Made by a program: the position numbers and the translations under genes. DNA of 64,000 bases from Odontesthes bonariensis (taxonomy: Eukaryota > Chordata > Actinopteri > Atheriniformes > Atherinopsidae), in assembly GCF_027942865.1 (NCBI RefSeq), contig NC_134519.1:36978941-37042940 (forward strand), read 5' to 3'. The notes below the pieces were generated by a model. That model ran no database searches. It saw nothing but the letters and a program-made list of their open reading frames with translations, and was not told the origin of the DNA. Below are positions 1 through 64,000 of the stretch, in pieces (the first letter of the stretch is position 1; the number at the start of each line of letters is the position of its first letter).

Positions 1-3000
1 ACTGCTGACTGGGACCACTTCCAGCCCCAGAATGACCGTTATTAACCCAGAAGTGCTCACACTCGGCAGGAAGCCCTCAACAACCAGCCACCGCTTTTTA
101 TCCAATCTCCAATTAAAGCAATTACTTTTACATTGAGCCGCGGTACCTACACTATAAGTGTTGTTCCTGCAGACCAATGGCTGTGAAAGGATAAACACGC
201 ATAAAGCAGGAAACCCTCCGGAGCGTCACCCTCAAGCTGTATAAGATAGCCAAAGTGGGTATCCACGGAAACTCCCTTCTGTATTAGAGCCGTGTGAAGA
301 ACACAAAAGTCCGCCAAAGCTCAGATGTGTACTCAATGTTATTATTGTTTAGTGCTTATATTCTGATGCACATGTCTGTTCTAGAGTTGCCAGGTCCTTG
401 ATTTTTCTTGATTTAGCTGAATGATGAAATTCATGAATATGTAGAAAATTAGCCTTCAGGTAAGCTGCAACATTGAAATACTCTTATTTAAATATCTGAG
501 ATGCATGAAAAAAAGATTGATTGTTGAGTAAACTAATTCTTACATAAACTGGTCTTTTTATCAAGAAAAAAGGATCAACCTTTTTCCTGTGAACTAATCT
601 TTTTTGACTAAATGTTTTAAATGGTTGCTTTTTAAATGTACTGTGAAAAAATAAAGATGATCAGGATCATAAGGACAACTCAACATTTTGCATCACCGTG
701 ACAACAAACAAATAAATGCTGTAAATAAATTGAAACTTGGAATTTGAAACATGGTTGCATTTTTCTTTACAATCCCAAGTGGCCGAAACATCACTGCAAT
801 GAGCTGAAAGAAAGCTGAGGTGGCCGTTTTTGCAGATATTAGTTCCGAAAAAACGCAGAACCAAATCCTTTGGAAGAAATTCTCCACATCAGAATCCAAG
901 TGAAAAGTCATGGAAATGCTGTTTTACTGAGGATCATGTTGGGCTCAAAGCTGGAGTCGGTGGTATCTGTCTAATAAATGTCAAGTAAACATGCTGTTAT
1001 TGGGTTACCAGCTGAAGGTGATGTAGTTAGCAGGGGTGGAGGGCAGCTGGCTCTTCTAATAAAATAGTCATATCCCCAATCACTGACCAAGCTAATTGAC
1101 AAGGGGAAAAGTGCTAATTGATTACAGGGCTGTCCTGTGCCAACACACCAGGGGACTGATGGGAATTGGACTGAGAAATTTTGGGTCTGTGAACTTGAAT
1201 TTCTCTTTTAGTAGGAGAAACGGTATGGGAAGTGTCCAACACACTGAGTCCTCCACCTTAAATTACACAGATGTTTGTTTGACCCCTTTAAGCTTATAGT
1301 ACCACAAGAAATGCCACAGATAAACTGTTCCAATCAGTAATGAGAGATAATATAATACACTCATACACATAAATATATTTATATATTTAGACTTGCCAAA
1401 GGTTGGGTTAGGTGTAGGTAAAAACTTATTGAATATGTTTACAGAAAAACCCAGTTTGCATTCATTTAAGTGCATTGTTAGGGTTAGAAATCTCAAAATA
1501 CCAACAGTAATGGAGGTTATGGAACAGTGGTGGTTAAAAAAAAATAGCAGTTTTGAGCATTTGTTTAAAATGGTTTTTAAAAAAAAAAATACATCAACAG
1601 ATTTAAAAAGTCCCTGAAACTGTGTTTCCATGCCAGAATCCAACACACCATATCAAAGTTATGAAGGATTGGACTCTAAACCACAATAAGTGACTAATCT
1701 TACATGCCTGAAACCTTACTACTAAATAGTTTTCATTCCAAATCCTAACCACCTCGTTTATTGCCAAGCAGTAACCAACACCTTGTTTTGCCTAAACCTA
1801 AAACAGTAGATATGATGTCTAATCCTAACTAAACGGCAAGTGTAAAGGAAACAAGGACTTCTAAAAAGAATTGACCTAAACTACCCTTGCACTCAGTTAC
1901 TTTGTCATACAGATAATTCAGTTTTTACACTGTAGGCTGATATCTAATAAATGCTGGATGGATTAATGTTGAGCATGACACATTAAGATTTGCCAAAAAG
2001 AAGTTACACATATGTGCTATCATATTGGAATTTTCAGAAACTGTTTCCGGAGATGAAGCCGAACACTCTTGTATTCCAGCATAAACTGACAGTTTATGGT
2101 TAAAATAGACCCGATCTTGGAATGAATCTTTTGTTATCTATCAAAGTAAATGTTGGGTCCAGCCCATGGGAGGGGCAACATGACATTTCCATGGAGGCTT
2201 CTAAACAGGTCAGCGGAGGAAACCATGGAGTCCAAAGCAGTGGGAGGGAGACACTTTCAACCAAAACCGTGTAACTGAATCTAAACCAGTGGTTAAACCC
2301 ATTCAACAGTGCAGGAATGGGGAGAGTGCTAACAATACAATACCATTCATGGGCTAACACAGTCCCAGTGGAATGAGCAGGGAGGGGTTTTAATCAGGCA
2401 GAAAGGCTCTCAGCCAGCCTGCCAGTCAGTTGGTCAGCCAGTCACCACACTATAGAGGCCATTGCTTCACATAAGCACTCAGATATCCACACCTACATCC
2501 ATTCCTGTTTATTTTCGATGGCGCTATACTCAGCTCTGTCTTTCTTTAAGAAAGCTTGTGAAATAAGAAAAAGATGTAAAGTTGGCAGCAGCACAGGGAC
2601 GTGATGAAGCAAGAGGAGCTGGAGAATGGGGGCTGAGAGTCAGTCTGCCCTTGGCCTGACCTGCAGCTTTCATGCGGCTTGAACACATCAGAAATCCTAT
2701 TGTGGGAGGTGATTAATTGAGAGTGATAACTTACCATGAACACAGATTGTTATAGGCTTTAATGTGGTAGGCCTGGCTTTTTAAACGCTGCTTTCACATA
2801 GCTTTGTAGTCCAGCATATGGGCCCAGACGTATTCACTGACAAAAGACGAAGAGAAATTCATCACGCTTGTACGTCCTGCTAACAACATGTTCTGCCTCT
2901 CTTTATCTAAAACCTTACTGCCTTTTAATCCTAAACTCAGATGGGAAACCGTGTTGTTGCACTGCAGATTTGTTGGAACTGTAATCATCAGACTGCTTTA

Positions 3001-4364
3001 AAAAAGATGCATTTTTAACCCATGGTGACATCTTGGTGTTGAACCAATCAGAGCCCTATTAGTCCATGTTTCTGGTTTCTTAAGGAGGTTGAGAAATAAA
3101 GTTTTGGAGCACAGCTTTAGGTTAAATCCTCACGTCATAATGACTTAGATAGATTTTCAATCCATTGATCAGATAATAAAAAGTCAAAGATGAGATAACA
3201 ACTTATTTTATTAGATTAAGAAATTAGAATCAATCATTGATCAATGATTTCAGTATTTGAAATTATAATGAAAAAACATTTTTTTTGATGAAAATGAAAG
3301 CTGTGACAGTTCCTGCTTTGTGAACAATCCCAATAACTGTCTGCACAGGGTGGGCACACTGCGGTCCAATGTTGGCTCATCACCTCGGATTTGAAGGAAA
3401 AATAGTAAAACATGTATGAATTATTTGTGCTGACACAAATCAATCACATACTTCTGAAAAGGGCCACTTCAGGAACAAGGTGGATAAAGGACAGTCAGGT
3501 GACATGTGCTCCAGCTGCAGTGGGGGGCTCCATGGCCCCCCAATTCCTGGATACAGGAGACTACAATTATTTTCCATTTCAGAGTGATGTTTGTCCCACT
3601 CACTACTCTGCTGTGAGGAGTGATATGGGCTGACATCAGCTCACCTCTTTCACAGTGCAAACAGGTCAACTTCTGCTGATGTTACAGCTTTAACATTTCA
3701 AACGCATCAACAGTCATTTCAGCACAAAATAAAAGCAATGTTATTATTATTTTTTGTTTTTATGTTCCTATGAACAAATTCTAAGGGTTGTAGAGAGTAG
3801 GACTGAACATAAAACAATGAGCTGAGCATCTAAAGCTGTCTGTAAGCAGCAGTGAAACACGTCTTCGGCTGATAGTGAGGCCGCTAAAGAAAGATGTGTT
3901 GATCTTGACCACAGCTCGGACCTGAGAGGATGGATGACACGATGACGGGGAATCGGGGAACTGAGAGACAGCACAGCCAAATGAGCCTTGCATGGGGACA
4001 CACAGTGTTTGTTCTGGGCTTTTCAGCAGTGTCAGGACCCCTGGGCCCTGTCCACGGGCCCTTATCTATCCCTGCTCAATTACTGATGTGTCAATAGAGC
4101 TCCATGAGCTGCGCAGGGTGGGGAGAGGGGCGGGGAAGGCTGGGACCTGGCTGGAGGTGGCCTGAGACCACATGGTAGGGTCATGCTGGGGGAGTGTGTG
4201 CCTTTGAGTCTCATTACCCCGGGGGCAATAAGAGGCGGCCAAAGACTGGTGGTGGTGGTGTTTCCAGGAGGGGGGGGGGGGTAAAGGTGTGTGCAGCCAG
4301 CCTGTTGGCTCACTTCTTTCAAAGTAGAAAAGGCTAAAAGCCAAACATGTTTTCAGTAATGATT
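1..4364. other. non-coding flank, no gene recognised
   Basis: Mixed AT-rich sequence in which I recognise no gene, RNA or mobile element. Open frames are short, at most about 127 codons, and resemble no family I know. A 12-base G run lies at 4270-4281, shortly before the minisatellite starts. The stretch could be intergenic or intronic; the sequence does not say which. Confidence 0.6.
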
Positions 4365-7300
4365 GGCCCCTACACAGAGTGGACCCTCAGCACAGAGTGG
4401 CCCCTACACAGAGTGGACCCTCAGCACAGAGTGGACCCTACACAGAGTGGCCCCTCAGCACAGAGTGGATCCTACACAGAGTGGCCCCTACACAGAGTGG
4501 ACCCTCAGCACAGAGTGGATCCTACACAGAGTGGCCCCTCAGCACAGAGTGGACCCTACACAGAGTGGACCCTACACAGAGTGGACCCTCAGCACAGAGT
4601 GGACCCTACACAGAGTGGATCCTACACAGAGTGGCCCCTCAGCACAGAGTGGACCCTACACAGAGTGGACCCTACACAGAGTGGACATTCAGCACAGAGT
4701 GGCCCCTACACAGAGTGGACCCTCAGCACAGAGTGGCCCCTACACAGAGTGGCCCCTCAGCACAGAGTGGATCCTACACAGAGTGGACCCTCAGCACAGA
4801 GTGGCCCCTACACAGAGTGGATCCTACACAGAGTGGCCCCTACACAGAGTGGACCCTCAGCACAGAGTGGATCCTACACAGAGTGGCCCCTCAGCACAGA
4901 GTGGACCCTACACAGAGTGGACCCTACACAGAGTGGCCCCTATGCACAGAGTGGACCCTACACAGAGTGGATCCTACACAGAGTGGCCCCTCAGCACAGA
5001 GTGGACATTCAGCACAGAGTGGCCCCTACACAGAGTGGCCCCTCAGCACAGAGTGGATCCTACACAGAGTGGACCCTCAGCACAGAGTGGCCCCTACACA
5101 GAGTGGACCCTCAGCACAGAGTGGACCCTACACAGAGTGGCCCCTCAGCACAGAGTGGATCCTACACAGAGTGGACCCTCAGCACAGAGTGGATCCTACA
5201 CAGAGTGGCCCCTACACAGAGTGGACCCTCAGCACAGAGTGGATCCTACACAGAGTGGCCCCTCAGCACAGAGTGGCCCCTCAGCACAGAGTGGATCCTA
5301 CACAGAGTGGACCCTCAGCACAGAGTGGATCCTACACAGAGTGGCCCCTACACAGAGTGGACCCTCAGCACAGAGTGGATCCTACACAGAATGGCCCCTA
5401 CACAGAGTGGACCCTCAGCACAGAGTGGCCCCTAGACAGAGTGGCCCCTACACAGAGTGGACCCTCAGCACAGAGTGGCCCCTACACAGAGTGGCCCCTA
5501 CACAGAGTGGCCCCTACACAGAGTGGATCCTACACAGAGTGGACCCTACACAGAGTGGCCCCTCAGCACAGAGTGGACCCTACACAGAGTGGACCCTACA
5601 CAGAGTGGCCCCTCAGCACAGAGTGGCCCCTACACAGAGTGGACCCTCAGCACAGAGTGGCCCCTACACAGAGTGGACCCTACACAGAGTGGCCCCTACA
5701 CAGAGTGGACCCTCAGCACAGAGTGGCCCCTACAAAGAGTGGCCCCTCAGCACAGAGTGGCCCCTCAGAACAGAGTGGACTCTCAGCACAGAGTGGACCC
5801 TCAGCACAGAGAGGATCCTACACAGAGTGGCCCCTACACAGAGTGGTCCCTCAGCACAGAGTGGCCCCTACAAAGAGTGGCCCCTCAGCACAGAGTGGCC
5901 CCTCAGCACAGAGTGGACCCTACACAGAGTGGCCCCTACACAGAGTGGACCCTACACAGAGTGGCCCCTCAGCACAGAGTGGTCCTTACACAGAGTGGAC
6001 CCTACACAGAGTGGCCCCTCAGCACAGAGTGGACCCTACAGAGAGTGGCCCCTCAGCACAGAGTGGACCCTACACAGAGTGGACCTTACACAGAGTGGAC
6101 CCTCAGCACAGAGTGGCCCCTACACAGAGTGGACCCTACACAGAGTGGCCCCTGAGAACAGAATGGACTCTCAGCACAGAGTGGACCCTGAGAACAGAAT
6201 GGACTCTCAGCACAGAGAGGATCCTACACAGAGTGGCCCCTACACAGAGTGTCCCCTGAGAACAGAATGGACTCTCAGCACAGAGAGGATCCTACACAGA
6301 GTGGCCCCTACACAGAGTGGTCCCTCAGCACAGAGTGGCCCCTACAAAGAGTGGCCCCTACAAAGAGTGGACCCTCAGCACAGAGTGGCCCCTACAAAGA
6401 GTGGCCCCTACACAGAGTGGACCCTCAGCACAGAGTGGACCCTACACAGAGTGGACCCTACACAGAGTGGCCCCTACAAAGAGTGGACCCTCAGCACAGA
6501 GTGGCCCCTACAAAGAGGGGCCCCTCAGCACAGAGTGGCCCCTCAGCACAGAGTGGACCCTACACAGAGTGGACCCTACACAGAGTGGCCCCTACAAAGA
6601 GTGGACCCTCAGCACAGAGTGGCCCCTCAGAACAGAGTGGACTCTCAGCACAGAGTGGACCCTCAGCACAGAGAGGATCCTACACAGAGTGGCCCCTACA
6701 CAGAGTGGACCCTCAGCACAGAGTGGCCCCTACAAAGAGTGGCCCCTACAAAGAGTGGACCCTCAGCACAGAGTGGCCCCTACAAAGAGTGGCCCCTACA
6801 CAGAGTGGACCCTCAGCACAGAGTGGACCCTACACAGAGTGGCCCCTCAGCACAGAGTGGTCCTTACACAGAGTGGACCCTACACAGAGTGGCCCCTCAG
6901 CACAGAGTGGACCCTACACAGAGTGGACCTTACACAGAGTGGACCCTCAGCACAGAGTGGCCCCTACACAGAGTGGACCCTACACAGAGTGGCCCCTACA
7001 CAGAGTGGACCCTCAGCACAGAGTGGCCCCTACAAAGAGTGGCCCCTGAGAACAGAGTGGACTCTCAGCACAGAGTGGACCCTCAGCACAGAGAGGATCC
7101 TACACAGAGTGGCCCCTACACAGAGTGGTCCCTCAGCACAGAGTGGCCCCTACAAAGAGTGGCCCCTACAAAGAGTGGACCCTCAGCACAGAGTGGCCCC
7201 TACAAAGAGTGGCCCCTACACAGAGTGGACCCTCAGCACAGAGTGGACCCTACACAGAGTGGACCCTACACAGAGTGGCCCCTACAAAGAGTGGACCCTC

Positions 7301-10300
7301 AGCACAGAGTGGCCCCTCAGAACAGAGTGGACTCTCAGCACAGAGTGGACCCTCAGCACAGAGAGGATCCTACACAGAGTGGCCCCTACACAGAGTGGAC
7401 CCTCAGCACAGAGTGGCCCCTACAAAGAGTGGCCCCTACAAAGAGTGGACCCTCAGCACAGAGTGGCCCCTACAAAGAGTGGTCCCTACACAGAGTGGAC
7501 CCTCAGCACAGAGTGGACCCTACACAGAGTGGCCCCTCAGCACAGAGTGGTCCTTACACAGAGTGGACCCTACACAGAGTGGCCCCTCAGCACAGAGTGG
7601 ACCCTACACAGAGTGGACCTTACACAGAGTGGCCCCTACACAGAGTGGACCCTACACAGAGTGGCCCCTACACAGAGTGGACCCTCAGCACAGAGTGGCC
7701 CCTACAAAGAGTGGCCCCTGAGAACAGAGTGGACTCTCAGCACAGAGTGGACCCTCAGCACAGAGCGGATCCTACACAGAGTGGCCCCTACACTGAGTGG
7801 TCCCTCAGCACAGAGTGGCCCCTACAAAGAGTGGCCCCTACAAAGAGTGGACCCTCAGCACAGAGTGGCCCCTACAAAGAGTGGCCCCTACACAGAGTGG
7901 ACCCTCAGCACAGAGTGGACCCTACACAGAGTGGACCCTACACAGAGTGGCCCCTACAAAGAGTGGCCCCTCAGCACAGAGTGGACCCTACACAGAGTGG
8001 CCCCTACACAGAGTGGACCCTACACAGAGTGGCCCCTCAGCACAGAGTGGTCCTTACACAGAGTGGACCCTACACAGAGTGGCCCCTCAGCACAGAGTGG
8101 ACCCTACAGAGAGTGGCCCCTCAGCACAGAGTGGACCCTACACAGAGTGGACCTTACACAGAGTGGCCCCTCAGCACAGAGTGGACCCTACACAGAGTGG
8201 CCCCTACACAGAGTGGACCCTACACAGAGTGGCCCCTCAGCACAGAGTGGTCCTTACACAGAGTGGACCCTACACAGAGTGGCCCCTCAGCACAGAGTGG
8301 ACCCTACAGAGAGTGGCCCCTCAGCACAGAGTGGACCCTACACAGAGTGGACCTTACACAGAGTGGACCCTCAGCACAGAGTGGCCCCTACACAGAGTGG
8401 CCCCTACACAGAGTGGCCCCTACACAGAGTGGCCCCTGAGAACAGAATGGACTCTCAGCACAGAGTGGACCCTGAGAACAGAATGGACTCTCAGCACAGA
8501 GAGGATCCTACACAGAGTGGCCCCTACACAGAGTGGCCCCTGAGAACAGAATGGACTCTCAGAACAGAGAGGATCCTACACAGAGTGGCCCCTACACAGA
8601 GTGGTCCCTCAGCACAGAGTGGCCCCTACAAAGAGTGGCCCCTACAAAGAGTGGACCCTCAGCACAGAGTGGCCCCTACAAAGAGTGGCCCCTACACAGA
8701 GTGGACCCTCAGCACAGAGTGGACCCTACACAGAGTGGACCCTACACAGAGTGGCCCCTACAAAGAGTGGACCCTCAGCACAGAGTGGCCCCTACAAAGA
8801 GGGGCCCCTCAGCACAGAGTGGACCCTACACAGAGTGGACCCTACACAGAGTGGCCCCTACAAAGAGTGGACCCTCAGCACAGAGTGGCCCCTCAGAACA
8901 GAGTGGACTCTCAGCACAGAGTGGACCCTCAGCACAGAGAGGATCCTACACAGAGTGGCCCCTACACAGAGTGGACCCTCAGCACAGAGTGGCCCCTACA
9001 AAGAGTGGCCCCTACAAAGAGTGGACCCTCAGCACAGAGTGGCCCCTACAAAGAGTGGCCCCTACACAGAGTGGACCCTCAGCACAGAGTGGACCCTACA
9101 CAGAGTGGCCCCTCAGCACAGAGTGGTCCTTACACAGAGTGGACCCTACACAGAGTGGCCCCTCAGCACAGAGTGGACCCTACACAGAGTGGACCTTACA
9201 CAGAGTGGACCCTCAGCACAGAGTGGCCCCTACACAGAGTGGACCCTACACAGAGTGGCCCCTACACAGAGTGGACCCTCAGCACAGAGTGGCCCCTACA
9301 AAGAGTGGCCCCTGAGAACAGAGTGGACTCTCAGCACAGAGTGGACCCTCAGCACAGAGAGGATCCTACAAAGAGTGGCCCCTACACAGAGTGGTCCCTC
9401 AGCACAGAGTGGCCCCTACAAAGAGTGGCCCCTACAAAGAGTGGACCCTCAGCACAGAGTGGCCCCTACAAAGAGTGGCCCCTACACAGAGTGGACCCTC
9501 AGCACAGAGTGGACCCTACACAGAGTGGACCCTACACAGAGTGGCCCCTACAAAGAGTGGACCCTCAGCACAGAGTGGCCCCTACAAAGAGTGGACCCTC
9601 AGCACAGAGTGGCCCCTACAAAGAGGGGCCCCTCAGCACAGAGTGGCCCATCAGCACAGAGTGGACCCTACACAGAGTGGACCCTACACAGAGTGGCCCC
9701 TACAAAGAGTGGACCCTCAGCACAGAGTGGCCCCTCAGAACAGAGTGGACTCTCAGCACAGAGTGGACCCTCAGCACAGAGAGGATCCTACACAGAGTGG
9801 CCCCTACACAGAGTGGACCCTCAGCACAGAGTGGCCCCTACAAAGAGTGGCCCCTACAAAGAGTGGACCCTCAGCACAGAGTGGCCCCTATAAAGAGTGG
9901 TCCCTACACAGAGTGGACCCTCAGCACAGAGTGGACCCTACACAGAGTGGCCCCTCAGCACAGAGTGGTCTTTACACAGAGTGGACCCTACACAGAGTGG
10001 CCCCTCAGCACAGAGTGGACCCTACACAGAGTGGACCTTACACAGAGTGGCCCCTACACAGAGTGGACCCTACACAGAGTGGCCCCTACACAGAGTGGAC
10101 CCTCAGCACAGAGTGGCCCCTACAAAGAGTGGCCCCTGAGAACAGAGTGGACTCTCAGCACAGAGTGGACCCTCAGCACAGAGAGGATCCTACACAGAGT
10201 GGCCCCTACACTGAGTGGTCCCTCAGCACAGAGTGGCCCCTACAAAGAGTGGCCCCTACAAAGAGTGGACCCTCAGCACAGAGTGGCCCCTACAAAGAGT

Positions 10301-13300
10301 GGCCCCTACACAGAGTGGACCCTCAGCACAGAGTGGACCCTACACAGAGTGGACCCTACACAGAGTGGCCCCTACAAAGAGTGGCCCCTCAGCACAGAGT
10401 GGACCCTACACAGAGTGGCCCCTACACAGAGTGGATCCTACACAGAGTGGCCCCTCAGCACAGAGTGGTCCTTACACAGAGTGGACCCTACACAGAGTGG
10501 CCCCTCAGCACAGAGTGGACCCTACAGAGAGTGGCCCCTCAGCACAGAGTGGACCCTACACAGAGTGGACCTTACACAGAGTGGACCCTCAGCACAGAGT
10601 GGCCCCTACACAGAGTGGACCCTACACAGAGTGGCCCCATACACAGAGTGGCCCCTGAGAACAGAATGGACTCTCAGCACAGAGTGGACCCTCAGCACAG
10701 AGAGGATCCTACACAGAGTGGCCCCTACACAGAGTGGTCCCTCAGCACAGAGTGGCCCCTACAAAGAGTGGCCGCTACAAAGAGTGGACCCTCAGCACAG
10801 AGTGGCCCCTACAAAGAGTGGCCCCTACACAGAGTGGACCCTCAGCACAGAGTGGACCCTACACAGAGTGGACCCTACACAGAGTGGCCCCTACAAAGAG
10901 TGGACCCTCAGCACAGAGTGGCCCCTACAAAGAGGGGCCCCTCAGCACAGAGTGGCCCCTCAGCACAGAGTGGACCCTACACAGAGTGGACCCTACACAG
11001 AGTGGCCCCTACAAAGAGTGGACCCTCAGCACAGAGTGGCCCCTCAGCACAGAGTGGACCCTCAGCACAGAGAGGATCCTACACAGAGTGGCCCCTACAC
11101 AGAGTGGACCCTCAGCACAGAGTGGCCCCTACAAAGAGTGGCCCCTACAAAGAGTGGACCCTCAGCACAGAGTTGCCCCTACAAAGAGTGGCCCCTACAC
11201 AGAGTGGACCCTCAGCACAGAGTGGACCCTACACAGAGTGGCCCCTCAGCACAGAGTGGTCCTTACACAGAGTGGACCCTACACAGAGTGGCCCCTCAGC
11301 ACAGAGTGGACCCTACACAGAGTGGACCTTACACAGAGTGGACCCTCAGCACAGAGTGGCCCCTACACAGAGTGGACCCTACACAGAGTGGCCCCTACAC
11401 AGAGTGGACCCTCAGCACAGAGTGGCCCCTACAAAGAGTGGCCCCTGAGAACAGAGTGGACTCTCAGCACAGAGTGGACCCTCAGCACAGAGAGGATCCT
11501 ACACAGAGTGGCCCCTACACAGAGTGGTCCCTCAGCACAGAGTGGCCCCTACAAAGAGTGGCCCCTACAAAGAGTGGACCCTCAGCACAGAGTGGCCCCT
11601 ACAAAGAGTGGCCCCTACACAGAGTGGACCCTCAGCACAGAGTGGACCCTACACAGAGTGGACCCTACACAGAGTGGCCCCTACAAAGAGTGGACCCTCA
11701 GCACAGAGTGGCCCCTACAAAGAGTGGACCCTCAGCAAAGAGTGGCCCCTACAAAGAGGGGCCCCTCAGCACAGAGTGGCCCCTCAGCACAGAGTGGACC
11801 CTACACAGAGTGGACCCTACACAGAGTGGCCCCTACAAAGAGTGGACCCTCAGCACAGAGTGGCCCCTCAGAACAGAGTGGACTCTCAGCACAGAGTGGA
11901 CCCTCAGCACAGAGAGGATCCTACACAGAGTGGCCCCTACACAGAGTGGACCCTCAGCACAGAGTGGCCCCTACAAAGAGTGGCCCCTACAAAGAGTGGA
12001 CCCTCAGCACAGAGTGGCCCCTACAAAGAGTGGCCCCTACAAAGAGTGGACCCTCAGCACAGAGTGGCCCCTACAAAGAGTGGCCCCTACACAGAGTGGA
12101 CCCTCAGCACAGAGTGGACCCTACACAGAGTGGACCCTACACAGAGTGGCCCCTACAAAGAGTGGACCCTCAGCACAGAGTGGCCCCTACAAAGAGGGGC
12201 CCCTCAGCACAGAGTGGCCCCTCAGCACAGAGTGGACCCTACACAGAGTGGACCCTACACAGAGTGGCCCCTACAAAGAGTGGACCCTCAGCACAGAGTG
12301 GCCCCTCAGAACAGAGTGGACTCTCAGCACAGAGTGGACCCTCAGCACAGAGAGGATCCTACACAGAGTGGCCCCTACACAGAGTGGACCCTCAGCACAG
12401 AGTGGCCCCTACAAAGAGTGGCCCCTACAAAGAGTGGACCCTCAGCACAGAGTTGCCCCTACAAAGAGTGGCCCCTACACAGAGTGGACCCTCAGCACAG
12501 AGTGGACCCTACACAGAGTGGCCCCTCAGCACAGAGTGGTCCTTACACAGAGTGGACCCTACACAGAGTGGCCCCTCAGCACAGAGTGGACCCTACACAG
12601 AGTGGACCTTACACAGAGTGGACCCTCAGCACAGAGTGGCCCCTACACAGAGTGGACCCTACACAGAGTGGCCCCTACACAGAGTGGACCCTCAGCACAG
12701 AGTGGCCCCTACAAAGAGTGGCCCCTGAGAACAGAGTGGACTCTCAGCACAGAGTGGACCCTCAGCACAGAGAGGATCCTACACAGAGTGGCCCCTACAC
12801 AGAGTGGTCCCTCAGCACAGAGCCCCTACAAAGAGTGGCCCCTACAAAGAGTGGACCCTCAGCACAGAGTGGCCCCTACAAAGAGTGGCCCCTACACAGA
12901 GTGGACCCTCAGCACAGAGTGGACCCTACACAGAGTGGACCCTACACAGAGTGGCCCCTACAAAGAGTGGACCCTCAGCACAGAGTGGCCCCTACAAAGA
13001 GTGGACCCTCAGCACAGAGTGGCCCCTACAAAGAGGGGCCCCTCAGCACAGAGTGGCCCCTCAGCACAGAGTGGACCCTACACAGAGTGGACCCTACACA
13101 GAGTGGCCCCTACAAAGAGTGGCCCCTCAGCACAGAGTGGCCCCTCAGAACAGAGTGGACTCTCAGCACAGAGTGGACCCTCAGCACAGAGAGGATCCTA
13201 CACAGAGTGGCCCCTACACAGAGTGGACCCTCAGCACAGAGTGGCCCCTCAGCACAGAGTGTACCCTCAGCACAGAGTGGACCCTCAGCACAGAGTGGAC

Positions 13301-13533
13301 CCTCAGCACAGAGAGGATCCTACACAGAGTGGCCCCTACACAGAGTGGACCCTCAGCACAGAGTGGCCCCTCAGCACAGAGTAGATCCTCAGCACAGAGT
13401 GGCCCCTCAGCACAGAGTGGACCCTCAGCACAGAGTGGACCCTCAGCACAGAGTGGTCCCTCAGCACAGAGTGGACCCTCAGCACAGAGTGGACCCTCAG
13501 CACAGAGTGGCCCTTCAGCACAGAGTGGCCCCT
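4365..13533 (+). repeat. minisatellite array A, copy 1 (16/18-bp units)
   Basis: About 9.2 kb of tandem units of two interleaved kinds: a 16-mer of the form ACCCTACACAGAGTGG and an 18-mer of the form ACCCTCAGCACAGAGTGG. The first position varies (C or A, with a GGATCC variant), and ACAAAGAGTGG replaces ACACAGAGTGG in many units. From 4365 to about 5720 the GGATCC and GGACATTCAGC variants dominate. From about 5720 to 13220 the ACAAAGAG and AGAACAGAGTGGACTC variants dominate and form a higher-order repeat. The last 310 bp are almost pure 18-mers. No unit contains a stop codon in any plus-strand frame, which explains the multi-kilobase open frames; because 16-mers shift the frame, I do not consider it coding. 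Confidence 0.95.
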
Positions 13534-13860
13534 GGTGCACACAGCTCAGTGAATGAGGACTGACAGTGACAGATGGGTACTGAGCTTCTGATGGTTCTTT
13601 ATGCGTGTTGGAGATGCTCATTGACTAAATTGACTTAATTAAAAGAGGACCCATGGACAACTGCTAAATGTGTCAGTATATGCATATCCACCCCACAGCT
13701 AACCTGCAGTCTGTGTGTTTACCTTTGATCTTCCAACAGTCAAAGCTTGTTGGTGGCAGAAACAAGGACTTGGACTGCCTGCTGGAAACCTCAGCTGGTT
13801 CTGCCTGTGTGGAGTCTGCATGTTCTGGGTTCTGTTTGGGACTCCGGCTTCCTCCCATCG
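13534..13860. repeat. unique spacer between arrays A and B, copy 1
   Basis: A 327-bp non-repetitive sequence between the minisatellite and the decamer array. It is identical by eye, with no indel, to 23417-23743. It has no convincing coding potential and I do not recognise it. It is the anchor that proves the compound locus is duplicated. Confidence 0.9.
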
Positions 13861-16269
13861 TCTCTGTGTGCCTCTGTGTGCCTCTGAGTGTCCCTGTGTG
13901 TCCCTGTGTGTCTCTGAGTGTCCCTGTGTGTCTCTGTGTGCCTCTGAGTGTCTCTGAGTGTCCCTGTGTGTCCCTGAGTGTCCCTGTGTGTCTCTGAGTG
14001 TCTCTGAGTGTCCCTGTGTGTCTCTGTGTGTCCCTGTGTGTCTCTGAGTGTCCCTGTGTGTCTCTGAGTGTCCCTGTGTGTCCCTGAGTGTCCCTGTGTG
14101 TCTCTGAGTGTCCCTGTGTGTCCCTGTGTGTCTCTGAGTGTCCCTGAGTGTCCCTGTGTGTCTCTGAGTGTCTCTGAGTGTCCCTGTGTGTCCCTGTGTG
14201 TCTCTGTGTGCCTCTGAGTGTCCCTGTGTGTCCCTGTGTGTCTCTGTATGTCCCTGTGTGTCTCTGAGTGTCCCTGTGTGTCTCTGAGTGTCTCTGAGTG
14301 TCCCTGTGTTTCCCTGTGTGTCCCTATGTGTCTCTGAGTGTCTCTGTGTGTCCCTGTGTGTCTCTGTGTGCCTCTAAGTGTCCCTGTGTGTCTCTGAGTG
14401 TCTCTGAGTGTCGCTGTGTGTCTCTGTGTGTCCCTGTGTGTCTCTGTGTGTCCCTGTGTGTCCCTGTGTGTCTCTGAGTGTCCCTGTGTGTCTCTAAGTG
14501 TCTCTGAGTGTCCCTGTGTGTCTCTGTGTGTCCCTGTGTGTCCCTGAGTGTCCCTGTGTGTCTCTGTGTGTCGCTGTGTGTCTCTGTGTGTCCCTGTGTG
14601 TCTCTGTGTGTCCCTGTGTGTCTCTGAGTGTCCCTGTGTGTCTCTAAGTGTCTCTGAGTGTCCCTGTGTGTCTCTGTGTGTCCCTGTGTGTCCCTGAGTG
14701 TCCCTGTGTGTCTCTGTGTGTCCCTGTGTGTCTCTGTGTGTCCCTGTGTGTCTCTGTGTGTCTCTGTGTGCCTCTAAGTGTCCCTGTGTGTCTCTGAGTG
14801 TCTCTGAGTGTCGCTGTGTGTCTCTGTGTGTCCCTGTGTGTCTCTGTGTGTCCCTGTGTGTCTCTGAGTGTCCCTGTGTGTCTCTAAGTGTCTCTGTGTG
14901 TCCCTGTGTGTCTCTGTGTGTCCCTGTGTGTCCCTGAGTGTCCCTGTGTGTCTCTGAGTGTCTCTGAGTGTCGCTGTGTGTCTCTGTGTGTCCCTGTGTG
15001 TCTCTGTGTGTCCCTGTGTGTCTCTGAGTGTCCCTGTGTGTCTCTAAGTGTCTCTGAGTGTCCCTGTGTGTCTCTGTGTGTCCCTGTGTGTCCCTGAGTG
15101 TCCCTGTGTGTCTCTGTGTGTCCCTGTGTGTCTCTGTGTGTCCCTGTGTGTCCCTGTGTGTCCCTGTGTGTCTCTGTGTGTCCCTGTGTGTCTCTGAGTG
15201 TCCCTGTGTGTCCCTGTGTGTCCCTGAGTGTCCCTGTGTGTCTCTAAGTGTCTCTGAGTGTCTCTGAGTGTCCCTGTGTGTCTCTGTGTGTCCCTGTGTG
15301 TCCCTGTGTGTCTCTGAGTGTCTCTGAGTGTCCCTGTGTGTCCCTGAGTGTCCCTGTGTGTCTCTGTGTGTCCCTGTGTGTCTCTGAGTGTCCCTGTGTG
15401 TCCCTGAGTGTCCCTGAGTGTCTCTGAGTGTCCCTGTGTGTCCCTGTGTGTCTCTGTGTGCCTCTGAGTGTCCCTGTGTGTCCCTGTGTGTCTCTGTGTG
15501 TCTCTGAGTGTCCCTGTGTGTCTCTGAGTGTCCCTGTGTGTCTCTAAGTGTCTCTGAGTGTCCCTGTGTGTCTCTGTGTGTCCCTGTGTGTCCCTGAGTG
15601 TCCCTGTGTGTCTCTGTGTGTCCCTGTGTGTCTCTGTGTGTCCCTGTGTGTCCCTGTGTGTCTCTGTGTGTCCCTGTGTGTCTCTGAGTGTCCCTGTGTG
15701 TCCCTGTGTGTCCCTGAGTGTCCCTGTGTGTCTCTAAGTGTCTCTGAGTGTCTCTGAGTGTCCCTGTGTGTCTCTGTGTGTCCCTGTGTGTCCCTGTGTG
15801 TCTCTGAGTGTCTCTGAGTGTCCCTGTGTGTCCCTGAGTGTCCCTGTGTGTCTCTGTGTGTCCCTGTGTGTCTCTGAGTGTCCCTGTGTGTCCCTGAGTG
15901 TCCCTGAGTGTCTCTGAGTGTCCCTGTGTGTCCCTGTGTGTCTGTGTGTGCCTCTGAGTGTCCCTGTGTGTCCCTGTGTGTCTCTGAGTGTCTCTGTGTG
16001 TCTCTGAATGTCGCTGTGTGTCTCTGTTTGTCCCTGTGTGTCTCTGAGTGTCCCTGTGTGTCTCTGAGTGTCCCTGTGTGTCCCTGTGTGTCTCTGAGTG
16101 TCTCTGTGTGTCCCTGTGTGTCTCTGTGTGCCTCTGAGTGTCCCTGTGTGTCTCTCTGTGTCCCTGTGTGTCCCTGTGTGTCTCTGAGTGTCCCTGTGTC
16201 TCTCTGAGATTCTCTGAGTGTCCCTGTGTGTCTCTGAGTGTCTCTCTGTGTCTCTGAGTGTCTGTGTCT
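13861..16269 (+). repeat. decamer array B, copy 1 (TGTCYCTGWG)n
   Basis: About 2.4 kb of a 10-bp unit, TGTCYCTGWG, with C/T at position 5 and T/A at position 9 as the main variants; a rarer form has TGCCTC. The 10-bp phase holds from start to end, so variation is by substitution and by gain or loss of whole units. It reads as LCV/PCVS-like peptide on the plus strand and [12 protein letters not shown] on the minus strand, which I treat as by-products of the repeat. Confidence 0.95.
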
Positions 16270-16866
16270 GAACCTGTTATAGAACCTGGTATAGAACCTG
16301 GTATGGAATCTGGTATGGAACCTGGTATGGAACCTGGTGTGGAACCTGGTGTGGGACCTGGTATAGAACCTGGTATAGAACCTGGTATGGAACCTGGTAT
16401 GGAACCTGGTATAGAACCAGGTATAGAACAAGGTATGGAACCTGGTATGGAACCTGGTAGAGAACCAGGTATAAAACCAGGTGTAGAACCTGGTATGGAA
16501 CCTGGTATAGAACCTGGTATGGAACCTGGTATAGAACCTGGTATGGAACCTGGTGTAGAACCTGGTGTGGGACCTGGTATAGAACCAGGTATAGAACAAG
16601 GCATAGAACCTGGTATGGAACCTGGTATGGAACCTGGTATAGAACCTGGTATGGAACCTGGTATGGAACCTGGTGTGGAACCTGGTGTGGAACCTGGTAT
16701 GGAACCTGGTATGGAACCTGGTATAGAACAAGGTATAGAACCTGGTATGGAACCTGGTATAGAACCTGGTATGGAACCTGGTATGGAACCTGGTGTAGAA
16801 CCTGGTGTGGGACCTGGTATAGAACCTGGTATAGAACCAGGTATAGAACAAGGCATAGAACCTGGT
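16270..16866 (+). repeat. dodecamer array C, copy 1 (GAACCTGGTATR)n
   Basis: About 597 bp of a 12-bp unit, GAACCTGGTATR, with variants GAACCAGG, GAACAAGG, GGACCTGGT and GTGG. It ends abruptly in TGGT, where array A of the second module begins. A 12-bp unit keeps frame, so it reads as EPGI/EPGM on the plus strand and SIPG on the minus strand. Substitutions fall mostly at the ATA/ATG/GTG codon and change residues, so I see no sign of protein-level selection. Confidence 0.95.
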
Positions 16867-19800
16867 CCCTACAAAGAGTGGACCCTCAGCACAGAGTGGC
16901 CCCTCAGAACAGAGTGGACTCTCAGCAAAGAGTGGACCCTCAGCACAGAGTGGCCCCTACACAGAGTGGACCCTCAGCACAGAGTGGCCCCTACAAAGAG
17001 TGGCCCCTACAAAGTTTGGACCCTCAGCACAGAGTTGCCCCTACAAAGAGTGGCCCCTACACAGAGTGGACCCTCAGCACAGAGTGGACCCTACACAGAG
17101 TGGCCCCTCAGCACAGAGTGGTCCTTACACAGAGTGGACCCTACACAGAGTGGCCCCTCAGCACAGAGTGGACCCTACACAGAGTGGACCTTACACAGAG
17201 TGGACCTTACACAGAGTGGACCCTCAGCACAGAGTGGCCCCTACACAGAGTGGACCCTACACAGAGTGGCCCCTACACAGAGTGGACCCTCAGCACAGAG
17301 TGGCCCCTACAAAGAGTGGCCCCTGAGAACAGAGTGGACTCTCAGCACAGAGTGGACCCTCAGCACAGAGAGGATCCTACACAGAGTGGCCCCTACACAG
17401 AGTGGTCCCTCAGCACAGAGTGGCCCCTACAAAGAGTGGCCCCTACAAAGAGTGGACCCTCAGCACAGAGTGGCCCCTACAAAGAGTGGCCCCTACACAG
17501 AGTGGACCCTCAGCACAGAGTGGACCCTACACAGAGTGGACCCTACACAGAGTGGCCCCTACAAAGAGTGGACCCTCAGCACAGAGTGGCCCCTACAAAG
17601 AGTGGACCCTCAGCACAGAGTGGCCCCTACAAAGAGGGGCCCCTCAGCAAAGAGTGGCCCCTCAGCACAGAGTGGACCCTTCACAGAGTGGACCCTACAC
17701 AGAGTGGCCCCTACAAAGAGTGGACCCTCAGCACAGAGTGGCCCCTCAGAACAGAGTGGACTCTCAGCACAGAGTGGACCCTCAGCACAGAGAGGATCCT
17801 ACACAGAGTGGCCCCTACACAGAGTGGACCCTCAGCACAGAGTGGCCCCTACAAAGAGTGGCCCCTACAAAGAGTGGACCCTCAGCACAGAGTGGCCCCT
17901 ACAAAGAGTGGTCCCTACACAGAGTGGACCCTCAGCACAGAGTGGACCCTACACAGAGTAGCCCTTACACAGAGTGGACCCTACACAGAGTGGCCCCTCA
18001 GCACAGAGTGGACCCTACACAGAGTGGACCTTTCACAGAGTGGCCCCTACACAGAGTGGACCCTACACAGAGTGGCCCCTACACAGAGTGGACCCTCAGC
18101 ACAGAGTGGCCCCTACAAAGAGTGGCCCCTGAGAACAGAGTGGACTCTCAGCACAGAGTGGACCCTCAGCACAGAGAGGATCCTACACAGAGTGGCCCCT
18201 ACACTGAGTGGTCCCTCAGCACAGAGTGGCCCCTACAAAGAGTGGCCCCTACAAAGAGTGGACCCTCAGCACAGAGTGGCCCCTACAAAGAGTGGCCCCT
18301 ACACAGAGTGGACCCTCAGCACAGAGTGGACCCTACACAGAGTGGACCCTACACAGAGTGGCCCCTACAAAGAGTGGACCCTCAGCACAGAGTGGCCCCT
18401 ACAAATAGTGGACCCTCAGCACAGAGTGGCCCCTACAAAGAGGGGCCCCTCAGCACAGAGTGGCCCCTCAGCACAGAGTGGACCCTACACAGAGTGGACC
18501 CTACACAGAGTGGCCCCTACAAAGAGTGGACCCTCAGCACAGAGTGGCCCCTCAGAACAGAGTGGACTCTCAGCACAGAGTGGACCCTCAGCACAGAGAG
18601 GATCCTACACAGAGTGGCCCCTACACAGAGTGGACCCTCAGCACAGAGTGGCGCCTACAAAGAGTGGACCCTCAGCACAGAGTGGCCCCTACAAAGAGTG
18701 GCCCCTACACAGAGTGGACCCTCAGCACAGAGTGGACCCTACACAGAGTGGCCCCTCAGCACAGAGTGGTCCTTACACAGAGTGGACCCTACACAGAGTG
18801 GCCCCTCAGCACAGAGTGGACCCTACACAGAGTGGACCTTACACAGAGTGGCCCCTACACAGAGTGGACCCTACAAAGAGTGGCCCCTACACAGAGTGGA
18901 CCCTACACAGAGTGGACCCTACACAGAGTGGCCCCTACAAAGAGTGGACCCTCAGCACAGAGTGGCCCCTCAGAACAGAGTGGACTCTCAGCACAGAGTG
19001 GACCCTCAGCACAGAGAGGATCCTACACAGAGTGGCCCCTACACAGAGTGGACCCTCAGCACAGAGTGGCCCCTACAAAGAGTGGCCCCTACAAAGAGTG
19101 GCCCCTACAAAGAGTGGCCCCTACACAGAGTGGACCCTAAGCACAGAGTGGACCCTACACAGAGTGGACCCTCAGCACAGAGTGGCCCCTACACAGAGTG
19201 GACCCTCAGCACAGAGTGGACCCTACACAGAGTGGCCCCTCAGCACAGAGTGGATCCTACACAGAGTGGCCCCTACACAGAGTGGCCCCTCAGCACAGAG
19301 TGGATCCTACACAGAGTGGCCCCTCAGCACAGAGTGGACCCTACACAGAGTGGACCCTCAGCACAGAGTGGACCCTACACAGAGTGGATCCTACACAGAG
19401 TGGCCCCTCAGCACAGAGTGGACCCTACACAGAGTGGACCCTACACAGAGTGGACATTCAGCACAGAGTGGACCCTCAGCACAGAGTGGCCCCTCAGCAC
19501 AGAGTGGACCCTACACAGAGTGGACCCTACACAGAGTGGACATTCAGCACAGAGTGGCCCCTACACAGAGTGGACCCTCAGCACAGAGTGGCCCCTACAC
19601 AGAGTGGCCCCTCAGCACAAAGTGGATCCTACACAGAGTGGACCCTCAGCACAGAGTGGCCCCTACACAGAGTGGACCCTACACAGAGTGGCCCCTCAGC
19701 ACAGAGTGGATCCTACACAGAGTGGCCCCTACACAGAGTGGACCCTCAGCACAGAGTGGATCCTACACAGAGTGGCCCCTCAGCACAGAGTGGACCCTAC

Positions 19801-22800
19801 ACAGAGTGGACCCTACACAGAGTGGCCCCTCAGCACAGAGTGGACCCTACACAGAGTGGATCCTACACAGAGTGGACCCTCAGCACAGAGTGGACATTCA
19901 GCACAGAGTGGCCCCTACACAGAGTGGCCCCTCAGCACAGAGTGGATCCTACACAGAGTGGACCCTCAGCACAGAGTGGCCCCTACACAGAGTGGACCCT
20001 CAGCACAGAGTGGACCCTACACAGAGTGGCCCCTCAGCACAGAGTGGATCCTACACAGAGTGGACCCTCAGCACAGAGTGGATCCTACACAGAGTGGCCC
20101 CTACACAGAGTGGACCCTCAGCACAGAGTGGATCCTACACAGAGTGGCCCCTACACAGAGTGGACCCTCAGCACAGAGTGGATCCTACACAGAATGGCCC
20201 CTACACAGAGTGAACCCTCAGCACAGAGTGGCCCCTACACAGAGTGGCCCCTACACAGAGTGGACCCTCAGCACAGAGTGGCCGGTACACAGAGTGGCCC
20301 CTACACAGAGTGGCCCCTACACAGAGTGAATCCTACACAGAGTGGACCCTACACAGAGTGGCCCCTCAGCACAGAGTGGACCCTACACAGAGTGGACCCT
20401 ACACAGAGTGGACATTCAGCACAGAGTGGACCCTCAGCACAGAGTGGCCCCTCAGCACAGAGTGGACCCTACACAGAGTGGACCCTACACAGAGTGGACA
20501 TTCAGCACAGAGTGGACATTCAGCACAGAGTGGCCCCTACACAGAGTGGACCCTCAGCACAGAGTGGCCCCTACACAGAGTGGCCCCTCAGCACAGAGTG
20601 GATCCTACACAGAGTGGACCCTCAGCACAGAGTGGCCCCTACACAGAGTGGACCCTACACAGAGTGGCCCCTCAGCACAGAGTGGATCCTACACAGAGTG
20701 GCCCCTACACAGAGTGGACCCTCAGCACAGAGTGGATCCTACACAGAGTGGCCCCTCAGCACAGAGTGGACCCTACACAGAGTGGACCCTACACAGAGTG
20801 GCCCCTCAGCACAGAGTGGACCCTACACAGAGTGGATCCTACACAGAGTGGACCCTCAGCACAGAGTGTACATTCAGCACAGAGTGGCCCCTACACAGAG
20901 TGGCCCCTCAGCACAGAGTGGATCCTACACAGAGTGGACCCTCAGCACAGAGTGGCCCCTACACAGAGTGGACCCTCAGCACAGAGTGGACCCTACACAG
21001 AGTGGCCCCTCAGCACAGAGTGGATCCTACACAGAGTGGACCCTCAGCACAGAGTGGATCCTACACAGAGTGGCCCCTACACAGAGTGGACCCTCAGCAC
21101 AGAGTGGATCCTACACAGAGTGGCCCCTACACAGAGTGGACCCTCAGCACAGAGTGGACCCTACACAGAGTGGACCCTACACAGAGTGGCCCCTCAGCAC
21201 AGAGTGGACCCTACACAGAGTGGATCCTACACAGAGTGGACCCTCAGCACAGAGTGGACATTCAGCACAGAGTGGCCCCTACACAGAGTGGCCCCTCAGC
21301 ACAGAGTGGATCCTACACAGAGTGGACCCTCAGCACAGAGTGGCCCCTACACAGAGTGGACCCTCAGCACAGAGTGGACCCTACATAGAGTGGCCCCTCA
21401 GCACAGAGTGGATCCTACACAGAGTGGACCCTCAGCACAGAGTGGATCCTACACAGAGTGGCCCCTACACAGAGTGGACCCTCAGCACAGAGTGGATCCT
21501 ACACAGAGTGGCCCCTACACAGAGTGGACCCTCAGCACAGAGTGGACCCTACACAGAGTGGACCCTACACAGAGTGGCCCCTACAAAGAGTGGACCCTCA
21601 GCACAGAGTGGCCCCTACAAAGAGTGGACCCTCAGCACAGAGTGGCCCCTACAAAGAGGGGCCCCTCAGCACAGAGTGGACCCTACACAGAGTGGACCCT
21701 ACACAGAGTGGCCCCTACAAAGAGTGGACCCTCAGCACAGAGTGGCCCCTCAGAACAGAGTGGACTCTCAGCACAGAGTGGACCCTCAGCACAGAGAGGA
21801 TCCTACACAGAGTGGCCCCTCAGCACAGAGTGGCCCCTACAAAGAGTGGACCCTCAGCACAGAGTGGCCCCTACAAAGAGTGGCCCCTACACAGAGTGGA
21901 CCCTCAGCACAGAGTGGACCCTACACAGAGTGGCCCCTCAGCACAGAGTGGTCCTTACACAGAGTGGACCCTACACAGAGTGGCCCCTCAGCACAGAGTG
22001 GACCCTACACAGAGTGGACCTTACACAGAGTGGCCCCTACACAGAGTGGACCCTACACAGAGTGGCCCCTACACAGAGTGGACCCTACACAGAGTGGACC
22101 TTACACAGAGTGGCCCCTACAAAGAGTGGACCCTCAGCACAGAGTGGCCCCTCAGAACAGAGTGGACTCTCAGCACAGAGTGGACCCTCAGCACAGAGAG
22201 GATCCTACACAGAGTGGCCCCTACACAGAGTGGACCCTCAGCACAGAGTGGCCCCTACAAAGAGTGGCCCCTACAAAGAGTGGACCCTCAGCACAGAGTG
22301 GCCCCTACAAAGAGTGGCCCCTACACAGAGTGGACCCTAAGCACAGAGTGGACCCTACACAGAGTGGCCCCTCAGCACAGAGTGGTCCTTACACAGAGTG
22401 GACCCTACACAGAGTGGCCCCTCAGCACAGAGTGGACCCTACACAGAGTGGACCTTACACAGAGTGGACCCTCAGCACAGAGTGGCCCCTACACAGAGTG
22501 GAAACTACACAGAGTGGACCCTACACAGAGTGGCCCCTACACAGAGTGGACCCTCAGCACAGAGTGGCCCCTACAAAGAGTGGCCCCTGAGAACAGAGTG
22601 GACTCTCAGCACAGAGTGGACCCTCAGCACAGAGAGGATCCTACACAGAGTGGCCCCTACACAGAGTGGTCCCTCAGCACAGAGTGGCCCCTACAAAGAG
22701 TGGCCCCTACAAAGAGTGGACCCTCAGCACAGAGTGGCCCCTACAAAGAGTGGCCCCTACACAGAGTGGCCCCTACAAAGAGTGGACCCTCAGCACAGAG

Positions 22801-23416
22801 TGGCCCCTACACAGAGTGGCCCCTACAAAGAGTGGACCCTCAGCACAGAGTGGCCCCTACAAAGAGTGGACCCTCAGCACAGAGTGGCCCCTACAAAGAG
22901 GGGCCCCTCAGCACAGAGTGGCCCCTCAGCACAGAGTGGACCCTACACAGAGTGGCCCCTACACAGAGTGGCCCCTACAAAGAGTGGCCCCTCAGCACAG
23001 AGTGGCCCCTCAGAACAGAGTGGACTCTCAGCACAGAGTGGACCCTCAGCACAGAGAGGATCCTACACAGAGTGGCCCCTACACAGAGTGGACCCTCAGC
23101 ACAGAGTGGCCCCTCAGCACAGAGTGTACCCTCAGCACAGAGTGGACCCTCAGCACAGAGTGGACCCTCAGCACAGAGAGGATCCTACACAGAGTGGCCC
23201 CTACACAGAGTGGACCCTCAGCACAGAGTGGCCCCTCAGCACAGAGTAGATCCTCAGCACAGAGTGGCCCCTCAGCACAGAGTGGACCCTCAGCACAGAG
23301 TGGACCCTCAGCACAGAGTGGTCCCTCAGCACAGAGTGGACCCTCAGCACAGAGTGGACCCTCAGCACAGAGTGGACCCTCAGCACAGAGTGGCCCTTCA
23401 GCACAGAGTGGCCCCT
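16863..23416 (+). repeat. minisatellite array A, copy 2
   Basis: About 6.55 kb of the same 16/18-bp units as copy 1. The block order differs: ACAAAGAG/AGAACAG-type units from 16863 to about 19130, the GGATCC and GGACATTC type from about 19140 to 21560, then ACAAAGAG type again to about 23080, and almost pure 18-mers to the end. In copy 1 the GGATCC block comes first, so the array was rearranged, not simply copied. Frame-open on the plus strand like copy 1, and not called as a gene. Confidence 0.95.
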
Positions 23417-23743
23417 GGTGCACACAGCTCAGTGAATGAGGACTGACAGTGACAGATGGGTACTGAGCTTCTGATGGTTCTTTATGCGTGTTGGAGATGC
23501 TCATTGACTAAATTGACTTAATTAAAAGAGGACCCATGGACAACTGCTAAATGTGTCAGTATATGCATATCCACCCCACAGCTAACCTGCAGTCTGTGTG
23601 TTTACCTTTGATCTTCCAACAGTCAAAGCTTGTTGGTGGCAGAAACAAGGACTTGGACTGCCTGCTGGAAACCTCAGCTGGTTCTGCCTGTGTGGAGTCT
23701 GCATGTTCTGGGTTCTGTTTGGGACTCCGGCTTCCTCCCATCG
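23417..23743. repeat. unique spacer between arrays A and B, copy 2
   Basis: 327 bp, identical by eye to 13534-13860, offset by 9,883 bp. Absence of any difference in single-copy-like sequence implies a very recent duplication, gene conversion or an assembly duplication. Confidence 0.9.
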
Positions 23744-24962
23744 TCTCTGTGTGCCTCTGTGTGCCTCTGAGTGTCCCTGTGTGTCCCTGTGTGTCTCTGA
23801 GTGTCCCTGTGTGTCTCTGTGTGCCTCTGAGTGTCTCTGAGTGTCCCTGTGTGTCTCTGAGTGTCTCTGAGTGTCCCTGTGTGTCTCTGTGTGTCCCTGT
23901 GTGTCTCTGAGTGTCCCTGTGTGTCTCTGAGTGTCCCTGTGTGTCCCTGAGTGTCCCTGTGTGTCTCTGTGTGTCCCTGTGTGTCTCTGAGTGTCTCTGA
24001 GTGTCCCTGTGTGTCCCTGTGTGTCTCTGTGTGCCTCTGAGTGTCCCTGTGTGTCCCTGTGTGTCTCTGTATGTCCCTGTGTGTCTCTGAGTGTCCCTGT
24101 GTGTCTCTGAGTGTCTCTGAGTGTCCCTGTGTTTCCCTGTGTGTCCCTATGTGTCTCTGAGTGTCTCTGTGTGTCCCTGTGTGTCTCTGTGTGCCTCTAA
24201 GTGTCCCTGTGTGTCTCTGAGTGTCTCTGAGTGTCCCTGTGTGTCTCTGTGTGTCCCTGTGTGTCTCTGAGTGTCCCTGTGTGTCCCTGTGTGTCCCTGA
24301 GTATCCCTGTGTGTCTCTAAGTGTCTCTGAGTGTCTCTGAGTGTCCCTGTGTGTCTCTGTGTGTCCCTGTGTGTCCCTGTGTGTCTCTGAGTGTCTCTGA
24401 GTGTCCCTGTGTGTCCCTGAGTGTCCCTGTGTGTCTCTGTGTGTCCCTGTGTGTCTCTGAGTGTCCCTGTGTGTCCCTGAGTGTCCCTGAGTGTCTCTGA
24501 GTGTCCCTGTGTGTCCCTGTGTGTCTCTGTGTGCCTCTGAGTGTCCCTGTGTGTCCCTGTGTGTCCCTGTGTGTCTCTGAGTGTCTCTGTGTGTCTCTGA
24601 ATGTCGCTGTGTGTCTCTGTTTGTCCCTGTGTGTCTCTGAGTGTCCCTGTGTGTCCCTGTGTGTCTCTGAGTGTCTCTGTGTGTCCCTGTGTGTCTCTGT
24701 GTGCCTCTGAGTGTCCCTGTGTGTCTCTGTGTGTCCCTGTGTGTCCCTGTGTGTCTCTGAGTGTCCCTGTGTCTCTCTGAGATTCTCTGAGTGTCCCTGT
24801 GTGTCTCTGAGTGTCTCTCTGTGTCTCTGAGTGTCCCTGTGTGTCTCTGTGTGTCCCTGTGTGTCCCTGTGTGTCTCTGAGTGTCCCTGTGTCTCTCTGA
24901 GATTCTCTGAGTGTCCCTGTGTGTCTCTGAGTGTCTCTCTGTGTCTCTGAGTGTCTGTGTCT
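23744..24962 (+). repeat. decamer array B, copy 2
   Basis: About 1.2 kb of the TGTCYCTGWG unit, half the length of copy 1 and again in constant 10-bp phase. The end of the array contains a local duplication: a segment with CTCTCTGAGATTCTCTGAG occurs twice, near 24770 and 24890, but only once in copy 1. Confidence 0.95.
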
Positions 24963-27900
24963 GAACCTGTTATAGAACCTGGTATAGAACCTGGTATGGA
25001 ATCTGGTATGGAACCTGGTATGGAACCTGGTGTGGAACCTGGTGTGGGACCTGGTATAGAACCTGGTATAGAACCTGGTATAGAACCTGGTATGGAACCT
25101 GGTATAGAACCAGGTATAGAACAAGGTATGGAACCTGGTATGGAACCTGGTAGAGAACCAGGTATAAAACCAGGTGTAGAACCTGGTATGGAACCTGGTA
25201 TAGAACCTGGTATGGAACCTGGTATAGAACCTGGTATGGAACCTGGTGTAGAACCTGGTGTGGGACCTGGTATAGAACCTGGTATAGAACCAGGTATAGA
25301 ACAAGGCATAGAACCTGGTATGGAACCTGGTATGGAACCTGGTATAGAACCTGGTATAGAACAATGTATAGAACCTGGTATGGAACCTGGTATAGAACCT
25401 GGTATGGAACCTGGTATGGAACCTGGTGTGGAACCTGGTGTGGAACCTGGTATGGAACCTGGTATGGAACCTGGTATAGAACAAGGTATAGAACCTGGTA
25501 TGGAACCTGGTATAGAACCTGGTATGGAACCTGGTATGGAACCTGGTATAGAACCTGGTATGGAACCTGGTATAGAACCTGGTATGGAACCTGGTGTGGA
25601 ACCTGGTGTGGGACCTGGTTTAAAACCCGGTATAGAACCTGGTATAGAACCAGGTATGGAACCTGGTATGGAACCTGGTATGGAACCTGGTATAGAACCA
25701 GGTATAGAACCTGGTATGGAACCTGGTATAGAACCTGGTATGGAACCTGGTGTGGAACCTGGTGTGGGACCTGGTTTAAAACCTGGTATAGAACCTGGTA
25801 TAGAACCAGGTATGGAACCTGGTATGGAACCTGGTATAGAACCTGGTATAGAACCTGGTATAGAACCTGGTATGGAACCAGGTATGGAACCTGGTATGGA
25901 ACCTGGTATGGAACCTGGTATAGAACCTGGTATGGAACCAGGTATAGAACCAGGTATAGAAAAAGGTATAGAACCTGGTATAGAACCTGGTATGGAACTA
26001 GTTATGGAACCTGGTGTCGAACCTGGTGTGGGACCTGGTATAGAACCTGGTATAGAACCTGGTATGGAATCTGGTATGGAACCTGGTGTGGAACCTGGTG
26101 TGGGACCTGGTATAGAACCTGGTATAGAACCTGGTATGAAACCTGGTATAGAACAAGGTATGGAACCTGGTATGGAACCTGGTATGGAACTTGGTATAGA
26201 ACCAGGTATAGAACCAGGTGTAGAACCTGGTATGGAACCTGGTATGGAACTTGGTATAGAACTTGGTATGGAACCTGGTGTGGAACCTGGTGTGGGACCT
26301 GGTATAGAACCTGCTATAGAACCTGGTATGGAACCTGGTATAGGACCAGGTATAGAACAAGGTATAGAACCTGGTATGGAACCTGGTATAGAACCTGGTA
26401 TGGAACCTGGTATGGAACCTGGTGTAGAACCAGGTATGGAACCTGGTGTAGAACCAGGTATAGAACCTGGTATGGAACCTGGTATAGAACCTGGTATGGA
26501 ACCTGGTATGGAACCTGGTGTGGAACCTGGTGTGGGACCTGGTATAGAACCTGGTATAGAACCTGGTACAGAACCAGGTATGGAACCTGGTATAGAACCT
26601 GGTATGGAACCTGGTATAGAATCTGGTATAGAACCTGGTATGGAACCTGGTATAGAACCTGGTATGGAACCTGGTATGGAACCTGGTGTGGAACCTGGTG
26701 TGGGACCTGGTATAGAACCTGGTATAGAACCTGGTACAGAACCAGGTATGGAACCTGGTATAGAACCTGGTATGGAACCTGGTATAGAATCTGGTATAGA
26801 ACCTGGTATGGAACCTGGTATAGAACCTGGTATAGAACCTGGTATGGAACCTGGTATGGAACCAGGTATGGAACCTGGTATGGAACCTGGTATAGAACCT
26901 TGTTTGGAACCTGGTATAGAACCTGGTTTGGAACCAGGTATGGAACCTGGTATAGAACCCGGTATAGAACCTGGTATGGAACCAGGTATAGAACCAGGTA
27001 TAGAACAAGGTATAGAACCTGGTATAGAACCTGGTATGGAACTTGGTATAGAACCTGGTATGGAACCTGGTATAGAACCTGGTATAGAACCTGGTATGGA
27101 ACCTGGTATAGAACCTGGTATGGAACCAGGTATGGAACCTGGTATAGAACCCGGTATAGAACCCGGTATGGAACCTGGTATAGAACCTGGTATGGAACCT
27201 GGTATAGAACTTGGTATAGAACCTGGAATGGAACCTTCTATAGAACTTGGTATAGAACCTGGTATGGAACTTGGTATAGAACCTGGTATAGAACCTGGTA
27301 TGGAATCTGGTATGGAACCTAGTGTGGAACCTGGTGTGGGATCTGGTATGGAACCTGGTATGGAACCTGGTATAGAACCTGGTATAGAACCAGGTATAGA
27401 ACAAGGTATGGAACCTGGTATTGAACCTGGTATGGAACCTGGTATAGAACCAGGTATAGAACCAGGTGTAGAACCTGGTATGGAACCTGGTATAGAACCT
27501 GGTATGGAACCTGGTATAGAACCTGGTATGGAACCTGGTGTGGAACCTGGTGTGGGACCTGGTATAGAACCTGGTATAGAACCTGGTATGGAACCTGGTA
27601 TAGAACCAGGTATAGAACAAGGTATAGAACCTGGTATGGAACCTGGTATAGAACCTGGTATGGAACCTGGTATGGAACCTGGTGTGGAACCTGGTGTGGG
27701 ACCTGGTATAGAACCAGGTATGGAACCTGGTATGGAACCTGGTATGGAACCAGGTATGGAACCTGGTATAGAACCTGGTATGGAACCTGGTATAGAACCT
27801 GGTATAGAACCTGGTATGGAACCAGGTATGGAATCTGGTTTGGAACCTGGTATAGAACCTGGTATGGAACCAGTTATGGAACCTGGTATAGAACCCGGTA

Positions 27901-29037
27901 TAAAACCTGGTATGGAACCAGGTATAGAACCTGGTATAGAACCTGGTATGGAACCTGGTATAGAACCAGGTATAGAACAAGGTATAGAACCTGGTATAGA
28001 ACCTGGTATGGAACTTGGTATAGAACCTGGTATAGAACCTGGTATGGAATCTGGTATAGAACCTGGTGTGGAACCTGGTGTGGGACCTGGTATAGAACCT
28101 GGTATGGAACCTGGTGTGGAACCTGGTGTGGGACCTGGTATAGAACCTGGTATAGAACCTGGTATGGAACCTGGTATAGAACAAGGTATAGAACCAGGTA
28201 TGGAACCTGGTATAGAACCTGGTATGGAACCTGGTATGGAACCTGGTGTGGGACCTGGTATAGAATCTGGTATAGAACCTGGTATAGAACCAGGTATGGA
28301 ACCTGGTATGGAACCTGGTATAGAACCTGGTATGGAACCTGGTATAGAACCAGGTATAGAACCTGGTATAGAACCTGGTATGGAACCTGGTATGGAACCA
28401 GGTATGGAACCTGGTATGGAACCTGGTATGGAACCTGGTATAGAACCCGGTATAGAACAAGGTATAGAACCTGGTATAGAACCTGGTATGGAACCTGGTA
28501 TAGAACCAGGTATAGAACAAGGTATAGAACCTGGTATAGAACCTGGTATGGAACTTGGTATAGAACCTGGTATAGAACCAGGTATGGAACCTGGTATGGA
28601 ACCTGGTATAGAACCTGGTATGGAACCAGGTATGGAACCTGGTATAGAACCCGGTATAGAACCCGGTATGGAACCTGGTATGGAACCTGGTATAGAACCT
28701 GGTATAGAACTTGGTATAGAACCTGGTATGGAACCTGGTATGGAACCTGCATAGAACCTGGTATAGAACCTGGTATGGAACCTGGTATAGAACCTGGTAT
28801 GGAACCTGGTATAGAACAAGGTATAGAACCTGGTATAGAACCTGGTATGGAACTTGGTATGGAACCTGGTATGGAACCTGGTATGGAACCTGGTATAGAA
28901 CCTGGTATAGAACGTGGTATAGAACCAGGTATGGAACCTGGTATGGAACCTGGTATAGAACCAGGTATGGAACCTGGTATGGAACTTGGTATAGAACCTG
29001 GTATAGAACCTGGTATAGAACCTGGTATGGAACCAGG
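24963..29037 (+). repeat. dodecamer array C, copy 2
   Basis: About 4.07 kb of the 12-bp unit GAACCTGGTATR. Phase is kept from 24963 to about 28748, where a one-base loss near GGAACCTGCATAG shifts it; the array then continues to 29037. Long open frames exist on both strands (EPGI/EPGM plus; SIPG, FYTRFHTR and YQVL minus) because the unit has no stop codon in several frames. The array ends in ACCAGG beside unique sequence starting GAGAACCTTGG. Confidence 0.95.
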
Positions 29038-29796
29038 GAGAACCTTGGAATTTTGGGAATGTAATTTATACTTAATAAAGGGCTGTTTTATGAGGCCTGT
29101 TGGTGCAGTTTCTGAGTCTTTCCACGCACAACGCTGTGCTCAGAAACCAGAACACTAATCATCACACAGGATCCTCTTGTTGACATATTTCTAACGATGA
29201 TGGCATTTGTAATCTGCCCAGATTAGTGGGCTTGCTTCTGTGCATCTGAAGGCTTAGTGTGTGCTCTGAAGCTCTAATATTGAACTGGGGACAGGGGAGG
29301 GGCAGATTTATCTGTGGTTGTTGTGTAAACTAAGCTCATTAAGCCCGCAGACCAATTATCAGCCAGCCCCTATCAGGCCTGCAGCTGATTGCAGCTGAGG
29401 TGGCTGCGCAGGTCAGCTCGGGTGTCAGCTTCCTCCACAGAGTTTCCCCTCAGCGGAAACATGGGGATATTTGCTCTCTCCTCTCCTCAGCACAAACTCA
29501 ATGAAAACATGATGGATAGCAAATAAACAGACAGAACATAGCACAGACATTAGGCTTGGACATACCTTTGATATGTCACTATGAATGGATCAACCCTTGT
29601 GAACCCTTCCCTCTGAAAGGTGAGACTGGCCTGGAAATGATCCCACCCAATCTACCCTGTTTCCCCACTTCACTCTGCAGCCTCTTTTTAAAATATCATC
29701 AACCGTGTTAATAATTTGGTGCCGACTCATCGATGCAGTTTGGAGATGTATAGTTTATCTAAGTTTTCAGTTTGGCATGTCCTTCCATGCTTCCAT

Positions 29797-29930
29797 TATC
29801 TATACCCCATCAAACCCATACAGGGTTGTGGGGGGCCGCAGCCTATCCCACGGGGTACAACAGTCCATTGCAGGAATTTGCTCGTCACTGTTTTTCCTTG
29901 TTGTTGCCTCAGTCCAAAGTTTTTTGACTG
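29797..29930. repeat. fragment of a common fish interspersed repeat
   Basis: The segment with CCATTATCTATACC, then GGGGGGCCGCAGCCTATCCC and a GGGGTACA stretch, has the wording of a repeat widespread in fish genomes, which usually runs from a Cys-free 'outlook' motif through 'gggtcgc...gcctatccc' to 'ggggtacaccctgg'. It is short and diverged. Assignment is from memory. Confidence 0.45.
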
Positions 29931-30837
29931 GCTGACACTATATTCTTTAAGGGATGGCATAGAATTCCCTGACAGTACATGAAACACGAGGATGTTGTAC
30001 CTGCATGCACATCTGGATGTGGAGGTTGTTCCATATTATGTCCAACAGAACCATTCCGCTGAATTCCCCAGGTTGGGTTAAGCTGCTCTTGGATTGGGCT
30101 ATTCGCTCCCATGTTCTGACACGGAGAAGATAAACCTTTGAATATGAACATGCCTTTACTAATGTTGGGGAACTTTTCTTTCTCCATCTGGGATCCAGAG
30201 TTTAGAGCATGCAGTAGAGCCACTATGCTTTGAAAACTTTTTCATCTCCATCCAATCAGTGGACACTGCTGCGTTTCCATTTCATCCCAATTCTAATAAT
30301 GAGGTGATCATTGAAGTTTTTTACTCAGTCACCCAAAAGTCAAAGAAAGTGTAAAAAAAGGTCTTGAAGAAATACTCATGATCCGTGTTGGTGTGGCTAC
30401 AAATCAAAAAGTGCACGTGACTGAGTGACCTGTTGGGCTGCTCCTGATGAAAGAGGCGTTGCTCTGTATGTCCCTTTAAGTCCATTATGTGTTTTCTGCC
30501 TTTCTCCAGCTTCCGTAGTGAATGGCCGTGTTTGTGTTTTTAGTGCTTGCTGTGCCATTAGCTCCAGCTCCTACAAAGAGTCGGGCTGACCTGACTAGTG
30601 CTGGCCTTTCTCTTTGCCCTTGGTCCTGCTCAGTGAATGGGCCTGCTGGCCTTTCTGCAGGACCTCCAGCCACAGCTGTGAATGGGATGTGCCAGCTGAT
30701 TTAAAGCTTGTGGTCAGAGAGGTAGGTGAAGGTCATGGCAGCAGAGGTCAGCTCCGGAACATCCGATTTACTCTGCTTCAATATGCCCGCAGTCTCATAG
30801 ATGGAGGAGCTGGAATGATCATCAGGACTGAAGCCGT

Positions 30838-30930
30838 GTGCGCGGGCGGGCAGCGCGCAGGTGGGCAGCGCGCGGGCGGGCAGCGCTCGGGTGGGCAGCG
30901 CTCGGGCAGCCACAGCGCGCGGGCGGGCAC
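30838..30930. repeat. GC-rich short tandem repeat
   Basis: About four imperfect tandem copies of a roughly 20-bp unit containing GCGCGGGCGGGCAGC, all CpG-rich, in otherwise moderate-GC sequence. It could be a small CpG-rich minisatellite; no gene start is evident beside it. Confidence 0.6.
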
Positions 30931-31207
30931 AGCGCACAGCCATGACGGAGAGCTGCAATGGCAGCGGTGCTCCTGTCAGCACTGAAAGTTCAGTTTTTTG
31001 TTAACTGTAAGCTTAATGTGTTTGATTAGGAAAATGGATCTTATTCTGATGTTGAAAACGTCTGGAAATGATTTTGTAACAATTTTGCTAAATTTGTTGA
31101 CAAACTTGCATCAGTCCAACAGCATAAAGTTAATGAGAAATAATCGCTGGTTCCCACATGGTTCACCTCTTTTTCTCCATGGGCAGGAACTCCAGCCTGA
31201 GCTCCCT

Positions 31208-31258
31208 GGCTGCTTTTACAGCTTTTACAGCTTTTACAGCTTTTACAGCTTTACAGCA
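31208..31258 (+). repeat. decamer microrepeat (TACAGCTTTT)n
   Basis: Five near-perfect copies of a 10-bp unit, TTTTACAGC, in tandem. Confidence 0.85.
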
Positions 31259-31445
31259 GCAGTTCAATAAATGCACAGCTGCAACCAGAAAAGCAAAGCT
31301 GATCAGAGCTGGCGTTAGACTCAGAAAACTGTCAGGCCAGGATCATCTGGAGCCTTGTTGTTTTATAGCACTACTTTAAAGTCATCTTTTCAGTCTCTCC
31401 TTGGACGCTAAAATGATTTCTTCAAAATGGAAATCTGCTTTTGTT

Positions 31446-31870
31446 CTTGTTTTATTTAAATGAGGTGACCCTGCTGAACTACACAATTATGAGCCCATCT
31501 CAGAGTTTTGTTCCCTTGTCAAGGTTCTTGAATCCTTTGTGAGTGAACAACTGAAGGCGTTTCTATCTACTATTAACATCCTATGAGACTTTCAATCAGG
31601 CTTTAGAAAAGGACGCAGCAGAAGTGCAGCTGCTTCAAAAATAAGAAATGTTTTTGTTGAATATTCAGACAAGTAGCCACACCATGTCATGCCTGGTATG
31701 GACGTATCCAAGGCTTTTACACAGTGGACCATACCATACTGAGCAAAAATTTGTCAGTTTAGGACTATCTGAACATAATATTGGATTTGGAAATTGTCAG
31801 GCTGTATTACTTATAGCTATCTCAGTGTCACCGAGGGCACCCCCAAGGGCTCGGTCCTGTGATCAACCCT
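31446..31870 (+). pseudogene. decayed LINE reverse-transcriptase fragment
   Basis: Conceptual translation over several frames gives the reading order of a non-LTR reverse transcriptase: a NY-PIS-like start of the palm, VLESFVSEQLKAFLS, then a SGFRKGRS-like motif, a remnant of the first catalytic block (MDVSKAFTQWT, where an FDTVDH-type motif is usual), and a PKGSVL remnant of the PQGSVLGP motif. In-frame stops and frameshifts interrupt it throughout. The YADD block is absent, so the fragment ends before the second catalytic pair. The clade is probably L2/Rex1-like. It cannot encode a working enzyme. Confidence 0.7.
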
Positions 31871-32341
31871 GCTTGTATATTCATGATCTTGATCAAATCT
31901 CTTCTATGACACACTAATGTTGTGCATCTTTACCTAACCAGGCTCTGTGAAGAGCAGATTCAGCCTTTCACACTGTGAGCAGGCTTCCTGAGATTTGTGT
32001 ACATTAACATGATACAGTCCTTAAATCACATATCCTCCTCCCCTACAGTAACCCTGAGGGGACAAAAAGTCAAAAGATAAAAAAAAACATTTGATTTTTC
32101 AAATGCAAAAGTACGTCTCAGAACCGTTCATCTACCTTTCAGGGCTTTGAGATTGAGTTAGTATTTCAATGCAAAATTCAGTTCTATGGCAACAAATCAC
32201 AACAAATGTCATCTCAAGGTACTTCACAGTCACAGTCCAATTCAGGCCAATTAGAATCCAGTTCATTGTAATATGATCATGACCATAATCCAATTGATTA
32301 AATTCAAAATTAGTCCATTTCATACATACAGAGCCAGTTAA

Positions 32342-32884
32342 AGGTGGGGTAGGGGTTCTTTTTCTGGAACATTTTTTTACATATTGCTTGAAATACTTTT
32401 CACACCCCCATTGCAACCAATTAATTAAAAGTTTTGACAAAAATGAAAAGTTTTAGTGGCCTCTAGAACGTACAATCTAGGAAAAACACTATCCAATCTT
32501 ACTGAACGGACCGTTAACGATGATTGGATTCTGATGCGCCTATCAAACTGCAGTCTGCTCCTCCCTCCCCCTCCTTCCCCCTGTGCGCGTACCCTGCTCC
32601 GTGAACAAATTACACGTGTCCAGAAGCTTGGCAGGAAGCTAAACTAGAGCCAGCTTGGCTAGCACCTAGCATTATTAAACGTATAGTTAGCATATACTAA
32701 ATACAGCAACGATCGATGCTTGCTGTCAGAACAGCGCTCGTGCACCTTCGTGCTCGTGCGCGTTCATGTACTCTAGAGGTGTGGCTTTGGGGGGAAAGTG
32801 AAGAAAAGGGTTGGGACTTTTTACCTGTGTATTTTCAAAATGCAGCTTCGCTGGACTCAAAATCCAGGATCTCCTACCCTACCT
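32342..32884. mobile_element. TTAA-flanked MITE (Kolobok/piggyBac-like)
   Basis: A 543-bp element bounded by TTAA on both sides (32338-32341 and 32885-32888). Its ends are inverted repeats, AGGTGGGGTAGG on the left and CCTACCCTACCT on the right. It has no transposase. It interrupts the L2-like tail after GAGCCAGTTAA, which shows the insertion point. Starting with AGG after TTAA, it resembles the larger element at 51543-53218. Confidence 0.8.
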
Positions 32885-32888
32885 TTAA

Positions 32889-33005
32889 GTTTAGAATAGA
32901 ATAGAATAGAAGTACTTTATTTATCCCAGCTGGGAAATTACTTTGCAGTTGCAGCATACAGACAAGGTTATAAATAAAATGAAATAGAATATAAAAATGC
33001 TATAA
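32889..33005 (-). mobile_element. LINE 3' end fragment with (TAGAA)n tail
   Basis: Starts with four TAGAA units and continues TACTTTATTTATCCCAGCTG, the reverse complement of a LINE 3' end. The complete LINE at 57260-60312 ends the same way (GGATGAATAAAGTA then TTCTA repeats), so this is a 5'-truncated relative. Confidence 0.7.
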
Positions 33006-33242
33006 AATGTAGATTGCACTGAAACTTGTCTTCAGTCCAATCTCCCGTCCTGAGCGTGCCTGAGGCGACTGTGGAGAGAAACGACTCCCTTTGAACAGGA
33101 AGAAACCTCTGGCAGAACCAGAACCAGGAAGGGTGGCCATCCGCCTCCACCAGCTGGGGTTTGAGAAGACAGAAAGGGGGGGACAACAAACACTGTAACA
33201 CCATTCAAAGGATATCTCTTGGAACAGGGAAACGCGAGTTAA

Positions 33243-33440
33243 AGGGGAAGTTTGTTTTTTTAAACCTGGACCTTATTTCTGGCATAAAATACGTTCATCT
33301 ACTCACGATAACAGTTTGGTGAAAGTCTGCGTCCTTCTGAAGATATTTAGATCACTGGAGATCGGCATATATCCATATAACAGAGAGAACAGGGCAGAGA
33401 CAACACAGCCTCTGAATAAGGCATTATCTGTCTTTATTTC
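33243..33440. mobile_element. left end of a third TTAA-flanked element
   Basis: At 33239 the L2-like tail is cut at a TTAA, where the copy at 62.6 kb continues with TGACCACAAT. The new sequence begins AGGGGAAGTTTG, a start I associate with fish MITEs of the TTAA class. I could not find a matching right end, so the extent is a guess. Confidence 0.4.
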
Positions 33441-34527
33441 ACCAATACTTTAAGACCAATGAATGAATGAATGCGTACTGTTGCACTGTTAGCTCAGAGC
33501 TGCCGTGTTGTTGTTATCCGGGGCTATCGGGGGGCTTATGGGGGCTTTCTGCACACGCGTCTCCTGGGATGACATCATCGCCGCGCGCCGCTGCAGCACA
33601 GCTCAAAGTGTATGAATGGAAGTCTACGTGTGTGTGTCTATGTGAGTGTGTGTGTGTGGTTGGGTCAGTGAGTGAATAACAGGAGCTTGGGCTGACACGT
33701 TAGCCATGGCTGGGAGCGTTAGCGGGCGTTTTACTACCCATGTGTTTCAGAGTAAAGCTCTGCCTTCTCTTTCACACTTTGAGAGGCCAACAAATCTGTG
33801 TCAAAATGGAGATAATGAAAGAGCTCCTGCTCATCCAGCTCCTGCTGGGCGTTGTAAGCGTGTAGGTGTTTGTCAGTGACCACAGACTAAACAGCAAACT
33901 CTCAGCTGCAGCATAGGTCATGATGCCACTCACTGAGTCTCCATCAGTTGTTCCTTTGAGGGCAGAAAAGACTTTACTGTGAAGGTTGGGAAGCACAATG
34001 CAGGTAAACATTTGTGTTTCAGTAACCAGCTAAGCAACGAGAAGATGGAGAGATCCCTGAAAGAGCCAAACTGAAAGTACTCTTTTAAACATTCAAAACA
34101 AAATAAGTTTCCTAATTTTCTTTCATGTTTGGCTGTGCTTTTTAAAGTCCCACTCTGGCAATTATCAGTCCCTTTAAAAAGTTGTCTGTATTATTCAAAA
34201 CTGTACATTTGAAAGTTTTTGCAACAACAAAAAGCTCTAAAGGTTGTAAGATGGCGTGACTCGAGCCTTCCCCGTTTACTCCAGCGCTGTTTAACGCTTC
34301 TAATATATACATCTAATATTCAGTCATAAAGCTTTTAACAATAAACAATACAGCTAAAGCATACAAGATCATGTGCAATTAGAATGGCTGTATTCATTGG
34401 CAGCATGAGAAAGTCCCGGGAGTTTTCCGGCTCCGACTCCGAGCAGACTGAGCTCACCAGTCGGCCAGCTCACAGTGGGCCAGCTTGCCAGTTTCCTGCT
34501 GAGCACTCAGACGTCCTCGAGCTTACA
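33441..34527. other. no gene recognised
   Basis: Contains a short TG-rich microsatellite at 33626-33660 and GC-rich patches. I recognise nothing else. Confidence 0.5.
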
Positions 34528-34716
34528 GAGCATCCAGAAAGTCATCACAGCTCCACTTTTCCCACAATATCCAATGTTACAGCCTTTTTCCCCAAATAGA
34601 TTCAATGAATCTTTTACCTCAAAGATTCCACACACACTACCCCATAATGACAAAGTCAAACAAGTTTATTTGAAAGTTTTGCAAATTTATTACATTACTT
34701 TGCATATCTGTATTTT
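34528..34716. mobile_element. end of a common fish DNA transposon
   Basis: Text such as TTACAGCCTTTTTCCCCAAA, CACACTACCCCATAATGACA and TTTGCAAATTTATT matches the end of a DNA transposon very widespread in fish (the CCCCATAATGACAA family, probably Tc1/mariner-related). No transposase is present and only one end is visible. Confidence 0.5.
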
Positions 34717-34759
34717 TATATGACTTTTCATGCAAAAGTGACACGTTTGCATACAATCT

Positions 34760-36235
34760 ATTTACACAGGGAGATGAAGAGCTTGTAAAACAAGCACGTA
34801 CACCCCCAACAATTTCACACGTTCATGTGGTCGGATGACTTATCATACAACACATACAGTTATCCAGGCTGTTTGAGCTCTAACTTTGAATCATTGTTCA
34901 TGATCTGCTCCAACTATGAAGCAGTGTTAGTCTTTCACTGCTTTTAAGGAACAAATCCAGGAGTTCTTAAATAGCTGCAGCTCTCAGCTCTTCCAGCTCC
35001 TTCCATTCCCAAGGTGTTGTTTGCTCATTCCCATTTTAATCAAAGTGTCTCCATTGTTTTAAAAGTTTGATGTAAAAAACCCGTATGGCATAACCAATGT
35101 TTCAATCCTGTGGCGAGGCCTTGAGAGCCCTTCGCATCCATCACATTCCTGGTGGTGTTTTATAGATGTGGCTCTGGACACCCTGATGAATGCACTTCAT
35201 TGTTAACTCTGTGCTGAACCAGCAGTTGTACATTAACCAGAAATCAATAGTGGCAGGAGTCGTATGTGTGTGCAGTCCCTGCCTGGTAGCACTAATGCTG
35301 TGATCAGAGGCTGCAAGGTGTTGTTGATCAAATATTTAAAAGATGGGCAGGCTTTCATGTCACAAGGGGAATAATTGACATGTTTACACTGGATGTCGTC
35401 TGTTTTTCTGCCTCAGACTAATTCAACAGTCTAATTCCAGGTGAACTGGCAGATATCACCTTGAAACAGATTTTAAACTGAACTATTTCTTGAATGAAGT
35501 AGAGATAAGAAACTTCCTTATAGAAGCTGAAATGTTCTAACATGAATATGCTGCACACACATGTCTTTGTAGGGCTTTCGCTGGTAATTCTCCAGCCAAA
35601 GACGACTGGCCACTGTTTGTCAAGCTGTTTCCTTACATGAACATTGGAGAATGAGTCTGCAGCTGCTGTTCAGATAGGTCTTACACAGTGAGCCTCTCCT
35701 CAGATACAGTTTGAAAATAAAAAAATCATTTATACACAGCAGGTGAGCCAAGTCGACCACAAAGAGCCGTTTGACATATGCAGACTACTCTTTGGACGTA
35801 AATGCTCGGTCCAAAGGTATTTATCAGTTTTTGACCGTGATTTGGTCAAAGGAAGCAGGTACAGTAATTCTGGTAGAATCAGACTATTTTTCACAAACAT
35901 TTACGTTATTATTTTGATAGCTAGCTAATAATTCCTCACCTCCATTCAGTGAACCTCCCCTGAAACCTCAGAGTGGGACCAAAGTTCAGCCCAGAGTTTC
36001 ATGTCTGAAACCAGCCCTCTTATTTCTAATGTGCAGGAAATTGAATGAATAAAATAACTTCTCACTATCCTGCAGAGTTTGGAAACTAAACTCTTACTAT
36101 TTTATTTAAGCCATAACAGAACGCTGGTTTTGCACCTTCGATTCTTATAGTCTCTATGATTTGAGGAGTGCTTTTCAGTAGGCTTTAACGTGAAAGCTTC
36201 TCCTTTTAGTCCAGTTCATTTGTTATCTGAAATTG
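34760..36235. other. no gene recognised
   Basis: AT-rich, non-repetitive to the eye. Short open frames only, and no family resemblance found. Confidence 0.5.
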
Positions 36236-36682
36236 ATCAGTCACAAAGGGTGGGTGAGGTAGGACACGGATGCCGACTCAGATGTAAAGAAGCAAACTGG
36301 GATTTATTATTAAAAAAATAACAAAAGTCAAAACAAGGCGTGGCTGAGCCGGATTACAAAACTAAACTGTGACAAAACAAACAAATGACTTGACATGGCA
36401 TGGAATAAATACTTAGCTTAACAAGAAGGCGCAGCGAGGCATGACGGATGAAGACGGGTAACACGGGTAAGGATCTGCCAAAGAAACAGGGGAACCTGGA
36501 AACTAAATGGGGAAGTGGGAGTGATTAGTGACAGAGTGCAGGTGGGGACAATAACCAACAGGTGCAGCGAATGAACTAATGAACTGAGTGAGGGAAAACT
36601 AAACATGGACTAAAGAACTAAGACATGATTAGCACATGAAAAATCAAACTGAAAACATGGGCAGAGTCCCGTGAGCGTGACA
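36236..36682 (-). repeat. interspersed repeat, copy 1 (TGTCACG-type)
   Basis: Read on the minus strand it starts TGTCACGCTCACGGGACTCT. It shares with 48827-49085 the stretches CTGGAAACTAAATRGGGAA, GGGAGTGATTAGTGAC and the AAAACATGGG/AGTCCCGTG end. This supports an interspersed repeat present at least twice in the window. The class is unknown to me; it has no coding capacity. Confidence 0.6.
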
Positions 36683-37523
36683 GGTGCTCGTCTCGGAGTG
36701 GATGTTAGGCTAAGGCCAATTGAGCTGATCAATCAGAGAGGACTGGACTTCTCAGGAAGTCGAATAAGAAACTCAGTGGAAGCAAATAATACTCCACCTG
36801 ATAGGTTGATGCCTTCAAATACAAGCCATAATGTAAAATACTGCCCTTTCCCACACTGGAGCAGACATCAAGCGTTGAACTCTGAGGAGTTGCTTTGGCA
36901 TGGTCCTCCACAGACCTGTCAATCATTCACCACGTGTTCAACACAACGTATCACAACTTTTTTCACATCTGAGTTCCATTGATTTCATAACACAATGACA
37001 CTGAAGCACTTTGGCACAGGTTCAGGGTTGAGCAGTCAGCTTTTCCTCAGGGCGGAGTCCGGCCGGCTCCTGCATACACACCTTTTCTCCATCGAGCCTC
37101 GTTAAGAGCAGCCAGCCTGCACTGGATTATCTTCCTCTTCCATGTGGAAATCAGGGCTTCTCCGAGTTTCATGTGAGTGCTATTTAAAACACGATTTAGC
37201 TGTGAGTCCTGTTTCCTCAGCGTTGGCTCTTCTAATGTTTCCTAGATTCGTACGCCTTCCATGGATCAACTTGCTTTGACCTTCTTTACCCTTTACAACT
37301 TTTTGGGAGTCTGCTTTGGAGTCCGTTTAACTTGGGCTTTTTGAGCCATGGCAAAAAACAACAAACAACACCAAATGGAAGGTTAATAATTGGAAGCAGT
37401 TTAACTTCTGCTTGGTACACTTACCTTTGAAAATAAGTTCACCCTACTTAAATATAGGTCCCACAACTGTGAATCTGCATTGCTAGCGATATATTTAATT
37501 ATGTATTGTCATTTTTTTGTCAG

Positions 37524-37795
37524 GGAGTCGTTTCTCTCCACAGTCGCCTCAGGCACGCTCAGGACGGGAGATTGGACCGAAAAAGAAAAAAGTTTCAGTG
37601 CAATCTGTTGGTTTCCTTAGCTAGGAAATTGTTTTTGAATTGGCTCTATATGAACGAATTGGATTATTTTATGAATAATTATGATTACAATTAATTGAAT
37701 TCCAATTGGCTTGAATTGGACTTTATTATCTAAGTGCCTTGAAATAACATTTGTTGTATTTGGCGCTATATAAATAAAAATGAATTGAATTGAAT
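37524..37795 (+). mobile_element. L2-like LINE 3' tail
   Basis: Reverse complement of the 3' region at 62160-62450, in near-perfect agreement: GGGAGTCGTTTCTCTCCACA at the 5' side, through GGACGGGAGATTGGACCGAA, to GCGCTATATAAATAAAAATG and GAATT repeats at the 3' end. It is 5' truncated and non-coding. Confidence 0.85.
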
Positions 37796-37799
37796 TTAG

Positions 37800-38643
37800 A
37801 ATTCAAATTCATTTGAATGATTTAATTTAATACAAAACACCTGAGCAAAGTATCAGAATATTTTCTAAATCTACAATAAATACTACTTATTAAGCTCTTC
37901 TTGTGTCTTCTGTCTGTGGTGCCAAGTGCATAGAAAATATAGAATTTTATATTTTTGTCAGAGATTTCAGATGTAATGGCTACACTTAGTCAGCACATGG
38001 CAAAGAAAAAAAAAAAAGGTTCATTGTTGAACCATCACCTGTTTTTGCTCTTATTATTGTGACTGTGTTCTGGGTAAAAGCAGCACCTAACATCCAGTTA
38101 TAGGTCCTGGTTCCCTCAAAGCCTTGTTCTAAGGCCATGCAGAGACTGACCACTTCTTAGCACCTAGGACTAAAGCTCATATTGTCCTCCAGAGGATGAT
38201 TAGGGATTACAGAGATCTTGAAGGATGTTCATGTTTACTCTTGACACTCTTTGGAAGGAGCCTCTTGAGCAAACTCAAAAAGCAGGTTTCTATTTGAACT
38301 TAAGAGAAGGAGGGCTGGGCAGTGATTATTGAACATGTTTGGCATTGTTGCCAAAGTAATATAGTGGCCAGCCTGAAGATGTATCTGTTTGTGCACAGGG
38401 CCTGAGAGGCCCATCATTAAGACTGGACACAAAGGTCCAACACAATACTGTGTGGAAACATTGCCCAGGAGCTAAAAGGCTGCACCTGCTCAGCTTTCTG
38501 TACCTAGCAAAAAAGAAACAGAAACAGTGTTAGATAGAAAACTATCATTTGCAGTTCACTGTTCCATTACCCAACAATTCTGCTGAAGTCTGTATCATAA
38601 AGTTATTCTTTGGTGTCTTATTAACAAGGGTAAATTAAGTGTT
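37800..38643. other. no gene recognised
   Basis: Sequence left of the large transposon; it ends with the target-site duplication GCTTTG at 38644-38649. I see no gene in it. Confidence 0.5.
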
Positions 38644-38649
38644 GCTTTG

Positions 38650-39165
38650 TACGGAAGCTTATTGCATTCACTTGATAAATTTTTTTTTTGGTTTGTTTTA
38701 CTGAGTAATTATTTGTCTTTTTCTGAGTAATTTATTTTTTTTCTGTTTTTTGGAATAATTATTTCTGTTTTTCTGAGTAATTTATTTTTTGTCTGTTTTT
38801 TGGAATAATTATTTCTGTTTTTCAGAGTAATTTATTTTTGGCTGTTTTTTGGAATAATTATTTCTGTTTTTCAGAGTAATTTATTTTTTGTCTGTTTTTT
38901 GGAATAATTATTTCTGTTTTTCAGAGTAATTTATTTTTGGCTGTTTTTTGGAATAATTATTTCTGTTTTTCAGAGTAATTTTTTTTCTTCTGTTTTTCGT
39001 GGTAATTTTTTTCCCCCTGTTTTTCGGGGTAATTTTTTTTGTCTGTTTTTTGGAATAATTTTTTCTGTTTTTCTGAGTAATTTTCTTTTTCTGTTTTTCT
39101 GAGTAATTTTTTTCCTGATTTTCTGAATAATTTTTTTTTCTGTTTTTCGGACTAATTTTTTTCCT
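38650..39165 (+). repeat. left inverted terminus with AT-rich subterminal array
   Basis: About 85 bp of terminal inverted repeat followed by tandem copies of a roughly 55-bp unit (GGAATAATTATTTCTGTTTT and CAGAGTAATTTATTTTT). The mirror-image array is at 45583-46035. Inner units are more degenerate and contain the CCCCCTGTTTTTCGGGGTAA variant, which also occurs in complement on the right side. Confidence 0.9.
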
Positions 39166-40053
39166 GAGTTTACAGAGCATTTGAAGATCCATTCATTCAT
39201 TGAGAGCTCGACTTCATGGTTACAAACATGAGCGACTTGTTCAGTTTAATCAAGTTTTACTTTGATCTGGGTTTAAGACACTGGGAGATAGTCCTGTCTT
39301 TAAGTCATATAGATGGTATTATCATTAGTTTGTCGACTCTACGCAGGCACCTGAGTACTTTGCGGCTGTTCAGAAGGAAAGCCCATTCAGATCTGCTAGA
39401 CATAGCAGTTTTTCTCCAGGATCAGTTGGACAGATGCGGTATGCTCCATGGATACAGGATGATGCATTTGAAATGCATTCAGGCTGGCTACGTGGTGACT
39501 CAAGAGACGATCAGGAGACTGCTGACAATATTGGATCCGCATGGTGTGGAGCTGAGGCGCCGGAATCGCCTTCGGAGGCGTATGTACCAGAATCCAGGCC
39601 CAAACTTTTTGTGGCATGTAGACTCCTATGATAAACTCAAACCGTACGGGATCTGCATCAATGGCGCAATAGATGGATTTTCACGAATGGTGATTTGGCT
39701 GCATGCTTACTCTACAAACAGTGATCCCAAGATAGCACTACTTCATTGATGAGGTGTCATCAAGGAATGGAACTGCTGCCCGAATTCGTTCGGACCTCGG
39801 AACCGAGAACTGTTACGTTGAACAAATGCAGATGTTCTTGAGGCACGATCATCTGGACAACTTTTCGCACAGATGTTACCTGTATGGATCGAGCAATCAC
39901 AACCAAAGAATAGAGAACTGGTGGGGCTTTTTAAGGCGGCAACACGCACAGTTCTGGATGAACCTGTTCCAAGATCTAAAAGACTCAGACTCCTTTTCTG
40001 GTGACTTTCTGGACAAAAGTCTCATTCAGTTCACATGTCTTGAAATAATAGAG

Positions 40054-40449
40054 GTAAGAACTGGAATACATTTATGTTGTTTCTTGTGACACCTGATTAG
40101 TGGTTCAAGAATTCAGATGTTTTACTTCTCCAAAAGCAGTAGTACTGCCCCGTGTAGTGGGTTATTTTAGTGTGGTACTAATATCATAGGCCTACTGATA
40201 TTAAGTGAAGTGCTCACTCCATGTAGGTTACATTCAAAACAAAGGACAGTATTATCAGCAGTATATATTCAAAGTATGAAAAAAAAGATAATTGCATGAG
40301 ACAGTTTACTACAACTGCAGATGTTTAAGTTGGAGCTGATTTGAATTACATTACTGGCTAGTTTAATGCAATATAATATTTACTGCAGTTGGTATAGCAA
40401 ATGTGTGAACTGATTTTCTTACTGTCTATTTTTATTTACTTATATTTAG
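40054..40449 (+). other. probable intron of the transposase gene
   Basis: Bounded by GTAAGA after a complete codon at 40053 and by TTATTTACTTATATTTAG at 40449. AT-rich with no coding resemblance. Inferred from splice signals and from the change of coding frame. Confidence 0.6.
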
Positions 40450-40460
40450 AGAGAACTGCA

Positions 40461-40475
40461 GGGTTAGGGTTAGGG
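40461..40475 (+). repeat. telomere-like GGGTTAGGGTTAGGG patch
   Basis: Fifteen bases of TTAGGG-type repeat inside the last transposase exon, between a RELQG start and the NAVSPGGRPV segment. It introduces stops in the expected frame. Confidence 0.7.
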
Positions 40476-40745
40476 AATGCTGTGTCTCCAGGTGGGCGCC
40501 CAGTGATGATGTACACCCTACCTCAACTTTTTGGTGCCAGAGAGTACCTGAAAGAGGTATCCCAGCAAAAGATAGACGCCTGCAGAGAGGAATGCCTTCA
40601 GAGAGGACCGTATCCCTGTGATGATGCAGTGTTTGATATTTGCTGCCTTGCCATGGCAGAAAACAGTCTTCATCCACCCACCTCTCCAGAGGAAGCCATT
40701 GAGCTTTACATGTTCTTACGTGTTTACATAAGAGCTCAAATTTAA

Positions 40746-41695
40746 TGATCACAACCTGCTGGACCTACTGGATCAAATGACTGAATCTAAGCCTTCACAT
40801 GAGGGTAGAAATTCTTATGGACCATACATTGCACATTTCTGTTTCTCTCATTAATTTACTGTATGTCATTTGCAGCCAAACAATTACATGTAACAAAATT
40901 TGGTGAATATGTATGTATCTAAAATTAGTTGGGGATTATCATGTCATCTCTCAAACAAATAAACAGATTAACTATTCTTATGTATTTGAATGAAATGTCA
41001 CTCTATAAATTTATGTTGAAATGCAGTTGTCATTAAACTTTCAGCAAATGAAGCATATGATTATCTTTTATTAGGGCATGCATCTTTCCTTGAGTTTACA
41101 CACAGTTGTTAACTTCAACATTTCACAATACAAGCACCCCATAACAAAAGGAACATGTCCAATTTTAAGATTGTGGTCTCACAGAGCAGGACTCCTGAAC
41201 TACATGACCCAAGACACAATCTGTATGAAGACAGTTGTACAAAACAAGTGTAAAAAAAACACCTCAACTTGCTACAAGTAGATTCACAAACACTGTCAGT
41301 ATTAACATCTGACATGAGGTAGAGGTTGAAATTCTATTATGATTTAACAGTGAAAACATAACAAAAGTATATCTAATGTTCAAACATTTTCATCCTTGAC
41401 TGATAACAAAAGTGTCTTAAATCAAAGTAAATTCAGCCCCTGAGGTAGTCACATATTCTCTTTATAGAAGCTCTCATAACAAAAAAATGTCTCAGTAAGT
41501 CTGTGTAAGTTATTGTTCCTTGATATAATAAAACCAACATAATAAAAATAATTTTGCACTAATCACACAGCACCTGAGCTAATCACATTTTCTCCTTACA
41601 TGCTCTATCCCACATTCACACAGTCTAAACCTACATCGCTGCCACTGATGGAGAAGAGAAAAATGTGTATGTGTTCATAAGTCACTTAGCCGCTC
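40746..41695. other. 3' ends of two converging transposon genes
   Basis: AT-rich sequence between the transposase stop and the stop of the HECT-like gene on the other strand. It holds candidate polyadenylation signals (AATAAA-like) but no coding resemblance. Likely the two 3' UTRs. Confidence 0.5.
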
Positions 41696-44658
41696 TTATG
41701 CAATGTCCATTGCATAAATGTTGCTGGACAGTATAGCCTCCATTTCAGCTCGAAGCTCAGGATAGCTGTTGTAAGTTGATGGCAGCTCCACAGTTGGGCC
41801 ACAAGTATGGGCAACTGGCCGCCGCGCCAGCCCTTCCAAAGAGGTGAATGTGACTTGAATTTCTTTTACACAGATGACATCAGACCCAGTCAGAAATCTC
41901 ATCAGCTTCCGGAGACCTATTTCATCCAATCCCCTTATGTACTGATATAAAAATTGCAAACTTTGGTTCTCTGCTGAAGTAGCTGGAGAAGCTGTTATCA
42001 TCTTTATCACCTTTCGTGTTGTTGGTTTAATGTCCTCATACAGCTTCTTCATATCCTGTACACTGGGGAAAAACTTCCTGAGTATTGGTCCTGCAACCTC
42101 TTTAATATTATCAAGTGCATATTTTGGGTGCTGGATCATTTGCTTGTGGGCAACCTGGACAAGGACAGCTCTCAAGTTATCTTGTGTTGGTACTGTTCTT
42201 ACTCCCATGCGATCCATAAGATCAAGGAGCTCTTCCTCATCATCGCCGACAACAGCCTCTTGCAAAGCAGTGGACAAGAGATCACGCTCAGACTGACTAA
42301 GATACAACATCAGGGAGTCAAAGAGTAAATCAGGTGAAACAGAGTGTTCACTAAATGTGACAGCTGCAGTAAAGGCTTGAGCCAGCCGAAATGGAAAATA
42401 CCCATGGTCCTTCAGTCCCTTGGTCAATATCCTGCCAACAGACTTCCATTCCTCCTCTTGCCATTTTGGGGAGAGTGATGGCACCCTCACATCTGCACCT
42501 TCTGCTGCACAGTCTAGGAATTCTGTCCAGAAGGCAGCGTAAACATCCCTGGATACACCATCAGCATCTGCCCCCATTTCATCAATGAAGCTGTATTTCA
42601 CAGAGTAAGTCATCATTGCTTCATCCTTGAATTGGGCAATCAGTTCATCTAAGAGAGTCACTCTGTGAAGTCTCACAGTCACATGCAAAAGTTCATTGGC
42701 AGGACTTGGTGGTCTAGCAGAAGCTGTCTCAGTATCAATAGGAGTTGAGGTGTAGGTGGGGGTGTTTATTTGTTCATCTTCTATTGCAAGGATTGGCTCA
42801 TGTATGAGTGTATCATCAAGATCACCTAAAAACGGCCCACCTGTCAAAGGACCAAAACTGACCTCTGATGTATTACACAAAGATGTAAGATCAATAATCT
42901 GAACAGCTGCAGTAGAGACAACAGCTGACATTGTGGCAGTGCTTAGCTCATCATCTTCGACTGTGTGCATTTGATTTTCACTGTTATGTCTTTTCTGTGT
43001 CAGCTGTTCCCCTTCCATTGTGTGCGTCTCTTGTCCAGATTCTGCTGTGTTTTCATGTTGCTCATCTGTCTGTATGTCAGCTCCTTCCTCTGGGTCATCT
43101 CCACTGGTCAGGGTCTTTGTGAACAAATAAAATCTTAACAAACCCAATTTGTGTTTCTCGTAGTAGTCTCCCACACTAACATCCTCATCAAGTTGTGCTT
43201 CCTGAAAGTCAACTATATCATGACTGAACTCTTCCCACTTTCCCATTGTTGACTTTTCATTAGGGAAAAATAGTTTCTTAGCTTGTGACAGAATCTCAGT
43301 TTTCGTGGCATTCTTGTTCATGTCAAGAACTCTGGTTCCTCCACCACTGCGTTTTCTGACTTGTCTGCTGTCATGTTTCCACGCTAGTTCTATTTTTCTG
43401 GTTGTCTTCCAGGCTCTCTTATTACTTTTTAGACGTATGTTTGTTGGATGCACTGTATTCTCCCCATCAAAACCTTGAACTTCTTTGTTGCTCATTGTGC
43501 CCATTTTTTTTAAAGTTTTTTGAATAAGGACAGTCTTGTGGTATCATCTCCACCTCTTCTCTGTTTTTCCATACAGAAACGCCTTGTGGCAATCCTGTCA
43601 CCATAGGCTGGAATGTAAGAGGCCATGGTTGCATCATCTATTTCTCCAATTATCGAGCTGTCAATCTGCAATAAAAACAAAAAGTATACATTAGACATGA
43701 CACAGCTTAAACTACATTATCTCCAAGACTATTTACTTCTGTGCTAAATTCCAGGACAACCAATTATAAATGCCTAATGCAGATGATAACACAATGGACA
43801 GTATGAGACAGTGAAGCTGGCAATAATGTAGTGTGCTGATATAAACACTAGACATTTATTCTTTCTGCTATGTTAATGATATATCAACAGTAACTTGAAA
43901 GGGTACTTAATCCTGTTCACCTATTGTTTTAGTTTAAAGTCATGCATAAATTTTCAAATGCAGTCAGATGGGATTAATTATCCTTTCTATTCCATATACT
44001 TACTATCATATTATGACACAAATAATTAAATACTATAAATGTTACAATGTATTAGTTTAGCATGATATATATTGAAAGTGTTGTTCTAACTGTTCTTATA
44101 CCATGTACATCATCTATACTATCAAGATGTAAACATTGCATCTGAGTTGTCCAATTTTATTAATTGGTTGCACATTACCATACTGGCAAAAAATGTTAAG
44201 AATCAAGTCTTACTTTGATGGCACAGAATACTTGACTTATATTTGACACTGAAAATCTCAAATAACAGCATTTTAAAACATATCATATCAAAGCAAAATA
44301 TAAAGCAGTGAATAGTTTGTATATTTATTTGTATATTTGTGTAACAGTGATGTCTCTCAATGCAGGCTGCATTGTTGGAAGGGATGCTTGACAAATGCAA
44401 ATATTTGAACCTCTGGAACCACATGTGATGGTCTAAAATATATAAGTACATTTAAAATCATTTGAAGTTCAGTGAAATATAAACATATAGTTGGGGAAAT
44501 CATTTTAAAAATGAATATAGCCCTGCAGGAACAAATTTTCTGTGACTTACATGATCCCGCTGCATTTTCTGAATACTCTCCTCAGGAACACCTCTGTTGC
44601 GGAGAAATATCTACAGACCATCATCATGAGGGAGGCCGGGGCTTGAGGATGAAGCCAT
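41696..44658 (-). pseudogene. HECT-type E3 ubiquitin-ligase-like protein of the transposon
   Basis: Two exons on the minus strand. Exon 1 is 44658-44551: 36 codons starting MASSSSPGLP, ending in GVPEESIQKMQRDH and a GTAAGT donor. Exon 2 starts after TTTTTATTGCAG at 43665 in the same phase (IDSSIIGEIDD...SYIPAYGDR) and ends at 41696. Exon 2 holds a 602-residue frame from ATG 43504. Its residues 272-602 are HECT-like: GADADGVSRDVYAAFW at 311-326 and, near the end, PVAHTCGPTVELPSTY with Cys568 where HECT ligases have the thioester cysteine. Residues 1-130 (RKIELAW, GGGTRVL, KAKKLFFP-like) match the N-terminal region I associate with fish proteins labelled 'G2/M phase-specific E3 ubiquitin-protein ligase-like'. 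Lesions: an in-frame TAG at codon 16 (44613-44611) and a one-base frameshift in the run of A's at about 43505-43515. Whether a shorter protein from ATG 43504 is made is open. It would transfer ubiquitin; the target is unknown. Confidence 0.82.
43666..44550 (-). other. probable intron of the HECT-like gene
   Basis: Starts with a GTAAGT donor at 44550 and ends at a TTTTTATTGCAG acceptor at 43666, and joins two exons in matching phase. AT-rich with no coding resemblance. Confidence 0.7.
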
Positions 44659-45582
44659 TGCTGGCACTGCAAAAAATGTAGTAAAAAGGCAGGATCTATA
44701 TAAATATTTGCATCAACAATTCACACATTTAAAACTGTCAAGACCAATTGTGTCATGATATTGTCGAATTATATGAAAGCTTAAAATAATTTTGTTTAAA
44801 ATGGATGTTTCATGTCTTGTTCAATACTCTATCTGTATAGTCATTTGAAAGTCGACCTGTCATTAAGCATTTTAATGTGCTTACTCAAATGACCAGTGTC
44901 ATTTTGTGATGAAAGCCTTCCCTGGTTATTCATAAACAATAATATTACTCTAATAGTACAGAAGACTAAACTCGGCATCTCAGAGTGGGCTTTTAGTATT
45001 AGTATAATAGTTATTATTATTACTAGTACTCAAATAGTCAATAAAATAGTCAGTAAGCAGATGCAAAAACGTTTTACATTTTAAATAATTTTATTCACAG
45101 GCCTGTACAAATAATATGCATGCATATGTTAAATAGCCTACAAAGGAAATAGCAAAGGAGAGGGAGCCCATAAGCAAACCACAGCAACCCCAGAAACTCA
45201 AAACACTCGTCATGGTGCATCAATGGTGTCAATATATAGTGACTAGTATACTGGCAACGTTCTGTTTGTTTGCATGCTTACGTGCCCCCTGTTAAGCAAC
45301 TGTTACGATTAAATGTTACTATTCTCATGTTACGTCTCTATAGTGTTGGTGTATAGGCTACTATTAGCATAACCTAACGCGATAGGCTTACAATAGACGG
45401 ATAGTAAACATAACTAACTCTGTGTGTAACTAATTACATGCCTTACCTTAATTGACACGGTACGGTAGAGAGTTGAAGGCAGGTATGCGCGGGCAGGAGT
45501 CACCGTAAGTTCACGACATGGTCCCCTGGAGAACGGGAGTCTGTTACAGGTTGGATCTTCTCGCGGGAGTTGGAAGTATCGC
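44659..45582. other. 5' region of the HECT-like gene
   Basis: Sequence between the proposed start codon and the right subterminal array. A GC-richer patch at 45460-45570, next to the array, is the likeliest promoter or first non-coding exon for the minus-strand gene. No coding frame recognised. Confidence 0.4.
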
Positions 45583-46035
45583 GATATTAAAAAAAAAAAA
45601 ATGACTCCGAAAAACAGGGGGAAAAAAATTACCACGAAAAACAGAAGAAAAAAAATTACTCAGAAAAACAGAAATAATTATTCCAAAAAACAGCCAAAAA
45701 TAAATTACTCAGAAAAACAGAAATAATTATTCCAAAAAACAGCCAAAAAAAATTACTCCGAAAAACAGGGGGAAAAAAATTACCCCGAAAAACAGAAGAA
45801 AAAAAATTACTCAGAAAAACAGAAATAATTATTCCAAAAAACAGCCAAAAATAAATTACTCAGAAAAACAGAAATAATTATTCCAAAAAACAGAAAAAAA
45901 ATAAATTAGTCAAAAAAACAGAAATAATTATTCCGAAAAACAGACAAAAAAAATTACTCAGAAAAACACAAATAATTACTCAGTAAAACAAACCAAAAAA
46001 AAAAATGTATCAAGTGAATGCAATAAGCTTCCGTA
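45583..46035 (-). repeat. right inverted terminus with AT-rich subterminal array
   Basis: Inverted counterpart of 38650-39165. Units of the form CAGAAATAATTATTCCAAAA and CAGCCAAAAATAAATTACTC repeat to about 45990, then the terminal repeat runs to 46035. Two arrays inverted against each other over about 450-500 bp could fold into a very long stem and are probably transposase binding sites. Confidence 0.9.
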
Positions 46036-46041
46036 GCTTTG

Positions 46042-46531
46042 ACATAACTCTTACGATTTAAAAGATTTTTTTAACATTACAGTAGTGATTTATCTGATAA
46101 ATAAATGTATTGTAAAGACATTTGGAAAAGGTAGTGTACATGGGGATGGTTTTTTATCAGGTACATTCATTATTGGTGCTGTGTGACCTCCAGAGGAGTA
46201 GTGAAATCTGCAGTGCGTAGATGATTGGTCTGACACCTATCATCAAACAAATGAAATATCCTAATGTGAATGACGGGAATTAGCCCAGAATTTATTCATT
46301 CATGCCCTAGATTATTCGGAGGTCTTTGTTGTTTTAAAAACCACTGGATGGTTTGGAAAGATGTTCGAACATTCACATTCTCCTGTAGCTTGTAGTTTGT
46401 TTATTCTCCAACTTATCTTCAAGGACCACTCGCAAGTCAAATCGCTTACATTGATGGATAACCACATACCTGTACTGCTGATGATGTTCAGATGTCCTCA
46501 GAGTTCATTCCTAATTCCAATAACGTACATA
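46042..46531. other. no gene recognised
   Basis: Stretch between the large transposon's target-site duplication and the next MITE. I see no gene or repeat family. Confidence 0.5.
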
Positions 46532-46534
46532 TTA

Positions 46535-47164
46535 GGCTACGGCTACACGAAAACGTTTTTCACTGTAAACGATACTTTTGCTTATCGTTTGGCTGTCGCG
46601 GCCACACGGAGCCGGCATTCCCACTACCCCAAAACGATAGTTTTTGAGAACGGATTCCAGAGTGGGAAGATCTGAGAACGGCCTCGTTTCGTTTCCATTG
46701 TTACAGTGAAAACGGATTTGTTTACATCTGCGTCACAGCCACATGGCTAACACCAGTGACGTATACACATACGTCAGTTACCAGAACAAAAAGCGGCTTC
46801 CATTCAAAATCCGGAAGAAGAAGACAACACAACAAGGACAGACAGCGATCATCATGGACCCCACAACATTGATAGCAGCACTGCTGCAGACACTGCTAAC
46901 TACAGCGGCGTTGTTGAAGGAACATTTACAGGTGATGCGCTGGTAGAAGTAGGGGTGTACATGCATGCGCATTGCTTCTTCTATTGTTCTGGTGTAACCG
47001 GTGGGGGTGGCTTACAGCGCACCTAGAGGTGTTTCGTGTGTACTGCATCGTTTTCAGCAAGCGTCGCGTTTCCATGAGGACACAGAAGCTTCCCCGTGTG
47101 GTCGCAATAATTTTCGTACCCGTTTTCAAAAAAACCCTTGTTTCGTTTTCGTGTAGTCGTAGCC
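46535..47164. mobile_element. MITE with TTA duplication (Harbinger-like)
   Basis: 630 bp with ends GGCTACGGCTACACGAAAAC (left) and GTTTTCGTGTAGTCGTAGCC (right), inverted repeats with few mismatches, flanked by TTA at 46532-46534 and 47165-47167. No transposase. A 3-bp TTA duplication fits Harbinger or ISL2EU-type elements. Confidence 0.85.
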
Positions 47165-47309
47165 TTAGACAGGAGTCTCACTGCAATTTTAAAAAGCTGC
47201 GAGCAGGGCTGCAGACTGACAATGACTACATACGAAGCCTGAAGTGAATGACTGTTTACTCAATACAACTGTCCACAACCACAGATACAAATGTGTGGAC
47301 TCACCAGAG

Positions 47310-47491
47310 GGGTGTTCCATGAAGCTGGATTAGCGGGAAGCCTGGCTTTATCAATAGTTCTGGCTAATCTAAGAGAGAGTTCCGTTCCACCAACGTGGCT
47401 TATTTGAATGCCCGGTGAGTAACCATGTTAACTTATGCCGCTGAACTAGCCTGCTCCTGGCCAGGCTAACGTTCAAACTTAGCTTAACTTT
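47310..47491. repeat. partial fish repeat around the next MITE
   Basis: The stretch GGGGTGTTCCATGAAGCTGG, followed by ATTAGCGGGAAG, resembles the left end of a common fish DNA-element family. It is cut by the MITE at 47492. I could not find its other end. Confidence 0.4.
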
Positions 47492-48083
47492 GGCTGTGTT
47501 CGAAACCGCCTACTACATACTACATACTTGCAAACGGCATACTCATGGATCAGACAGTATGCAGAGCGTTTACCCACAATGCACTTCGCCTGAAGCTGAT
47601 TTCGCTTAAGCTCTAAACTCTGTAAACTTTAGCAACATTTGAAACATTTTCAGGCGAGAAAGTAGTCTTTTAGATCCCCAACGTGTTGAAAACCTGACAA
47701 AATACCGGCTGTTTACAATTTTCTTCCCACGAAGTCGGCGCTACTAAAGCTAGCCGCAGTGAGCAACGCACTTCCGGTTATTTTCACAAAATAAAATACC
47801 TGTTGCCTTTTATCATAGGGAAAGCCATTACCATACAATTGGTGCTTTTGTTTTGAAAACAGGAAGTGAACCTACCCTCGTTGTAGCTAGCTTGAAACTG
47901 CCCTTTTGACAGGAAATGACGATTGGCGACATCACGTTACGTTGCATCTTGGGTAGTTTGAGTATGACAAGTAACCTCATGATGCATACCCAACATTTCG
48001 GCGAACCTAGTATGCATCCGAGAATTTAAAAAAGTTAAAGTTAGTATGACTAGTAGGAGAAGTAGGCGGTTTCGAACACAGCC
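47492..48083. mobile_element. MITE with GGCTGTGTTCGAAACCGCCT termini
   Basis: 592 bp. The left end GGCTGTGTTCGAAACCGCCT and the right end AGGCGGTTTCGAACACAGCC are perfect inverted repeats. TTT at 47489-47491 and 48084-48086 is a possible 3-bp duplication. Short exchange motifs (CATACTACATAC; AGTATGAC) occur inside. No transposase; superfamily uncertain, perhaps Harbinger-like. Confidence 0.85.
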
Positions 48084-48696
48084 TTTGTCTCAAAGAATGT
48101 CCGACCGGCTGAAACAGACTCCTGAAAGAAAGTTCCACCTGGTAGAATTCTGCGCTCTCGCAACTCATGTCTTATATAAAAAACAAAACCAAAAAAAAAT
48201 TGCGGTTATCATATCACCACTTTCACTCTCGGAAAATCTATATCAATCAGTCAGTGCAACTAAAGAAACGCAACTATACAAGTAGTTAACATGAAATTAA
48301 ATAAAAAGAACATGGAATTCATTAAAACTAATTGATACCTTATCACATCTCCGTCCCACATTTCACAAACACCCGACCTATACCCACCCAGGACCAGACT
48401 CAGAAAAATGGGGGACAGGTCCTTTCAGGCTGCAGCTCCACATTTACAGCAGCCGATAATGTAAAACAATCTGCTGGCTGATGTATTTGCATTAAGTTCA
48501 TCATCTCCCTCAGGCTCCCCCATGTTATCAGTGCACTACACTGTACCCATGTACGCATCCAGGCCCCTGCTGGACCCGTGGAGGCCGACGAGTAAACCGA
48601 ACATTTTTCCATATCCTAAATGTACAGGTACACTTGGGGATAATTGTCCATAGATTCTGAACAGGATTTCTCATTTCGAAAAACACCACATCAACC

Positions 48697-48816
48697 CAAC
48701 TTTGTCATGTGGTGTGAGCAGAACCATCTGCAGCTCAACGTGGCAAAGACCAAGGAACTGGTGGTGGACCTGAGGAGGACCAGGGCTCCAGTGACCCCTG
48801 TCTCTATGTGTGTAGG
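48697..48816 (+). pseudogene. LINE reverse-transcriptase fragment
   Basis: Translates to WCEQNHLQLNVAKTKELVVD followed by LRRTRAPVTPVS, the region just after the YADD block in the LINE family present at 57260-60312, where the same LLNITKTKELVVDFRR is read. It is only about 40 codons long and out of any gene context. Confidence 0.75.
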
Positions 48817-48826
48817 TAAGGAAATC

Positions 48827-49085
48827 CCAAAATGACAGGGGAGACTGGAAACTAAATAGGGAACTGGGAGTGATTAGTGACTGGGTGCAGCTGCTGGGGA
48901 ATAAACAGGTGATGTGCGTGAAACTAATGAGCAAGCATGGGAAGTGAGGGGAAAAACAATGGCAAGACTAAAAACAACTGAAAACCAACTGAAAACCAAC
49001 TGAAAACCAAGACATGAACTGAAAACCAAAACATAACCTAAAACATGATAAAAGATAAAACTAAAAACATGGGGGAAGTCCCGTG
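48827..49085 (-). repeat. interspersed repeat, copy 2 (TGTCACG-type)
   Basis: Shares GGGAGACTGGAAACTAAAT, GGGAGTGATTAGTGACTGGG and the AAACATGGGGGAAGTCCCGT end with 36236-36682. Here it carries three tandem copies of CAACTGAAAAC. It lies directly downstream of the L2 LINE at 49129. Confidence 0.55.
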
Positions 49086-49128
49086 GGCGGGGGTGGGGGT
49101 GGGGTAGATGGCGGAGAGGAACATTTTA

Positions 49129-50211
49129 TCAGGTGTTGTAGGTGATTTTGAACAGGTGGGTTTTGAGCTGGCTTTTGAATGAGGGGAGTGTCTCGGAGTT
49201 CCGGATGGCGGGGGGCAGGGAGTTCCAAAGGGTAGGGGCAGCGATGGAGAACGCTCTGTCCCCAAGGGTGCGGTACTTGGTCTTGGTGATGGGAGTGAGG
49301 AGGTTTGCATCAGAGGAGCGGCGACGTCGAGTGGGGGAGTAGGGGTGGAGGAGGTTTGTAAGGTATGGAGGTGCAAGGTTGTTGAGGGCTTTGTAGGTGA
49401 TGAGAAGGATCTTGAAGTTGATTCGCTGTTTTATTGGAAGCCAGTGAAGTTGTTGAAGGATGGGAGTGATGTGTTCTCTGGAGGGGGAGTGAGTGAGCAG
49501 TCGGGCGGCTGAGTTTTGAACATATTGCAGTTTTTGAAGAGCAGAGGAGGGGAGGCCATACAGGATGCTATTGCAGTAGTCGAGTCTGGAGGTGATGAAG
49601 GCATGGACGAGTGTTTCGGCAGCTGGGGGGGAGAGAGTAGGGTGAAGGCGTGCAATGTTGCGGAGGTGGAAGAAGGCTATTTTGGTAACCTGGTTTATGT
49701 GGGATTTGAAGGAGAGTGTGGGGTCCATGATGATGCCGACATTTCTGACCAGGGGGGAGGGAGTGACAGAGTGACCATCAATGCAGAGTGAGAAATGCTG
49801 GGAGGTGGGGAGGGTGGATTTTGGGCCAAAAATGATAATTTCAGTTTTATTGCTGTTGAGTTTGAGGAAATTGTGATTCATCCAGGCTTTGATGTCAGTT
49901 AGGCAATTGGTGAGGGTGGAGAGAATGGCAGGAGTAATGGCAGTGGTAGTGATGTATAGCTGGGTATCGTCGGCATAACAGTGGAAGTGAAGACCATGGT
50001 GGCGGATGATGTGACCTAGTGGGAGCATGTAGAGGATGAAGAGGATTGGTCCGAGCACTGAGCCTTGGGGAACTCCGTGTGAGACAGGGGCGGTGAGGGA
50101 TTTGTGGTTGTTGATGGAGATGTAGTGGAGTCTTTCAGATAGGTAGGAGGTGAACCAGGAGAGAGCGGAGTTGATGATGCCAATGGCTTGCAGACGGTTG
50201 TCTAATATGTT
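49129..50211 (-). pseudogene. L2-clade LINE reverse transcriptase, 5' truncated
   Basis: Minus-strand open frame of about 360 codons carrying the second half of a non-LTR reverse transcriptase. From the N side: [50 protein letters not shown] with the catalytic YADD, an [11 protein letters not shown] motif, the thumb ([18 protein letters not shown]), [19 protein letters not shown] and the C-terminal [20 protein letters not shown]. Ends [10 protein letters not shown] at 49129. The endonuclease domain and the first half of the palm, with its first catalytic Asp, are missing. The motif order and C-terminus fit the L2 clade (fugu Maui-like). The frame is intact, but the enzyme is incomplete and cannot copy RNA. 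Confidence 0.88.
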
Positions 50212-50349
50212 AAACAAACCTTTAACAAACTTGAACAGGTCCCTGTAAAACGCAGTCCTTACATATTCTTTCTTCTTTCTCTTTTTCCTAAGATATTCAG
50301 CCCTTCTGAGTATTGCTAGCCTGCTTCTCAATTCTTCCTGCAAAAGCAT
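50212..50349 (-). pseudogene. fragment of a second LINE, fused in frame
   Basis: The first 46 codons of the same open frame ([20 protein letters not shown], then [13 protein letters not shown]) do not belong to L2. They resemble the basic segment between endonuclease and reverse transcriptase in another fish LINE group. The frame passes from this piece into the L2 sequence without a stop, forming a chimera by chance of insertion or recombination. Confidence 0.55.
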
Positions 50350-50397
50350 TTTACTTATTTATCTTGTCTTTTATTTACTATATATTTTACCTACTCT

Positions 50398-50475
50398 TCT
50401 GTACAGCACTATGGTCCACTGTGGTTATTTTAAAGTGCTTTATATATAAAGCTGGATTGGATTGGAATGGATGTT
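50398..50475 (+). mobile_element. LINE 3' end with (ATTGG)n tail
   Basis: TGTACAGCACTATGGTCCAC and the following AAAGTGCTTTATATATAAAG, then GGATTGGATTGGA, match the common 3' end of fish LINEs (AAGTGCTTTATAAATAAA followed by short repeats). The 5' part is missing or unrecognised. Confidence 0.65.
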
Positions 50476-50479
50476 GAAG

Positions 50480-51538
50480 AAGTGTGTGTGTGTTTGTGAG
50501 TTTTAATTTCTTATTAAGTGGACTGTATATTGCAGCCATGAGTCTTGAAATTGCTCTGTTAATCTCCAGGCCCATTTCTTGGTATCTTATCACAGTAATG
50601 GTACGTCTCTGGATAATGATCCTCAGTCCATCTGCATCTTTCACATCCTCTCTGGCCACTAGAAGCACCTTTCATGTCCGCCCCAATGCACCCAGTGGCC
50701 ACAGCCACCTCGTTCGCTTCAATACTGGGCTAAATCTTCAAACTTGGTCAGTTTTCTATTTCTTTCCTGAAGCTTTGTTCTACATCTGTGGAATGAATGA
50801 ACTGAATTAACTTCATGGTCACAAGCATTCAGGACAATAGTGTTTTTTTGCAGTTGTTTTGCATCAAACTGCTGTTTTTAGTCTCCTTGGAAACATATGA
50901 AGCAGAAGTTGCATTAAATGGCATGATCCACAGACTGTTTTTTTCTTGTTGAACTCTTCTTGAGACTGGTGGACCATCAAGCCAGTTGGTATCAGTCTCC
51001 AATGGGCAGAGGATGGTAATGGTAACTAATTTTGCGGTCTGACTTATTACAGGAGCTGAGTCGAGATCTGAACTGGTAACCTGTTGAGGACTGTTGGGAC
51101 AGGATGTTGAGTACATAGAAGGAGATAGAAAAATAGAGTAATGAATAGTCACAAATGAATTGTGTCTTTGGCTGAGTGTTCTTACTAACAGAGAGCATGT
51201 GCCTTTCTAATGAGCAATAGGCAATACACACATGTTGAAAAATGTGATATAAAAACATTGATCACAACACATGAATGATCTATTTTGCTGTGAAGACGGA
51301 ACTTTACTCTTTAATCCACCACAAATTAGTTTCAACTGCGTGTGTCAACTGAGTGCCTAAACCTGGGTAATTTTATTCATTACTATGAAGATCATTGCTA
51401 AAATGTGATGATTTCAGTTCTATTAGTTTAACACACATTGACTTATCAGTTGATAATTTTTTTATTTCCAAAACTGGGGGGCATGACAACTGTGTAGCAA
51501 GATTTTCATTTTTAGGATTATTATTAGAACCCATTTTG
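50480..51538. other. no gene recognised
   Basis: A frame on the minus strand at 50387-50668 (REDVKDADGLRIIIQRRTIT) is open but resembles nothing I know. The rest is AT-rich without pattern. Confidence 0.45.
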
Positions 51539-51542
51539 TTAA

Positions 51543-53218
51543 AGGTCCTATGGCATGAAATTATCACTTTTTAAGGTTGTCTAACATTAATATGAGTTCC
51601 TCTAGCCTGCCTGCGGTCCCCCAGTGGCTAAAAATGACGATAGACCTAAACCATGCACTGGAAATTATTCTCCGCCTTTGGAAATGTGACCATGCAGAGG
51701 GCCTGATCGGGAAAGCCGCCGCTTAAGACGTGGAGGTTGTTTCCACCCAGAGCCAATAAACTGCCTTTCCCCGCCCACAGCTCTTTGGCCAGCTCATTGC
51801 TCTGTACATGGATGTAAAAAATCTGTTTAGAGCTCCTGCATCAGAACCTCTAAAGAGCCAGTGGACAGATTTTGTTTTTTTCTGGGAAAGTGATGACAGA
51901 ACCGAAGAGATTTGTGTATGTGTGCGCCAAATATTTCACAGACGAATGTTTCCAGAACTTGGGCCAATACCGAGCCCAAGGGAGAGCCTAGACACCCTGC
52001 AGAGGAATCTCATTTGGCCGATTGTATTCGCGATCTCATTCTCTCGGTCACTACCCACAGCTCGTGACCATAGGTGAGGGTAGGAACATAGATTGACCGG
52101 TAAATCGAGAGCTTCGCCTTCTGGCTCAGCTCCTTCTTCACCACGACGGGCCGGTGCAGAGCCCGCATCACTGCAGACGCCGCACCGATCCGTCTGTCAA
52201 TCTCCTGCTCCATTCGCCCCCTTACTTGGGGAAGGATCTCATTCCCGAGAGTAAGTAATTTAACGCTCTATAATTGTGTTGCTTTCCTGTATGTACAGTA
52301 TAGTTACATAGCTTGATACCACAGGAAAGGGTTTGTATCGTTAGCAACTAACGGTTAGCTATGCAGCTAATAGCATCTGCAAGCTCTTATCTCTGCCAAA
52401 TGGGCTGTTGGAGGTGTTTGCATGCCCATGAGATGGTTAGCTCACTCATTTTAGACCAAAACCCCCTACTTCAAGCTTCTTGAAGAAGAATGAATCCGCA
52501 AATTCAGTGCATTTCATCAGGATAATGATTCATTCATGGTTCCAGAGTCAAAACGGTCAGTCTGTCTGTGTCGTTAGCTCTGCAGCTAATAGCTCGGTCA
52601 CTGTCGCTAATGTAACGGTAAATAGCATGAGGTATGCGAGTGGACACCTCATTTACTGTAACGCCAGTGTTGTATACTTATTTGTTTTTTTGATAGCCGT
52701 CCTGCTGTTGGTGTTATGGCGCGCACGATATCTGCCTTTCCCCTGATTGAAATGACTCGCGCTACGTGCATCTTTGCAAACCAGAGCAATCAGATGAGAA
52801 TGTCTAAATCCTCACTCCTGCTTTCCCCTTCACGCACGCCTTTTTTGCTGTGTCTTGTGTAGCACTTGCTTGATGTTTGACTGTGTTAGGAGAGTTGTTC
52901 AGTAACTAGTTCGTCATATTGTCAAAGTAAGCTCATTTCAACAGGTTTCGCTAGTTTTACGGCATAGGGCTGCCGTGCCATCTACGTGCCAGAGCGATTC
53001 ACAAAACATTTGCGCAAGGTACCACGGGCGTAAGTAAGGCCACACCCCCACTAAACGGCTCATTCTGGGGATCCTAAGGAAAGCTCATTTTTGGGACTGG
53101 CTGTAATTCTGCACCAAGGCAGAATTTTGGGGAAAAAAACTCAGATACAGTATTAGGGGACCACCAAAGCCTATAAAAATATATAAAAGCCTCCATTTAT
53201 TTTCATGCCATAGAACCT
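51543..53218. mobile_element. TTAA-flanked element, Kolobok-like, with THAP-like remnant
   Basis: 1,676 bp with ends AGGTCCTATGGCATGAAA (left) and TTTCATGCCATAGAACCT (right), flanked by TTAA at 51539-51542 and 53219-53222. Inside, at about 51922-51970, one frame reads CAKYFTDECFQNLGQY, which resembles part of a THAP zinc finger. Kolobok transposons use TTAA targets and some encode THAP domains, so Kolobok is the best assignment; piggyBac is the alternative. No transposase core remains. An RTE-like LINE fragment sits within it. The wording of both ends matches a repeat very common in fish. Confidence 0.8.
51978..52240 (-). pseudogene. RTE/Rex3-like LINE C-terminal fragment
   Basis: The minus strand reads QEIDRRIGAASAVMRALHRP then KKELSQKAKLSIYRSIYVPT and LTYGHELWVVTERMRSRIQ, which is the region after the reverse transcriptase in a fish RTE-clade (Rex3-like) LINE. 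It breaks the THAP-like reading of the Kolobok-like element, so it inserted into it. Both ends of the LINE are missing. Confidence 0.75.
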
Positions 53219-53222
53219 TTAA

Positions 53223-53439
53223 GTTTGATTGTGCCATTGGGCCACAGAGATTAAAATTAGACAAACAACTGTGCACGCCATTATATTAAATTCACCATCA
53301 CAAAATGGAAAGAATATGGCAGTACAACAAACCTGCCTCGAGAGGGTCGTTCAACAAAGACTGGGCAGAGACTTTGGTCTCTCCCAAGGTACCCGTCAGA
53401 AATGCTCTATGAGACCACAATCATCTGGAACAAATCCAA
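53223..53439. other. no gene recognised
   Basis: Short stretch between the TTAA element and the L1 remnant. Nothing assigned. Confidence 0.4.
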
Positions 53440-54590
53440 AGCCATGCCAATGACACCAGTGTGCCATGCTTACATGGTAGAGAAGTTTAAATTTAGGTGG
53501 GTTCCTAAAGGCATGAAGTATTTAGAAATCCAACTTAGCCAAGATCTGGAGGATCTGATTAACCTGAATTTTAAACCAGCCTCACAAAAAAATCAAACTA
53601 ACTTAGAAAAGTGGGAAGATTAATATTATTGAAATGATAGTGGCGCCTCAATTTAATTATCTATCAACACCCACTATCTTTTAAAGATATGACGACTTAT
53701 TGAAACAATCTTATGGCAAGGGAAAAAAGCAAGAATTAAACTGAGTAACCTATGTACCTGAAGGGAAAAAGGAGGATTTGGTTTACTAGACCCAAGGCTC
53801 TATAGATTGTCTTTTGAAATGACTAAACTAGCTAAATATTGGAAACAAGATAAAAGACCAGATTTGATGGATATCGAGGGCGAGTTAAGTTTACCATTTA
53901 GCCCAATGGAGAAATTGTCTCAAAGGAATAACACAACAAACCCAGTCCTCATTCACTCTCAGGATGTATGGGCCAATGTACATCAAATGTAAAAACTTTT
54001 TACAAAACTTTCAACTTGTGCCGAATCCACAAGTATTAAACTGCTATGGCAGAAAGACTTGAGACTAAACATAGGACAAGAAAAGGCTGGGGAATTTGGC
54101 AGATTGTGGAAAATATGTTAGAGAGGGACGTATACACAATAAATAATCATACATAGATACTATCATACCCCTGTGAGATTACACAGAATTAAATTGATGA
54201 AATACAATATTTGTTGGAAATGTGAATTAGAAGTGGGAACCCTTTTGCTATGCAAAAATGTGTTAATCCGTTCTGGGTTAGTTGTAGATTTCTTGAGTAA
54301 CTGGTCAGACACAATAGTTCCTGCTGTATGTTTGTTAGGGGACAGATCCCAAATACTGAATGTATGCAAAAGAACACTATGTGTTGTTATGGTTGGTCTA
54401 GTTACAGCTTCCAGGATTATTCTAAAACACTGGAAATCAGCTCTGCCCCCAAACTTGAAAGAATGGACAGATGCCATGGTAGAGATTGTGTCTTCTGAAA
54501 CTATCTTGCACAGACTCAAGGACTGCTGGAGAGACAAGGAGGATGGAAAGAGCTCATGGGACATTCTCTGGACCAGCATTGGATAGTCTT
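53440..54590 (+). pseudogene. decayed L1-like LINE, C-terminal half of ORF2
   Basis: Pieces of the C-terminal part of an L1-type ORF2 appear in order in changing frames: KFRWVPKGMKYLEIQLSQDL at 53485, NLEKWED at 53600, WQGKKARIKLSNLCT at 53712, SFEMTKLAKYWKQDKRPDL at 53810, then HRIKLMKYNICWKCELEVGT at 54180 and TASRIILKHWKSALPP at 54410. The ICWKC and the conserved tryptophans are typical of the L1 tail. Several frameshifts and stops make it a remnant. The reverse-transcriptase catalytic core is not present. Confidence 0.75.
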
Positions 54591-54660
54591 TCATATCGCA
54601 AATCAGATTTCTTATTACAGGACATCTTACTATCATGGATTAGATTTCCACCCATCCTTA

Positions 54661-54845
54661 TCAGAATCAGAATCAGAATTACTTTATTAATCCCTTGCGG
54701 GAAATTCATTTTCTACAATGCAATCGTTTACAGAAAAAAAGAACAAGTCAGGAAATACAATAGAGCAAAAATAAATATAATACAATAAGACAAAATAAGA
54801 TCAAGTAAAGATAAAGCAAAATTACAACCCCATACAGTAAAATAA
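54661..54845 (-). mobile_element. LINE 3' end fragment with (TCAGAA)n tail
   Basis: Begins with three TCAGAA units and TTACTTTATTAATCCCTTGC, the reverse complement of the ATTAATAAAGTA type of fish LINE 3' end. Compare 32889-33005 and 60260-60312. 5' truncated. Confidence 0.65.
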
Positions 54846-55120
54846 AATTACACCCCTCCCATATTAATTATCTTAACTGTTCTGCTCCTGTGCCTTATTA
54901 TTTAATGTTGTAACAACCTCTGATACCTGTCAATAACCCTGTACCAACAGACCAAGCTTTATTTATGTTTGTTTATTCTTGCTAACAATGTTTTTAATTG
55001 AAAACTTGATAAGAATTTAAATGACAAAAAATCGTCGGTTATAATAATCATGTTGTAAGAAATTTAGGCTAGTGATAAAAACTATATTCAAAGGTGTTGA
55101 ACTCATTGAATGCAATTTGT

Positions 55121-55363
55121 TTAGCGGCAAGTGAGGTAGGAATTTTTTAAGCAGTACCACCACCTTTCTTGCCTTGTCAAATCGAAAAAAATAGAGCAAA
55201 AATTTTGTGGGAAGGCCTCAGTGAGAACCACCACCACGTCCATGCCCAGCCATGTTTCTGTTAAGAATAAACAGTCAATCTTAGTCTGTAAAATCAGATC
55301 GTAAATAAATAAACTTTTGTTTGAAAAAGAGCGGACATTAAAAAGTGCCATATTGATTGTCAT
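55121..55363 (-). pseudogene. LINE endonuclease N-terminal fragment
   Basis: The minus strand encodes INMALFNVRSFSNKSLFIYD and KIDCLFLTETWLG, the start of an APE-type endonuclease domain of a non-LTR retrotransposon: FNVRS corresponds to the first Asn motif and LTETW to the metal-binding Glu motif. It degenerates after about 50 codons. Confidence 0.75.
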
Positions 55364-55930
55364 TGGAGTGCTGTTTTGTACCAGGTCCAGGGGATGTAGG
55401 CAGTGTGGGAGTGATCTCCTGTGAGCAGCCTGAGCAACTGTATTTATTTATTTATGCGCTGTATTACCCCTAAAGACTCATAATGGAGGCTTTAGCATGT
55501 AGTTTAATCTTCTGTATTAAACCCGTGCTAAATCATATTGCCTCTGTATCATGAAATGAAAATTGTAAATAACAAAGTACAAGTAATCAGAAGAATAGAA
55601 AGCTATGCCAAAGACTATTCAATAGTTGCATGCAGTACTCCAATGCCATAACAACAATGGGCCTCATGCAAAAACATTTTCATATTTTTATCTAAATTTC
55701 TCTCACTTTTTTCGTAAGAAGGTCTCGTACGAACACGCCACGTCAGATTCAACAAATGCTCTTAACTTCGGAAAAAGTGTGAAAACGACCTGCGTAAATG
55801 ATTAATCCCACCCTTACATACTTAAGAGCATGTGCCCAAGCTAGTAAATTTACATACTCCACACCCAAAATGATACCATATAAGACTGTGCTTCCTCTGT
55901 CCTGTGCCAGAATGTGTTGAGTGTTGAGCC

Positions 55931-56160
55931 ATGAGAATGGCATCAAGGTGCAGAAAGAACAACTTTAGAGGCTCTGAGACTGAAGTTCTGCTTTCAGAGA
56001 TCCAGAAAGGAAAATCTGTCATTTTTAGCAGTGTCAGCAGTGGAATAACGGGACCTGCTAAAGCCAAGAAGTTATTACGAGTGCTGTTAATTCCGTGTCA
56101 CCTGTAGTTCGTAATGTCGCCGAAATAAAGAAGAAATGGTTTGATATGAAAATGGCTTAA
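55931..56160 (+). pseudogene. Harbinger Myb/SANT-like protein, broken
   Basis: ATG 55931 opens a frame of 58 codons: RCRKNNFRGSETEVLLSEIQ, then KGKSVIFSSVSSGITG. The remainder of the domain is in another frame: AVNSVSPVVRNVAEIKKKWF, ending DMKMA and a stop near 56158. A one-base frameshift and a small loss around 56070-56080 break it. In Harbinger elements this protein binds the nuclease and DNA and carries the nuclease to the nucleus and ends. The early stop leaves no working protein. Confidence 0.75.
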
Positions 56161-56201
56161 AAAAAAACGTCTCGCCATGGCCAAGCGCTCGATGACTGCA
56201 A

Positions 56202-57023
56202 CTAAAGCCGTGCAATCAGTTGTTGCCTCATCATGATGGCACTTTGATGGGGCGGTCCATGAGGGGGGTCTTCTGATATGTTGTCTGCCTGGGCTGGTTC
56301 AGGTAGTGGGAGACCCTCGTTCATGGCAATATTGTGCAAAATGCAGCATGCCATAATAATCTGGCATGCCTTCTCTGGGCTATAGAGCAGTTTCCCGCAG
56401 CTGTATCGAGACACACCCACCTGGCCTTCTTACTGTACTACTGTACTTCCCTCTATGCCTGCTCTCTATCTCTACACTGTCACCAATGTCACCACTCAAA
56501 GAGTCTGACTAGTGCTTTCCTTCTACGTAGCTTATTGTTAGCTGTAATGTTAAATCCTCATTTGTAAGTCACTTTGGTTAAAAGCATCTGCTAAATGCAT
56601 AAACAAAGACACTAGTGCGCTCCACAACAGCACGGGTGCTTTGATGCTATATGTGTGCAGTCTATTGCTCCAATTATGTTTGGCAGTCCAGCCACGGCAT
56701 GAAAGTCCCTCTTAATTTGTACTTGTTGGACAGCGGTGTATGGGAATTTGATGTACCATGGGTGATAAACTGATGAGAGCTTTGATGACCAAGGGGAGCG
56801 CACGACTCACAGAGGACTGGGACACCCCCGATCTGTCTCCAATCTCCCTCTGAAAGGTTCCAGTGGCCAAAAATCCAAGGGTGGTGAGGACCTGGGCGTG
56901 TGGTGGAATTGGGTTTGATCGGCATGTTTCTCTCTGGAGTTGTGGCTCTAGCAAGCTGCATATTTGTAGCAGCACAGTCCTTGGCAATCTAAATCGCGAT
57001 GTCAGCCATTCATCTGTCTTCAC
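56202..57023 (-). pseudogene. Harbinger (PIF/HARBI1-like) nuclease, broken
   Basis: Reading from 57023 downward: MKTDEWLTSRFRLPRTVLLQ, a helix-turn-helix-like REIGDRSGVSQSSVSRAL, then a frameshift near 56750 and YIKFPYTAVQQVQIKRDF, GLPNIIGAIDCTHIA with the first catalytic Asp. Next comes a deletion covering the second catalytic region, then TRAVVERT (third acidic block), an inserted repeat at 56432-56608, and the C-terminal part CGKLLYSPEKACQIIMACCI with LHNIAM, ending at 56202. A HARBI1 host gene would be intact and of other length. This copy cannot be active. Confidence 0.8.
56432..56608 (+). mobile_element. SINE/LINE 3'-end fragment inside the Harbinger nuclease
   Basis: GTAAGTCACTTTGGTTAAAA then GCATCTGCTAAATGCATAAA is the usual 3' end shared by many fish SINEs and LINEs. 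The segment separates the VERT block from the C-terminal part of the nuclease, so it inserted there. Boundaries are approximate. Confidence 0.65.
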
Positions 57024-57393
57024 AAGGATAGCTACACGTCTCGGAGCACACGCTCTCTACCAAGAGCCTGACGCGCTACTGAATCCAAAAGTAGAAAGTC
57101 AGCCGCTGGTTACGCTTCCCATTGACCTTGTTATATACAGAGTCAAATTAACCTTTAATTAGTGCATAATTTAAGTCAAACAGAATAATGTCAGCATCAT
57201 TGTGTTGTATAATGTATAAATTTATTTATGATTGCTTCAAAGTAATTAAATATATTCGGTTGCTATGCGCCGGTCTTATCGGCAGCAAGTCTGTGTAGCT
57301 CTCAATTTTTCTTGTCGTTTATATGATTATATGACGTTTTTAAGTTTTAGCTTTTAGCTAAACATTTTTAGTTATTTTTATTGATCTGCTTTT

Positions 57394-58170
57394 TTGTTTT
57401 ATTTGAATTTTTTGACAATGTGCACTACCACTAGAGCAGTGTACACAACAGAAGAACTGTTGGTACTGTCAAGGATTGGACGCGGAATTAAACATCCAAT
57501 TCCGACCAAGCTTAAAAAGCTGTTCCGTGGATGCAGAGCTGGAGCAAAACTAAAGGCAAAGAGGCACAACAGGAGGTGGAGGTACAAACCTTTTCTGCCC
57601 TCGGTGATCATGGGAAACACTAACTCACTGTCTAACAAGTGTGATGAGTTAGAGGTGCTTGTGTGGAACCAACAGCTGTATAAGGAGAGCAGTTTGATCT
57701 GTCTGTCTGAATCCTGGCTGAACGACAACACACCAGACTCATGTGTGCACATACCCGGCTTCACAGCCGTACGAGCGGATCGAGACCTGAGTACGAGCGG
57801 TAAGCGGAAAGGCGGGGGTGTTATACTGTTCTTTAATCAGAGATGGGTAAACCCCCGCAATGTGACCGTTAAGGAGACGGTTTGTTGTCCAGACATCGAA
57901 CTGCTGTCAGTTGGTTTCCGTGCATTCTATGCACCCAGAGAGTTCCCATACACAGTCGTTATCGTTGTTTACATTCCACCGAGGGCGGCACCTACAACGG
58001 CGTGTGACGTCATCCATGACGCCGTTGCTAGGATACAGACCCAGCATCCTGAGGCATTCATTGCAATCACAGGAGATTTCAACCACGTCTCTCTATCCTC
58101 CTGCCTGATTGGCTTTGTACAGTATGTGGACTGTCCAACACGTGGAGAAAAGACATTAGATCTGTTCTAA
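57394..58170 (+). pseudogene. LINE APE-type endonuclease part
   Basis: Residues about 70-250 form an apurinic-endonuclease-like domain: VIMGNTNSLSNKCDELEVL (Asn motif), ICLSESWLND (metal-binding Glu), RADRDLSTSGKRKGGGVILF, FPYTVVIVVYIPPRA and AITGDFNHVS with the catalytic GDFN, ending CPTRGEKTLDLF. The frame stops directly after LDLF, where an internal deletion of perhaps 500 bp joins it to the segment before the reverse transcriptase. The domain nicks target DNA to prime reverse transcription. The usual SDH histidine motif near its end is missing. Confidence 0.8.
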
Positions 58171-58268
58171 AGAGGGCGTTCCAGAATGGGGATGGAGAAA
58201 GACGGAGGATTGTACAACACAAGCTTAAAAAGACATTACGTCGAGGTAAGGTGGAGTACAAGTAAAAG

Positions 58269-59609
58269 GTGGAGAGACAGCTGGAGAACAATAACACCAA
58301 GGAGGTGTGGAGGGGCATGAGGACCATCACTGGATACAGACTGAAGAACTCTCAGTCTGTAGAAGGTGATGTGGACAGAGCCAATACTTTCAACCATTAT
58401 TACAAAAGGTTTGACAGTGTGGCTTTTCCCTCCTCTGCTGCTGCTCCCTCCACCCCCACCACTACAGCTGCTTCCTCTATACAGCTTCCACTGCCCTGCT
58501 GTACTTCCACCTCAATGGCAACCTGCATCGCCAAGCCTCCTCCTCCACCTGACTACACCCCCACCTCTGCAGCAGCTCTCACCAACAGGCTTCTTCTGTC
58601 CAGCTGTACCTCCACCTCTATAGCAGCTTCCACCGCCAGATCTCCTAAGCCAAGCTACACCTCCACCTGTGCGGCAGCTTCCACCACCAGGCCTACTGAA
58701 CCCAGCCACACCTCCACCTCTGCGGCAGCTTCTATCTCCAGGCATCCTGAGCACAGCTGCATCTCCACATCTGTGGCTGCTCCCACCGCCTGGCCTCTTC
58801 GGTCCAGCTGCACCACCACCCCCATCTCTATGGTTGATAGCAACATCACTCCTGTTGCCATCCCTCCGCTACAACCTCTGTGTCTAACTATAGAGGAGGT
58901 TGGAGCTGAGCTCAGGAGACTTAAGTCAGGGAGGGCTTCAGGCCCAGATGGAGTCTGTCCAAGGCTTCTGAGGGACTGTGCTGGCCAACTAGCAGTCCCT
59001 CTTCAGAGGCTCTTTAATATGAGTATTCAGATGGAAAAAGTCCCGGTGCTGAAATTTGGGCAACCGGTGGAGCTGAATGACTACAGACCGGTGGCTCTGA
59101 CATCTCATATCATGAAGACCTTGGAGAGACTCCTTGTTTGTCGCATGAGATTGCAGGTTGCTGAGGCTCTTGACCCCCTCCAGTTTGCCTACCAGAAACA
59201 CATAGGAGTGGAAGACGCGATTCTGTACATGTTGCATCGGGCATATGCTTATCTGGATGTGCCTGGTTCATATGTGAGAATCATGTTCTTTGACTTCTCC
59301 AGTGCCTTCAACACCATACGCCCTCCCATACTGAAAGACAAGCTGCTCGGTATGGGTGTGGCCCCCTCCCTGACATCATGGATTATAGACTGTTTGTCTG
59401 CCAGACCACAGTATGTCAGGATGGGGAAATGTGTTTCTGGAACACTGGAATGCAGTACTGGGGCTCCGCAGGGTACTGTTTTAGCTCCTTTTCTTTTCAC
59501 CCTGTACACATCAGACTTCAGGTACAACTCAGAGTCCTGCCACATACAGAAGTATTTTGATGATACGGCTGTTGTGGCATGTGTGCATGGTGGACAGGAA
59601 AAGGAGTAA
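58269..59609 (+). pseudogene. LINE reverse transcriptase part
   Basis: 446 codons. N-terminal part (NNNTKEVWRGMRTITGYR), then a long Pro/Thr/Ser-rich insertion at about 60-185 made of short repeats (STSAAAS-like), then the reverse transcriptase: RASGPDGVCPRLLRD, LNDYRPVALTSHIMKTLERL, MFFDFSSAFNTI with the first catalytic Asp, TGAPQGTVLAPFLFTLYTSD and IQKYFDDTAVVACV with FDD at the YADD position. A short stretch before LNDYRPV is lost. Stops at 59609, with the C-terminal piece in another frame. Confidence 0.82.
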
Positions 59610-59615
59610 AGGGAT

Positions 59616-60011
59616 CTTGGGGAGGCCTTTACTGACTGGACCAAAAAGAACTGTTTGCTCCTGAACATCACTAAGACCAAAGAGCTGGTGGTGGACTTCA
59701 GGAGATCTAAAACCCCATACCAGTCAGTCTGCATTGATGGAGGGAAGATAGAGACTGTTCAGACCTGCAAATACCGGGGGGTGGTGCTGGATAATAAACT
59801 GGAGTGGTCTGCCAACATAGACGCAGTGTACAGGAGGGGCCAGAGCCGTCTCTTTTTCCTGAGACGGCTCAGGTCCTTCAATGTCTGCAGTGACATGATG
59901 TGCATGTTTTATCACACTATCATTGAGAGTGCACTGTTCTATGCTGCTGTCTGCTGGGGGAGTTGCACTACAGGACAGAGGAACAGCTGCAGTGAGAGGC
60001 TGCAGGACTGA
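59616..60011 (+). pseudogene. LINE C-terminal piece
   Basis: LLNITKTKELVVDFRRSKTP, then YRGVVLDNKLEWSANIDAVY, RGQSRLFFLRRLRSFNV and AVCWGSCTTGQ, all typical of the segment after the reverse transcriptase in this LINE family. Out of frame with 58269-59609. The normal tail (Leu-rich region and RLFN end) is mostly deleted: the sequence jumps to SFRRSFVPTVRRLFNRDC-like text at 60012-60068. Confidence 0.75.
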
Positions 60012-60530
60012 GAGCTTCAGGAGGTCCTTTGTCCCCACAGTCAGAAGGCTTTTTAACAGGGACTGCTAAGTTCTTCTCAAATTGATTGATTGATTTTTTT
60101 TTTTTAAATTTAAATTTGTTTATTTAGTCATTTATTATTATTATTAGTTAGTAGTAGTATTTTTTTTTTTTTACTAGAATTGGTATTATTATTGTTGTTG
60201 TTAATATACAATCATTGTAAATATTTATAATTTTTTTGAGCTACTTGACTAATTTGAATTTCCCCCATTGGGGGATGAATAAAGTATTTTTCTATTCTAT
60301 TCTATTCTATTCTTTACAATCCATTTGTCAAGCAAACTTGATTGGAATAACAGCGGACTATTTTACGTGACTCCTACGACAGGTCTGGATCACTCGTAAA
60401 TTCTGTTCGTACCTGAAAGAAAACGTAAAATACGAAAAGATTGGTGAATGCACAAATTCTCTTAAATCACTCGTACGCACGACTTAAGAACAAATCTGTG
60501 CGTACGAACGGTTGTTGCATGAGGCCCAAT

Positions 60531-61098
60531 GTTTACATTTCACATTTTCTGTTAGTGCCATATTATTTATCATGTAAGGGTGACGAATGCTGGTTGGAGG
60601 GTATCCCTTTGAATTTTTGCGTAGGGCCTGACACGACCTGGCTCAAAGGCCGCATCAAAAAGGAGGAAGCACGCGGTTTAAAGGTTTACCAAAATAAGTA
60701 TTTAATTTGAACCAAAAGTTATGCCAACAGAACTCAAAATACACTGCTGTCCTCAAGGAGCAAGACCGGGAAAAAGACTAGAGACAGAGCTCTAATCACC
60801 ACCTCTCAGAACACTGGCCAGGTGTACCGAGTTGCACTAATCAGAACCCAATACTCCAGTCAGCTCAGGATTGGAGGAGAGAGCAAGAGGGAGAGATACA
60901 CACCCACACAAGGCCCTGAAAGACGCCTAAAGGGCCGTCACAGGCCCCGAGAGACTCTAGAAAAGGGTTGGTTCCGTTAGTTAGTTAGTTAGATTAGTTC
61001 CGGCTCCATCACCATCAAAAGTCTGGCACCTGACTGTACTTCAACTCAACCAGAGGGGCCGTGGCTTCTCCTGAGTGCAAAGCCCAAAACAGAAGGGA
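60531..61098. other. no gene recognised
   Basis: Sequence between the Harbinger element and the hAT-like MITE. Nothing recognised apart from a short TTAG microrepeat near 60980. Confidence 0.45.
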
Positions 61099-61106
61099 CC
61101 TCCAAC

Positions 61107-61625
61107 TAGGGCTGAGCAATTTTATCGATACCGCGATATATATTGATATTTCGTTTCCCGATAAAGTATAGATTTTTCAGCCGCGAGTATTGATTCTTTT
61201 TTTCTTTTTTTCTTTTAAACCAAACTTTATTGAAAAGTCAGACGTTACAATTAGTGAAAACACTGAACATTAAGGTTATACAATACAATGCCAGGGGGTC
61301 ACATTTTACAAAACAGTGATAAATTAGTTGATAAAAATGTTGTATAAAGTGCACAGCTCTCACGTTTGTGACATGTTCTTTTGTCTCTGTTTGTCTGGCT
61401 GTGTTGTCCTTCCGGTTCAAAGGTTGGACCACCGGTCCAATCAGCGACGATTCATCTCAAATCACACTGTCCCTTTTTTTTCCCCAGAAAATGATGTAAG
61501 TGTATCGAATCGTATCGAATCGTATCGACTCCTATCGAATCGTATCGAATTGTATCGAATCGTATCGTTGGCTGAATATCGTGTATTGTATCATATCGTG
61601 AGATTAGTGTATCGCTACAGCCCTA
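61107..61625. mobile_element. hAT-like MITE with 8-bp duplication
   Basis: 519 bp starting TAGGGCTGAGCAATTTTATC and ending CGCTACAGCCCTA, with inverted ends TAGGGCTG/CAGCCCTA. The flanks carry a perfect 8-bp direct repeat CCTCCAAC (61099-61106, 61626-61633), the hAT hallmark. The inside has an ATCGATA-rich left part and tandem GTATCGAATC decamers at about 61501-61570. No transposase. Confidence 0.88.
61501..61570 (+). repeat. decamer repeat (GTATCGAATC)n inside the MITE
   Basis: About six imperfect tandem copies of a 10-bp unit rich in TATCGA. Confidence 0.85.
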
Positions 61626-61633
61626 CCTCCAAC

Positions 61634-62159
61634 ACATTGCATGCCAGAGGCTTGGCTTCCTCTGCCCCACTGCTTTTCCACACCTGTCCAGGAGATGCAC
61701 TGGTCTACAGTGGTGACCCGTGGGTACAGGAGGACCCCTCAAAATGGAGCTTCCAGTTTTGCCGGTGCCTCAAGACGATGACGACGTCTATGCGCTACAC
61801 CGAAGCTTGTAGAGTGTTAATCCAACATGGCAGCGGACACAACGTTACCGTTCGATGCAGCCTTAAAAAGTGTTTCGGAGTAGATTCACCCTAGGGTCAT
61901 TTGAACCGTGACATCCAGCCAAGTAGCCCACCCGAAGTTTTTCCGATATTGGCTGAACATCAGCTGAGTTACTGAGTTATCCCGAATAGCTTAGTACAAG
62001 CGCTAACGGACCCTGGCAGTATCTCCAAAATTACCACACTAAAATCACATGCCATGACACCAAACTTCTACAGTAGTACAAATATGGTCTGTACTCACAA
62101 AACGATGCATTTGGAAGTTTGTACATAGTCCAGGAGTTTATTATTATCAACACAAGCCT
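61634..62159. repeat. unassigned, probable diverged fish repeat
   Basis: The second half (from about 61895: CACCCGAAGTTTTTCCGATA and later CATGCCATGACACCAAACTT, CACAAAACGATGCATTTGGA) reminds me of a repeat common in fish, but I cannot define its ends. A short frame with MAADTTLPFDAALKSVS at about 61830 is closed by stops. Confidence 0.35.
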
Positions 62160-62952
62160 ATTCAATTCAATTCAATTCAATTCATTTTTATTTATATAGC
62201 ACCAAATACAACAAATGTTATCTCAAGGCACTTAGATAATAAAGTCCAATTCAAGCCAATTGGAATTCAATTAATTAATAATAATCATAATTCATGAAAT
62301 AATCCAATTCGTTCATATAGAGCCAATTCAAAAACAATTTCCTAGCTAAGGAAACCAACAGATTGCACTGAAAACTTTTTCTTTTTCGGTCCAATCTCCC
62401 GTCCTGAGCGTGCCTGAGGCGACTGTGGAGAGAAACGACTCCCTTTGAACAGGAAGAAACCTCTGGCAGAACCAGACTCAGGAAGGGTGGCCATCCGCCT
62501 CGACCAGCTGGGGTTTGAGAAGACAGGGAGGGGGGAGGGGGTGGCGGTACTGTAACACCATTCAAAGGATATCTGTTGGAACAGGGAAACACGAGTTAAT
62601 GACCACAATAATGTCACATGTACATAAAGAGAGTAAAGTGAGGAAAGGTGTGACAGATGAGGCCCCCCAGCAGTCTAGGCCTATAGCAGCTTAACTATGG
62701 GATGTTTCAGGATCACCTGAGCCATCCCTAACTATAAGCTTTATAAAAAAGGAAAGTTTTAAGCCTGTTCTTAAAAGTGGAAAGGGTGTCTGCTTCCCGG
62801 ACATTTACTGGCAGCTTATTCCACAAGAGAGGGGCCTGATAACTGAAGGCTCTGCCTCCCATTCTACTTTTAGAAACTCTGGGAACCTCAAGTAAACCTG
62901 CAGTTTGGGAACGAAGTGCTCTGTAAGGAAAATATCTTACAATGAGATCCAC
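62160..62952 (-). mobile_element. L2-like LINE, 3' end with C-terminus and 3' UTR
   Basis: Minus strand: 62952-62728 encodes the C-terminus (YRALRSQTAGLLEVPRVSKS, AFSYQAPLLWNKLPVN, STFKNRLKTFLFYKAYS). A non-coding 3' UTR of about 560 bp follows and ends in GAATT repeats at 62165-62185. The UTR includes the GGCGACTGTGGAGAG block that also occurs at 33009-33242 and 37524-37600. 5' truncated; a MITE (63002) lies just upstream. Confidence 0.85.
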
Positions 62953-63001
62953 TTGTCTTTTAATCTGTGGGAGGGGTTTGCATGACCCTAGCCCCTATTT
63001 A

Positions 63002-63764
63002 GGTGCCGTTTACACATACCCGGGTATTTTGAAAAACGAAGACTTTTCCCTTCGTTTGTGCCTTTCGTTTATACACAAACGGAGTTTTTTCCTCCGAAAA
63101 CGAAGCTAAAAAAAAACTCCGGCAAAAGTGGAGATTTTTTAAAAACTCCGTTTAGCGTTTGTGTGTAAACTAGTTGAAAGAGACGAAAACGGAGTTTTCA
63201 GAATGGAATGCGGAGTTGTCGTCATAGTACAGAGCCCCGCCCCTATCCACCATGTTGGCAGGATGCTAGCGTGAGAACGCCTTTTTCTCCGTCCATTGTT
63301 TATCTAGCAAGCATGGAGGTACTAGCAGCATTTCTGTTGTTGAGAGCTATACTCGCTTGTGTGATTTTGAAAATTACAGTCATACAATGTATTGAACAAC
63401 AAAGACATTTTTCACGGCTTTAGCAGTTTTATAGTCCAGCGCAACGTGTAAAAGTAGCTCAGTCTCGCTATCAGTCCACACACATGAGCCTGGCGCAATA
63501 TTTTCTTCTTGAAAAGGATCCAGAAGTTCTTCCTGTCAGCGGTTCTCTATAAGGCTTCTGATTGGCTTGTGTGGAATTCTCATTGTTCTAACACTGCCAA
63601 TGTCAGGCTTGGCGTAATTTAACAGCTCCTGATAGCGTATTTCTCCGGATCAATGTAGACGTGTTTTTTTTTAAAAACGGGGCTGTGTGCACCTAGTTTT
63701 TTTTGCAAACGAAGGTTAGAAAATATGCGTTTTTCAAAATACCCGGGTATGTGTAAACGGCGCC
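63002..63764. mobile_element. MITE with TTA duplication and CCCGGGTATTTT ends
   Basis: 763 bp with ends GGTGCCGTTTACACATACCC (left) and GGGTATGTGTAAACGGCGCC (right), flanked by TTA (62999-63001, 63765-63767). The inverted match runs on through GGGTATTTTGAAAAACG. No transposase. TTA and the GG start are shared with the MITE at 46535. Confidence 0.85.
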
Positions 63765-63767
63765 TTA

Positions 63768-64000
63768 GTCAGCTCAGATCGTATTGTGACTTTCTGAGTG
63801 TGTTTGACCTTCTGGAGGAGCTGTGGACTTCTTGATTCATCCAGAATTCGTAAGCTACATTTATCTTGTGTACCATTTTGCTTTTTGCTAGATTTTTGCT
63901 TGATCTTTGCCGGATTTTTGCTAGATTTTTGACTGCTAAAAGTAAATTTGCCGGAGGCTTGTTTTCACTGTGTGATAACAGCCCCATTGAAACTAGCTTC
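63768..64000. other. no gene recognised; short T-rich tandem motif
   Basis: Contains about four loose copies of TTTTTGCTAGA/TTTTTGCTTGA at 63880-63930. Nothing else recognised up to the window end. Confidence 0.4.

Follow-up and report, generated by a model that had tools for sequence, protein, structure and literature searches.

A probable IS3EU/GingerRoot-type DNA transposon of Odontesthes bonariensis that contains a HECT ubiquitin-ligase-like gene

Introduction

For DNA transposons of the IS3EU/GingerRoot class, cut-and-paste movement by the transposase is established. IS3EU elements are described as having TA..TA ends, usually 6-bp target-site duplications, and no HHCC motif (PMC10045372), and the fungal families as having termini of the form TAYGG..CCRTA (PMC12730594). 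TET genes are reported to be carried by fungal IS3EU elements and by other transposons, and the role proposed for them is escape from methylation (PMC12730594). From the study of Styx, an element of Zymoseptoria fungi, an ancestral IS3EU encoding two proteins has been inferred (PMC10853768).

Here, we describe an element that lies within a 64,000-nt stretch of DNA from Odontesthes bonariensis (the window) and that contains both a transposase gene and a HECT ubiquitin-ligase-like gene. A literature search for IS3EU together with HECT returned no paper, and a search for 'HECT domain' together with transposase, judged mainly by titles, returned no transposon with a HECT gene; Repbase or the GingerRoot paper may already note the pairing.

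Results

The element and its ends

The sequence TACGGAAGCTTATTGCATTCAC was found at 38650-38671 (+) and at 46014-46035 (-), and these two copies form the exact ends of the element. Allowing for up to three mismatches, the window has no further match to it, and 100 shuffles gave an expectation of 0. The termini, TACGG..CCGTA, fit both the TA..TA and the TAYGG..CCRTA patterns, and the duplication GCTTTG, present on both sides, has the 6 bp that are usual for IS3EU/GingerRoot elements. The left and right ends are alike over about 440 bp (87% over 453 columns in the top BLAST row), and beyond the first ~100 bp this similarity consists mostly of arrays of ~50-bp subterminal tandem units, found at both ends. 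Possibly, these units are repeated binding sites for the transposase. The 25 longest listed of the 193 inverted-repeat pairs all join the two end arrays, and none of them represents a second long pair inside the element, in a search that is blind to an inserted element without inverted repeats. Neither blastn nor tblastn with six relatives revealed another copy in the window; the window thus has one TIR-bounded copy. The features of the element are listed in Table 1.

Elsewhere in the window, about 24 kb of tandem arrays (4364-29034; units of 34/50, 20/70, 12 and 30 bp) form a large satellite block that stays open over very long stretches in several reading frames. Open frames at 49129-50358 and 57385-60011 resemble, by eye, pieces of non-LTR retrotransposons (reverse-transcriptase and endonuclease-like).

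Table 1. Features of the element and of its flanks in the window (splice junctions marked by a slash)
Feature	Position	Strand	Basis
Target-site duplication, left copy, GCTTTG, 6 bp	38644..38649	.	sequence
Left terminal inverted repeat; outermost ~100 bp almost the same as in the right end, followed by ~50-bp subterminal tandem repeats	38650..39165	+	
Transposase exon 1; PF24764 integrase core, DD39E; frame broken near 39735-39739	39228..40053	+	donor GAG/GTAAGA
Transposase exon 2, to stop codon; frame broken at GGTTAGGGTTAGGG	40449..40745	+	comparison with P0106
HECT gene exon 2, main frame to stop codon; beta-rich region, disordered linker, HECT domain	41696..43528	-	comparison with P0004 model
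HECT gene exon 2, initial part (IDSSIIGEIDD...); reading frame shifted within A-run ~43505-43530	43504..43665	-	acceptor TTGCAG/ATTGAC
HECT gene exon 1, encoding the beginning of the N-terminal helical region and interrupted by one in-frame TAG	44551..44658	-	tblastn with P0004; donor CAT/GTAAGT
Right terminal inverted repeat, including subterminal repeats that match those on the left	45591..46035	-	
Target-site duplication, right copy, GCTTTG, 6 bp	46036..46041	.	sequence

The transposase gene

A single intron with GT..AG ends interrupts the transposase gene, which is broken in the window copy. The residues of the DDE core are encoded at 39621-39623 (D of HVD), 39793-39795 (D of SDLG) and 39913-39915 (E of IEN), with 39 residues between the second D and the E, as worked out by hand from these positions. 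The Pfam family PF24764, 'Integrase core domain', scored above its cut-off of 26 bits in both frames of exon 1 (45 and 35.6 bits), and a structural model of the transposase resembled MuA and IstA in a structure search. The HHCC zinc motif is absent: in an alignment of 38 relatives, no histidine or cysteine occupies an invariant or nearly invariant column before residue 129. Within exon 2, the two telomere-like units of GGTTAGGGTTAGGG (~40462-40475) stand where P0106 has coding sequence, and may be the scar of break repair.

The ends, the 6-bp duplication, a DDE integrase-type core and the lack of HHCC together lead us to conclude that the element works like IS3EU. It is very likely a member of that superfamily, an assignment made from these diagnostic features.

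The HECT gene

The two genes are arranged tail to tail, the transposase gene on the + strand and the HECT gene on the - strand. The HECT gene, too, contains a single GT..AG intron and is broken in the window copy. A match to PF00632 (HECT) was found on the - strand with 31.6 bits against a Pfam cut-off of 23.9, and the HTCGP cysteine falls at residue 568 in a frame of 602 aa (codon 41803-41801, placed by hand). Structure comparison with a predicted model showed the bilobal HECT fold to be present. Moreover, the catalytic cysteine is kept in 95 of the 97 relatives that cover the position (145 examined). Intact relatives are quite likely to be active ligases. A large HECT-like cluster of 459 member sequences (P0069) has a representative with glycine at the position of the catalytic cysteine; this cluster is possibly an amplified but inactive version of the protein.

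In the model of P0004, an N-terminal helical region spans residues ~15-73 and a beta-rich region residues ~126-222. Structure searches gave no named fold for these two regions, the matches being filled by the HECT domain. A Pfam scan of 39 HECT members detected HECT in 38, DUF7676 in 2, DUF1722 in 1 and UBX, as a weak match, in 1. A Labrus bergylta gene model of 975 aa (P0024), in which a triple repeated N-terminal region is joined to the HECT part, is perhaps mis-joined across a transposon copy.

A first-pass annotation of this DNA had described matching TIRs and a 6-bp GCTTTG duplication around one unit, with a DDE core (LWHVD, RSDLGTEN, RIENWW) on one strand and a HECT-like C-terminus with a candidate cysteine (HTCGP) on the other. 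The boundaries proved exact to the base, the D/D/E positions and the PF24764 match confirm the core, and the PF00632 match agrees with the reading of the C-terminus.

That annotation had also suggested that the 'G2/M phase-specific E3 ligase-like' loci of fish may be cargo of this transposon family, a link that our results do not support. G2E3 has a C-terminal HECT domain preceded by PHD/RING-type domains. The window's gene likewise has its HECT domain at the C-terminus, but Pfam found no PHD or RING match in the 39 HECT members, and membership in G2E3 was rejected on this architecture. Nor does G2/M or G2E3 appear among the names listed for the 105 and 66 HECT hits, in a listing that shortens names and leaves many rows without one. 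An unclassified repeat of Cottus is reported to have a blastx match to G2E3 (PMC5638112); as a weak hint, this repeat may be a relative of the window element.

Distribution and divergence of the two genes

The search for the transposase family gave 591 hits, and the two HECT searches gave overlapping sets of 105 and 66. From this difference in size, the HECT gene may be missing from many IS3EU elements, although no more than 7,989 and 7,996 candidates were scored in the HECT searches. HECT relatives down to ~30-40% identity form a patchy animal set that resembles that of the transposase: both families have named hits in teleosts, sturgeons, bivalves, gastropods, sea cucumbers and beetles. The transposase list also includes Xenopus, Erpetoichthys and a feather star, with no HECT partner among the matches listed. 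When the HECT and transposase alignments were run against viral contigs, 20 and 73 pattern matches resulted, none of them a relative. In prokaryote genomes, the transposase alignment gave 44 matched stretches and two loci, neither of which was informative on the HECT pairing. One of them, at 1107-3080 of a Myxococcales MAG contig (VK_bin-1538; L001), encodes an IS3EU-like transposase with 25% identity, and the other (L002) is from a sponge-symbiont MAG; we suspect that both are eukaryotic contamination.

Identity to the window's two genes ranks in much the same order across the 18 species or contigs for which both genes have a listed hit (Spearman 0.93). The pairwise distance matrices of HECT and transposase, built with only the best listed hit per species, such that some pairs may come from different elements, were correlated at 0.74 over these 18. 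The correlation was 0.68 for fish only and 0.71 when Apostichopus was added, and in all three cases 0 of 2000 permutations reached as high a value. For the window and nine percomorphs (ten rows), it was 0.36, with 47 of 2000 permutations as high. This weak correlation within percomorphs indicates that much of the larger figure stems from host phylogeny and broad divergence. Part of the divergence pattern, however, does not follow the hosts, since for both genes Danio, a distant host, and Oryzias, Nothobranchius and Poecilia lie at about the same distance from the window's copy, and Pampus and Pleuronectes are closer than all four. Mismatched pairs were also seen, in Perca (HECT 0.55, transposase 0.85) and Merluccius (HECT 0.91, transposase 0.70). 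The shared history of the two proteins raised in the first-pass annotation thus finds indirect support in the correlations of 0.71-0.74, but little in the percomorphs taken alone.

One contig of 632,383 bp is common to the lists of both genes, with 15 members in each cluster. In addition, both genes were found on equal-sized chromosomes in Perca, Pleuronectes, Argopecten and Culter. With same-contig status judged by equal size in bp, so that two assemblies may be mixed in some pairs, a chromosome is shared in 4 of 20 chromosome-scale pairs from 13 species (P 0.009 if chance is 1 in 24 per pair). The remaining 16 pairs have their listed genes on separate contigs, and 9 of the 13 species are without any match. 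The 632-kb contig stands outside this count, as do Merluccius, Fundulus and Apostichopus, in which the contig of one of the two genes is shorter than 1 Mb and no match was seen. A HECT row with a Mustela label beside Oreochromis (P0026) was set aside as a likely mislabel. The proposal that the transposon pairs a DDE integrase with a HECT gene is borne out in part, by the one TIR-bounded unit that holds both.

Discussion

We regard the element as probably a two-gene IS3EU/GingerRoot-type DNA transposon with a long-standing HECT accessory gene. The sequence comparisons make it quite likely that the HECT gene is part of the element's lineage and is not a host gene trapped once. One IS3EU lineage would have long had the HECT gene, inside a wider family that need not carry it. 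For a broader proposal, that of an old, animal-wide IS3EU lineage, from molluscs to fish, whose stable HECT second gene co-evolved with the transposase and either clears its complex once insertion is complete or disables a host defence, we consider the case evenly balanced.

By analogy with the superfamily, the transposase would bind the ends, and probably also the repeated subterminal motifs, and would cut and insert with a 6-bp stagger. In the least certain step, the ligase would take ubiquitin from a host E2 onto its conserved cysteine and would modify a nuclear protein to the benefit of the element. The likeliest targets are the transposase-DNA complex, which would be removed after insertion, and a host factor of silencing or repair.

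That the ligase acts on a host protein involved in silencing, chromatin or DNA repair, in favour of the element, is a tentative suggestion to which we give somewhat less than an even chance; it is an argument by analogy, for which the proposed role of the TET genes of fungal transposons is a precedent (PMC12730594). That the ligase instead regulates its own transposase, either by ubiquitinating the transposase-DNA complex, which would then be taken apart after insertion, or by limiting the level of transposase, seems doubtful. There is a precedent in phage Mu, the stable transpososomes of which are removed by an unfoldase, ClpX, acting on MuA. The likeness of the transposase model to MuA and IstA and the indirect signs of co-travel with the transposase are consistent with such self-regulation, but a host target would lead one to expect the same co-travel.

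Host genes are known to be captured by DNA transposons, and the window copy or its subfamily could have taken up a host HECT gene once, as a passenger without function for the element. One bounded copy was read and the HECT gene has an intron, as such a capture would allow, and the weak distance correlation within percomorphs lowers our confidence in a lineage gene and raises it in a single capture. We nevertheless find a single capture improbable in view of the HECT relatives down to ~30-40% identity, with a patchy animal distribution similar to the transposase's, the correlated divergence overall, the shared 632-kb contig and the near-complete retention of the catalytic cysteine (95 of 97). 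The large clusters P0007 (64 members) and P0069 (459) may also speak against it, as possible multicopy genes, but repeated sources can contribute members as well. The insertion of an unrelated HECT-bearing repeat into an IS3EU element would place the HECT gene as one block on the opposite strand, as seen here, but is very improbable given the overall correlated divergence of the two genes and the lack of a second long inverted-repeat pair among the 25 longest listed of 193.

The accessory genes of transposons (kinase, TET dioxygenase, nucleases) mark steps at which the element needs help. If, as we favour, the ligase gene stays with the transposase gene, it becomes testable whether ubiquitin serves transposons in completing insertion or in evading silencing. 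Our results suggest that a protein-tagging (ubiquitin) enzyme is supplied by some animal transposons themselves. If so, some fish and mollusc genes named 'uncharacterized HECT domain protein' would be transposon genes, to be masked before gene families are counted.

The element shares with described IS3EU/GingerRoot elements its TA..TA ends, 6-bp duplications and DDE integrase-like transposase without HHCC (PMC10045372, PMC12730594), and with the TET-bearing fungal families a further gene in opposite orientation (PMC12730594). In contrast, its second gene is HECT ligase-like, whereas the fungal families, as described, have an alpha-kinase with a TET/JBP gene (PMC12730594). Styx is likewise IS3EU-derived and combines an IS3EU-type DDE transposase with further genes, but it is 7.9 kb long, these genes have GATA, CCHC and DUF3577 domains, and 'hect' occurs 0 times in the main text of its description (PMC10853768). 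Kolobok elements are also DDE transposons with lineages that differ in their accessory enzymes, but they form another superfamily, and the enzymes named for them are nucleases, a helicase and KolX, with no ligase (PMC9587614). With HECT E3 ligases of the UBR5, HUWE1 and NEDD4 types, the protein has in common the bilobal HECT fold and the catalytic cysteine; identity to UBR5 and HUWE1 is, however, 14-17% in the aligned domain, and the gene described here is carried by a transposon and has N-terminal regions of its own.
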